Assembly: GCF_937910895.1 (NCBI RefSeq)
Contig: NZ_CALEMI010000109.1
Coordinates: 1-45,580 of the forward strand
Source: an uncultured Dokdonia sp.
GTDB taxonomy: Bacteria; Bacteroidota; Bacteroidia; Flavobacteriales; Flavobacteriaceae
Reading direction: 5' to 3'
DNA: 45,580 bases
Part shown: positions 1-45,580 of the stretch, one piece after another
How positions within the stretch are numbered: position 1 is the stretch's first letter
Layout: each line of letters opens with the position of its first letter
Made by a program: the position numbers and the translations under genes
Notes under the pieces: generated by a model
The model's database searches: none
What the model was told of the DNA's origin: nothing
The model's input: only the letters and a program-made list of their open reading frames with translations

Positions 1-368
1 CAAGCTTCAAGCAACTCTAAGTTTAGATTATTTGACAGATTTAGGTCTTCAATATTATTAATACTACATATTAACGTTTCTAAAAGTGTATTTGAAGAAA
101 CATCTAAAGATGTTAATAGATTTTCAAAACAGTTAAGCCCTGTAATATTTACAAATGCTTCTATACCTTGAAGATCTGCAATGTTTTGACTAGCCACATT
201 GAGGGTTCCAGTGACAGCAGCTGCTTCTGAAACTTGGATTTCTCCATCCATATTGGTATCGACTCCAATAGTAATTAATCTATTTTTGAAATTAGCGTCG
301 GGGATATCTACTATTTGTGCATTCACAAATCCTGCAACAAACAATACTAAGAGTGTAATTTTTTTCAT
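1..368 (-). CDS. Secreted leucine-rich-repeat protein, N-terminal part (runs off the left edge)
   Basis: An open frame starts at ATG 368-366 and continues past base 1, so 122 codons are visible. The first 18 residues (MKKITLLVLFVAGFVNAQ) form a clear signal peptide. A segment IPDANFKNRLITIGVD with a D-x-N-x-D-G stretch follows, then leucine-rich repeats such as LLTSLDVSSNTLLETL. The same N-terminal layout occurs in the LRR/T9SS protein at 40638-41591, so the missing C terminus probably carries a T9SS sorting domain; that part is inferred. It lies downstream of the LytTR regulator on the same strand, but has its own promoter-like region with a direct-repeat box at 421-454. The product is likely exported and may be an adhesin-like surface protein. 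The exact role is unknown. Confidence 0.85.
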   Translation of the reverse strand, partial: MKKITLLVLFVAGFVNAQIVDIPDANFKNRLITIGVDTNMDGEIQVSEAAAVTGTLNVASQNIADLQGIEAFVNITGLNCFENLLTSLDVSSNTLLETLICSINNIEDLNLSNNLNLELLEA

Positions 369-384
369 TGTGTTTAATTTTAAA

Positions 385-454
385 TAAACTTACTATCGAT
401 TTCTCAATTTTTAATGGGTTAATGAGTAAGTGATGGATTCGAATTAGAATTCGT
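385..454 (-). promoter_or_regulatory. Promoter with LytTR-type direct-repeat box upstream of the LRR gene
   Basis: Two copies of a 13-base element (aatgagtaagtga at 421-433 and aattagaattcgt at 442-454, plus strand) sit exactly 21 bases apart. On the minus strand, TAAGTTTA (392-385) resembles the Bacteroidota -7 element TAnnTTTG. The box starts 29 bases upstream of that element and 53 bases upstream of the ATG. The same geometry appears upstream of the histidine kinase at 3180. Binding by the neighbouring LytTR regulator is inferred. Confidence 0.55.
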
Positions 455-1215
455 TACATTGATTTTAATATTTCCTGTAGACGTTCCCTTTTTCTTTGAG
501 AAATGGGCAAACGACTCTCATCTGTCATTACCACATATCCGCCATCTTTTTTTATATAGGATTTTAGGTAATTCAAATTAATAAGGTGTGACTGATGGAT
601 GCGTTCAAAATTATGTTCTTTGAGCAGTTCTTCATATTCTTTTAAGGTCTTAGAAATAAGGATAGGTTTCGTATTTTTAATATAAAACATCGTGTAATTG
701 TCAGCACTTTCGCATCGTATAATATCACTGATGTCAAACAAATGAATCCCATCAGATGTAGACAGCGCAATGCGTTTAAAATTGTCTACATTCTTCCTGA
801 TATTTTCTAATAATAAATCTATATGAGAGTAATCATTTTTCTTCTCAATAACTGCTTCTATTTTTTCTATCACTTTTTGTAGTTCTTCTGGATCTACAGG
901 TTTCAGTAAAAAATCTAATGCACTAAATCGAAATGCTTTAATAGCATATTGTTCGTGAGCCGTGATAAAAACCACATTGGTTTTAATCACTTTATTACGC
1001 TCAGAAAGCTTTTCTAAAATATCAAAACCTGTCCCATCCGTAAGTTGAATATCTAAAAAAACAACTTGTGGTTCTAGTGTGTCTATGACTTCAATACCCG
1101 TAGCAACACTATCTGCCTCTCCAATAATTTTAATACTTGGTGCAAAACGAGCAAGCAATCCTTTCATGCCTTCCCGAAGATTCTTATCGTCATCTATTAA
1201 AATAGCTTTTATCAT
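454..1215 (-). CDS. LytTR-family response regulator
   Basis: A two-component transcription factor of 253 residues. The receiver domain covers about residues 1-120, with the acidic cluster D8-D10, the phosphoacceptor Asp55 (VFLDIQLTDG) and the conserved Lys in LLKPVD. A LytTR DNA-binding domain covers about residues 150-250 (SADNYTMFY, then RIHQSHLINLNYL). Length and order are typical for the LytT/AlgR/AgrA family, which binds paired direct repeats on one DNA face. The start lies 3 bases after the stop of the upstream sensor kinase, so the two form one operon. Candidate binding boxes precede both this operon and the next gene downstream (LRR protein). Confidence 0.95.
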   Translation of the reverse strand: MIKAILIDDDKNLREGMKGLLARFAPSIKIIGEADSVATGIEVIDTLEPQVVFLDIQLTDGTGFDILEKLSERNKVIKTNVVFITAHEQYAIKAFRFSALDFLLKPVDPEELQKVIEKIEAVIEKKNDYSHIDLLLENIRKNVDNFKRIALSTSDGIHLFDISDIIRCESADNYTMFYIKNTKPILISKTLKEYEELLKEHNFERIHQSHLINLNYLKSYIKKDGGYVVMTDESRLPISQRKRERLQEILKSM

Positions 1216-1218
1216 ATA

Positions 1219-3180
1219 TTATTCATTTACATATCGTAACGGGAGTCTCAATGTTACTTTTGTTCCTGTTACTTTCAACGTATCTGCTAACTCTTCTATA
1301 GCAATCGTTGCTTTTTTAGAAGTAGAGGCTGTAATCATTTCTAGACGTTTTTTAATAATATCTAGCGCCATCGATTTATGAGCCAATACAGAGTTTTCTT
1401 TATTCAATTTTGAGGTATTAATCCCGATTCCGTTATCCAAGATAACACAAATCAAAGACTGATCTTCTAGGGAAAAATCAATCGTAATACTCCCTTGATC
1501 TTTCTTGGGAATGACGCCATGTATAATTGCATTCTCTATAAAAGGTTGTATTAATAATGGAGGTAAAGCCACATCATCATCTATATCTTTACTTTTAGAA
1601 ATCAGAAAATTAAATTTATCATTAAATCGAAGCTGTTCTAACTCTAAATAGTTTTGCAAACTTTCTATTTCCTTATCAATAGGAATCAGCGATTCTTTAG
1701 AATACTCTAAAGTCAAGCGCATCAATTTAGAAAATTTAGAAAGGTATTTTATCGCCGAATCTGTTCCATTTTGAACTATAAAACTAGAAATAGAACCCAA
1801 ACAATTAAATACAAAATGAGGATTCATTTGTAAGTGCAACGCCTTTTGCTCATACTCGGCAAGTTCCTTTTGAAGTGTCAAGGTTTTCTTAAGATGATTC
1901 CTGTTGTAAATCAAAAAGCCTATACCTACCAAAAGCAACGCAATCAAAGCACCAAAAATCAGTTTCATCTTCGAACTTTTTGCTTCTTCTTTTAAAAGCA
2001 ACTCTCGTTTTTTTGCTTCCTCCTTTTGGATCAGCTCTTTCTTTTCAAATTCATAATTCATAGACGCTTCCACCGATTTCCGAATGTCGTTTTCTTTGAG
2101 TAAGTTATCTTTTATTGCTGTGTATGTTTTATAATGATCTAATGCTAAAGCTGGTTTTCCACTTTTAGCGTAAATAGCACTTAGTAGCTTTTCTGAAGTT
2201 GCTTGTTGTTCTAAAACATTAATTTCATTAGCGAGGCGTAAGGAGTTTTCTGCCATATCCAATGCAAGATTCTCTTGCCCTTGATCTAAATAAAATTGCG
2301 CCAAATACAAATACGTATCTGCCAATCCAAACTTATCACTAATACTTTCAAAAGTGACAATCGCTTTTTCCCAGTTTTCGATAGCTAGCTCATTATACTT
2401 TCTAGACTCATAATAAGCACCTATATTATTGTACCATTCTCCTAAAGCTCTTGGATTGGGATTTTTATCAATACTTTTTTTAGCATCAGTATAAAACTTG
2501 AAAGCATTGTCTAAATCATTTTCCTTAAAATAAATATTCGCAATATTGGTTTGTGTAATTCCGATATTTGGATTCTTTAGTTTCTCTTGAAGAATCAAGG
2601 ATTTTTTAAAATACGTTAATGCCTTACTATCTAAAGATTGTGACTTGTAAGCAACTCCTATATTGTTATAAATTTTTGAACTTTGATTTTCATCCTCTAA
2701 TTCTTCATAAATCGTCGCCGATTTCATGTAATACTCAAGTGCCTTTGCATAATTACTTTGCTCAGAAAAAACAATTCCCATACTCCCGTATGTTCGCGCA
2801 ATTCCTTGATCTACTTGTGAGTCTTTAGTCTCGTTGAGTTTCATTCCTTCAAAAATAGCTTTTGCCCACACAAAATGATCTAAGGCTTTTTCATACTCCC
2901 CTAAAATAATGTAGGCAGTTCCTATATTTAGATACGCATTTCCTTCTTCTAGCGTATTGGAATTATTTTGAGCTAACGTGAGTGCTTTTGTGCCAAAGAC
3001 AAGCATTTCATTAGGATCGCTGTACTTAAGCTCATTAGAGATTTTGTTGTATAACCTAACTTTTTCAGCTTCGTTAATAGGCTGCTCTAATTGCCTCTTC
3101 AGACTATCTAACGTACTCGTTTGACTTTGAAGAGGTATGGATAAAAAGAGTAAAATGTATAGAAGTAATTTTGATTTCAT
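1219..3180 (-). CDS. TPR-containing LytS-type sensor histidine kinase
   Basis: A 653-residue sensor. Residues 1-20 form a signal peptide, placing the sensor part outside the inner membrane. Tetratricopeptide repeats fill about residues 35-360 (for example YNNIGVAYKSQSLDSKALTYFKKSL). A charged coiled coil follows, then one transmembrane helix (LIFGALIALLLVGIGFLIY), then a His_kinase domain with LHLQMNPHFVFN, in which His455 is the predicted phosphorylation site. A HATPase domain completes the protein (N box QPFIENAIIHG, G box DNGIG). It is the cognate kinase of the LytTR regulator encoded 3 bases downstream. This TPR-TM-LytS layout is common in Bacteroidota; the signal sensed is unknown. Confidence 0.95.
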   Translation of the reverse strand: MKSKLLLYILLFLSIPLQSQTSTLDSLKRQLEQPINEAEKVRLYNKISNELKYSDPNEMLVFGTKALTLAQNNSNTLEEGNAYLNIGTAYIILGEYEKALDHFVWAKAIFEGMKLNETKDSQVDQGIARTYGSMGIVFSEQSNYAKALEYYMKSATIYEELEDENQSSKIYNNIGVAYKSQSLDSKALTYFKKSLILQEKLKNPNIGITQTNIANIYFKENDLDNAFKFYTDAKKSIDKNPNPRALGEWYNNIGAYYESRKYNELAIENWEKAIVTFESISDKFGLADTYLYLAQFYLDQGQENLALDMAENSLRLANEINVLEQQATSEKLLSAIYAKSGKPALALDHYKTYTAIKDNLLKENDIRKSVEASMNYEFEKKELIQKEEAKKRELLLKEEAKSSKMKLIFGALIALLLVGIGFLIYNRNHLKKTLTLQKELAEYEQKALHLQMNPHFVFNCLGSISSFIVQNGTDSAIKYLSKFSKLMRLTLEYSKESLIPIDKEIESLQNYLELEQLRFNDKFNFLISKSKDIDDDVALPPLLIQPFIENAIIHGVIPKKDQGSITIDFSLEDQSLICVILDNGIGINTSKLNKENSVLAHKSMALDIIKKRLEMITASTSKKATIAIEELADTLKVTGTKVTLRLPLRYVNE

Positions 3181-3198
3181 GTACGATCGCTTACAAAA

Positions 3199-3268
3199 CG
3201 AAAGTACTATTAACTATTCTAATTCTCATGTGTCAATGAGAATTTGATGGATTCGAATGAGAATTTGA
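3199..3268 (-). promoter_or_regulatory. Promoter with LytTR-type direct-repeat box upstream of the kinase/regulator operon
   Basis: The 13-mer AATGAGAATTTGA is present twice without mismatch at 3235-3247 and 3256-3268, a 21-base period (two helical turns). A third inverted half (aattctcat) lies at 3221-3229. On the minus strand TACTTTCG (3206-3199) fits the -7 element TAnnTTTG, and the box starts 29 bases upstream of it. Paired repeats with about 21-base spacing are typical for LytTR regulators such as AgrA, so autoregulation is inferred. Confidence 0.6.
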
Positions 3269-3270
3269 CC

Positions 3271-3284
3271 GCTTTCGCGAAAGC
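3271..3284. repeat. Iterated palindrome GCTTTCGCGAAAGC, copy 1
   Basis: Exact 14-base copy extended by one matching base pair on each side (c...g). It is intergenic, between the divergent kinase operon and the TonB receptor, directly upstream of the LytTR box. Confidence 0.95.
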
Positions 3285-3446
3285 GTACCCAGTAGCCATA
3301 CAATCTACTGTTACATCCAAACCCCTATTAACAAATTAGATAAAAAGATACCAAAAACTAAAAATATGCTTACAACAAACAAGGTTTTTCCTTTTTTAAC
3401 ATCGCTTTCCAAAAATTGATATTAGATTTACTCCAAATCCTTCTTC

Positions 3447-5822
3447 ATGAAAAAAAGTTTACTTTTTATAGTCCTATTCTGTATTGGACTGTGTACTTCA
3501 TTTGCCCAAGAAAAATTTACACTCAGCGGTACCGTATCGGATACTGCTAGTAATGAAACCCTTATAGGTGTCAACATCTTATTTCCAGAAGTATCAAATG
3601 GTGTAGCAACCAATTCGTACGGATTTTACTCTATTACCTTACCTAAAGGCACCTATAAAATCATTGTGAGTTATCTAGGATATACAGAAATCACAGAAAC
3701 GATTGTATTGGATAGAGATGTACGGAAGGACATACAACTTTCACTAGCTACAGAGTCGCTTGATGAAGTAGTTATTGAAGAAAAAGTAGAGCGTATAAAT
3801 ATTAGAAAACCGCAAATGAGTGTCAACTCTCTTACCGCCGAAACCATCAAACGGATTCCTGTGGTACTCGGAGAGGCAGATGTAATCAAGTCTATCCTTT
3901 TACTTCCAGGTGTGACCAGTGCTGGAGAAGCGGCTTCTGGTTTTAATGTTCGTGGAGGCGCCGCCGATCAGAATTTGATTTTGCTAGACGAAGCAATTAT
4001 ATTTAATTCCTCTCATTTATTTGGTCTGTTCTCCGTCTTTAACCCAGATGCCATTAAAGATTTAAAACTATACAAAGGAGGAATTCCTGCTCGTTTTGGA
4101 GGAAGAGCTTCCTCTGTATTAGACATTTATCAAAAAGAAGGGAACAGTAAACAATTTAAAATGAATGGAGGGCTAGGACTCATTTCAAGTAGATTATTGT
4201 TAGAAGGTCCTATCAAAAAAGACGAAGGTGCTTTTCTAGTGGCAGGACGTTCTTCGTATGCTAATATATTCTTGCCGCTGTTTGATATAGATAACAGACT
4301 TTCCTTTTTTGACCTCAACACAAAATTGAATTACAAAATTAACGACAATAACAGCATCTATCTTTCAGGATATTTTGGGAGAGATGATTTTAGCATCAAC
4401 GATAGTTTTTCTAATAATTATGGGAATGCAGTGGGAAATTTTAGATGGACACATCTTTTTTCTGACAAACTTTTCTCTAATCTATCCATCATTTACAGCG
4501 ATTACTTTTATGGATTAGATCTTGATTTTGTTGGCTTTACCTGGGATTCAGGGATTACCAATTTTAATCTCAAATATGATTTAAAACATTACCTCACTGA
4601 AAACATTCAACTCAACTATGGGATTAACAATGTGTACTATGCATTTAACCCTGGTAAGATCAAACCTAACAGTCCAGATTCTGGAATTGTAGAAGATCAG
4701 CTAACCAAACAATTTGCCAATGAGTTTGCTGCCTATATTGATGTAGAACATAAAATTACAGATCAACTGAATATCCAGTATGGCGTACGTTGGAGTAATT
4801 TTATACGCTTAGGGCAAGATGAAGTGAATGTATATGTAGATGATAATCCAGTACTTTTTGATCCTTTTTTATTGGTGTATCAAGGCGCTGAAATTAATAA
4901 TGTAGACACCTCTTTTAGCCGCAGTGATAAGTTGGCTACGTTTAATACACTAGAACCTCGACTTGCCTTTTCGTATGCATTTAACGATGATACGTCCGTT
5001 AAAGCAAGTTATACACACATGGCGCAATACATCCATTTGTTATCCAACACAAGTTCACCTACCCCACTAGATGTTTGGACGCCTAGTGGTCAGTTTGTAG
5101 ATCCGCAAATATCAGATCAATATGCTGTGGGTTTCTTTAAGAACTTGAAAGATGATATGTACACTATAGAAACTGAAGTCTTTTATAAAGACATAGATAA
5201 TCGTATCGATTATATAGATGGCGCAGATTTGATTGCCAATGACGCCATTGAGCAAGTTATTTTAAGTGGGGAGGCCAGAGCCTACGGACTGGAAGTTTTA
5301 TTTCGTAAAAACGAAGGAAAATTTACAGGATGGCTTGCGTATACGCTTTCAAAATCAGAGCAGCGCACACCCGGTAGAAATGAAAACGAAGTCGGTATCA
5401 ATCTAGGGCGATGGTACAATACACCCTATGACAAAACCCACGATATTTCTGTAAATGCCAATTATGAATTAAGTGACAGATGGCGTTTTGGAGCTAACTT
5501 TATTTATCAGACGGGACAACCCACTAACTTCCCCGTAGGACAGTTTGAATTTCAAGGACTCGTCATTCCTACCTATGGATTTAGAAATGAACAACGCCTT
5601 CCTGATTTTCATCGTATTGATGTTTCAGCAACATTGACACCAAAACAAAATAAAGAAAAAAGATGGCGTTCTGAGTGGGTATTTAGTATCTATAATTTAT
5701 ACAGTAGGATGAATGCTGCTTCTATTAATTTTAGACAAAACCAAGAAACACGTATGAATGAAGCCGTACGAACCTCCATATTTGGAATCATACCTTCAGT
5801 AACGTATAATTTTAAATTTTAA
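3447..5822 (+). CDS. TonB-dependent outer-membrane receptor with carboxypeptidase-regulatory-like N domain
   Basis: A 791-residue outer-membrane transporter. The signal peptide (MKKSLLFIVLFCIGLCTSFAQ) is followed by a CarboxypepD_reg-like beta-sandwich at about residues 25-105 (TLSGTVSDTASNETLIGVNI). The plug domain covers about residues 115-225 (GFNVRGGAADQNLILLDEAIIF, then LYKGGIPARFGGRASSVLDI), and a beta-barrel extends to the C-terminal aromatic residue (VTYNFKF). It is shorter than SusC-type receptors. Two DUF4249 lipoprotein genes follow on the same strand, a pairing known from Bacteroidota, so the three probably form one import or surface complex. The substrate cannot be told from sequence. 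Confidence 0.93.
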   Translation: MKKSLLFIVLFCIGLCTSFAQEKFTLSGTVSDTASNETLIGVNILFPEVSNGVATNSYGFYSITLPKGTYKIIVSYLGYTEITETIVLDRDVRKDIQLSLATESLDEVVIEEKVERINIRKPQMSVNSLTAETIKRIPVVLGEADVIKSILLLPGVTSAGEAASGFNVRGGAADQNLILLDEAIIFNSSHLFGLFSVFNPDAIKDLKLYKGGIPARFGGRASSVLDIYQKEGNSKQFKMNGGLGLISSRLLLEGPIKKDEGAFLVAGRSSYANIFLPLFDIDNRLSFFDLNTKLNYKINDNNSIYLSGYFGRDDFSINDSFSNNYGNAVGNFRWTHLFSDKLFSNLSIIYSDYFYGLDLDFVGFTWDSGITNFNLKYDLKHYLTENIQLNYGINNVYYAFNPGKIKPNSPDSGIVEDQLTKQFANEFAAYIDVEHKITDQLNIQYGVRWSNFIRLGQDEVNVYVDDNPVLFDPFLLVYQGAEINNVDTSFSRSDKLATFNTLEPRLAFSYAFNDDTSVKASYTHMAQYIHLLSNTSSPTPLDVWTPSGQFVDPQISDQYAVGFFKNLKDDMYTIETEVFYKDIDNRIDYIDGADLIANDAIEQVILSGEARAYGLEVLFRKNEGKFTGWLAYTLSKSEQRTPGRNENEVGINLGRWYNTPYDKTHDISVNANYELSDRWRFGANFIYQTGQPTNFPVGQFEFQGLVIPTYGFRNEQRLPDFHRIDVSATLTPKQNKEKRWRSEWVFSIYNLYSRMNAASINFRQNQETRMNEAVRTSIFGIIPSVTYNFKF

Positions 5823-5829
5823 ATATTTA

Positions 5830-5849
5830 TACGCTTTCGCGAAAGCGTA
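5830..5849. repeat. Iterated palindrome, full 20-base form, copy 2
   Basis: TACGCTTTCGCGAAAGCGTA is a perfect 20-base palindrome in the 46-base gap between the TonB receptor and the first DUF4249 gene. It is the longest perfect copy in the window and defines the extended form of the element. Confidence 0.95.
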
Positions 5850-5868
5850 CCAGACATTACATAAAATA

Positions 5869-6756
5869 ATGAGACACATCATATACATCCTATTTTTAGC
5901 TACGTTCTTTACCAGCTGTGAAGACGTTGTTGATGTAGACTTACCCGCGCCACAACCTAGACTTGTTGTGGATGCTTTGGTGCGTCTTAACTTGGAAGAA
6001 GAAGCCTCTCCTGTACGTTTTAAAGTAACTACGACAGGCGCCTTTTTTGATGAGATTACTCCTACGCCATTAACAGGAATGCAACTTGTAAATGAAGCCA
6101 TTCCTACCGTAGCAGGGATCGTATTTCTCACACAAGATCCAGATCACCCAAATGAATATGTGCCTGGATCTGATGAGGCAGGACCTAATCCTGACGGAGT
6201 CGTTTCTAATGATTTTTTCTTAGAAGGAAGACTCATTCTTACCTTTACGTTTGAGGAAGAACTCTACCTAGCTGAAACTCGTTTTGCCCCCGCCCCACCT
6301 ATAGATATGGTGGTTCAAGGAGATCAAACGCTTTTTGATGAAAACGACACCGAAGTTATTGTGACCTTTACCGATATTCCAGAACAAGATAATTTTTACG
6401 TGTTTGACTTCGATTTTAACGAATTTCTCACCATAGAAGATCGCTTTTTTCAAGGTCAGCAATTTGATTTTTCCTATTTCTATGATACCGATTTAGAAGC
6501 AGGAGATGTCGCAAATATTAGTATTCTAGGCGCTAGCGAATCCTTTTATAATTATATGGATTTACTTATTGAACAAAGTGATCTTACCGATGGTGGCCCT
6601 TTTCAAGTACCCGTGACTACCGTACGCGGTAATATTTTAAAAGTAGAAGGTGTAGACAATATCAATATTTTTGATAATGTAGGAAGACCCCAAGAATTTG
6701 TCCTTGGGTATTTTGCAGTATCACAAGAATTTAAAACCAGTATTACCATAGAATAG
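5869..6756 (+). CDS. DUF4249 family lipoprotein (first of two)
   Basis: A 295-residue lipoprotein. The signal peptide ends at a lipobox (FFTSC, Cys17), followed directly by the family hallmark EDVVDVDLPAPQPRLVVDAL. The rest is predicted beta-rich, with a conserved C-terminal segment (QSDLTDGGPFQVPVTTVRGN). DUF4249 proteins are encoded next to TonB receptors in Bacteroidota and are thought to sit on the outer membrane as receptor partners; their function is unproven. It begins 46 bases after the receptor stop, so cotranscription is likely. The next gene is a clear paralogue with the same N and C termini. Confidence 0.88.
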   Translation: MRHIIYILFLATFFTSCEDVVDVDLPAPQPRLVVDALVRLNLEEEASPVRFKVTTTGAFFDEITPTPLTGMQLVNEAIPTVAGIVFLTQDPDHPNEYVPGSDEAGPNPDGVVSNDFFLEGRLILTFTFEEELYLAETRFAPAPPIDMVVQGDQTLFDENDTEVIVTFTDIPEQDNFYVFDFDFNEFLTIEDRFFQGQQFDFSYFYDTDLEAGDVANISILGASESFYNYMDLLIEQSDLTDGGPFQVPVTTVRGNILKVEGVDNINIFDNVGRPQEFVLGYFAVSQEFKTSITIE

Positions 6757-6765
6757 CAAAACAAG

Positions 6766-6808
6766 TACGCTTTCGCGAACTTACCGGCAGGCAGGTGCGA
6801 AAAGCGTA
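6766..6808. repeat. Interrupted copy of the iterated palindrome
   Basis: TACGCTTTCGCGAA (6766-6779) and GCGAAAAGCGTA (6797-6808) are the two halves of the 20-base palindrome, split by a 17-base GC-rich insert (cttaccggcaggcaggt, 6780-6796). The bases gcgaa occur on both sides of the insert, like a short target duplication. It lies in the gap between the two DUF4249 genes. Confidence 0.7.
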
Positions 6809-6824
6809 CACAACATAAAACCCA

Positions 6825-7718
6825 ATGAAAAAGTTACTATTAGTATTCCTTATTACCTGTATGTTTACCAGCTGTGAAGACGTTGTTGATGTAGATTTAG
6901 ATTCAGAACCACCTCGATTGGTTGTAGATGCATTGATACGGGTAGATACTTCACAAGAACTTACTGAAGCCACTATCAGAGTAACGCTAACCTCCTCATT
7001 TTTTGGAGAGATTCAACCTGCTGAGATAGAAAGTATGCAAATTCAAAATGAAGAAAATGGCAGTTTTGTCCCCTACGAGCCTGTACCTGGAGAACCTGGA
7101 TTATACCGTCCGTTTCCTACAACGGTATCACCTGTAGTAGACAATAAAATTATTACCAGTTTTCTTACCAACCCAAATCCAGTGTATATTTTTAGTGTCG
7201 TTTTTCAAGATGAGCTATATCTCGCAAGAACCTCTTTTGTACCTACCTCACCAATAGATAGTATTACTCAAGGAGAAGACACGCTCTTTGATGAAAATGA
7301 TACCGAAGTGATTATCTCATTTACAGATACTCAAGATAGAGAAGATTTTTATGTGTTTGATTTTGATTTTGGAGAATTCCTTACTGTAGAAGATACGTTC
7401 TTTCCAGGACAAGATTTTGAGTTCTCCTATTTTTATGATGGAGAAGATGTTCCACTAGAAACAGGTCAAGAAATAACCATCAGCATTCTAGGAGCCGATG
7501 AACCTTTTTATGATTATATGGAGCAACTCGTTACACAAAGCGACCTTACAGATGGAGGTCCTTTTCAAGTACCCGTATCTACCGTAAGAGGAAATATTCT
7601 CAATGCAGAAGGCATAGACAACATAGACGTATTTGACAATGTTGGTAGACCTGATAGTTTTGCATTAGGCTATTTTGCCATTGTACAAGAATTTAAAAAC
7701 ACGCTTATTATTGAGTGA
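6825..7718 (+). CDS. DUF4249 family lipoprotein (second of two)
   Basis: A 297-residue paralogue of the preceding gene. The lipobox is FTSC (Cys17), followed by EDVVDVDLDSEPPRLVVDAL. The C-terminal 60 residues are almost the same as in the first copy (QSDLTDGGPFQVPVSTVRGN), while the central part around residues 60-130 has diverged. This points to an old tandem duplication followed by divergence of the central, possibly ligand-facing, region. The 68-base gap before it carries the interrupted palindrome. It is most likely the last gene of the TonB/DUF4249 unit, because a new promoter follows. Confidence 0.88.
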   Translation: MKKLLLVFLITCMFTSCEDVVDVDLDSEPPRLVVDALIRVDTSQELTEATIRVTLTSSFFGEIQPAEIESMQIQNEENGSFVPYEPVPGEPGLYRPFPTTVSPVVDNKIITSFLTNPNPVYIFSVVFQDELYLARTSFVPTSPIDSITQGEDTLFDENDTEVIISFTDTQDREDFYVFDFDFGEFLTVEDTFFPGQDFEFSYFYDGEDVPLETGQEITISILGADEPFYDYMEQLVTQSDLTDGGPFQVPVSTVRGNILNAEGIDNIDVFDNVGRPDSFALGYFAIVQEFKNTLIIE

Positions 7719-7735
7719 TTTTCAAACACATCCTA

Positions 7736-7766
7736 TTGACGACTGCATTTGTTTTTTCTACCTTTG
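7736..7766 (+). promoter_or_regulatory. Bacteroidota sigma-A-type promoter for udk
   Basis: A TTG at 7736-7738 and a perfect TAnnTTTG (TACCTTTG, 7759-7766) are separated by 20 bases, matching the known Bacteroidota -33/-7 consensus. The udk start codon follows 19 bases later. This probably drives the udk-divIC-mutA-lipoprotein-mutB unit. Confidence 0.75.
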
Positions 7767-7785
7767 AACCAAAATAAATAAACGT

Positions 7786-8394
7786 ATGCTTATCATAGGA
7801 ATAGGAGGAGGTACTGGAAGTGGAAAAACTACGGTTGTGAATAATATCATCTCCGAAAGCCCTGAAGGTGAAGTGACCATCATATCTCAAGATTCATATT
7901 ATAAAGATCTTTCACATCTTGACTATGAATCCAGAACCAAAGTTAACTTTGACCACCCAAATTCTATAGACTTCACATTGCTATGCAATCATCTGGCAGA
8001 ATTACGGAAAGGAAATGCCATAGAACAACCTGTATATTCCTTCGTAGAACATAACAGAACTGATGAAACTGTAACCACACATCCAAAAAAAGTAATTGTA
8101 GTCGAAGGGATTTTAATCCTCACAGATCCGCTGATCCGTGATTTATTTGATATTAAAATATTTGTACATGCCGATAGTGACGAGCGCCTCATACGTCGTT
8201 TAAAACGTGATATTTCAGAGCGCGGTCGTGATCTTCAAGAAGTACTAGATCGCTATCAAAATACGCTCAAGCCTATGCATCAACAATTCATTGAGCCTAC
8301 AAAAGAATTTGCAGATATGATCATTCCAAATAATCGGTATAATACCGTTGCTGTAGATATTGTACGTACAATAATTAATGAGCGCTTATCGTAA
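7786..8394 (+). CDS. udk: Uridine kinase
   Basis: A 202-residue cytosolic nucleoside kinase that phosphorylates uridine and cytidine to UMP and CMP in pyrimidine salvage. The Walker A loop is GIGGGTGSGKTT at residues 5-16, followed by QDSYYKDLSHLDYESR and the NFDHPNSIDF nucleoside-binding region, and the lid segment RLIRRLKRDISERGRD. Length is typical of bacterial Udk. It is the first gene of an operon with divIC-like and methylmalonyl-CoA mutase genes. The end of the gene (gcgcttatcgtaagcg) forms a short imperfect inverted repeat just before the next start. Confidence 0.96.
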   Translation: MLIIGIGGGTGSGKTTVVNNIISESPEGEVTIISQDSYYKDLSHLDYESRTKVNFDHPNSIDFTLLCNHLAELRKGNAIEQPVYSFVEHNRTDETVTTHPKKVIVVEGILILTDPLIRDLFDIKIFVHADSDERLIRRLKRDISERGRDLQEVLDRYQNTLKPMHQQFIEPTKEFADMIIPNNRYNTVAVDIVRTIINERLS

Positions 8395-8416
8395 GCGTTT
8401 TAGTATCTTCGTAATT

Positions 8417-8749
8417 ATGGGATTAAAATCATTGCGACATAAAAAATGGTTTAAAATTGTAAGCAATAAATACATGCTTATACTTCTCATATTTATAGTT
8501 TGGATGTTTTGGTTTGATGGGAATTCTTGGCTTATTCATAGAGAGCTTAACCAAGATATAGACAAGCTAAAAGGAAACCAAGAGCATTTTGAAAGTAAAA
8601 TCAAAGAAGATCAGACACAAATCAAAAATCTCGAAGATAGCGCAGGTTTAGAACGCTTTGCCCGCGAAGAATATCTAATGAAAAAAGCCGACGAAGATAT
8701 TTATATCATAGAATACGAAGATAGTATCCAAAAAAATGACAAAGAATAA
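8417..8749 (+). CDS. DivIC/FtsB-like septum formation initiator
   Basis: A 110-residue bitopic membrane protein. A basic N terminus (MGLKSLRHKKWFKIVSNK) precedes one transmembrane helix (YMLILLIFIVWMFWF). A coiled coil follows (ELNQDIDKLKGNQEHFESKIKEDQTQIK) and then the short DivIC motif around LERFAREEYLMKKADEDIYII. The family acts in the divisome with FtsL and FtsQ. The ATG at 8417 was chosen over an in-frame ATG at 8378, which would overlap udk. TATCTTCG at 8404-8411 resembles a -7 element and would give a nearly leaderless transcript. The stop overlaps the next gene by 14 bases. Confidence 0.9.
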   Translation: MGLKSLRHKKWFKIVSNKYMLILLIFIVWMFWFDGNSWLIHRELNQDIDKLKGNQEHFESKIKEDQTQIKNLEDSAGLERFAREEYLMKKADEDIYIIEYEDSIQKNDKE

Positions 8750-10103
8750 ACTCTTTACCAATTTTGACCCAGTCTCTTCAAAAGCCTTCAAACAAAAAAT
8801 ACAGTTTGACCTGAAAGGCGCTTCTTATAATGACACGCTCATCTCTCATACCAACGAAGGGATAGACATCAAACCTTTTTATCACAGCGATGAGACAGAG
8901 GAATTTCCAGATGTTCCCGGTATACCCTCCCATTGGTCAATAGGAGAAGATATTTTTATTATAGAAGCCAGTGCAGCTGCACATACCGCAAATACGTGTA
9001 TAGCATCTGGTACAGAAACCCTTTACTTTATTGCCGATGCTCCTTTTGATGTACCGCAGTTATTTAAGCTGTTAGATAACACAAAGATTCCGATTCATTT
9101 TAAATTACAATTTCTTGATGAGGCCTTCTATACGCAAATCATTGAGGAAGCAGGAGATCATACTGTTTATCTAAACGTAGATCTAATCCATCATTTAGCA
9201 GAAGACGGGAATTGGTATCACAACCTAAAAGAAGATCATCGTATTCTCGATAGCATTTTAAAACATAAAAAAAATACCCTTTCGGTAGCTATTGATTTGT
9301 ATCAAAATGCAGGTGCTACAATGGTACAACAACTTGCTTATGGGCTCGCACATGCCAATGAGTACTTATTGCATACAGAGACTTTGGGAGTTGCTTTACC
9401 TTCTATTACCTTCCAAGTTCCCGTTGGTTCTCATTACTTTTTTGAAATTGCAAAACTACGAGCGCTCAGACAATTAGTGGCTGTTTTGGTGAATGAGTAC
9501 GCTTTCGCGAAAGCAATTAAAACCCACATCGTTGCCAGACCTACCCGTCGTAATAAAACCATCTACGATTACAATACAAATATGCTTCGCACTACTACCG
9601 AAGCAATGAGCGCCATAATAGGCGGTGCAGATACCATCATTAATATGCCGTATGATGAAATTTATCACAAGAGAAATGATTTCGGACAACGTATTGCTCG
9701 TAATCAACTGATTATCTTAAAAGAAGAAAGTTATTTTGATGCCGTAAGCAATCCCGCTGATGGTACCTATTATATCGAAACCATCACAAAACAATTAGCA
9801 GAGAAAGCATTGGCTCTTTTTAAAGACATCGAAAAACAAGGAGGTTTTTTGAAACAGCTTAAAGATGGAACCATCCAACGTAAAATAAAAGAAAGTGCTC
9901 AAAAAGAACAAGCGCAATTTGATACCCAAGAAAAAATCCTTTTAGGAACCAATAAACATCCTAACCCCAACGATCGGATGAAGGATACCTTAGAACTGTA
10001 TCCTTTTGTAAAAACAAACCCCAGAAAAACACTCATAGTACCGATTATAAAACGTCGTCTATCTGAAGCTATGGAGCAAGAACGTCTTACAACCGAAGTA
10101 TAA
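8736..10103 (+). CDS. mutA: Methylmalonyl-CoA mutase, small (beta) subunit
   Basis: A 455-residue subunit with the mutase TIM-barrel fold (YDYNTNMLRTTTEAMSAIIGGADTI, then YYIETITKQLAEKAL) and no C-terminal cobalamin-binding domain, as expected for the small subunit. With MutB it interconverts succinyl-CoA and (R)-methylmalonyl-CoA, linking propionate metabolism to the TCA cycle. It starts inside the end of the preceding gene (14-base overlap). The large subunit is not immediately next; a small lipoprotein gene intervenes. The iterated palindrome is embedded in frame at 9501-9514 and encodes the AFAKA part of NEYAFAKAIK, where I recall relatives having unrelated residues. Confidence 0.93.
   Translation: MTKNKLFTNFDPVSSKAFKQKIQFDLKGASYNDTLISHTNEGIDIKPFYHSDETEEFPDVPGIPSHWSIGEDIFIIEASAAAHTANTCIASGTETLYFIADAPFDVPQLFKLLDNTKIPIHFKLQFLDEAFYTQIIEEAGDHTVYLNVDLIHHLAEDGNWYHNLKEDHRILDSILKHKKNTLSVAIDLYQNAGATMVQQLAYGLAHANEYLLHTETLGVALPSITFQVPVGSHYFFEIAKLRALRQLVAVLVNEYAFAKAIKTHIVARPTRRNKTIYDYNTNMLRTTTEAMSAIIGGADTIINMPYDEIYHKRNDFGQRIARNQLIILKEESYFDAVSNPADGTYYIETITKQLAEKALALFKDIEKQGGFLKQLKDGTIQRKIKESAQKEQAQFDTQEKILLGTNKHPNPNDRMKDTLELYPFVKTNPRKTLIVPIIKRRLSEAMEQERLTTEV
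9501..9514. repeat. Iterated palindrome, copy 3 (inside mutA)
   Basis: Exact GCTTTCGCGAAAGC within the mutA reading frame, read as Ala-Phe-Ala-Lys-Ala. It is preceded by the extended bases gta. Confidence 0.95.
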
Positions 10104-10125
10104 TTTGATATTAAAAAAAGTACCC

Positions 10126-10704
10126 ATGAAGAAAATTGTATTTTTAATTCTAGCAACCGTAAGTATTCTAAGTTGCAATCAGAAGACCAAATTCGATTTT
10201 AAATTTGCAGACCAAGAGCAAGTGATAAACTGCCCTGAAGCTAATAATGCTTTATTAAACGAAGCTCTGTACAGTTTTGAAAACGACTTAACAACCAAGT
10301 ATGATTCTATAAATCAAAGCAAAATAAAAGGCTATGGTGCTTTTATGTATAGAGGTATGGACGGCTCTGCAAAATATGATGAAATCATGACGGCAAACAC
10401 ACGCCCTATTGTAGAAGCACTTATTGCTGAAAATATTTTGATTGAAAATAAAACACCAAGTCATCTTAACTATGAACACCCAGCCGTGCAGTGTATCATA
10501 AACAATATAAAGGATGAAGACCTCAAAGCAACTATCAACGCGCTCATCGATACAAAAACGATGAATCCAAAACTATTCAATTCTAGATTACGAAATTTTG
10601 GTCGTAACTCTGGAAAAGATCGGTATCTCGCTTTGTTTGTAGCCTTAGACGGCTATTACCAACAGATTCTCAACATCACACCTCAAGAATCGCCACAAAA
10701 CTAA
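10126..10704 (+). CDS. Small lipoprotein of unknown function between mutase subunits
   Basis: A protein of 192 residues from the ATG at 10126 (an upstream in-frame TTG at 10105 is less likely). [17 protein letters not shown] is a good lipoprotein signal with the acceptor at Cys17. The mature part is mostly alpha-helical by composition ([16 protein letters not shown], then [20 protein letters not shown]). No family was recognised. It lies 22 bases after mutA and its stop overlaps the mutB start (TAATG), so it is translated as part of the mutase operon. An envelope lipoprotein wedged between two subunits of a cytosolic enzyme is unusual, and its role is unknown. Confidence 0.8.
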
Positions 10705-12839
10705 TGATTAGAAGAAAGTTTGACCATATCACCCTAGACTCGTTACCAACCACATCTACCATAGATGAGGTTAGCGAAGTAACGCCTACAGCAGAAACGA
10801 TTGATCTTAAAAAATCATATTCAAAAGCAGATCTTAATAACCTAGAGCATTTAGATTTTGTTGCTGGCATCGCTCCAAATTTAAGAGGTCCGTATAGCAC
10901 CATGTATGTCCGCAGACCCTGGACGATAAGACAATACGCAGGATTCTCTACTGCCGAAGAAAGCAATGCTTTTTACCGCCGTAACCTTGCTGCAGGACAG
11001 AAAGGACTTTCGGTCGCTTTTGACCTTGCTACACACAGAGGGTATGATAGTGACCACGAGCGCGTAGAAGGAGATGTCGGAAAAGCAGGTGTTGCGATAG
11101 ATTCTGTAGAGGACATGAAACTACTCTTTGATCAAATCCCATTAGATCAAATGTCGGTATCCATGACCATGAATGGCGCGGTACTTCCTATTATGGCTTT
11201 TTATATTGTCGCTGCCGAAGAACAAGGCGTTTCTCCAAACAAACTTTCGGGAACGATTCAAAATGACATTTTGAAGGAATTTATGGTGCGTAACACCTAT
11301 ATTTACCCACCGACCCCTTCCATGCGAATCATCTCTGATATTTTTGAATATACATCCAAAGAGATGCCTAAGTTCAACTCCATTTCTATTTCTGGATACC
11401 ACATGCAAGAAGCTGGCGCTACCTGTGATATTGAATTGGCATACACACTAGCAGATGGTCTTGAGTATATCCGAACTGGATTGAAAGCAGGAATGGACAT
11501 CGATACCTTTGCGCCCCGCTTATCTTTTTTCTGGGCGATAGGAATGAATCATTTTATGGAAGTAGCAAAAATGCGTGCCGCACGGATGCTTTGGGCAAAA
11601 CTAGTGGCACAATTCAACCCTAAAAACCCTAAATCACTCGCGCTCAGAACCCATTGTCAAACCAGCGGATGGAGTCTTACAGAACAAGATCCTTTTAATA
11701 ATGTTGCCCGTACGTGTATAGAAGCATCGGCAGCAGCTTTTGGAGGTACGCAAAGTTTACATACCAATGCCTTAGATGAAGCCATTGCGTTGCCTACAGA
11801 TTTTTCAGCACGCATTGCACGTAATACACAAATATACCTACAATCAGAAACCGAAATCACCCGCACTGTAGATCCTTGGGCAGGAAGTTATTATGTAGAA
11901 TCGCTTACCGATAAAATTGCACATAAAGCGTGGGAGTTAATACAAGAAGTAGAAGAACTAGGTGGCATGACTAAAGCCATAGAAGCAGGTATTCCAAAAT
12001 TACGGATTGAAGAAGCGGCTGCACGTAAGCAAGCGCGTATTGATAGCGGACAAGATATTATTGTAGGTGTCAATAAGTATCGCCCCACCGAAGAAGAATT
12101 TTTGAGTATCCGAGAAGTAGACAATACAACAGTGCGTGATGGTCAATTGGCAAGACTTAAAAGTACCAAAGAACACCGAGATGCTTCAAAAGTAACGCAG
12201 GCACTTATCCAATTGACAGATGCGGCAAGATCAGGTAAAGATAATTTACTAGCCTTAGCAGTGATTGCTGCTCGTGAACGAGCAACTCTCGGTGAAATCT
12301 CTGATGCCTTAGAAGAGGTATACGGCAGACATAAAGCAACCATAAAATCATTTAGTGGCGTGTATAGTAAAGAAATTAAAAAAGATCCCGCTTTCGCGAA
12401 AGCAAAACAACTTGCCGACCAATTTGCCGAACTTGATGGCAGACGCCCTCGGATTATGATTGCGAAAATGGGACAGGACGGACATGACCGTGGCGCCAAA
12501 GTAGTCGCGACTGGATATGCAGATATCGGGTTTGATGTTGATATAGGCCCATTGTTTCAAACACCCAAAGAAGCAGCAAAACAAGCCATGGAAAATGATG
12601 TGCATATTTTAGGGGTCTCTTCGCTGGCTGCTGGACATAAAACATTAGTTCCTAAAGTAATTGAAGAACTTACCAAATTAGGTCGCCCAGATATTATGGT
12701 CATTGTGGGTGGTGTGATCCCACAGCAAGATTATCAATTTTTATTTGATGCAGGAGCCGTTGCTGTTTTTGGACCTGGTACCAAAATAAGTGAAGCTGCC
12801 ATTGGATTATTGGAAATTATGATTGACCAAGTATCCTAA
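10704..12839 (+). CDS. mutB: Methylmalonyl-CoA mutase, large (alpha) subunit
   Basis: The 711-residue catalytic subunit. The N-terminal barrel carries [20 protein letters not shown], the substrate-binding region of the family. The C-terminal cobalamin domain carries [13 protein letters not shown] with His594 as the lower axial ligand (DxHxxG motif), then [12 protein letters not shown] and VGGVIP. It forms a heterodimer with MutA and needs adenosylcobalamin. The start overlaps the preceding stop by one base. In the linker before the cobalamin domain, the iterated palindrome encodes AFAKA (DPAFAKAKQ, 12390-12403). Confidence 0.96.
12390..12403. repeat. Iterated palindrome, copy 4 (inside mutB)
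   Basis: Exact GCTTTCGCGAAAGC in the interdomain linker of mutB, again in the frame giving Ala-Phe-Ala-Lys-Ala. Confidence 0.95.
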
Positions 12840-13118
12840 TTACGTTCTTTAAAAAACACGTGAAAACACCCGTTTTCTTATGAAAGAAAATAAGTATTTT
12901 TGTACTAGTATATAGGAAAATGTATCTTCTAGGTTTAGATGTATGATCATACGCTAGGTATCATTTCCGGCACTATATAATTATATTTTAGCTTTATATC
13001 ATTAGTAGGTTTTACCCCTAAAGCCAGAAAAACCAACTAATTGAAAGCTTTGATTTTATGAATTATAAAAAATAAAGTACTTTAGCACTTGTAAACTATT
13101 AACCTATCTTAACGTATC
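12840..13118. other. Intergenic region (about 280 bases)
   Basis: No gene is apparent. A weak hairpin (gaaaac/gttttc, 12862-12877) follows mutB but has no convincing U tract. A perfect 12-base palindrome GTATGATCATAC lies at 12941-12952. TACTTTAG at 13078-13085 resembles a -7 element for the next gene, but no TTG stands at the usual distance. Confidence 0.4.
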
Positions 13119-14609
13119 ATGAAAAAATTAATCGTATTAGCTTTTGCTGCAATGCTAACCGTAGCATGTAGTCCAGAAGAAGAAATAACACCAAATGAAG
13201 GATCAAACCTTGAAGTAGTGTTAGAAAATTACAAAGGAATCTTCACATCTTCCGATGGTCAATATAGAGGAACCCTTGATATAACTCTTTCTGAAGACAA
13301 TCGTTATGCTACCGCAGACCTTACATTATCTACAGGTGAGGTCATTAGTATTCTTACAGATCAAGTATCTAATGTAGGAAATGTAAAAGAAATAACATTT
13401 ACGACAGATGAGCTTTCCTTTACAATGACTACGGGAGTTGAGGAAGAAATATTAGAAATAGACACCGTATCTTTTAGAGGTACTGAAAGTGCTATATTAG
13501 CTTCTAGAAACACAGAAAGAGCACCTGTAACTCCAATAACAGGAACCTTTAATTGTCCTGGTTGTCCAGCACCTTTAAACAATAGTACAACTCAGACATT
13601 TAATTTTATGTTTACATCGGCACCAAATGGAAATAGCGCTATATCTACACAAACCACATTAAATACAACCACATACAATGGTATTGGTGTGCAATCTTCA
13701 TGTGTGGATGGTGGTAATACCCAAACAACCTGTACTATTTTAAGTGGTGACGGTGTCACGACTGGTGTTGCCTTTAACGCTGGTGGTGGTAATGTAGGTT
13801 GGACAGGAACCCATACATTTGATAATGGTCCTACTAGTTCTAATGATTGTTCTGGAGTATCTGGAAACTGGGGTTGGAACTCACCTATACTAGGAAACAT
13901 AGGCGGTACATTTATAAGTGATGGTGCTTGCCCACCACCTGTTACAACTGTACTTTTTGAAGATTTTGAAGATGCTACGGTTGGATATGTATTACGTGAT
14001 GAGTTTCCAACTTCTCCAGACTTTGGTCAGGTTCTTGCCGAAGATATCTCAGAAGCAATGACAGAAGAAGATTATTTAGGTCGTTTAGCTTTATCAAATC
14101 TAGATCCACTAGACGGTTTAGATTTTTCAGGTTTCCAAGGAACTCATTTCTTTGGTGCTAACGATATTGACGGAATTTCCTCTATTGATAACCTGACCGA
14201 CTTTGTATCAATGACTTGGTCTGATATAAATATATCAGGACTTTCCAATATTACTGTAAGTTCACTTATCGCTGAAGGAGATGCCGATGATAATTTAGAA
14301 GATTGGGATGGTCCTGGCAGTGGTCTTAATGAATGTGTAGTACGTTTAGAGTATTCATTTGATAATACTACATGGACACCTGTGTTTTCTATTATTGGGA
14401 GCGGTCCCAATGGAGATTCAGCTCCAATTTTAGACGCTAATAACGATGGTACAGGAGACGGAGCTATTATTACGGAAGTATTTCAAGAAATAAGTGGTTC
14501 CTTTTCTACTGGGGGTAATGCTACTGTAAGTATTCGCTTTTTCATCGAGCACTTATCTGGTACTGATGAAGATATTGCTTTTGACAACTTTACTATTTCA
14601 GGAAACTAA
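13119..14609 (+). CDS. Putative secreted lipoprotein of unknown function
   Basis: A 496-residue protein. The N terminus MKKLIVLAFAAMLTVACSPEEE looks like a lipoprotein signal with Cys17, although Thr at -3 makes the lipobox imperfect. The first part (residues 25-130) is acidic and beta-rich. A Cys/Asn/Gly/Thr-rich middle follows, including FNCPGCPAPLNN and paired cysteines. The C-terminal part from about residue 275 (FEDFEDATVGYVLRDEFPTSPDFG, then VSIRFFIEHLSGTDEDIAFDNFTI) resembles the jelly-roll modules seen in secreted Bacteroidota proteins. No T9SS tail is visible. The gene stands alone between two intergenic gaps and ends in a strong terminator. Confidence 0.75.
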   Translation: MKKLIVLAFAAMLTVACSPEEEITPNEGSNLEVVLENYKGIFTSSDGQYRGTLDITLSEDNRYATADLTLSTGEVISILTDQVSNVGNVKEITFTTDELSFTMTTGVEEEILEIDTVSFRGTESAILASRNTERAPVTPITGTFNCPGCPAPLNNSTTQTFNFMFTSAPNGNSAISTQTTLNTTTYNGIGVQSSCVDGGNTQTTCTILSGDGVTTGVAFNAGGGNVGWTGTHTFDNGPTSSNDCSGVSGNWGWNSPILGNIGGTFISDGACPPPVTTVLFEDFEDATVGYVLRDEFPTSPDFGQVLAEDISEAMTEEDYLGRLALSNLDPLDGLDFSGFQGTHFFGANDIDGISSIDNLTDFVSMTWSDINISGLSNITVSSLIAEGDADDNLEDWDGPGSGLNECVVRLEYSFDNTTWTPVFSIIGSGPNGDSAPILDANNDGTGDGAIITEVFQEISGSFSTGGNATVSIRFFIEHLSGTDEDIAFDNFTISGN

Positions 14610-14630
14610 AATAAATTATTAAAATATGAT

Positions 14631-14667
14631 ATAAAGGCTATCAAAAATTGATAGCCTTTATTTTTTG
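14631..14667 (+). terminator. Rho-independent terminator
   Basis: A perfect inverted repeat with 13-base arms (14631-14643 and 14649-14661, core aaaggctatca) and a 5-base loop is followed by a run of six T. It ends the transcript of the preceding lipoprotein gene. Confidence 0.9.
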
Positions 14668-14708
14668 TTCTTTTTTGAGAACATATAGCCATTAGCATTC
14701 TATTTTTT

Positions 14709-14716
14709 ATCTTCGC
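14709..14716 (+). promoter_or_regulatory. -7 element (TATCTTCG) for the MBOAT gene
   Basis: TATCTTCG is one mismatch from TAnnTTTG and lies 19 bases before the GTG start at 14736. No clear TTG is seen at the -33 position. Confidence 0.45.
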
Positions 14717-14735
14717 TCGTAAACCCTAAATACCC

Positions 14736-16175
14736 GTGTTATTTAACTCTTTTGATTTTGGATTGTTCTTACCCATTGTCTTTATCTTGTATTGGATACT
14801 AGGCCGTAAACGCATACAAGGTCAAAACCTTTTATTACTAGGTGCCAGTTACTTTTTTTATGGGGTTTGGGATTGGCGTTTCTTACTGCTTATATTGGCA
14901 AGTTCGCTCGTAGATTTTTATGCGGCTACCTATATAGCTAAAGCAAAAACGCAAAAAAGAAAACGACTTTGGTTGTATGGCAGTCTTAGTTGGAATCTTG
15001 GAGTGCTGTTTGTATTTAAGTATTATAATTTTTTCCTAGATAATCTCAAATCTCTTTTTGAGCTTCCGGAAAATACCTTTACCACATTAGACATTATCAT
15101 TCCCGTAGGATTAAGTTTTTATACCTTCCAAACCATAGGATATACGCTAGATGTGTATCGTAAAAAGATAGAACCTTCTCAGGATCTCTTAAAGTTCTTA
15201 TGTTTTGTGAGTTTCTTTCCTCAGTTGGTAGCAGGTCCTATAGAACGTGCTAGTAAATTGTTACCACAATTTAGCAAACAACGTACTTTTAAGTTTGACA
15301 AAGCCAAAGATGGTCTGCGGCAAGTACTTTGGGGACTCTTCAAAAAAATTGTTGTTGCCGATAATATTGGAGTGGCTGTATTTGCTATTTATAATCATCC
15401 AGAAAATTACGGATCGCTTACGATTATTTATGGTGCTTTTTTATTCTTATTTCAGTTATATGCTGATTTTTCTGGATACTCAGATATTGCTATAGGAACC
15501 GCCAAGCTTTTTGGATTTGATTTAAGCACCAATTTTAAACTTCCTTATTTAGCTAACAGTGTCACGGGTTTCTGGCAAAGATGGCATATTACCCTATCAA
15601 AATGGTTTCAAGATTACGTATATGTTCCTTTTGTACGATGGAATACCTTTAATTCCCTATCAAAATCTACTAAAAAAGTAGTAGGCCTTTTACTTACTAT
15701 GGGACTAATTGGTTTATGGCATGGTGCTAATTGGACCTATCTTGCCTTTGGATTATTACACGGTGTTTTAATTATATTAGAAGGAACTACTATTACTAGT
15801 AAAGGAAAAAAAATCAAATTATACCAATGGCTAGAAACTGGCGTATTTTGGTCTAAGTTTTATACCGTTACCTTTCTTGTGGTGTCCTTGATATTTTTTC
15901 GCGCAAGCACACTAGATAAAGCAGTTGTAATGCTTAAAGAAATTGTTACTCAAAATATTCCTTTCTATGAGTTTGATTTGATTATAGACAAGAAGATTAT
16001 ATTCCTACTCCTTATGATTATTATAGAAGTATGGAGAAAAAAATACACACATCCGTTTATGAATTTAGAAGGAGTGTTTCCTAAAATAGTACGATGGAGT
16101 ATTTATTACTTTATCATATTTGCGATTATTAGATATGGACGCCCACAGGAAGAATTTATTTATTTTCAATTTTAA
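14736..16175 (+). CDS. MBOAT family membrane O-acyltransferase (AlgI-like)
   Basis: A 479-residue polytopic inner-membrane protein of the membrane-bound O-acyltransferase family, which transfers acyl groups to extracytoplasmic glycans or lipids. The start is a GTG; the following residues LFNSFDFGLFLPIVFILYW match the family's usual N terminus. Hallmarks are the conserved block FFPQLVAGPIERA, YADFSGYSDIAIG, FWQRWHITLSKWFQDYVYVP and the catalytic His region GLWHGANWTYLAFGLLHG. The stop overlaps the next gene's start by one base (TAATG). That gene encodes an SGNH-like protein, the usual periplasmic partner type. The acceptor polymer is unknown. Confidence 0.92.
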   Translation: MLFNSFDFGLFLPIVFILYWILGRKRIQGQNLLLLGASYFFYGVWDWRFLLLILASSLVDFYAATYIAKAKTQKRKRLWLYGSLSWNLGVLFVFKYYNFFLDNLKSLFELPENTFTTLDIIIPVGLSFYTFQTIGYTLDVYRKKIEPSQDLLKFLCFVSFFPQLVAGPIERASKLLPQFSKQRTFKFDKAKDGLRQVLWGLFKKIVVADNIGVAVFAIYNHPENYGSLTIIYGAFLFLFQLYADFSGYSDIAIGTAKLFGFDLSTNFKLPYLANSVTGFWQRWHITLSKWFQDYVYVPFVRWNTFNSLSKSTKKVVGLLLTMGLIGLWHGANWTYLAFGLLHGVLIILEGTTITSKGKKIKLYQWLETGVFWSKFYTVTFLVVSLIFFRASTLDKAVVMLKEIVTQNIPFYEFDLIIDKKIIFLLLMIIIEVWRKKYTHPFMNLEGVFPKIVRWSIYYFIIFAIIRYGRPQEEFIYFQF

Positions 16176-17095
16176 TGATTAAAAAGTTTCTCATACAGGT
16201 TTGTATTTTCTTGATTCCAGTAATCATAGGATATGCTATTGTTGAAAACTACACACGTAATTTACCACTCACCCCAAAAGTAAAAGCCGACTTTTATAAA
16301 AAGTATCAAGATACTATTGAAATTTTGGTTCTAGGTGCGTCTCAAAACAGAGATGCTATCAATCCTGAGTTTTTATCTCAAAAAACATTAAATCTTGCCT
16401 TTCCCGACCAAGACTACTATGTAAGTTCTAAATTACTTGAACAACTAGCACCAACGCTTCCCTCGCTAAAAACAGTTATTATTCCTATTTCTTATGGTCA
16501 TTTTGAAACAGCTCCTAACCAGAAAGAAACTTGGAAAAATAGTATGTATAGACATTACTTCGGTACTAAAGTGTCTGAGAAATTCACGTATTTTAAAGAC
16601 AACTTTTTATACATTAGTTTTCCTAATTATTATTCTGCAAAAATAAGAGATCACAGAAATGGAGAAAGTCATTTGGATTTTAATGAATTTGGGTATAACA
16701 ATGACGTAAGTACCGCTATATTCCAAAAGTTAAAATACGATAGCATAGTTATTGCTGGACAACCTATTCATATCACACCACCGCAACCAAATCTAGGTTT
16801 TGTTGCTGAAAATGCAGAAAAACTAGAAGCTATCCTAAAATATTGTAATGCCCATAATTATAAAGTTATTCTTATAGAAACACCTACGACTACTCGTTTT
16901 AAGGAGCAAAGAATTCCTGAGGTGCTTTATAGAAAAGACAGCATACGATCAGTAGTAACTGCAATTTATAAAATGCGTTACATAGAAGCAGACTCAACTC
17001 AAAAGTATTATCTAAAAGATTATAGAGACGATAATCATTTAAGTCCGCAAGGAGCTGAAAAATTCACAAAACGTCTCAATAAAATAATAGAATAG
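16175..17095 (+). CDS. Membrane-anchored SGNH-like hydrolase/acetyltransferase partner
   Basis: A 306-residue protein with one N-terminal hydrophobic helix (FLIQVCIFLIPVIIGYAIV), so it is probably anchored with its domain in the periplasm. The sequence LVLGASQNRDAINP places Ser56 in a GxS-type nucleophile block. The C-terminal DDNHLSPQG (Asp285/Asp286, His288) fits the DxxH catalytic block of SGNH enzymes. It is translationally coupled to the MBOAT gene upstream, which supports a two-step acyl transfer system similar in logic to AlgI with AlgJ/AlgX. The specific substrate is not evident. Confidence 0.78.
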   Translation: MIKKFLIQVCIFLIPVIIGYAIVENYTRNLPLTPKVKADFYKKYQDTIEILVLGASQNRDAINPEFLSQKTLNLAFPDQDYYVSSKLLEQLAPTLPSLKTVIIPISYGHFETAPNQKETWKNSMYRHYFGTKVSEKFTYFKDNFLYISFPNYYSAKIRDHRNGESHLDFNEFGYNNDVSTAIFQKLKYDSIVIAGQPIHITPPQPNLGFVAENAEKLEAILKYCNAHNYKVILIETPTTTRFKEQRIPEVLYRKDSIRSVVTAIYKMRYIEADSTQKYYLKDYRDDNHLSPQGAEKFTKRLNKIIE

Positions 17096-17109
17096 TTTTC
17101 TATTATTTT
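17081..17109. terminator. Bidirectional terminator between convergent genes
   Basis: A perfect inverted repeat with 12-base arms (aaaataatagaa, 17081-17092; ttctattatttt, 17098-17109) and a 5-base loop. It overlaps the ends of both convergent genes and provides A/T tracts in both directions. Confidence 0.75.
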
Positions 17110-17947
17110 AAGGAATCCATTTCTTTTCAAAATTAGGCTTCCGTTTTTCTAAGAATGCATTTCTACCTTCTTGTGCTTCATCTGTCATATAGGCTAGTCG
17201 CGTAGCTTCTCCTGCAAATACCTGTTGTCCTACCATACCATCATCTGTAAGATTCATAGCAAACTTGAGCATTTTAATAGATATAGGAGATTTTGCAAGG
17301 ATTTCTTGTGCCCATTGGTATGCTGTATTTTCTAAGTCTTCATGAGGAATCACTGCATTGACCATACCCATATCATAAGCTTCTTGTGCTGAATAATTAC
17401 GACCTAAAAAGAAAATCTCTCTTGCTTTTTTCTGTCCTACCATTTTAGCTAAATAGGCAGATCCATAGCCGCCATCAAAACTTGTAACATCAGCATCTGT
17501 TTGTTTAAAAATAGCATGCTCTTTACTAGCTAGTGTAAGATCACAAACCACATGTAAACTATGTCCGCCGCCTACGGCCCATCCAGGAACCACTGCAATC
17601 ACCGCTTTAGGCATAAAACGAATCAATCGTTGTACTTCCAAAATATTAAGTCTATGATAACCATCATCTCCTACATAGCCTTCTTTTCCTCTGGCATTTT
17701 GATCTCCTCCACTACAAAAACTGTATACACCATCTTTTGTAGAGGGACCTTCGGCAGAAAGTAATACAACTCCTATAGAGGTATCTTCATTGGCATCATA
17801 AAATGCATCGTATAATTCGCTCGTAGTTTTAGGGCGAAATGCATTGCGTACATTCGGTCTATTAAATGCAATTCTAGCAACACCATTACTCTTTTTATAG
17901 GTGATATCTGTATATTTTTTGGCTGTTTTCCAATCAGGATTCTTCAT
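17108..17947 (-). CDS. menB: 1,4-Dihydroxy-2-naphthoyl-CoA synthase
   Basis: A 279-residue crotonase-fold enzyme that cyclises o-succinylbenzoyl-CoA in menaquinone biosynthesis. Typical MenB features are the N-terminal DITYKKSNGVARIAFNRPNVRNAFRP, FCSGGDQNARG, the oxyanion-hole segment VPGWAVGGGHSLHVVCDLTLAS, QTDADVTSFDGGYGSAYLA and the C-terminal FLEKRKPNF. Length fits the family. It is a single-gene unit convergent with the SGNH-like gene. The other men genes here (menD, menF and a menI-like thioesterase) lie about 4 kb away and on the same strand. Confidence 0.95.
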   Translation of the reverse strand: MKNPDWKTAKKYTDITYKKSNGVARIAFNRPNVRNAFRPKTTSELYDAFYDANEDTSIGVVLLSAEGPSTKDGVYSFCSGGDQNARGKEGYVGDDGYHRLNILEVQRLIRFMPKAVIAVVPGWAVGGGHSLHVVCDLTLASKEHAIFKQTDADVTSFDGGYGSAYLAKMVGQKKAREIFFLGRNYSAQEAYDMGMVNAVIPHEDLENTAYQWAQEILAKSPISIKMLKFAMNLTDDGMVGQQVFAGEATRLAYMTDEAQEGRNAFLEKRKPNFEKKWIP

Positions 17948-17994
17948 AAATGCTATTTTAGCGTAAAAATAACCCTTTATTCGTATTCATAGAA

Positions 17995-19128
17995 ATGAAA
18001 AAGTTCACCATTTGTATTATTCTTTTTTTTGCTTTCGCGAAAGCGGTATTAGCACAAGAAACAGCAGCACCATATACATTTATAGATCTTATTGATCTTG
18101 AAGCCAACCCTGTGATAAGTCAAGGAAGAACAGGAACCTGTTGGAGTTTTTCTACCTCCTCTTTTTTGGAAAGTGAAATCAAACGCATTACGGGTACTAA
18201 AGTAGACCTCTCAGAGATGTACACCGTACGTACTACCTACCCTCTCAAAGCAGAAAATTATATAATGCGCCAAGGGAAAGCGCAGTTTAGCGAAGGTGGG
18301 CTAGCGCATGATGTGATACGCAGTGTCAGCAGTTTTGGGCTTGTTCCTGAAGATGCCTATACGGGTCTTGCTCCTACCGAAAATAAGCACGATCATGCAG
18401 AAATGGTGGCAGTGCTGGAAGCTATGCTCAATACATACATAGATAATCCTGGAAGGAAATTAAGTAAAAAGTGGAAACCCGCTGTTAATGCTGTTCTTGA
18501 CACCTACTTAGGAACTCCACTAAGTACTTTTTCTTATGATAATAAGGAGTATACGCCCATGAGTTTTGCAAATGCGATGCGTATAGAACCTAAAAATTAT
18601 GTCTCCTTGACATCTTTTACGCATATCCCTTTTTATGAGTCATTCATATTAAATATTCCTGATAACTTTTCTAATGGATCTTTTTATAATGTTCCTCTTG
18701 ATGAATTTATGCAAAGCATTGATCATGCTTTAGAAAATGGTTTTACCGTTACATTAGATTGTGATGTAAGCGAATTATCCTTTTCTTCAAAACAAGGCGT
18801 TGCTGTTATTCCTGCGCAAAGCGAAAATGTAAAACTTTCGGTATTAGGACCTGAAGAAGAAAAAGTAATTACTCAGCAATACCGTCAAGACGAATTTGAA
18901 AATTATAATACGACAGATGATCACTTAATGCATATTACAGGAAAAGCAAAAGATCAAAACGGTACGATCTATTATAAAGTGAAAAATTCTTGGGGTACAG
19001 ATGTAAATCGTACGGCGTATGATGGATATGTATATATGAGTGCTTCCTATATACGCCTAAAGGCAATTTCTGTATTGATGCACAAAGATGGAATCCCAAC
19101 TCCAATCTCTAAAAAAATAAAGTTATAA
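17995..19128 (+). CDS. Secreted C1 family (papain-fold) aminopeptidase-like protein
   Basis: A 377-residue cysteine peptidase of the bleomycin hydrolase/PepC type. The catalytic triad is visible: Cys49 in QGRTGTCWSFS, His313 in DDHLMHITG and Asn331 in KVKNSWG. Classical PepC enzymes are cytosolic, but this protein has a signal peptide ending in AVLAQ, so it is probably exported. Part of the hydrophobic core of that signal peptide (AFAKA) is encoded by the iterated palindrome at 18031-18044. It is divergent from menB with a 47-base shared upstream region. Confidence 0.9.
   Translation: MKKFTICIILFFAFAKAVLAQETAAPYTFIDLIDLEANPVISQGRTGTCWSFSTSSFLESEIKRITGTKVDLSEMYTVRTTYPLKAENYIMRQGKAQFSEGGLAHDVIRSVSSFGLVPEDAYTGLAPTENKHDHAEMVAVLEAMLNTYIDNPGRKLSKKWKPAVNAVLDTYLGTPLSTFSYDNKEYTPMSFANAMRIEPKNYVSLTSFTHIPFYESFILNIPDNFSNGSFYNVPLDEFMQSIDHALENGFTVTLDCDVSELSFSSKQGVAVIPAQSENVKLSVLGPEEEKVITQQYRQDEFENYNTTDDHLMHITGKAKDQNGTIYYKVKNSWGTDVNRTAYDGYVYMSASYIRLKAISVLMHKDGIPTPISKKIKL
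18031..18044. repeat. Iterated palindrome, copy 5 (in a signal peptide)
   Basis: Exact GCTTTCGCGAAAGC, encoding Ala-Phe-Ala-Lys-Ala within the signal sequence of the C1 peptidase. Confidence 0.95.
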
Positions 19129-19207
19129 CACAAGAAACTTATAAAATAAATCATTTTTAAACACTTTATCGTTATAAGTAAACCTCTTGTCGGTTTTTAT
19201 ATATTTT

Positions 19208-19249
19208 TTTTACTATGCGTGCATAGTAAAAAAGTCTGTAGTATCTTTG
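19208..19249 (+). promoter_or_regulatory. Operator-like palindrome and -7 element
   Basis: A perfect inverted repeat with 11-base arms (19208-19218 and 19221-19231, core ACTATGC-gt-GCATAGT) lies 10 bases before a perfect -7 element TATCTTTG (19242-19249). The palindrome covers the expected -33 region, so a dimeric repressor (MarR-like in style) bound there would block the promoter. The regulator is not identified in this window. Confidence 0.65.
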
Positions 19250-19268
19250 CACTCTAAAACATTTGGGC

Positions 19269-19682
19269 ATGCATTTAAAAGATTCGACTATTAAAGACGG
19301 AGTAAAAAAAATTCATAATTTACAACAGGGCACTATCTATGTATTTGAGAATTTTATGATTTCAGAATTTAATGAAGGGGCTATTATAGATTTTGATTGT
19401 TTTGTTCAGTTATTTCATTACTTAAACTCTTATAGTGAAAACAAGGAATCTTTTGGCTATATTTCAAATAGAGTCAATAACTATACGGTAAAGGTGACTG
19501 ATTTTATGAAAACAAGACCTTTAGCTCAAAAAGTATACCCTTCTGCAGTTATCACGTATGATGAAAAGGGTCGGAATACATTCAAATTTGAAAAACAAAT
19601 AAATGATTGTCACGCTATATTATGTGAGTCATTAGATAAAGCTGTGCTCTACTTAACTGGAAGTTTAACAAATGCGTGTTAA
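19269..19682 (+). CDS. Conserved-looking hypothetical cytosolic protein
   Basis: A 137-residue protein, starting at the ATG 19269 (an in-frame TTG lies two codons upstream). There is no signal peptide or membrane segment. It mixes alpha and beta character (GTIYVFENFMISEFNEGAIIDFDCF, then HAILCESLDKAVLYLTG). I do not recognise the family. The promoter upstream carries a strong operator-like palindrome, so expression is probably tightly controlled. The next gene follows after 53 bases with its own signal peptide. Confidence 0.7.
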   Translation: MHLKDSTIKDGVKKIHNLQQGTIYVFENFMISEFNEGAIIDFDCFVQLFHYLNSYSENKESFGYISNRVNNYTVKVTDFMKTRPLAQKVYPSAVITYDEKGRNTFKFEKQINDCHAILCESLDKAVLYLTGSLTNAC

Positions 19683-19735
19683 ATATAGTGTGATTTTTGG
19701 CGTTATATCTTAGATTGCTTCTAGAACGTAACATC

Positions 19736-20161
19736 ATGAAAAAATTACTTTTTTTATTGCTTTTTACTCCGCTAGTGAGTTTGAGTCAAGCCTTAGATTA
19801 TGAAACAACTAGTTTTGAAATAAAAGCACTAACACTTACCAATAGCGCTCGAAGTATACTTTCTTACGATCTTAATAATGAGCAGATACCTACTCGGTTG
19901 AAGCAATTTGATTCTCGATCAAGACAGGAAATATACAATACAAGTCAGTCTTTTATCTATTCGGTACGAAGTAATTTTAATACCAAAAATTTCAAAAATC
20001 CTGTAATTAAGATTGCTCCGTTAAATGTGGATGACCTACACGCATTTTGGGGTGATAGCAGTATTGATGTGAAGAATATAGCGTATAAACCGTCTACAGG
20101 TGGAAATATATTTTCTGCTTATTGTGCAGCTACGTATGCAGCAAATAACCAACAAAATTAA
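19736..20161 (+). CDS. Small exported protein of unknown function
   Basis: A protein of 141 residues from the ATG at 19736. MKKLLFLLLFTPLVSLSQ is a signal peptide. The mature part is polar, without repeats or recognised motifs (FEIKALTLTNSARSILSYDL, then HAFWGDSSIDVKNIAYKP), and ends YCAATYAANNQQN. An upstream in-frame TTG at 19697 would add 13 residues and spoil the signal peptide, so it was rejected. TATCTTAG at 19706-19713 could be a -7 element. It is convergent with the cvfB-like gene. Function unknown. Confidence 0.7.
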   Translation: MKKLLFLLLFTPLVSLSQALDYETTSFEIKALTLTNSARSILSYDLNNEQIPTRLKQFDSRSRQEIYNTSQSFIYSVRSNFNTKNFKNPVIKIAPLNVDDLHAFWGDSSIDVKNIAYKPSTGGNIFSAYCAATYAANNQQN

Positions 20162-20171
20162 AAGTTTCAGA

Positions 20172-21017
20172 TTATTCTATGCTATAGATACCGTCTTCTT
20201 TGATTAGAATTTTTTTGTCTCTGTATAAAGTTCCAATGGCTTTTTTAAAGCTTTTTTTACTAAGTCCTAATTGCGCTTGGATATCTTCTGGTGCAGATTT
20301 ATCGTGTAAGGGTAAAAAACCATCATTTGCAATTAACTCTTCATAAATATATTGTGCATTAGGCTCTATACTTTTATATCCTTCTTCTTGAAGTACAATA
20401 TCAATTTTACCATCTGGACGTATTTTTTTCACCCAACCTTCTAACTGATCTCCTGTACGTATATCTTCAAAGATATCTTCTTTATAAATAAGCCCTTTAT
20501 ATTTAGAATTAATAATTGCATTGGCTCCAAGGTCAGTGATATGTGATATTAACACGTGTACCTTGTCAAACTTTTTAGGCGTATTCTCATCATCATTTAG
20601 ATCATTGGAGAGATACTTTATCGTTTTGCTGGTAGCGGCAAGGCGATTTGTTTTTTCATCTAGGTACATATATACTATATACCAACTTCCTACTTTCATA
20701 GGTCTCGCTTGTTGCGCAAAAGGGACAAAGAGTTCTTTTTCTAATCCCCAATCTAAAAAAGCACCTATATCTGAAACTGTGGTACAGCGCAAATATCCAA
20801 AACTATTGAGTTCTATATAGGGCTTTAAGGTTGTCGCAACAGGGCGTTCTTCATGATCAAGATATACATAGACATCTAGTTCATCCCAAATTTTATATTC
20901 CTCTGGAACATATTTATTAGGTAGTAATACATCATCGCCTGCTTCATTAGATAAAAAGAGACCTGGTTCTGTCTCTCTATCGATTCTCATTTTATGATAT
21001 TTTCCTATTTCTAACAT
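20172..21017 (-). CDS. CvfB-like S1-domain RNA-binding protein
   Basis: A 281-residue cytosolic protein of the CvfB/YitL type. It begins with an S1-like fold (MLEIGKYHKMRIDRETEPGL, then DDVLLPNK), has a second S1-like unit (VSDIGAFLDWGLEKELFVPF) and a third (DLGANAIINSKYKGLIYKED). It ends in a winged-helix-like segment (EDIQAQLGLSKKSFKKAIGTLYRDKKILI). Family members bind RNA; they are sometimes mislabelled as GntR regulators because of the C-terminal helix. TATTTTTG (21042-21035, minus strand) is a perfect -7 element 17 bases before the start. Confidence 0.85.
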   Translation of the reverse strand: MLEIGKYHKMRIDRETEPGLFLSNEAGDDVLLPNKYVPEEYKIWDELDVYVYLDHEERPVATTLKPYIELNSFGYLRCTTVSDIGAFLDWGLEKELFVPFAQQARPMKVGSWYIVYMYLDEKTNRLAATSKTIKYLSNDLNDDENTPKKFDKVHVLISHITDLGANAIINSKYKGLIYKEDIFEDIRTGDQLEGWVKKIRPDGKIDIVLQEEGYKSIEPNAQYIYEELIANDGFLPLHDKSAPEDIQAQLGLSKKSFKKAIGTLYRDKKILIKEDGIYSIE

Positions 21018-21034
21018 ACACTACAAATAAGTTG

Positions 21035-21042
21035 CAAAAATA
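21035..21042 (-). promoter_or_regulatory. -7 element for the cvfB-like gene
   Basis: On the minus strand TATTTTTG matches TAnnTTTG exactly, 17 bases before the start codon. Confidence 0.5.
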
Positions 21043-21058
21043 CAATTAGTTCCATCAA

Positions 21059-21097
21059 AAAAACGCTTTGACTTGATATTATAGTCAGAGCGTTTTT
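21059..21097 (-). terminator. Terminator of the DUF2853 gene
   Basis: Arms of 15 bases (aaaaacgctttgact, 21059-21073; agtcagagcgttttt, 21083-21097) pair with one G-U type mismatch around a 9-base loop. On the minus strand a T run follows. Confidence 0.8.
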
Positions 21098-21126
21098 AAA
21101 AATAGGTTGGTTAGTTAAGTAGCCTA

Positions 21127-21468
21127 TTAATTATATACAGATTCTTTTTTGAAATGTTTTGTAAGCATGTAATATACAACTGCACGGTATTTATTACGAT
21201 TAGATTTTCCGTACGTTTCTAGTACACTAGCTATAGCACTATCTAATTGTGGTCCGTCACTAAGTCCTAATTTTTTGATTAAAAAATTATTTTTAACCGT
21301 AGCGAGTTCACCCTCATCACTTCCAGATACAGTTGCTGCATCAGCATTATAAATAGATGGTCCGCAACCTATAGTTACTTTTGTAAGGAGATCCATATCA
21401 GGAGTCATCCCACACTTGTTTTTTAAATCATCTGCATATTTTGCGATGAGATCGTCTCTTTTGCTCAT
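21127..21468 (-). CDS. DUF2853 family protein
   Basis: A small cytosolic, mostly helical protein of 113 residues (MSKRDDLIAKYADDLKNKCG, then NNFLIKKLGLSDGPQLDSAI and NKYRAVVYYMLTKHFKK). Length and pattern fit DUF2853, a family of unknown function common in Bacteroidota. It is flanked by its own terminator, and TATCTTTA (21519-21512, minus strand) may be its -7 element. It therefore looks monocistronic. Confidence 0.8.
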   Translation of the reverse strand: MSKRDDLIAKYADDLKNKCGMTPDMDLLTKVTIGCGPSIYNADAATVSGSDEGELATVKNNFLIKKLGLSDGPQLDSAIASVLETYGKSNRNKYRAVVYYMLTKHFKKESVYN

Positions 21469-21548
21469 AATGATAAAGTTACTTGTTTGGTTTAAAAATT
21501 TATTGTTCTTAAAGATAAAATATTTTCTAATACTTAACCAATATTTTT

Positions 21549-23267
21549 TTATTTGATGTGCTTAAAATAATTTAACAACACTTCATCGTTGATTTTGCGC
21601 GGTGTGAAGACTTCTAGTAATGTCGGTTGAGTATTTGATGCATATAATACATCTTTTTTAACTACACACTCTTCTTCATTAGTTGCTTTGAGGTACTTAA
21701 AACCATACATAGTACATAACTCTTTTGCTGTGAGTTGATGAGTGGTTTCAAAAAACGTGTCAAAATTATCTGTGTTTTTATCTCTATTGGGTAAAATCCT
21801 AAAAATCCCTCCCCCACTATTGTTGATGACTATAATTTTGAAATCTTTAGGTATATAGGTATTCCAAAGCGCATTACTATCATAAAAAAAACTTAGATCA
21901 CCCGTAATTAGTGTCGTAGGTGATTGTGTTGCTACAGCAGCTCCTATAGCAGTACTTGTGCTTCCATCAATACCGCTAGTGCCTCTATTACAATATACCT
22001 GAAGGGTTTTATTGATATCAAATAGTTGTGCATAACGTACAGCGCTACTATTTCCAATTTGTAACATAGAGTGATCAGGTATGGAGGATAAGATATAATC
22101 AAATGCCTTAAAATCACACCAAGGCATTTGTTGTATGTAGGATGTATGTAATTGGTCTCGTTTTGCTCGCACAGATAACCAATACGATTTATAAGTACTC
22201 GTAGCTTGTGACAGCTTTCCCTTTATAGATGTAAAAAAAGTATTAGGAGTAAGCTCAAAATGCTTGTTTAGACAAAAATAGGTGTCATAGGCTTTCTTAA
22301 CATCCACATGCCAATGATGTTTTGGTTGATAGATTCGTAAAAAAGCTTTTATCTTTTTTGAAATCACCATACCACCAAACGTAAGTAAAATATCAGGCTG
22401 TAATTGTTTAAATTCCTCATCATCCAGAGAACCTATCATATTATCAATACGCGTAAAAAAATCTAGATGTTCTATATTTGAAGTTGTTTCTGTAAAAACA
22501 ATCACGGACGGATCAGCACCTAGCCAATCTATAATTTCTTGATCTAATACGTTAGGAGGGTTCACTCCTACTAATACCATTTTACGAGCAGCGGTATTCC
22601 AAATATCTACAAAAGGTTGTAATTCTTCCTCTGTGATTTCCTGTTCTATCACTCGTGGAGCTACGTGTATAGGTGTCACTATTTTTTCTGAAATCATTTC
22701 ATACAGCGGCTCATAAAAAGGAACATTAATATGTACGGGACCATTTTGCTCTATCGCTATGTTAAGTGCTTTATTGATCTCCTGCTCATTATGGCGCCTA
22801 CTTTCTACAATTTTTTGTAGTAAATGTTTGTCTGTAATCGTCTCTACTGGGACAATCTCAGAATATAAATTTGCCGAATACATACAGTGATTTTCAAACA
22901 CATTTTTTTGTCTAATGGTTTGCCCATCGCCTATATCTATACGCTCTGCGGGTCTGTCGGCACTTATGACAACAAGCGGAATATCACTATAAAAAGCTTC
23001 TGCTATGGCTGGGTAGTAATTCAATAATGCACTTCCGGATGTGCATACTAATGCTACTGGCTTTCTTGTTTGCTGTGCAATTCCCAAACCAAAAAAAGCA
23101 GCACAACGTTCATCTACAATACTGTAGGCTTGTATGTCTTCATTTTTTGTAAACTCAATAGTTAAGGGAGCATTACGTGAGCCAGGAGAAATAACCACTT
23201 GTGTTATTCCTTTACGCAAGCAAAGACTAACGATAGATTGTGCTACAGGTATTTTGGAGTGTTTCAT
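21549..23267 (-). CDS. menD: 2-Succinyl-5-enolpyruvyl-6-hydroxy-3-cyclohexene-1-carboxylate synthase
   Basis: A 572-residue thiamine-diphosphate enzyme that adds succinic semialdehyde from 2-oxoglutarate to isochorismate in menaquinone synthesis. The N-terminal domain begins with ITQVVISPGSRNAPLTIEF and the conserved Glu region VDERCAAFFGLGIAQ, followed by SADRPAERIDIGDGQTIRQ. The C-terminal cofactor-binding motif is GDLSFFYDSNALWNTYIPKDF with NNSGGGIF at the usual distance. It lies 48 bases after menF on the same strand and probably in the same transcript. Confidence 0.96.
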   Translation of the reverse strand: MKHSKIPVAQSIVSLCLRKGITQVVISPGSRNAPLTIEFTKNEDIQAYSIVDERCAAFFGLGIAQQTRKPVALVCTSGSALLNYYPAIAEAFYSDIPLVVISADRPAERIDIGDGQTIRQKNVFENHCMYSANLYSEIVPVETITDKHLLQKIVESRRHNEQEINKALNIAIEQNGPVHINVPFYEPLYEMISEKIVTPIHVAPRVIEQEITEEELQPFVDIWNTAARKMVLVGVNPPNVLDQEIIDWLGADPSVIVFTETTSNIEHLDFFTRIDNMIGSLDDEEFKQLQPDILLTFGGMVISKKIKAFLRIYQPKHHWHVDVKKAYDTYFCLNKHFELTPNTFFTSIKGKLSQATSTYKSYWLSVRAKRDQLHTSYIQQMPWCDFKAFDYILSSIPDHSMLQIGNSSAVRYAQLFDINKTLQVYCNRGTSGIDGSTSTAIGAAVATQSPTTLITGDLSFFYDSNALWNTYIPKDFKIIVINNSGGGIFRILPNRDKNTDNFDTFFETTHQLTAKELCTMYGFKYLKATNEEECVVKKDVLYASNTQPTLLEVFTPRKINDEVLLNYFKHIK

Positions 23268-23315
23268 GTAATCGCATAAAAATACAACTCTCTACTCATA
23301 ATTCAGCATAATATA

Positions 23316-24437
23316 TTAAAACAACACCTTCCCCATGGTTTGTAATTTATATTGAGTTTCTTCCCACTCTGCTTCTGGGATACTCGCTGCTGTGATCCCG
23401 CCTCCTACATATACTTGAGTTCCTGTAGATGTACTTTCCATGCAGCGCAAATTCACAAAAAGATGTGTATTTTTCTTTACACTTCGATATGCGAGGTTCT
23501 CTACATTACGTCGTGTCTTAGATCGGTTGGTTTCACTTTTTAGATTTAACTCACCTAAAAAGCCTGTGTAATAAGAGCGATCATAGTTTTCATATTCTAT
23601 AATAAATGTTTTAGCCTCCTCTACTGGAAGACCACACACGGCTGGGGTAGGATGTAATGCGGTAATAACATCTTGCAAACTAACGTTACTTTCATCTAGA
23701 CTTGCTGAAATAACTGTTTTTAAATGCAGTAAATTCCCTGCAAGATGATTCTCTGTTTTGCCAACAACTAAATCTTTTGTCAGTGGTTTTAATCGAGAGG
23801 CGATTGTATCTGTTACGAGCTGTTGCTCTTCTTTCTCTTTAGAACCCCAAGATACCGCTGCATCGGGTGCATATTTTAAAGTACCTGCAAGAGACATGGT
23901 GTATACGGTTCTGTTTTTTACTTCTAACAATGTTTCTGGAGTTGCTCCTAGCCACAATCCAATTTTAGGATGATAAAATACATACACAAAAGCCGTGGGA
24001 TAAGTCTGCAAGAGCTTTTTAAAGACGGCTATAGGATTTGATAGGGAATTTTGAAAAGTACGCTTTCGCGAAAGCACAACCTTCTTTAACACCCCTTCCT
24101 GTATCTTCGCTATTGCCTTTTGTACTAGCTCAATATGTGCATTTCTCTGAAACACCTCTTCTTCGGGAAGTACGATATCTGAAGCATTTTGGGAAATACT
24201 AGCAGTACCATATTCACATTGAATATGATGTGTGTCTGGGATCAGACTCGCTTTTTGAGCATTGTCAAAGGGTGCAAAAGCAAATCCGCTCTCCGTAAAA
24301 TCCTTGATATGATGTACCGTATCTTCCTCTTGATAAAAACTATGAAGGTATTTACTTTCAGGTTTTCTATACGCCACAAAAGGAAGCGCATCATCAAATT
24401 GTTGTGTGATTAACTTAAAAAAAGAAGCTTCTGTCAT
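23316..24437 (-). CDS. menF: Isochorismate synthase (chorismate-binding enzyme)
   Basis: A 373-residue enzyme converting chorismate to isochorismate, the entry step of menaquinone synthesis. Family motifs are KVVLSRKR, LWLGATPETLLEV, SLAGT, LHPTPAVCGLP and YENYDRSYYTGFLGE, ending GGGITAASIPEAEWEET. The start overlaps the stop of the thioesterase gene by one base (TAATG). The iterated palindrome at 24062-24075 lies inside the conserved KVVLSRKR motif, in a different frame from the AFAKA copies. Confidence 0.94.
   Translation of the reverse strand: MTEASFFKLITQQFDDALPFVAYRKPESKYLHSFYQEEDTVHHIKDFTESGFAFAPFDNAQKASLIPDTHHIQCEYGTASISQNASDIVLPEEEVFQRNAHIELVQKAIAKIQEGVLKKVVLSRKRTFQNSLSNPIAVFKKLLQTYPTAFVYVFYHPKIGLWLGATPETLLEVKNRTVYTMSLAGTLKYAPDAAVSWGSKEKEEQQLVTDTIASRLKPLTKDLVVGKTENHLAGNLLHLKTVISASLDESNVSLQDVITALHPTPAVCGLPVEEAKTFIIEYENYDRSYYTGFLGELNLKSETNRSKTRRNVENLAYRSVKKNTHLFVNLRCMESTSTGTQVYVGGGITAASIPEAEWEETQYKLQTMGKVLF
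24062..24075. repeat. Iterated palindrome, copy 6 (inside menF)
   Basis: Exact GCTTTCGCGAAAGC (extended gtac on the left). On the minus strand it is read as part of V-L-S-R-K-R, a conserved menF motif. Confidence 0.95.
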
Positions 24438-24859
24438 TATTTTTTAGGCAATGCAATTGTGGTCAATTTTACTTTAGAAATCAGCGTATCTTCTTCATCT
24501 ACCACATCTATATTCCATACTTGTGTGGTACGTCCTTTATGTATAAATGTCGCTTTTGCGTAGACCATTCCTTCTCGCTTACTCTTGACGTGATTTGCAG
24601 AGATTTCAATACCGCGCACATACATATTTTCACCATCTAAAAACATAAAACTAGCCGCACTTCCTACACTTTCTGCAAGTGCTACCATAGCACCACCGTG
24701 CAATACACCATCAGGCTGATGTACTCTTGGGGTTACTGGCATTTGAGCTATTAAGAAGTCTTCACCAAAATCAATATACTCGATTTCTAGCGTTTCCATG
24801 AGTGTATTCTTGCAACTCTGGGCAAGTTTTTTTAAAACTTGTTTCTTATTTAAACTCAT
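24437..24859 (-). CDS. PaaI-type hotdog thioesterase, probable DHNA-CoA thioesterase
   Basis: A 140-residue hotdog-fold thioesterase. The active-site region is DGVLHGGAMVALAESVGSAASF, with the catalytic acidic residue in LAES, followed by GIEISANHVKSKREGMVYAKA. Translational coupling to menF and proximity to menD suggest it hydrolyses 1,4-dihydroxy-2-naphthoyl-CoA (the MenI step). Substrate assignment is by context only; generic PaaI-like thioesterases have the same motif. Confidence 0.85.
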   Translation of the reverse strand: MSLNKKQVLKKLAQSCKNTLMETLEIEYIDFGEDFLIAQMPVTPRVHQPDGVLHGGAMVALAESVGSAASFMFLDGENMYVRGIEISANHVKSKREGMVYAKATFIHKGRTTQVWNIDVVDEEDTLISKVKLTTIALPKK

Positions 24860-24938
24860 AAAAAATTGTTAAATAATAATTTTGAAAAAACCATTCGAAG
24901 TCAAATTTCGTTATTTAAAGTAAATAAACCCCATCATT

Positions 24939-25472
24939 ATGTATAAAAATTTTATTGTATTTATTTTTACTATTATGCTGTTAAGCTCTTGCGATGTCGT
25001 AGATGAACTTACAAAGTTTGACCTAACCTACAATACAAATGTTACAATTGAGTCGTCTACGATTATAGACATCCCAATACAGATCATATCGCCTGAGGTC
25101 TCTACAAACTCAGAACAAGAGTTTGAAAACAATAATACAAGAACTGATCTCGTAGAAAGTATCAAGTTAAAACGTTTAAGGATGGATCTCATTACTCCTG
25201 AAAACGGAAATTTTAACTTCTTAAACGAAATCAGAATATTTATTAGAGCAGAGGGACTTGAAGAAATATTAATAGCGTCTAGTGTAGCTATTCCTGAAAA
25301 TGGATTACGTGCCCTAGAGTTAGATATAGAAAATATAGAATTACGTGATTACATTCGCAAAGACAGTTACACACTTCGTACAGAAACTGTTACAGATCAA
25401 GCTATCACTGAAGATCAACAAATAAATATTGAAACTGTTTTTAGGGTAGATGCCAAGATACTTGGTATATAA
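24939..25472 (+). CDS. Lipoprotein of unknown function
   Basis: A 177-residue lipoprotein. MYKNFIVFIFTIMLLSSC gives a clear lipobox with Cys18. The mature part is beta-rich and acidic (FDLTYNTNVTIESSTIIDIP, then LIASSVAIPENGLRALELDI), suggesting one beta-sandwich domain. No family was recognised. It is divergent from the menI-menF-menD unit with an 79-base gap and ends in a strong hairpin that touches the next gene. Confidence 0.75.
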   Translation: MYKNFIVFIFTIMLLSSCDVVDELTKFDLTYNTNVTIESSTIIDIPIQIISPEVSTNSEQEFENNNTRTDLVESIKLKRLRMDLITPENGNFNFLNEIRIFIRAEGLEEILIASSVAIPENGLRALELDIENIELRDYIRKDSYTLRTETVTDQAITEDQQINIETVFRVDAKILGI

Positions 25473-25501
25473 AATTAAACAAAAAATATATTATTATAGA
25501 T

Positions 25502-25534
25502 AGATGTCATACTTTTAAGGTATGACATCTGTTT
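25502..25534 (+). terminator. Terminator hairpin abutting the next start codon
   Basis: Perfect 11-base arms (agatgtcatac, 25502-25512; gtatgacatct, 25520-25530) with a 7-base loop are followed by a short T run. The start codon of the GNAT gene lies 5 bases after the hairpin. TACTTTTA inside the hairpin (25511-25518) could serve as a -7 element for that gene. Confidence 0.75.
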
Positions 25535-25535
25535 T

Positions 25536-26114
25536 ATGAAAGCAAAGACCTTACAAAATAAACGCGCAAAATTACTTCCGCTTGAGCCTTTTCACTATAG
25601 AGATTTACTTCCGCTTTCTAGACAAGTAGATTTACATCAATACGGATCATCAGATATCTCTTCTCCCAAAAAACTGAAAGCATATATGAATGAGGCTTTT
25701 GATAAAAAAGAGCTAGGGCTTGCGCTCCCTTTTATTATTTTTGATAAGAAATTAGAACGCTTTGCAGGGAGTACACGTTTTGGGAATGTAAACAAGAAAA
25801 ATAAAGTATTACAAATAGGTTGGACATGGTTAGGAGATGATTTTCGCGGAAGCGGACTCAACCGCCATATCAAGTTTTTGATGCTTAGTTATGCGTTTGA
25901 AAAATTGTATTTTGAGAAAGTAGAATTTCGAATAGACGAGCGCAATACACGTTCTCGTCGCGCCGTCGAAAAAATTGGAGGGGTCTTGGAAGGCATCTTG
26001 CGTAAAAACATGATTACCAAAAATGGTTTTAGACGTAGTTCTGTTTGTTATGGAATTTTACGTGAAGAATGGGATGAAATTAAAAACTCTATTTTTAAAG
26101 ATCTTAGTACTTAA
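25536..26114 (+). CDS. GNAT family N-acetyltransferase (RimJ/RimL-like)
   Basis: A 192-residue acetyltransferase. A beta strand and acetyl-CoA binding core are seen in LQIGWTWLGDDFRGSGLNRHIKFLMLSYAFEKL, followed by KVEFRIDERNTRSRRAVEKIGGVLEGILRKN, the usual C-terminal half of RimJ/RimL-type enzymes. The substrate is unknown. The start codon lies only 5 bases after the terminator hairpin of the upstream lipoprotein gene, so its mRNA has either a very short leader or starts inside that hairpin. Confidence 0.88.
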   Translation: MKAKTLQNKRAKLLPLEPFHYRDLLPLSRQVDLHQYGSSDISSPKKLKAYMNEAFDKKELGLALPFIIFDKKLERFAGSTRFGNVNKKNKVLQIGWTWLGDDFRGSGLNRHIKFLMLSYAFEKLYFEKVEFRIDERNTRSRRAVEKIGGVLEGILRKNMITKNGFRRSSVCYGILREEWDEIKNSIFKDLST

Positions 26115-26150
26115 TTGCTATCAATAAGCTTAATTATATCTTTTTTTTTA

Positions 26151-26164
26151 CGCTTTCGCGAAAA
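26151..26164. repeat. Degenerate copy of the iterated palindrome
   Basis: CGCTTTCGCGAAAA, preceded by ta: the left arm and centre are intact but the right arm has changed. It is intergenic, just before the esterase gene, with a T run upstream. Confidence 0.7.
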
Positions 26165-26173
26165 CTTCCTACG

Positions 26174-26818
26174 ATGTCAGAAAACCAAATCACGTATACA
26201 CATACCAACACGTATACAACCCTTAATACTTTTACGCCGAAAACCAAAAATGTCTGGTTCGCTTTTCATGGGATGGGACATCTCAGTCGTTATTTTATAA
26301 AACACTTTGAAGGACTCAATGCTGATGAAAATTATATTATTGCGCCACAAGCACCTAGTAAATACTATCAAGATAAGCGTTTTAAATATGTAGGCGCTAG
26401 TTGGCTTACCAAGGAAAAGACTGCTTTAGAAAAAGAAAATGTACTCGCCTATATTGATGCCGTTTGGGCTACCGAATCTAAAAAATGGGAAGGACAACAC
26501 ATCAACCTCATCTTAATGGGATATTCTCAAGGAGTTTCTATTGTGACCCGCTGGGCAAGTAGCCGAAAGATAGATTGTAAGCATCTCCTACTTCATTCTG
26601 GTGCGATCCCTCACGAATTAATACCAGCTGATTTTAAATATCTGTCACCAACCACAAAGGTTACTTACCTCTATGGAGACAAAGATGAATATATCAACGA
26701 AGCGCGTAAAACAGAACAACAATTAAAAGGCACCGCACTCTTTGGGGATCGTTTACACGTTGAAGTCTTTGATGGAATCCATGAAGTGAATGAAGCGTTT
26801 ATTAAAAAACGTATATAA
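26174..26818 (+). CDS. Alpha/beta hydrolase (phospholipase/carboxylesterase family)
   Basis: A 214-residue cytosolic serine esterase. The nucleophile elbow is MGYSQG with Ser118; Asp169 in LYGDKDEYI and His203 in DGIHEV complete the likely catalytic triad. The oxyanion region is FAFHGMGHL, and PQAPSKYY matches the carboxylesterase family. No signal peptide is present. It follows the GNAT gene after 59 bases that carry a degenerate palindrome. The substrate is unknown. Confidence 0.87.
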   Translation: MSENQITYTHTNTYTTLNTFTPKTKNVWFAFHGMGHLSRYFIKHFEGLNADENYIIAPQAPSKYYQDKRFKYVGASWLTKEKTALEKENVLAYIDAVWATESKKWEGQHINLILMGYSQGVSIVTRWASSRKIDCKHLLLHSGAIPHELIPADFKYLSPTTKVTYLYGDKDEYINEARKTEQQLKGTALFGDRLHVEVFDGIHEVNEAFIKKRI

Positions 26819-26843
26819 GCGATCACCTGTCTCCTACAAATTG

Positions 26844-28598
26844 TTATATTTTGATGATTTTTTTTGTAATGACAAGTTCATTCTCTTTATAGAATGATAT
26901 AAAGTAAGTCCCTCTATAAAGGTCAGAAGTAGATACTACCATTTCATCCTGTTGTATAAGGTGAGTAGCTACAAGTTGCCCTAACATATTGTATATTTTA
27001 ATTTCACTGTTTCCTGCTATAAATTCTGATATTTTAACTGTAATGATATCTTTCGTTGGATTGGGATATAATTGTATATCAAAATCAGTTTGAACATCTT
27101 CTACAGTAAGCGGTGATTGCCCTTCTATGATGGTTATCGTTTGATTAGCACTAACGTCTTCTATTAGATCTATATGACCACTTAACCATGTAACTTTAAC
27201 ATAATCAATAATAGCTACGTTACCGACTCCAAAAGATTCAACATCAGAATTTTGACTTAAATAACTCTCTACATTAGTCGTTACTCTATATTGTTTTTCT
27301 CCATTTATACTGATTTCTATTCTTGAACCATAGCCATCACGGTTACTTTCCACACCTTCAAGGCTTACTTTTAACCATTTATTAAACAATAGTTGATAAT
27401 ATCTATTATTCCATAAGTCAAATGTATAAGGATCTCTATTGGCTACGACAATATCTAAATACCCATCATGGTCAAAATCTCCTGTTGCATTACCATAAGA
27501 GTGCGCTAAATCTGTTTCAAAACCATTACTTAGAACTCTGGTGAATGATATGTCTTCATTCTGGTAATAAAATGCTGCCGATACTTCTCCATTGTCATTT
27601 GTATCATCAAAGCCACTTACATATAAATCAAGCCGCCCATCATTATCCATATCTATAAAATTTGCTCCCCAAGATGTCCTATCAAAACTAACTCCAGATG
27701 AAATTGCTATTTCTGAAAAAGTTCCATCACCATTGTTTTTCATAAGCGCATTAGCTGGAACAGGAAAATCTTGATCATAAGCAGTGTTGGTTATATAAAC
27801 ATCTATAAAACCATCTGCATCATAATCATCTAGTCCCACTGACATTGCATCCATAACATATCCAACTTCTGCTTCTTCTGAGATATCAGTAAATGTCCCA
27901 TCTCCATTGTTATGGTATAAAATATTAGTAGTTACTTTCCTATCATTAATAAGATAAATATCTAACCACCCATCATTATTATAATCAAAAAAAGTAGCTT
28001 GAAAAGTAATCTTACTCACATTCCCAATCGCAGATAATTCATTAACATTTTCAAAGGTTCCATCTCCATTATTTCTAAATAGCATATTAGGTATCAACTG
28101 ATTCAAATCTCTATTACTTAAAAAAAGATCCAAATCTCCATCATTGTCATAATCTCCCCAAGAACCACTATTAGTATGAAGCAGCACATCTGGAATTCCC
28201 GCAGCTACCGTAATATCAGTAAATATAAAATTATCATTTCTGTAAAGCCTATTTTTATATTCTTCACTAGCGACAAAAAGATCTTTATCCCCATCATTAT
28301 CAAAATCAATCCAAACAGCTTGTTTTAAAGACATTGGGAGTTGTTCAAGCTCAAAGGTTACTTTTTCAAAAACACCATTCACATTTCTAAAAAATCCTAT
28401 AGGTTCTCCATCATCTCCAGATACTGTAATATCATCCCAACCATCCTTATCAAAGTCACAAAAAGGGACTCCAGTACCAAACTGTACAGCGTTTGAAAAA
28501 CTAAAGTTTACACTTTCCGAAACTTCCTCAAAAACTTGACCGTACCCGTAAAGACAGAGAAAATAACAAAGTAAAAATGCAGTATAATAATGCTTCAT
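26844..28598 (-). CDS. Secreted VCBS/FG-GAP repeat protein with ASPIC domain and T9SS tail
   Basis: A 584-residue exported protein. The signal peptide is MKHYYTAFLLCYFLCLYGYGQ. Seven or so VCBS/FG-GAP repeats with calcium-binding D-x-D-x-D-G loops follow (FCDFDKDGWDDITVSG, WGDYDNDGDLDLFLSN, FIDMDNDGRLDLYVSG). An ASPIC/UnbV domain (RDGYGSRIEISINGEKQYR, then WLSGHIDLIEDV) comes next, and a type IX secretion domain ends the protein (IQLYPNPTKDIITVKI, then RGTYFISF). It is probably a cell-surface or secreted integrin-like beta-propeller protein. The gene stands alone. Confidence 0.92.
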   Translation of the reverse strand: MKHYYTAFLLCYFLCLYGYGQVFEEVSESVNFSFSNAVQFGTGVPFCDFDKDGWDDITVSGDDGEPIGFFRNVNGVFEKVTFELEQLPMSLKQAVWIDFDNDGDKDLFVASEEYKNRLYRNDNFIFTDITVAAGIPDVLLHTNSGSWGDYDNDGDLDLFLSNRDLNQLIPNMLFRNNGDGTFENVNELSAIGNVSKITFQATFFDYNNDGWLDIYLINDRKVTTNILYHNNGDGTFTDISEEAEVGYVMDAMSVGLDDYDADGFIDVYITNTAYDQDFPVPANALMKNNGDGTFSEIAISSGVSFDRTSWGANFIDMDNDGRLDLYVSGFDDTNDNGEVSAAFYYQNEDISFTRVLSNGFETDLAHSYGNATGDFDHDGYLDIVVANRDPYTFDLWNNRYYQLLFNKWLKVSLEGVESNRDGYGSRIEISINGEKQYRVTTNVESYLSQNSDVESFGVGNVAIIDYVKVTWLSGHIDLIEDVSANQTITIIEGQSPLTVEDVQTDFDIQLYPNPTKDIITVKISEFIAGNSEIKIYNMLGQLVATHLIQQDEMVVSTSDLYRGTYFISFYKENELVITKKIIKI

Positions 28599-28859
28599 AG
28601 ACCTGTCCTATTTAATTATACTTATTATTATAATTTCTAATCATCTACGTATATAAGTCACTAGATATATATTAGTTTATAGTAAACGATAACACTAAAT
28701 TTAATGAAAAAATCTACGTGTTATACATGAAGACTTTTAAATAAATTTCTTCAAGGCAAGCCAATGGAACATTTTTAAGAAACATATTTGGAAACTTTAA
28801 ATATTGCCTAAAGAGGCAAGCCTTGGAGTATTAAACCTTCCTAGAATAAATAGAAGTTT

Positions 28860-29075
28860 GCTTTCGCGAAAACAAAAAAAAACCGCAACGTTTGTTACAG
28901 GAATTTTACTCATAGTTGTTGTTCAATAGATCCCGAGACGAGCTCGGGATAAGCGATTCATACGGTTTCGCGAAAGCAAAAACAAAAAAATTCCCGTAAC
29001 GTTTGCTACGGGAATTTTACTTATAATTGTTGTTCAATAGACCCCGAGACGAGCTCGGGATAAGCGATTTACACG
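28860..29075. repeat. Tandem duplication of palindrome, terminator and hairpin
   Basis: Two diverged units (28860-28963 and 28964-29075) each contain a degenerate iterated palindrome, a gtaacgtttg-type hairpin region, the segment ttgttgttcaatag and a hairpin with cccgag/ctcggg arms (28930-28950 and 29043-29059). Equivalent points are about 111 bases apart. A third degenerate palindrome (gctatcgcaaaa) follows at about 29081-29092. Confidence 0.8.
28989..29016 (-). terminator. dnaK terminator
   Basis: Perfect 10-base arms (aattcccgta, 28989-28998; tacgggaatt, 29007-29016) with an 8-base loop. On the minus strand a T-rich tract follows. The equivalent hairpin in the left unit (about 28880-28905) is degraded. 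Confidence 0.8.
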
Positions 29076-29106
29076 TTTTTTGCTATCGCAAAAATTGGTT
29101 CTCTGC

Positions 29107-31020
29107 TTACTTCACTTCTTCAAAGTCAACATCTTCTACATCACTTGAAGCATCTCCACTTTCTTCTGTTGCTTGTGCATCAGGTCCTGGTTGTGCTTCT
29201 CCTCCGCCTTGCGCTTCTGCTTGTGCTTTATACATCTCTTCAGAAGCTACTTTCCAAGCTTCGTTGATCTTATCTAAAGCTGGTTGGATAGCATCAAGGT
29301 TTTTTGTTTCAAAAGCTGCCTTTAATTCTACTAAAGCATCTTCGATAGGTTTCTTCTTATCATCAGATAACTTATCTCCAAATTCTTTTAACTGCTTTTC
29401 TGTTTGAAAAATCATTCCATCTGCTTCATTAATCTTATCGGCAGTTTCTTTTGCTTTTGCATCAGATTCAGCATTTGCTTCTGCTTCAGCTTTCATCTTT
29501 TTGATTTCTTCTTCTGTAAGTCCAGATGAAGCTTCAATACGAATATCCTGAGACTTGTTAGTCGCTTTATCTGTAGCACTTACTTTGATAATTCCGTTAG
29601 CATCAATATCAAAAGTTACTTCAATTTGTGGAGTCCCTCTTTGTGATGGTGGAATACCATCTAAGTGAAAACGTCCAATCGTCTTATTATCTGCTGCCAT
29701 CGCGCGCTCTCCCTGTAATACATGGATTTCTACCGATGGTTGATTATCTGCTGCCGTTGAGAATATTTGTGACTTCTTTGTTGGGATGGTTGTATTAGCT
29801 TCAATAAGCTTTGTAAATACATTCCCCATTGTCTCAATACCTAAAGAAAGTGGTGTTACATCAAGAAGTAATACATCTTTTACATCTCCTGTAAGTACCC
29901 CTCCTTGAATAGCAGCTCCTACGGCTACTACCTCATCTGGGTTTACTCCTTTTGAAGGTGCTTTTCCAAAGAACTTCTCTACTGCTTCCTGTACTGCTGG
30001 AATACGTGTAGATCCTCCTACAAGAATAATCTCATCAATATCACCAGTACTTAATCCCGCAGCTTTTAATGCTGTTTGACAAGGCTCAATCGTTCTTTTT
30101 ACAAGATCATCTATAAGCGCCTCAAACTTTGCACGGCTTAACGTACGTACTAAGTGTTTTGGTCCGCTCGCTGTTGCAGTAACATACGGTAAGTTGATCT
30201 CTGTTTGTGTAGAAGAAGAAAGCTCAATCTTTGCTTTTTCTGCAGCTTCTTTAAGACGTTGTAAAGCCATTGGGTCTTTACGAAGATCCATATCTTCATC
30301 TGAAAGAAACTCTTCTGCAAGCCAGTTAATGATTTTTTGATCTACATCATCTCCTCCTAAATGCGTATCTCCATCTGTTGAAAGTACTTCAAATACACCA
30401 TCTCCTAATTCTAGGATAGATACATCATGCGTTCCTCCTCCAAAGTCAAATACTACAATTTTCTGATCGGTATTTTTCTTGTCAAGTCCATACGCAAGCG
30501 CTGCTGCTGTAGGCTCATTAATAATACGTTCTACTTTAAGACCTGCAATCTCTCCAGCTTCTTTCGTTGCTTGACGCTGACTATCATTGAAGTAAGCTGG
30601 TACTGTAATGACAGCACGTGTTACTTCTTGTCCTAAATAGTCTTCTGCTGTTTTCTTCATTTTCTGAAGTGTCATTGCAGATAATTCTTGTGGCGTATAC
30701 AAACGACCATCAATGTCTACTCTAGGCGTATCGTTATCACCTTTTACTACTTTGTAAGCTGCACGTTCTGCTTCGCTAGAACTTTCGCTGTATTTATTCC
30801 CCATAAAACGCTTGATAGAAGCAATCGTTTTTGTTGGGTTTGTTACAGCTTGTCTTTTTGCTGGATCGCCTACTTTAATCTCTCCTCCTTCTACAAACGC
30901 AATTACAGATGGTGTCGTACGTTTACCCTCAGCGTTAGGGATCACTGTAGGTTCGTTACCTTCCATAACAGCGACGCACGAATTGGTAGTTCCTAAGTCA
31001 ATTCCTATGATTTTACTCAT
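29107..31020 (-). CDS. dnaK: Molecular chaperone DnaK (Hsp70)
   Basis: A 637-residue ATP-dependent chaperone of full length. The ATPase domain starts [21 protein letters not shown] and carries [47 protein letters not shown] and [15 protein letters not shown]. The substrate-binding domain has [20 protein letters not shown], and the helical lid ends in an acidic tail ([13 protein letters not shown]). It works with DnaJ and GrpE, which are not in the window. The upstream region carries a TGACA-N3-TGTCA inverted repeat that may act in heat-shock control. Confidence 0.98.
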
Positions 31021-31098
31021 TATATTATAGTGTTTAAATGTTACTTAAAATTTTTATACACTACACAATAGTCAATCATTATGCCACTGCCAATAAGC

Positions 31099-31111
31099 TG
31101 ACAAGGTGTCA
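31099..31111 (-). promoter_or_regulatory. Inverted repeat TGACA-N3-TGTCA upstream of dnaK
   Basis: A perfect inverted repeat (tgaca agg tgtca) lies 79 bases upstream of the dnaK start. TTGGCA follows on the minus strand before a weak TATTGTG, so it sits just upstream of a plausible promoter. It differs from the CIRCE element, which is not seen. A role in stress regulation is inferred from position. Confidence 0.4.
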
Positions 31112-31121
31112 TTTTTTTTTT

Positions 31122-31135
31122 GCTTTCGCGAAAGC
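31122..31135. repeat. Iterated palindrome, copy 7
   Basis: Exact GCTTTCGCGAAAGC between dnaK and umuC, preceded on the plus strand by a run of ten T. It may help terminate umuC transcripts on the minus strand, where an A run follows instead, so terminator function is doubtful. Confidence 0.95.
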
Positions 31136-31155
31136 GGAAGTCTATAAGAAAATAG

Positions 31156-32433
31156 CTAAACTCCCTCAGAGCCTATCTCTAACAACTCTCGCCACTGTGT
31201 TGTATATCGAGGACTTCGTTCTCGCTTGATTAATTCCCATTCGGATACACGTGTTCCAATCATTGCAGAAGACACTGTGGTTTTTCCAAACTTTCGATTG
31301 AGAACATCGAGTGTTTGCATTAGATTTGTGTCTAAAATTTTAGAACGTTTTTCAAAAAGATTTCCTTGTACATGATTTTCAGGAATCAATCCTGTCAGAT
31401 TTACAGCTACTTTCTTATACCTATAACCCGATTTGTAAATACTTTGTAGGGCTTTACGTGCTTGTGTTATAAGTGCAAACGTATCATTGGTCGGGATGGA
31501 GAGAGTGACTGTGGTGCGGTTTGAATATTGCTTGTCTATTGTACTATGATAGTTTGTATAGAGTGCCACGTGAATATAGGTAGCACAGGATTTCTGAGTA
31601 CGCAATACTTCGGCGACTTCTGTAATATAGTAAGCACAAGCTTCTTCTATTCTTCCTAAGTCAGGTAATTTCTGTCCAAAGGACTTTGCGGTTCCGATGG
31701 CTTTCTTGGGATTAGGAACTACCATAAATTCTAAGCAAGATTCCCCTCGCAACTCTTTCCATAATCGCTCTCCTACAACCGTCATCTCTTTGCGTACCCA
31801 AGCGAGCGGTAACTTCACAAAATCAATCGCCTTAAAAACACCTATCGCTTGAAGTCGTTTTACGTGTTTTCTTCCAATACCCCATATATCACCTATATCT
31901 GCCCATTGTAAGGCTTCTATACGTTTGGCTTCTGTGTCCATGACATAAACATGCTGATAGGTAGGAATCTTCTTTGCCATACGGTTGGCTAATTTGGCTA
32001 ATACTTTTGTGGGAGCGATCCCAACACCTACTGGTAAGCCTGTATATTTATAAATACGTTCTTTCATATCAACCCCATACGCTCGCATATCAATATGAGA
32101 TAATCCGTGTAAATCAAGAAAAGCTTCATCAATACTATATACTTCTACACAAGGAGAAAATGTGCTCAATATATTCATTACCCGTTGCGACATCTCTCCG
32201 TACAAGGTGTAATTGGAAGAAAAAAAGGTGACTTTATTTTCTATAAGAATATGCTTGATTTTAAAAACTGCTTCAAACATGGGAATATGAGTCAACTGTT
32301 TTGCTTCTTTGTTTGCTGCAATAATACATCCGTCGTTATTACTCAATACCACCACAGGTTTTCCCCATAAGTCAGGTCGGAAGACCTGCTCACAAGAAGC
32401 ATAAAAGCTATTACAATCTACCATCGCTATCAT
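31156..32433 (-). CDS. umuC: Y-family DNA polymerase V catalytic subunit UmuC
   Basis: A 425-residue translesion polymerase. The palm starts MIAMVDCNSFYASCEQVFRPDL with the first catalytic Asp, and the second acidic pair lies in VEVYSIDEAFLDL. The helix-hairpin-helix region (DIGDIWGIGRKHVKRLQAIG) and the little-finger domain follow, ending in the typical C terminus (RSPRYTTQWRELLEI). With UmuD' it forms Pol V and copies damaged DNA with errors. The start overlaps the umuD stop by 4 bases (ATGA), so the two are translationally coupled. Confidence 0.96.
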   Translation of the reverse strand: MIAMVDCNSFYASCEQVFRPDLWGKPVVVLSNNDGCIIAANKEAKQLTHIPMFEAVFKIKHILIENKVTFFSSNYTLYGEMSQRVMNILSTFSPCVEVYSIDEAFLDLHGLSHIDMRAYGVDMKERIYKYTGLPVGVGIAPTKVLAKLANRMAKKIPTYQHVYVMDTEAKRIEALQWADIGDIWGIGRKHVKRLQAIGVFKAIDFVKLPLAWVRKEMTVVGERLWKELRGESCLEFMVVPNPKKAIGTAKSFGQKLPDLGRIEEACAYYITEVAEVLRTQKSCATYIHVALYTNYHSTIDKQYSNRTTVTLSIPTNDTFALITQARKALQSIYKSGYRYKKVAVNLTGLIPENHVQGNLFEKRSKILDTNLMQTLDVLNRKFGKTTVSSAMIGTRVSEWELIKRERSPRYTTQWRELLEIGSEGV

Positions 32434-32798
32434 CGGGCATCGTGGATTATATAGGTGATGACTCCCCAGAGTACACAGGTTTCCTGATCTTTATCAAAGG
32501 GAACACGCAATACTTTAAAACTTCCGTCTTGTACGACTAAAGCCAAATCCTTAAAACCAGGCGTAAGAGATCTGTCTATAATAAGAACATCCTTGTCTAG
32601 GATGGTAAAATCTTTCCACGCATTTCCTTTTACTCTGACAAAAAAAGTAGCATCTTTATGTATGGATAATTCCTCATTAAGATCAATAGGTGCTTCCATA
32701 TAATGAGTAGCAGCACTAGGAAAACCTGTCTGCTTCGATACTTCTGCTTGATGGCGGTCTTTGGCAACCTTTACTTTTCCTGACACTTCTATTTCCAT
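32430..32798 (-). CDS. umuD: UmuD-like Pol V subunit lacking the protease dyad
   Basis: A 122-residue S24/LexA-fold protein that aligns with E. coli UmuD almost without gaps (TGFPSAATHYMEAPIDLNEE, then VLIIDRSLT and VVQDGSFKVLRV). E. coli UmuD uses Ser60 and Lys97 to cut itself before Gly25. Here position 60 is Ala (GNAW instead of GDSM) and position 97 is Leu, while Gly25 is kept. Self-cleavage is therefore not expected; cutting in trans or a role without processing remain possible. The reading frame is intact, so this is not an obvious pseudogene. A palindrome and perfect -7 element precede it. Confidence 0.9.
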   Translation of the reverse strand: MEIEVSGKVKVAKDRHQAEVSKQTGFPSAATHYMEAPIDLNEELSIHKDATFFVRVKGNAWKDFTILDKDVLIIDRSLTPGFKDLALVVQDGSFKVLRVPFDKDQETCVLWGVITYIIHDAR

Positions 32799-32802
32799 AC
32801 TT

Positions 32803-32823
32803 CAAAAATATGGAATTATTCCA
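32803..32823 (-). promoter_or_regulatory. umuDC promoter with operator-like palindrome
   Basis: On the minus strand the palindrome TGGAATaATTCCA (32823-32811, 6-base arms) directly abuts a perfect -7 element TATTTTTG (32810-32803), five bases before the ATG. Such a position fits a repressor site; an SOS-type operator is inferred. Confidence 0.55.
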
Positions 32824-32856
32824 ATAAAACAGCGTAATTCCTAAGTAACATTATGT

Positions 32857-32864
32857 TATTTTCG
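32857..32864 (+). promoter_or_regulatory. -7 element (TATTTTCG) for the CPBP gene
   Basis: TATTTTCG is one mismatch from TAnnTTTG and lies 29 bases before the ATG at 32894. It is divergent from the umuD promoter. Confidence 0.4.
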
Positions 32865-32893
32865 CATACTAATGGGATAATGAAACTAACTAT

Positions 32894-33559
32894 ATGACTT
32901 CGAGCCAAAAGACACGCCTTCTTTTTAAAACTTTTTTTAGAATGTGGGGATTATATATCCTCTTTTTTATCACTTTGGGTGTGCTGACTCGTTGGATTCC
33001 TGAACTCAATGCAGAAGCTTATGAAGATGCTACGCTCAAAAAACTCGTACAAGAAAATCCATTTAAGCTTTTTATCCTGGCATGTGTCTTTGCCCCTATC
33101 GTAGAAGAAATGATGTTTAGAACCCTCATCAAACCTACACATACCGATATCCTCTTGTTTATTTGTTCGTGGCCTGTTTTTATAGGACTCCGTTTTCTAC
33201 CTAGAGATATTCACTGGGGGATCATACTTGCATTTGGTGCTACCGTTCTCTTTGTCTTATTTTATATTTTAAAACATCTTATTACAGAAACCACCACGCA
33301 GCGATTGCGTACGTTTCTTCACACCTACAAAACACTGATATTAATTATAGTATCCGTGGTGTTTGGACTCGTACATATTGGTAACTACGTAGATGATTTT
33401 GTAATCAATCTTGCTTTATTAGTCCTCATTGTACCTCGTATTATTTCTGGCTTTATGATGGGATGGATTAAAATCAAAAACCAAGGGCTTGTCTGGTCTA
33501 TGGGGCTTCATTTTATGAATAATGCATTTGTAGTGGGAATCATTCTTTTGGCGAGTTAA
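32894..33559 (+). CDS. CPBP family intramembrane glutamic protease
   Basis: A 221-residue polytopic membrane protein of the CPBP (CAAX protease/bacteriocin-processing, Abi) family. The three motifs are visible: EExxxR at Glu71-Glu72-Arg76 (VEEMMFR), FGLVHIG with His161, and the C-terminal HFMNN with His206. Members cleave within membranes and are linked in various bacteria to prenyl-protein processing or peptide immunity. No bacteriocin genes are seen nearby, so its job is open. It is divergent from umuDC with a 95-base shared region. Confidence 0.88.
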   Translation: MTSSQKTRLLFKTFFRMWGLYILFFITLGVLTRWIPELNAEAYEDATLKKLVQENPFKLFILACVFAPIVEEMMFRTLIKPTHTDILLFICSWPVFIGLRFLPRDIHWGIILAFGATVLFVLFYILKHLITETTTQRLRTFLHTYKTLILIIVSVVFGLVHIGNYVDDFVINLALLVLIVPRIISGFMMGWIKIKNQGLVWSMGLHFMNNAFVVGIILLAS

Positions 33560-33656
33560 TGGGGTAGTTGTTATTTGGTTATTGGTTATCCGTTTGACTA
33601 TGACTAAATAGCATTCCCTTTTTCTGGTTAATAATTAATCTTATACTTTGGTTTTT

Positions 33657-33701
33657 GATGGATGATGGATGATGGATGATGGATGATGGATGATGGATGA
33701 T
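33657..33701. repeat. Heptanucleotide tandem repeat (GATGATG)n
   Basis: Five perfect GATGATG units at 33661-33695 are flanked by partial units (gatg before, gatgat after), about 6.4 units in all. It is intergenic. Confidence 0.95.
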
Positions 33702-33820
33702 AATTAAAAATAAACAGGATTAAAAATCAAAATCTTTTCTCTATACTCTATACTCTCTCCTCTATTTTCTATATTCTATATTCCCTTTTTCTAATTTCTA
33801 ATTTCATTTTTAAAACTTCC

Positions 33821-33834
33821 GCTTTCGCGAAAGC
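33821..33834. repeat. Iterated palindrome, copy 8
   Basis: Exact GCTTTCGCGAAAGC at the right end of the pyrimidine-rich island in the gap after the CPBP gene. Confidence 0.95.
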
Positions 33835-33990
33835 AAAAACAGCATGAATAGAATTATCTCATCTGTACCAGAATATCAAAAATTAATGCAAAACCATCTA
33901 TTAACTATTAATATATAAAACTTAAATATTACCTTTAGTTTATTCTGAAAACATATTAGAGAACTGACCTACTTTTAGTACATTAGGCCT

Positions 33991-34608
33991 TTGATTACAA
34001 GACAAATAAAATTGAGATTAGAACAAAAGAATCGTGGAGAAAAAAGAACTTTTCTTATTCAAGAAAGCGGATTAAAAGTTTCCGAGGATAGCTCATTTGG
34101 TAATAGTAGCCGAATGATTCCGTTTGAGAATATTACCAATGAATTTATTTCATTAAAATTCAATCCTATTCATTACTTACTAATTATCGTTCTTGGTGTT
34201 TTAATTGTCTTTTCATTTCTAGTCTTTAAAATGTACAACATAGACAACCTAGGAAAAATTTATGGAGCGATTTTAATAGTTCTTATAGGTGGCGCTTTTG
34301 GAGTTTTTAATTTCAAAATGGCATCAACTGTCCTTAGATGTATAGATTACGAAGGAATTGAATTTTATAAAGATGAACCATCAAAAAAAGAGATGGACTC
34401 ATTTATCAGCGAATTATTCAAACGAAGGAATATATATCTTGAAAAACGGTTTGGAAAAGCAAACCCAAATTTAAGTTATAATTTTCAATATGCTATGTTT
34501 TATCATTTGCACTCGTTGGAAATTATTAATAATGAAAAACTTAACAAACTACTAGCTGACCTTGACAAGACTCATAAAATAGATATCATTCCTTTCAGTA
34601 AGAATTAA
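33991..34608 (+). CDS. Membrane protein of unknown function
   Basis: About 205 residues with a TTG start at 33991; no ATG precedes it before an in-frame stop, and the next in-frame ATG would remove the well-formed N-terminal domain. The N-terminal 45 residues look like a small PH-like or beta domain (LIQESGLKVSEDSSFG). Two transmembrane helices follow (YLLIIVLGVLIVFSFLVF and IYGAILIVLIGGAFGVF) and then a soluble helical C-terminal part. No family recognised. The base composition is clearly AT-richer than in the following gene. Confidence 0.65.
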   Translation: MITRQIKLRLEQKNRGEKRTFLIQESGLKVSEDSSFGNSSRMIPFENITNEFISLKFNPIHYLLIIVLGVLIVFSFLVFKMYNIDNLGKIYGAILIVLIGGAFGVFNFKMASTVLRCIDYEGIEFYKDEPSKKEMDSFISELFKRRNIYLEKRFGKANPNLSYNFQYAMFYHLHSLEIINNEKLNKLLADLDKTHKIDIIPFSKN

Positions 34609-34750
34609 TTCTAATATATAAGAAAATCCTAAATCAAAAATCACTCCTTTCTACCTCAACTCATTTATAATTCTTTCTTTTGTACCCTATACGTTATAAG
34701 TTTTCTCATATAACAATCTTTTCAGCTAGAAAAAACAAAGAAACTAAAAA

Positions 34751-36202
34751 ATGAAAAACGCAACCACGAGCTGGACCGCTTGTCAAGAATGTTACGGGCA
34801 AGGCAAAAAAAGCCGAAGGTTGCGCAAAAAAGTGCGATTAAGTTACCAACGAGCATTAGAACACTACAAAAAAAATGGTAAAGGCTCAGAACCGCTTCGT
34901 CCTCAGCCTTCTTTATATCCCTGCCCTATTTGTAAAGGTTCTGGGTTGATCCCTGCCGCAAGTCCTCCTGAAGCCGACAACGAAAACTATCCTCACATTG
35001 CTATTATCGGAGGCGGTATCGGAGGCGTAGCGTTGGCTGTTGCCTGTTTGCATCGCGGGATTCCGTTTACACTCTATGAGCGTGATCAAAGCTTTGATGC
35101 CCGATCACAAGGCTACGGACTCACCTTACAACAAGCCAGTAAGGCGATGGAAAGCTTTGGTCTTTTCTCATTAGAAGAAGGCGTCGTATCGACTAGACAT
35201 CTAGTGCATACTACCGAAGGAAACGTGGTTGGCGAATGGGGTATGAGAAAATGGATACAAACCGATCCCAAAAAAGCTCCTAAACGAACAAACATACACA
35301 TCGCTCGGCAATCGTTACGTTTGGCATTGTTGGAGCAACTCGGCGGACATGAGGCCGTGCAGTGGGAACATCAGTTTGTTGATTTTAAAATAGGTAAGGA
35401 CAATCGTGTTGATCTAAACTTTGAAGTAAACGGACAACGTAAAACCACCAAAACTGACCTAGTCGTAGGAGCCGATGGGATTCGAAGTTCGCTACGCAAC
35501 TTACTGATCGGTGAAGAAGTGACACCTTTACGCTATTTAGACTGCATTGTGATTTTGGGGATTTGTCCATTAGATCAATTACAAAATCTAGACAGTGATG
35601 TATTAGATTCCGCTACGGTATTCCAAACCGCCAATGGCAATGAGCGTATCTATATGATGCCTTACTCGTCTGATGCGATTATGTGGCAACTTAGCTTCCC
35701 CATGCCTGAAAAAGAAGCCAAAGCATTAAGCGCGCAAGGCGCAAAAGCCCTCAAAGAAGAGGCCTGCCGTAGAACGCCTTGGCACGATCCTATTCCTCAA
35801 ATTTTAGAAACCACTCAAGAAGCACATATATCTGGTTATCCTGTATATGACCGAGAATTGTTACAACCCGAATTACTACAAAAAACAGGGCCATGTACCC
35901 TCATCGGAGATGCAGCACACCCTATGAGTCCGTTTAAAGGACAGGGCGCCAATCAGGCGCTACTGGATGCCCTTGCCCTTGCAAGAGCCATCACCAAAGG
36001 ATGCCTACACCGCCCCTTAGCAAACTGGAGAGATGTTGGATTAAGGGAATCTGTGTTAACCGACTTTGAATCTGAAATGATCGCTCGCAGTGCTTCCAAA
36101 GTAAAAGACTCTGCAGCAGCAGCGCAGTTCCTCCATTCTGAGATTGTTCTACACGAAGCTGACGAGCCACGAGGGCGCTGTTTGAAAAAGAAAAATATGT
36201 AG
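34751..36202 (+). CDS. FAD-dependent monooxygenase with N-terminal DnaJ-like zinc module
   Basis: A 483-residue fusion. Residues 1-75 carry two CxxCxGxG motifs (CQECYGQG and CPICKGSG) separated by a basic linker, like half of the DnaJ cysteine-rich domain, probably holding one zinc. The rest is a class A flavin monooxygenase: HIAIIGGGIGGVALAVACLHRGIPFTLYERD (FAD/Rossmann), DLVVGADGIRSSLR (DG motif) and GDAAHPMSPFKGQGANQALLDAL (second FAD motif), similar in plan to TetX-type enzymes. Sampled GC (about 50%) is far above that of neighbours (about 25-35%), which points to acquisition. The substrate is unknown. Confidence 0.9.
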   Translation: MKNATTSWTACQECYGQGKKSRRLRKKVRLSYQRALEHYKKNGKGSEPLRPQPSLYPCPICKGSGLIPAASPPEADNENYPHIAIIGGGIGGVALAVACLHRGIPFTLYERDQSFDARSQGYGLTLQQASKAMESFGLFSLEEGVVSTRHLVHTTEGNVVGEWGMRKWIQTDPKKAPKRTNIHIARQSLRLALLEQLGGHEAVQWEHQFVDFKIGKDNRVDLNFEVNGQRKTTKTDLVVGADGIRSSLRNLLIGEEVTPLRYLDCIVILGICPLDQLQNLDSDVLDSATVFQTANGNERIYMMPYSSDAIMWQLSFPMPEKEAKALSAQGAKALKEEACRRTPWHDPIPQILETTQEAHISGYPVYDRELLQPELLQKTGPCTLIGDAAHPMSPFKGQGANQALLDALALARAITKGCLHRPLANWRDVGLRESVLTDFESEMIARSASKVKDSAAAAQFLHSEIVLHEADEPRGRCLKKKNM

Positions 36203-36611
36203 TAAATATTTATTTGTTATAACTAGAAGCATATCGTATTAAATGACATAAGACCGCTTTCCTAAAGGATGTAAGTCATAAGACTTTTTATTAATTTTAA
36301 TAGAATAAGTCACAAAAAATCATATAAGTATAAAATAGAGTATTGGTCTATTTTAGAGGATTACTCTATTTATTGTAAAATCTTTTATGAGGTACGGAAA
36401 ATGTACATCTCTGATATAGGTTGACCACTTTTAAAGTGGAAAACTAATAATTACCTAAATCATAACTCCTTATATCAACGAGTGGACGTGGACATAGAAG
36501 AATGATATACGAAATTGGGATACATTAGATAATCAACTTAAGGTTACAATGAACTATTAAAAACAGCTAGCGACTATATCAAGCGATCGTCTAATAATTG
36601 ATTGCTTGTAC
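36203..36611. other. Intergenic region (409 bases), possible decayed mobile element
   Basis: No intact gene is present. A perfect inverted repeat ccacttt-t-aaagtgg lies at 36425-36439. The stretch to its right has short transposase-like words interrupted by stops in all frames. This hints at an insertion sequence remnant but does not prove it. Confidence 0.3.
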
Positions 36612-38576
36612 TTACCTATTATAAGGATACTCACTGATCCAATGAAAACCTCTATTCGTTAATAAAAAACCATCTGTATCTATTCGTTTTGTTTTACCTG
36701 AGATTGTATCATTTTTATAGATGTAATTAAAATCTAAAGTATTCTCAGTTTTGGTATAATTAAAATAAAAATAATTATCACTATTCCCTGAAGGGAAGAA
36801 TTTAATTCTTGGCATGTTAGAATCAACTTCTATTTTATAATAGATATTTTTCTTATTCATCTTATGAACTTGTACCCTTCCTTCTCTTTCAAATCTAATA
36901 TCTTTCCAAAGCTGATCACTCTTATAATTTGTGATGGTATCTCCATTAATCACATAGTTTGTGACTTCATACACACCGTACAATGCTGGCTTAGGCACAT
37001 CTGAGCCATATAATTCTCTAGATGCTAAAGAATTATAAAAACCATACCCTAAAGCATACGCTATCACTATTCCTTTTAAGACGTTTAAACCAATCTTAAT
37101 CCCCTTTTTAAATTGAGGGGGTTTTATTATTGTTAATCTCTGGACAGCCTTATTAGTAACCAAGAATTGCATCACTTTCTTTATATCCCGAGATAAAAGA
37201 AACAGTGTAATAATTACTAGATGTGTAGATAAAATCTTTACAGGAATATCAAAAAAGTAGTTGACAGCCATTACATTCATGGTTGTCATTAATGTAATTA
37301 CTGCTCCAAGAGTTAATGTACGTCTAAATAATAATAAGCCTGCTAACGCCTCTGCTATCCCCATAAATAAATTATAGCCTTCTGAAAACCCAAGAAAAGT
37401 CCAAGCTAATCCCATAGGAGAAGATTCGCCGTATGTTTCCATAAGCCTATAGAAAGTAGGTGCCGAAAACTGAAGTTGGATAATCTTTATTAAACCATAA
37501 CTAATAAGCATTAAACCCACATAGTAACGCATTCCTGTAGTTAGCCAATAATATAGTTTTTTATAATTCTGCCGATTTCTATCGAGTATAGACCATAATA
37601 AAGTACCAAATATAGCTACTAGAAAAATGATGAAAATGACCAAATAGTCATACGTTGTATCGCCGCTACCATTAGGTCCTGTATTGATATCGTAAGGAAT
37701 ACCAACAATATTTTTCCCAAACCAAGTTGCAAAATTCTGCATGAACTCTATGGGCTTGTTGGTTAAATAGTCAAAAAATGGGTACGCTCCATTATTCTGA
37801 AAAAAGATTATTAGTAGAAAGTAAATAAATGAAAATCTAAATCCAATTTTTGCTAATCGAGACCATCTATCCTCTTCAGTTGAAGAAGCATACGTCATAA
37901 AGGAAAGAAGGAGTATTAAAATATATAGTATTGATATAAAAATACCTACATTAGGAAGAGAAGCTTCAATGCTTCCTGTATTTTTTGAGATACCTTTACC
38001 TTCTATTAAAATTGAATAATTGCCATCGACACGATCTTCGCTAGTACTAGGCATAAATTCCTTTACGGAAGTGACTTCTTTTTCAGAAATACCTGGACTC
38101 CACTCTGGAATAATACGATCTGTTATTTTCGTTTCAAAACTAGCATTCTTAATTTCTATAGGTTGATATTCTCCTGTATCATCTTCTATATATAATTCAA
38201 ATTTGTCAAAGAAAAACTTACCATTGTAACTACAAATGCCACCAAAAACCAATCTGTCTGATTTTCCATCTATAGTACCTTCAATTGTATATGGAGTCCA
38301 TACATTCGATTTTATAGGCCTATCTCTCATATTATCAAAAAAGCCACTTCCTTGTTCAGGTTTATTATCTACCCTAGCCCAAATCCCAGACCAAGCCTCT
38401 TCATCACTTGTTTCGATTTTTGCGTACCCTATAATTTTAAACTTTTTTACAGCGTCTGTTTTAACCTCTATAGATTGAGAGAATGATGTCCAATATCTAG
38501 AAACTTCTTTTACAGTTTGGCTGTTAACAGATACGCTAAGTAAGATTGTGAAAAGAATTGTAACTAATTTTTTCAT
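36612..38576 (-). CDS. DoxX-like membrane protein with extracytoplasmic N-terminal domain
   Basis: A 654-residue protein. The signal peptide is MKKLVTILFTILLSVSVNSQ. Residues 25-185 form a predicted beta-sandwich (IEVKTDAVKKFKIIGYAKIE, then RLVFGGICSYNGKFFFDKFELYIE) like the modules that precede peptidase or esterase domains in related bacteria. A helix near residue 215 and several more transmembrane segments follow, including the DoxX-like block (YYVGLMLISYGLIKIIQLQF, then GFSEGYNLFMGIAEALAGLLLF). The last 130 residues are soluble. DoxX-like proteins are membrane proteins of diverse, mostly unclear function. The fusion of all three parts is unusual. Confidence 0.75.
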   Translation of the reverse strand: MKKLVTILFTILLSVSVNSQTVKEVSRYWTSFSQSIEVKTDAVKKFKIIGYAKIETSDEEAWSGIWARVDNKPEQGSGFFDNMRDRPIKSNVWTPYTIEGTIDGKSDRLVFGGICSYNGKFFFDKFELYIEDDTGEYQPIEIKNASFETKITDRIIPEWSPGISEKEVTSVKEFMPSTSEDRVDGNYSILIEGKGISKNTGSIEASLPNVGIFISILYILILLLSFMTYASSTEEDRWSRLAKIGFRFSFIYFLLIIFFQNNGAYPFFDYLTNKPIEFMQNFATWFGKNIVGIPYDINTGPNGSGDTTYDYLVIFIIFLVAIFGTLLWSILDRNRQNYKKLYYWLTTGMRYYVGLMLISYGLIKIIQLQFSAPTFYRLMETYGESSPMGLAWTFLGFSEGYNLFMGIAEALAGLLLFRRTLTLGAVITLMTTMNVMAVNYFFDIPVKILSTHLVIITLFLLSRDIKKVMQFLVTNKAVQRLTIIKPPQFKKGIKIGLNVLKGIVIAYALGYGFYNSLASRELYGSDVPKPALYGVYEVTNYVINGDTITNYKSDQLWKDIRFEREGRVQVHKMNKKNIYYKIEVDSNMPRIKFFPSGNSDNYFYFNYTKTENTLDFNYIYKNDTISGKTKRIDTDGFLLTNRGFHWISEYPYNR

Positions 38577-38931
38577 TTTTTAATGGCTAATGTTATAACC
38601 AAATATATAAAACTTACGTTTTGCCACAGAAAGTCTCATCTATTATAACATATACATTATGGATTTTTTAACAAGTGATATTGTAATATAGGACGTTTTA
38701 ATCTAAAATTAAAACTGAAATTCTCAACCCATCTATCCTTTCCAATCATTTAGACAAAACGAGACCCGAGTGGCGAAAAATCACAAATTCTAAAAACTCA
38801 AATTCCAAATCTCAAAAAAATCAAATCTTAAATTTAAAAATCCTACTTCTAAGTTCTAATAGTCAGTAAAATTTTAAAACTTCTTCTCTCTTCTTTACTA
38901 ACTATACGCTACTCACTAGCTACATTTTACT

Positions 38932-38945
38932 GCTTTCGCGAAAGC
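38932..38945. repeat. Iterated palindrome, copy 9
   Basis: Exact GCTTTCGCGAAAGC, intergenic, again at the right end of a pyrimidine-rich island as with copy 8. Confidence 0.95.
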
Positions 38946-38982
38946 GATAAGGTTAAAGCAACAGATTTTTTTTTTAATGTAA

Positions 38983-38998
38983 TTACGGGAATCCGTAA
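38983..38998. promoter_or_regulatory. Inverted repeat TTACGG-N4-CCGTAA
   Basis: A perfect 6-base-arm inverted repeat (ttacgg gaat ccgtaa) lies 220 bases upstream of the metalloprotease gene. It may be a transcription factor site; no regulator is assigned. Confidence 0.35.
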
Positions 38999-39217
38999 GG
39001 ATGAAAAGAAATAATTGTATACATTCCCAAAATAAAACCAATTAACTAACAAACAGTGAGTTATATTATTGCAGATTGATATAAATAGAAGCTTACTGTA
39101 GCATATAAACGTACAATGAAACACCTAAGTTTAAAAATAAACAGGCAACAACTATGAAGTCTTCTGATACAACAGGGGTGAGGTGTTCTTATACATTGAC
39201 GTTTAAACTATCTTAAA

Positions 39218-40645
39218 ATGAAAAAAATATTCTTTCTATTAGTAATCACCCCCCTCACTTTACAAGCACAATCATTAGACATTTGCCAAGCAAATACTAT
39301 AGAATATGGTTTGCAATCATACCATACAGGTGATGTCGTTATGGATTTTCAAAATGAAGAGCCATTGGTCATTAACACCTATTTCCTGATCATGGAGTCA
39401 ACGGCTATTAATGAAAACATTAGCGAAAGCGATTATCTAGCGGCAGTAGCGTATCTCAATATCAATTATAATCATTTTAATATCTTTTTCAAATACCTAG
39501 GATTTGAATTTGTTGATGATATTTTTGATTATGACACTTCTTATTATACAGATAGAATAAATTTCAGAATCTTACCTGAAGAAGGAGGCGCCGTAGCAGG
39601 TTTTCCTTATGATCTCAATGTGTTAACTACATTTCAGGCATTAACCAATGATGAGAACAAAGAATTTCTAATTGCACACGAAACTGGTCACATCCTCGGG
39701 CTTATCCATACAAATGGTACTACTGGAAATACGAATGGTACTTTTAATACACCTCTCAACTGTAACGGAAATCAAATTACGATGGGAACTTTTCCTATCA
39801 TAAACCCAACCTCAGAAAATGTTACACGAGATGAAACGGATATTAATTATAATGCAACTACTGCCGGGGATTATGTCGTTGACACGCCGGCGACGTATTA
39901 TCAAATAAATTTATGTGTTGATAACTCAGAAATTCACTATCTTTATAGCAATGAGGTACTTGACGTCACAAACACCCCCTATGAAAATATAGATACTCGT
40001 AATTTTATGATTTCAGATGATAGGGTAGAATATCACGAATTTAAAACTAGATTTACAGACGGTCAAGGCATACGTATGAGGGAGACTATTGAAAACGAAG
40101 CCGTTTTGCAAGCTATTTTAGCGCCTGTCTCATGTCTTTACGAACCTTACAGTGGCGACTATTATGTCGCTGGACCAACCACTCAAAATGACACACCATT
40201 ATTTCAACCAGGTTTTGACTATAAATTTGTAAGTGCTGGAGGGCAAGCACCCAATGGCTATCAAGTATACAATACGCCTTCTAGTTATGAAAATACTAGT
40301 TTTGTGTACGACGCTGGTACTATCCTAAATGAAGTAGATCGTTATTCTTTAGATCTAGAGAAAATATACCACCCTAATAAAAGCGCCATTATAATCGAAC
40401 AATTGGATGACCAGCCTAGGCGTTGTTATCACAATATAAATAGAGCCGTTAGTAGTGGCACAGTGATCAAATTCACAGATAATATCCTAAATCATAACTA
40501 TACAATTACCCCAAAAGATTCTGTAGGAATCAATCTCCCCACCTTAATACAAGATTTAGAAAACGGATTATACCTCATTGAAAAGAATTACAATGATGGT
40601 ACCCAGGAGCAGGAGGTAATTTTAAAAGGAGATCAAAATGATTAA
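39218..40645 (+). CDS. Secreted zincin metalloprotease (M43/pappalysin-like)
   Basis: A 475-residue exported protein with signal peptide MKKIFFLLVITPLTLQAQ. The extended zinc motif HETGHILGLIH places His154, Glu155, His158 and His164 as metal ligands and catalytic base. A Met-turn candidate follows (DTRNFMISDD). This pattern fits metzincins of the pappalysin (M43) type. The C-terminal 150 residues form an additional domain (YSGDYYVAGPTTQNDTPLFQ) without a recognised T9SS tail. The stop overlaps the start of the next gene by 8 bases, so this protein and the LRR/T9SS protein are made together. Confidence 0.85.
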   Translation: MKKIFFLLVITPLTLQAQSLDICQANTIEYGLQSYHTGDVVMDFQNEEPLVINTYFLIMESTAINENISESDYLAAVAYLNINYNHFNIFFKYLGFEFVDDIFDYDTSYYTDRINFRILPEEGGAVAGFPYDLNVLTTFQALTNDENKEFLIAHETGHILGLIHTNGTTGNTNGTFNTPLNCNGNQITMGTFPIINPTSENVTRDETDINYNATTAGDYVVDTPATYYQINLCVDNSEIHYLYSNEVLDVTNTPYENIDTRNFMISDDRVEYHEFKTRFTDGQGIRMRETIENEAVLQAILAPVSCLYEPYSGDYYVAGPTTQNDTPLFQPGFDYKFVSAGGQAPNGYQVYNTPSSYENTSFVYDAGTILNEVDRYSLDLEKIYHPNKSAIIIEQLDDQPRRCYHNINRAVSSGTVIKFTDNILNHNYTITPKDSVGINLPTLIQDLENGLYLIEKNYNDGTQEQEVILKGDQND

Positions 40646-41591
40646 ATTAAAACACATATTGATTTCCATTGTATGGGGATTCATACCAGTTACACAGGCA
40701 CAACACACCGCTATTCCTGATCCTGTTTTTGAGCAATATTTAATTGATTTTGGATTTGATTCTGATGCCACCATCAACGGACAGGTTTTAACGAGCGATA
40801 TTGAGTTTATTACAAGTCTTCAAATAAATGAAAGTCCTCCTTTTTACTTTATCAATGACTTAACAGGCATCCAAGATTTCACTTCGCTAGAGCATCTTTT
40901 TGTGGTGGGTATCGAATGCACTGCATTAAATTTTGGTGATTTAAATAACTTAACCTATTTCGAAGGGATTAGTAACACAAATTTGACCTCTGTTGATCTT
41001 AGCCAATGTGAAAATATAGCTACTATATTGTTGTCAGATAGCAATATAAGTAGTATAGAATTACCCCAAAGTCCAAGTCTGGTATCATTTGTATGCAGAA
41101 ATGCACAACTCACTTCCTTAGATTTATCAGAATATCCAAACCTGACCACCGTTTCGGTGGCACAAAATGCACTAGAAACCTTAATCATTACTAATGAAAA
41201 CAATACAAACATCACCTCCTTTAATGCAACCAATAATCCTATTTTATCCTGTATCATTGTAGACGACGCTGTTTATAGTCAGAATAATTGGCTAAACATT
41301 GATTCTACTACAACTTTTGTAGAAACACAAGAAGAATGCGAAGCATTATCTATTGGGGAAGTTCCCAACATTGAGATGAAGATCTATCCGAACCCTGCAA
41401 GTCAGTTTTTTAGGGTTGAATCCAACCAAGAAATAACAAACGTCACTATTATTGACATCACAGGAAAAGTGGTAAAATTCTTTAAACAACATCTAGAAAC
41501 ATATCCCGTAACTGATCTCTCTGAAGGTTTATACATCGTAACAATTGAAACAAACCTTGGAAAATCAACGCAAAAATTAATTGTTAAATAA
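40638..41591 (+). CDS. Secreted leucine-rich-repeat protein with T9SS sorting domain
   Basis: A 317-residue exported protein. A signal peptide ends near TQAQ, followed by IPDPVFEQYLIDFGFDSDA, which matches the N-terminal unit of the partial protein at the left edge. Leucine-rich repeats span about residues 55-200 (NLTSVDLSQCENIATILLSD, LTSLDLSEYPNLTTVSVAQN). A type A T9SS domain ends the protein (MKIYPNPASQFFRVESNQ, then DLSEGLYIVTI). It is translationally coupled to the metalloprotease, suggesting joint action at the cell surface. Confidence 0.92.
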   Translation: MIKLKHILISIVWGFIPVTQAQHTAIPDPVFEQYLIDFGFDSDATINGQVLTSDIEFITSLQINESPPFYFINDLTGIQDFTSLEHLFVVGIECTALNFGDLNNLTYFEGISNTNLTSVDLSQCENIATILLSDSNISSIELPQSPSLVSFVCRNAQLTSLDLSEYPNLTTVSVAQNALETLIITNENNTNITSFNATNNPILSCIIVDDAVYSQNNWLNIDSTTTFVETQEECEALSIGEVPNIEMKIYPNPASQFFRVESNQEITNVTIIDITGKVVKFFKQHLETYPVTDLSEGLYIVTIETNLGKSTQKLIVK

Positions 41592-41814
41592 AAGTGTAAT
41601 GTATTTTAATAGGTATGTAAAGTAAACAGCCTCACACTAAACAGAAAATTAGTTGTTTTTATAAAATAAAAAAAACTTCCTACTACCTACTTCCAGCATC
41701 CAAAAATTTTCAAATTCCAAATCATAAATTTCAAAAAATAAGTCTCCTTTCTCTATATTCTATGCGCTATATTCTCAATATAAAATTCCTAATTTCAAGG
41801 AACACCAAAATATA

Positions 41815-41880
41815 GAAGTTCATCCTGAGCACGCTTTCACGTAAGTGAAGTTTATACTGAGCTCGACGAAGTACGAAAGC
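41815..41880. repeat. Composite repeat: paired tcat/tgagc element around a split palindrome
   Basis: Two copies of gaagtt(c/t)at(c/a)ctgagc lie at 41815-41830 and 41847-41862 (32-base period). The halves acgctttc (41831-41838) and cgaaagc (41874-41880) of the iterated palindrome flank a 35-base interior. The interior contains the imperfect inverted repeat tactgagctcgacgaagta (41855-41873). Confidence 0.55.
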
Positions 41881-41962
41881 ATAAAAACCATAAAACTCTT
41901 AATAGACTATTAAAACTATTCGTTTACTATCATAAACCCTCTCGACTCATTCCTTTTTTTCC

Positions 41963-41970
41963 TACTTTTG
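41963..41970 (+). promoter_or_regulatory. -7 element (TACTTTTG) for the BatA/VWA gene
   Basis: A perfect TAnnTTTG lies 19 bases before the ATG at 41990. No TTG is present at the optimal -33 position. Confidence 0.5.
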
Positions 41971-41989
41971 ACAAAAGCTTTACACGGGA

Positions 41990-43921
41990 ATGCAGTTTAA
42001 ACATCCAGAATTACTTTACGCTTTAATTTTACTTATCATTCCTATTCTCGTTCACTTATTTCAGCTTCGTAAATTTCAGAAAGAGGACTTTACCAATGTG
42101 GCTTTCCTGAAGCAAATAAGTATCCAAACCAGAAAAAGCAATACCATCAAAAAATGGCTCGTATTACTCACCCGTCTTGGTCTTATTGCGATGATGGTAC
42201 TGGCATTTGCACAACCTTTTTTTACACAAAGTGACACGGCGACCAAAGAAAAAGAAACGGTCATCTATCTGGATAATTCCTTTAGTATGCAAGCCAAAGG
42301 GGCTTCTGGACAACTATTTAGAAAAGCCTTACAGGATCTCATCACTAACATTCCTGAAGAAGAAACCTTTACGTTATTGACCAATACAGAAACGTTTAAA
42401 GATATTTCGATCAAGAATACGCGTAATAATTTACTCCAACTAGACTATGCTGCAGAACAACTGACTCCAGCAGCAATTGCGTTAAAAGCACAAAAGGAAT
42501 TTAGTTCAAATCCAGCGACCGAGAAACAACTGATTGTGATTTCCGATTTTCAAGACAAAGGACAACCACAAACGATAGACCTTGAGAATATATCCTTGCA
42601 TTATGTGCAAATGCGCCCAGTCATTGAAAATAATATCGCTATAGATTCTGTATATCCTGTGCAATCCGAAACCAATAAACTGTCGCTTGTCGCAACACTC
42701 TCCACCCAAGAACGGAGAGAAACCAATGTACCTATTTCCTTATACAACGGAGAACAACTGATTGCGAAAGCCACCGCTTCTTTTAATGAAGCGACAGAAA
42801 CCCAAGTGGAATTTGATATTGATAGCCAGACGGATTTTAAAGGAAGGCTGACAATAGAGGATCCGCTATTGGCTTTTGACAATACCTTATATTTTAATAA
42901 TAATCCAGTACAGACAATCAAAGTACTGTCTATTAATGAAGCCGAGCAAGGTTTTTTATCACGTATGTATACGGCTCCTGAATTTGCCTATACTGCAACT
43001 GAAGTCAATACCTTAGACTACAGCAAAATCCCTGATTACAATTTTATTATTCTTAATGAAGTCAAAGCGCCTTCACAAGCATTAACCAATGCACTTGCTA
43101 CCTTTGTCGCTAATGGCGGAAGTGTCTTGTGTATTCTAAGCGAAGCAGGAGAAGCTTCCAACTATAATTTACTATTGGCACGATTAAGTGGATTGCAGGT
43201 AGGAAACCTTTATAAAAAAGGGCGTCTGGTGACCTCCATAAATTACGATCATCCGCTGTATCGTACTGTTTTTGATAGTCGCATTAAAAATTTTCAATAC
43301 CCCTCTGTCAGTAGTGGTTTTGCTATCACTAACGGAGAAGCGATTTTAGACTTTGAAGACGGAAGTGCTTTTATTGCAGGAAAAAACAAAGTATATGCCA
43401 TTGCTGGCGGATTAAACGCTACCAACTCCAACTTTCAAAACTCGCCATTGATTGTTCCTACCTTATACAATATGGCAAAACAAAGCCTCTCCTTGCCTAC
43501 TCTATATTTTACAAATGGGGTTCCTAATACCTACGATATCCCTGCCATGGTTCAAGAAGATGAAATCTTATCATTAGCAAATATCGAGACCCCTGATAAA
43601 ACGCAAATTCCGTTGCAACGTACGTTCGGTAATAAAGTCACCATTACGACACAGGAACAACCTGAAAAAGCAGGGATTTATAACATCTTAAACAAGGATA
43701 ACATTCTCCAGCAAGTTAGTTACAATTATAACAGAGACGAGAGTATCTTGCGGTATCAAAACCTACAAGCCATAGATGGAGTAAGTTATACCACATCTGT
43801 TGCCACATTATTTGACTCCCTCAAAGAAGCAAACAGTATCCAGCCGCTTTGGAAATGGTTTGTTATTTTTGCGTTATTATTCCTAGTATTAGAAATGCTT
43901 ATCTTAAAATTCTTTAAATGA
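41990..43921 (+). CDS. BatA-domain membrane protein with von Willebrand A fold
   Basis: A 643-residue inner-membrane protein. The N-terminal BatA domain has two helices around MQFKHPELLYALILLIIPILVHLFQLRKF and WLVLLTRLGLIAMMVLAFAQPFF. The VWA domain follows with the MIDAS metal site DNSFSM (VIYLDNSFSMQAKG) and IVISDF. A long beta-rich middle (residues 210-600) resembles the glutamine-amidotransferase-like insert of the family, and one C-terminal helix (WFVIFALLFLVLEMLILKFF) closes the protein. Its stop overlaps the next gene by 4 bases (ATGA). The cellular role of such proteins is not well established. Confidence 0.9.
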   Translation: MQFKHPELLYALILLIIPILVHLFQLRKFQKEDFTNVAFLKQISIQTRKSNTIKKWLVLLTRLGLIAMMVLAFAQPFFTQSDTATKEKETVIYLDNSFSMQAKGASGQLFRKALQDLITNIPEEETFTLLTNTETFKDISIKNTRNNLLQLDYAAEQLTPAAIALKAQKEFSSNPATEKQLIVISDFQDKGQPQTIDLENISLHYVQMRPVIENNIAIDSVYPVQSETNKLSLVATLSTQERRETNVPISLYNGEQLIAKATASFNEATETQVEFDIDSQTDFKGRLTIEDPLLAFDNTLYFNNNPVQTIKVLSINEAEQGFLSRMYTAPEFAYTATEVNTLDYSKIPDYNFIILNEVKAPSQALTNALATFVANGGSVLCILSEAGEASNYNLLLARLSGLQVGNLYKKGRLVTSINYDHPLYRTVFDSRIKNFQYPSVSSGFAITNGEAILDFEDGSAFIAGKNKVYAIAGGLNATNSNFQNSPLIVPTLYNMAKQSLSLPTLYFTNGVPNTYDIPAMVQEDEILSLANIETPDKTQIPLQRTFGNKVTITTQEQPEKAGIYNILNKDNILQQVSYNYNRDESILRYQNLQAIDGVSYTTSVATLFDSLKEANSIQPLWKWFVIFALLFLVLEMLILKFFK

Positions 43922-45171
43922 ACGCACTCATAAAAGCGGCCACCATTATTGATAGTACAAGTTCGCATCATGGCACCACTGTCGATATTCGTATTAAATA
44001 CGGAAAAATCAGATTGATTGGTCAGAATTTATCTCAGGAAAAAGGCGAGCAACTCATACAAATAGAAAATTTATTTGTCTCACAAGGGTGGTTTGACAGT
44101 AGTGTGAGTATAGGACAACCAGGATACGAAGAACGGGAGACGATTGATAACGGTCTGACCGTCGCTGCAAAAAGTGGTTTTACAGGCGTCGCTATTAATC
44201 CGAACACCTACCCTATTTTAGATACTAGTGCTGATATTACTTTTGTTTCCAAAATGGGCGAAGGTCACGCCACAAGTATATTTCCTATAGGTGCGCTTAC
44301 GCGAAATAGTGAAAGCGTGGATCTCGCTGAGCTATATGATATGCAACAATCGGGTGCCGTCGCTTTTGGAGATTACCAGCGTGCGATTACCAATCCGAAT
44401 CTTTTAAAAATTGCATTGCAATACGCACAAGGTTTTCAGGGGCTTGTGCTTTCTTTTCCTCAAGAAGATAAAATTGCAGGAACAGGAAAAATGAATGAAG
44501 GCGTGACTAGTACAGGCATCGGACTCAAAGGAATTCCTGCTATCGCCGAAAGTTTACACATCGCAAGAGACTTACATATTCTGGAATATACAGGCGGGAA
44601 ATTACATATTCCAACCATTTCTACGGCTGCTTCAGTAGCACTTATCAAAGAAGCAAAAAACAAAGGACTCGACGTAAGTTGTAGTGTTGCTATTCACAAC
44701 CTATTTTATACAGACAAAGCCTTGCTTGATTTTAATACGAATTACAAAGTAGTACCGCCACTCAGAGCACAGGAAGATGTAGACGCATTAATAGCCGGTA
44801 TCAAAGACGGAACGATCGATATGGTCACGAGTGATCACAATCCGCTTGATATAGAGCGCAAGCAAGTAGAGTTTGACAATGCTACTTTTGGTACGATCTC
44901 ACAAGAGGCTACATTTGGCGCTTTACTTACACTCGTTAGTGAGAAAAAAGCGGTACAGCTTTTAACCAACGGACGCAAGCGTTTTACGCAATCATCATTC
45001 CCTATCGAAAAAAATACGAAAGCCAATCTCACCTTATTTACCACAAAAGGAAGCTACGTTTTCAGTGAAAGTGATATTTTATCAAAATCTAAAAATGCCT
45101 GCTTTCTCGGAGCAAAACTCAAAGGAAACGTCTTCGGAATTATAGCAAATCAAAAAATAGTACTCAAGTAA
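43918..45171 (+). CDS. Dihydroorotase-like protein, metal ligands missing (pseudoenzyme)
   Basis: A 417-residue amidohydrolase-fold protein similar to dihydroorotase. In active enzymes the first metal motif is DxHxHxRxPG. Here it reads DSSVSIGQPG (residues 60-69), so both His (Ser62, Ser64) and the substrate-binding Arg (Gly66) are absent. The HVST His is also lost (LHIPTIST), while TSDHNP is kept. Catalysis of the pyrimidine step is therefore unlikely. Non-catalytic dihydroorotase homologues serve as structural partners of aspartate carbamoyltransferase in some bacteria, which is one possible role. It is coupled to the BatA gene. Confidence 0.9.
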   Translation: MNALIKAATIIDSTSSHHGTTVDIRIKYGKIRLIGQNLSQEKGEQLIQIENLFVSQGWFDSSVSIGQPGYEERETIDNGLTVAAKSGFTGVAINPNTYPILDTSADITFVSKMGEGHATSIFPIGALTRNSESVDLAELYDMQQSGAVAFGDYQRAITNPNLLKIALQYAQGFQGLVLSFPQEDKIAGTGKMNEGVTSTGIGLKGIPAIAESLHIARDLHILEYTGGKLHIPTISTAASVALIKEAKNKGLDVSCSVAIHNLFYTDKALLDFNTNYKVVPPLRAQEDVDALIAGIKDGTIDMVTSDHNPLDIERKQVEFDNATFGTISQEATFGALLTLVSEKKAVQLLTNGRKRFTQSSFPIEKNTKANLTLFTTKGSYVFSESDILSKSKNACFLGAKLKGNVFGIIANQKIVLK

Positions 45172-45173
45172 AT

Positions 45174-45500
45174 ATGAACGAAAATACCATCTTTGAAGGA
45201 AAAACAGCAGCGGCATTAAGTTACATAACGTTTGTCGGTTTGATCATTGCTTATTTTATGAATAGCGAAGTTAAAAATCCGTTTGCAGGTTTTCATATCA
45301 GACAATCCTTAGGACTTACGTTGAGTTATTTTCTGATTATGATTCCGTTGAGCATGCTTGATATTCCGATGGCTTCTATTGGCTTTTTTATCGTCTTCTT
45401 TGTCCTATGGCTGTATGGAATTATATCTGCTTTTCAAGGACATACAAAACCTATTCCTTTAGTAGGTGATTTTTATCAAAAAGTGTTTACTTCGAAGTAA
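45174..45500 (+). CDS. Small membrane protein (DUF4870/Tic20-like)
   Basis: A 108-residue protein with three likely transmembrane segments (AAALSYITFVGLIIAYFM, LGLTLSYFLIMIPLSML, IGFFIVFFVLWLYGIISAF) and the motif NPFAGFHIRQSLGL between the first two, typical of DUF4870/Tic20-like proteins. The C terminus is PIPLVGDFYQKVF. It begins 2 bases after the dihydroorotase-like gene, so it is the last gene of that operon. Function unknown. The stop lies within a perfect 26-base palindrome. Confidence 0.85.
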   Translation: MNENTIFEGKTAAALSYITFVGLIIAYFMNSEVKNPFAGFHIRQSLGLTLSYFLIMIPLSMLDIPMASIGFFIVFFVLWLYGIISAFQGHTKPIPLVGDFYQKVFTSK

Positions 45501-45506
45501 ACACTT
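45481..45506. terminator. Perfect 26-base palindrome at the operon end
   Basis: A perfect inverted repeat centred on ttcgaa, with arms aagtgtttacttcg. No T run follows on the plus strand, but one does on the minus strand (tttttgat). It probably ends transcription or stabilises the 3' end. Confidence 0.55.
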
Positions 45507-45580
45507 GAAGTTATCAACAATTAACAACTAAGATATCAGAATTCCACAGTATCTTTTTAGTATCAATACACTCATATCAT

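Follow-up and report, generated by a model that had tools for sequence, protein, structure and literature searches.

A predicted LytTR operator before a kinase-regulator operon and an adjacent surface-protein gene in an uncultured Dokdonia

Genes and domains of the locus

The window, i.e. the whole stretch of DNA analysed (45,580 nucleotides), corresponds to contig C109, from position 1, of the 4.8-Mb genome of an uncultured Dokdonia sp. (home genome). According to the open reading frames of the window, genes for a sensor kinase (1219..3180), a response regulator (454..1215) and a secreted leucine-rich-repeat (LRR) protein (3..368; 122 amino acids remaining, the gene being truncated by the contig start) follow each other in that order on the (-) strand and are read leftward. 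Genes for a TonB-dependent receptor and a DUF4249 protein (3447-7718, + strand) diverge from them and share an intergenic region with the kinase gene. Among the best 80 of at least 565 homologous loci, the closest named homologues were Dokdonia records.

By domain search, the kinase contains TPR repeats, a His_kinase domain (PF06580; 83 bits, above cut-off) and a HATPase_c domain (24.9 bits, slightly below its cut-off of 26.4); a signal peptide and one hydrophobic segment at about residues 407-425 were both judged by eye. Carrying the PF06580 and HATPase domains, it is, by its domain content, a LytS-type sensor kinase. The regulator (253 amino acids) matched Response_reg with 75.9 bits and LytTR with 67.3 bits, each above the Pfam cut-off, and it thus has the REC + LytTR architecture of LytTR-family two-component response regulators. 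BtsR was its best NCBIfam model, yet under the cut-off (122.5 of 246 bits). Residues 145-253 were modelled with AlphaFold at a mean pLDDT of 89.5, and all 13 PDB chains retrieved with this model in a fold search at E<=0.001 were LytTR proteins (3d6w, ComE, AgrA); the modelled domain matched AgrA in both its free and its DNA-bound form, as well as ComE. The heptapeptide FERIHQS at residues 203-209 fits, at five of seven positions, the FhRhHRS-like motif described for LytTR domains in PMC4227749, and its F, E, R, H, Q and S were invariant across 15 aligned LytTR domains.

Gene order was compared in 77 of the 80 loci (window included), after removal of L015 and L088, in which no regulator was detected, and of L081, whose kinase frame runs off the contig. 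Open reading frames were called from ATG on the same strand with at least 110 amino acids or open at the contig end. A frame was called after the regulator in 74 of these 77 loci, and it belonged to the LRR family (BLASTP against five members) in all of them except L049 (73/74). Three complete relatives of the LRR protein (L014, L018, L057) all carry DUF7619 and a T9SS type A sorting domain, and two of the three gave an LRR domain match; signal peptides in this family were judged by eye only. The relatives thus have the C-terminal sorting domain characteristic of predicted type IX cargo, the C-terminus of the window copy being cut off.

Paired repeats and promoter geometry in the home genome

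The box of the kinase-regulator operon (3235..3268, (-) strand) is 34 bp long and consists of two half-sites with a 21-bp period (3256-3268 and 3235-3247), each reading TCAAATTCTCATT on the coding (-) strand. The original prediction had started from the 13-mer AATGAGAATTTGA occurring twice at these two places, and both copies were recovered with zero mismatches, 21 bp apart. The diverged copy of the 34-base unit that it had placed before the LRR gene was present as well (421..454, (-) strand; ACGAATTCTAATT-n8-TCACTTACTCATT), with 3 mismatches in each half. This second box starts on the final base of the regulator stop codon and has the spacer CGAATCCA in common with the kinase box. The kinase pair is clear from the window alone, whereas the LRR copy is not: single 13-mers at <=3 mismatches were found 36 times in the window versus a mean of 42 in shuffled sequences, i.e. 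at chance level, so that the LRR box is indistinguishable from chance by word count alone.

When the segment 3200-3446 was compared with the home genome by BLAST, 40 matches were reported (40 of 982 candidates scored). Apart from the segment itself, 391-451 was matched (75% identity over 61 bp, E 8.3e-5), and the other 38 matches all overlap an unrelated iterated palindrome adjoining the box. A 30-nt core pattern, built from both window boxes and their homologues and allowing <=3 mismatches, gave two matches in 4.8 Mb, both of them the window boxes, and none with the reversed control. In a search with a profile of 94 boxes, to which both window boxes belonged, these were found at E 2.4e-7 and 1.1e-5, followed by the next best match at 0.135. 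The boxes of the kinase and LRR promoters are the only two strong ones in the home genome at the threshold used. The home genome contains 21 LytTR matches, and before the 20 other loci no such box was found above background on the coding strand, up to about 5 kb before each gene (some stretches being cut by contig ends). A box common to all LytTR loci was considered and rejected, since two loci had a 9/11 candidate versus 20 overlapping candidates in a control of 2 x 41.6 kb. A third, inverted half-site (3218-3229) was considered as part of a dyad and dropped, being absent in L014 and differently spaced at the LRR promoter.

Both boxes are followed, 28 bases on, by a -7 element on the (-) strand: TACTTTCG at the kinase promoter (3199..3206) and TAAGTTTA at the LRR promoter (385..392). 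The gap from box to ATG is 54 or 52 bases in the two promoters; the previously given values of 29 (to the -7 element) and 53-55 (to the ATG) are right as distances, with 28 and 54/52 bases lying between. The same geometry was measured in other loci on sites taken from a position weight matrix (PWM) scan, the counts of which are circular. In 67 of 73 kinase-promoter sites (window included), TAnnTTYG stood 27-29 bp beyond the box, and TAnnTTT was found 25-29 bp downstream of the second box in 36 of 37. The base after the -7 element was G in 67/68 kinase promoters and A in 28/36 second promoters. A conserved -33 TTG was not found at any spacing from 15 to 26 (at most 8/67). A transcription-start map of Flavobacterium psychrophilum (PMC9723704) places the -7 element at -12 to -5, from which the box would lie at about -74 to -40.

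Conservation, distribution and half-site types

It had been stated in advance that loss of the box beside orthologous operons would count against its proposed role; the box proved to be conserved upstream of the kinase in the majority of the 76 homologues compared. These remained from 79 kinase-homologue loci obtained in one scan (80 with the window; the best 80 of at least 565) after omission of L065, L082 and L088, in which the kinase start lies outside the locus. The half-site pair of the window, at 21-bp spacing, scored >=19/26 in 48 of the 76, and the best of 385 base-shuffled upstream regions scored 18/26, none reaching 19. A period test was run independently of any sequence model by counting any 11-mer repeated at 9/11 identity in 72 of 77 loci (L013-L015, L081 and the window were left out). 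A direct repeat at period 21 occurred in 57/72 upstream regions, in comparison with 1-7/72 at 21 other periods (12 to 33) and 6/72 at this same period after shuffling. According to PMC4847170, the binding sites of LytTR regulators are two repeats of 9-11 nt, separated by an interval of 11-13 nt, and the period of 21 in 57/72 regions is in keeping with this arrangement.

The PWM scan located the box in 73 of 77 kinase upstream regions (window included). Since this count is circular, it is not taken as proof, which is provided by the window-consensus and model-free counts. Inspection of the four misses by eye showed an AA pair in L079, repeats at period 20 in L038, a weak pair in L040 and, at the place in question, none in L081. 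The compared loci are related, so that none of these locus counts represents independent trials; despite this kinship, the DNA around the half-sites has diverged while the half-sites were kept. In 53 sites, the information per column was 1.14 and 1.02 bits in the half-sites, 0.49 in the spacer, 0.16 in the stretch between box and -7 element and 0.06 in the flank.

A second box after the regulator was found in 37 of 77 loci (L049 included), and in 33 of these 37 it lies within 4 bases of the end of the regulator stop codon. The median distance to the start of the next gene is 90 bp in loci that have the second box (n=37) versus 34 bp in those that do not (n=37; p=5e-10). In these latter 37 loci, all with a called frame, no second box exceeded the cut-off within the 260 bp scanned, and the short gap is consistent with an LRR gene in one operon with the regulator. 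Exceptions were L021 (a weak box of 14.4 bits), L087 (a box further down) and L082 (a gap of 301 bp after the regulator, with no box in the scanned stretch). Control of the adjacent LRR gene, the other half of the original prediction, agrees with this picture, the gene either having its own box or closely following the regulator in homologous loci.

Sixteen relatives, picked for carrying the box and all of them training genomes of the box model, had two matches at E<=0.001 in ten cases, three in five and five in one. Boxes on contigs other than that of the module precede LRR proteins (L140, L242) or another long secreted protein (L126). Near the module, extra boxes stand before a long secreted protein adjoining it (L125), an LRR gene (L143) and a non-LRR secreted protein (L124). 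A further box (L130) stands before a short or broken frame, and weaker boxes (L240, L241, L243) are followed by no ORF or by unrelated ORFs; the kinds of protein were judged by eye. From these boxes, some relatives seem to have added further secreted-protein genes to the regulon.

An even sample of 299 family genomes, the home genome included, was searched for the kinase (E<=1e-90) and the box (E<=5e-4). The kinase was found in 7, the box in 18 and both in 6 (Fisher p=1.3e-7, home genome counted); the seventh kinase-bearing genome has an AA-type box. One member of this sample (G106) shares coordinates with the genome of L019. Among the 22 box loci read outside the home genome, five were kinase promoters and three LRR promoters, one lay before a shorter kinase whose regulator is 65% identical over 157 residues, and 13 had other genes or no called ORF next. 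Together with the 12 of 299 genomes in which the box model matched without the kinase, these 13 loci indicate that similar boxes probably serve other regulators. The box is therefore exclusive to the module at this threshold in the home genome and not exclusive to it across the family.

Within Dokdonia, the kinase was present in 4 of 18 genomes, all four with the box, and one of the 14 genomes without the kinase (G015, locus L098) has a box at E below 1e-4. The box model used (R1) was trained on both window boxes together with L013, L014 and L015, which appear to equal genomes G013, G002 and G011; among the Dokdonia matches, only the boxes of G015 and of the LRR gene of G011 are consequently independent of R1. 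In G015, a search of the whole genome for the kinase was negative at E<=1e-60, and the 1.5 kb after the box showed no frame for kinase, regulator or LRR protein; the locus looks like a relict, its promoter and box having stayed next to the receptor gene.

The half-sites are of two types (55 nC, 17 AA, 0 mixed), with both halves of the same type in 72/72. Regulator residues 171, 172 and 241 of the LytTR domain separate the types with no overlap, residue 170 does so with one exception, and columns 26 and 115, outside the LytTR domain, account for the other two of the five non-overlapping columns. The structural model places residue 172 at a strand turn and residue 241 where the last helix begins. 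This pattern agrees with the location of LytTR specificity in loops of the domain that is described in PMC4847170. In the regulator tree, one clade of 19 rows contains all 17 AA rows; the boxes of its other two rows were unlabelled, on account of which the tree program counts three changes. As the AA type sits in one clade, the covariation of half-sites and residues is read as a single event and not as proof. Mapping of the discriminating residues onto AgrA was dropped, since the sequence search gave 3d6w alone and the fold search yields no residue map.

Predicted circuit and comparison with known systems

Taken as a whole, the data make it very probable (about 0.88) that the 34-bp repeat is the operator of the encoded LytTR regulator, by means of which the latter would activate its own operon and the adjacent gene for a type IX-secreted LRR protein. 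Interpretation of the repeat as a LytTR box, as originally proposed, is supported by its conservation, the REC + LytTR domains, the AgrA-like domain model and a position that fits LytTR practice, from which we infer binding. The TPR domain of the kinase would sense something outside the inner membrane, and the kinase would phosphorylate the regulator. Two regulator molecules would then bind at about -74 to -40, one per half-site, on the same helix face and two turns apart, and would recruit RNA polymerase to promoters with a good -7 element but without a conserved -33 TTG. The first target would be the kinase-regulator operon itself, giving a positive feedback loop, and the second the adjacent gene for the surface protein (LRR, DUF7619), secreted by the type IX system. 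Expression of kinase, regulator and LRR protein would be raised together, and the positive feedback could give a switch or a pulse. In the home genome, the regulon seems to comprise nothing beyond the kinase operon and the LRR gene.

Binding of the regulator as a repressor or buffer, with negative autoregulation and a homeostatic system, is improbable, though the likeliest of the competing explanations; conservation of the box would be expected whichever sign the autoregulation has. Against it, the box would lie wholly upstream of the core promoter if the -7 element is at -12 to -5 as in PMC9723704, the -33 TTG is not conserved, and AgrA acts as an activator from about -60 (PMC4227749). Somewhat less credit is given to reading of the box by another LytTR regulator of the cell, which the 21 LytTR matches of the home genome and the similar boxes in kinase-free genomes would allow: phyletic pattern and position link the box to the operon, half-site type tracks the clade of the encoded regulator, and in three genomes an nC and an AA system coexist, each with a box of its own type (L028/L052, L031/L071, L035/L073). 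It is very unlikely that the box serves the divergent receptor/DUF4249 genes and is near the kinase by accident. It does lie between the divergent genes, at 178 bp from the ATG of the receptor, and G015 keeps it beside the receptor without the kinase, but the receptor is present in 17/18 Dokdonia genomes and the box (E below 1e-4) in 5/18, namely the four with the kinase and G015. The receptor therefore does not explain the box and was rejected as its target; moreover, in homologous loci outside Dokdonia it is still the kinase that the box precedes, and the near-fixed distance to the -7 element falls on the kinase side. Chance repeats or recent duplication of one promoter, for which the chance-level 13-mers and the shared spacer CGAATCCA might speak, are already refuted by conservation, as the period test gave 57/72 and both boxes are kept in other genera, there with differing spacers.

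Beyond the operator reading, a wider and rather doubtful proposal may be put forward. Kinase, LytTR regulator and type IX LRR protein could constitute a closed, single-output flavobacterial sensing circuit, in which the LRR protein, as the constant partner, might also present the ligand to the periplasmic TPR sensor and so serve as its input; the cell would in this way monitor whether its own surface LRR protein is exported or occupied. The box code might be transferable to unlinked surface-protein genes, thereby enlarging the circuit.

For one of the 21 LytTR matches of the home genome, the analysis proposes a candidate operator together with its promoter geometry and a minimal regulon; no operator is known to have been defined for any flavobacterial LytTR regulator. 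With the box as a sequence handle, surface LRR proteins under the same control may be found in other genomes, and LytTR specificity may be studied on the paired nC/AA variants. Among the papers listed by searches of the open literature, none described the module, and LytTR, T9SS and leucine-rich repeat occurred jointly in no paper of that literature.

PorXY/SigP of Porphyromonas is a Bacteroidota two-component control connected with the T9SS; PorX is not known to be a LytTR regulator, and PorXY/SigP controls the secretion machine, whereas the module described here is predicted to control a cargo. LytTR Regulatory Systems pair a LytTR protein that lacks REC with a neighbouring membrane inhibitor, and the module does not fit them, its regulator having a REC domain and a histidine kinase as partner. 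The targets of YpdB/BtsR of Escherichia coli are transporter genes, in contrast with the predicted autoregulation and control of a surface protein in Dokdonia. Likeness to YpdB/BtsR lies in the LytS/LytTR pair and in repeats 9-11 nt long at an interval of 11-13 nt (PMC4847170). Unlike AgrA of Staphylococcus aureus, the module has no pheromone gene seen beside it, its output would be a type IX-secreted LRR protein, its promoter is of the Bacteroidota type (TAnnTTTG) and the TPRs of its kinase are predicted to lie outside the inner membrane. The AgrA half-site also differs in sequence from that of the module. The likeness to AgrA consists in a LytTR regulator of the same (here modelled) fold and in paired direct repeats before promoters; AgrA binds such repeats near -60 upstream of agr P2 and P3, the promoter-proximal pair being centred there, according to PMC4227749. 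The module would work like these known LytTR systems; the features of the family were found in each of the tests run, and binding of the regulator to its box is predicted.

Variants of the module and look-alike boxes

Two types of the candidate LytTR operator (the box), nC and AA, are distinguished by their half-sites. Module copies of both types coexist in three Flavobacteriales genomes (locus pairs L028/L052, L031/L071 and L035/L073), and in each pair the box type, nC or AA, matches its own module copy. In the kinase homologue L038, the half-site period was judged by eye to be 20 rather than 21.

Look-alike boxes with ACGAATTCTA-type half-sites were found at L202-L205, L207, L208 and L213, in genomes that lack this kinase. 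These boxes carry AA at the end of the second half-site and are followed approximately 27 bp downstream by TAnnTT-like elements; genes for secreted proteins lie downstream of several of them. They probably represent another LytTR regulon.

Divergent receptor genes and a probable relict promoter

Divergently from the kinase, window positions 3447-7718 encode a TonB-dependent receptor with CarboxypepD_reg-like and Plug domains; downstream of it lie a DUF4249 gene and then another gene of similar kind, for which no Pfam match was obtained. The receptor is present in 17 of the 18 Dokdonia genomes. In G015, a Dokdonia genome without the kinase, the kinase promoter and box adjoin the receptor gene (L098; G015:C5, 231472-231505), and this locus is likely a relict.

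An iterated palindrome

The 14-bp palindrome GCTTTCGCGAAAGC is located at window positions 3271-3284, 5833-5846, 9501-9514, 12390-12403, 18031-18044, 24062-24075, 31122-31135, 33821-33834 and 38932-38945. The 4.8-Mb home genome contains 878 copies (reversed control: 0), and 369-905 copies per genome were counted across the 18 Dokdonia genomes; none was detected in any of the 21 genomes tested from other genera. None of the 8 literature matches listed, of 553, described this palindrome, which resembles the highly iterated palindromes of cyanobacteria.
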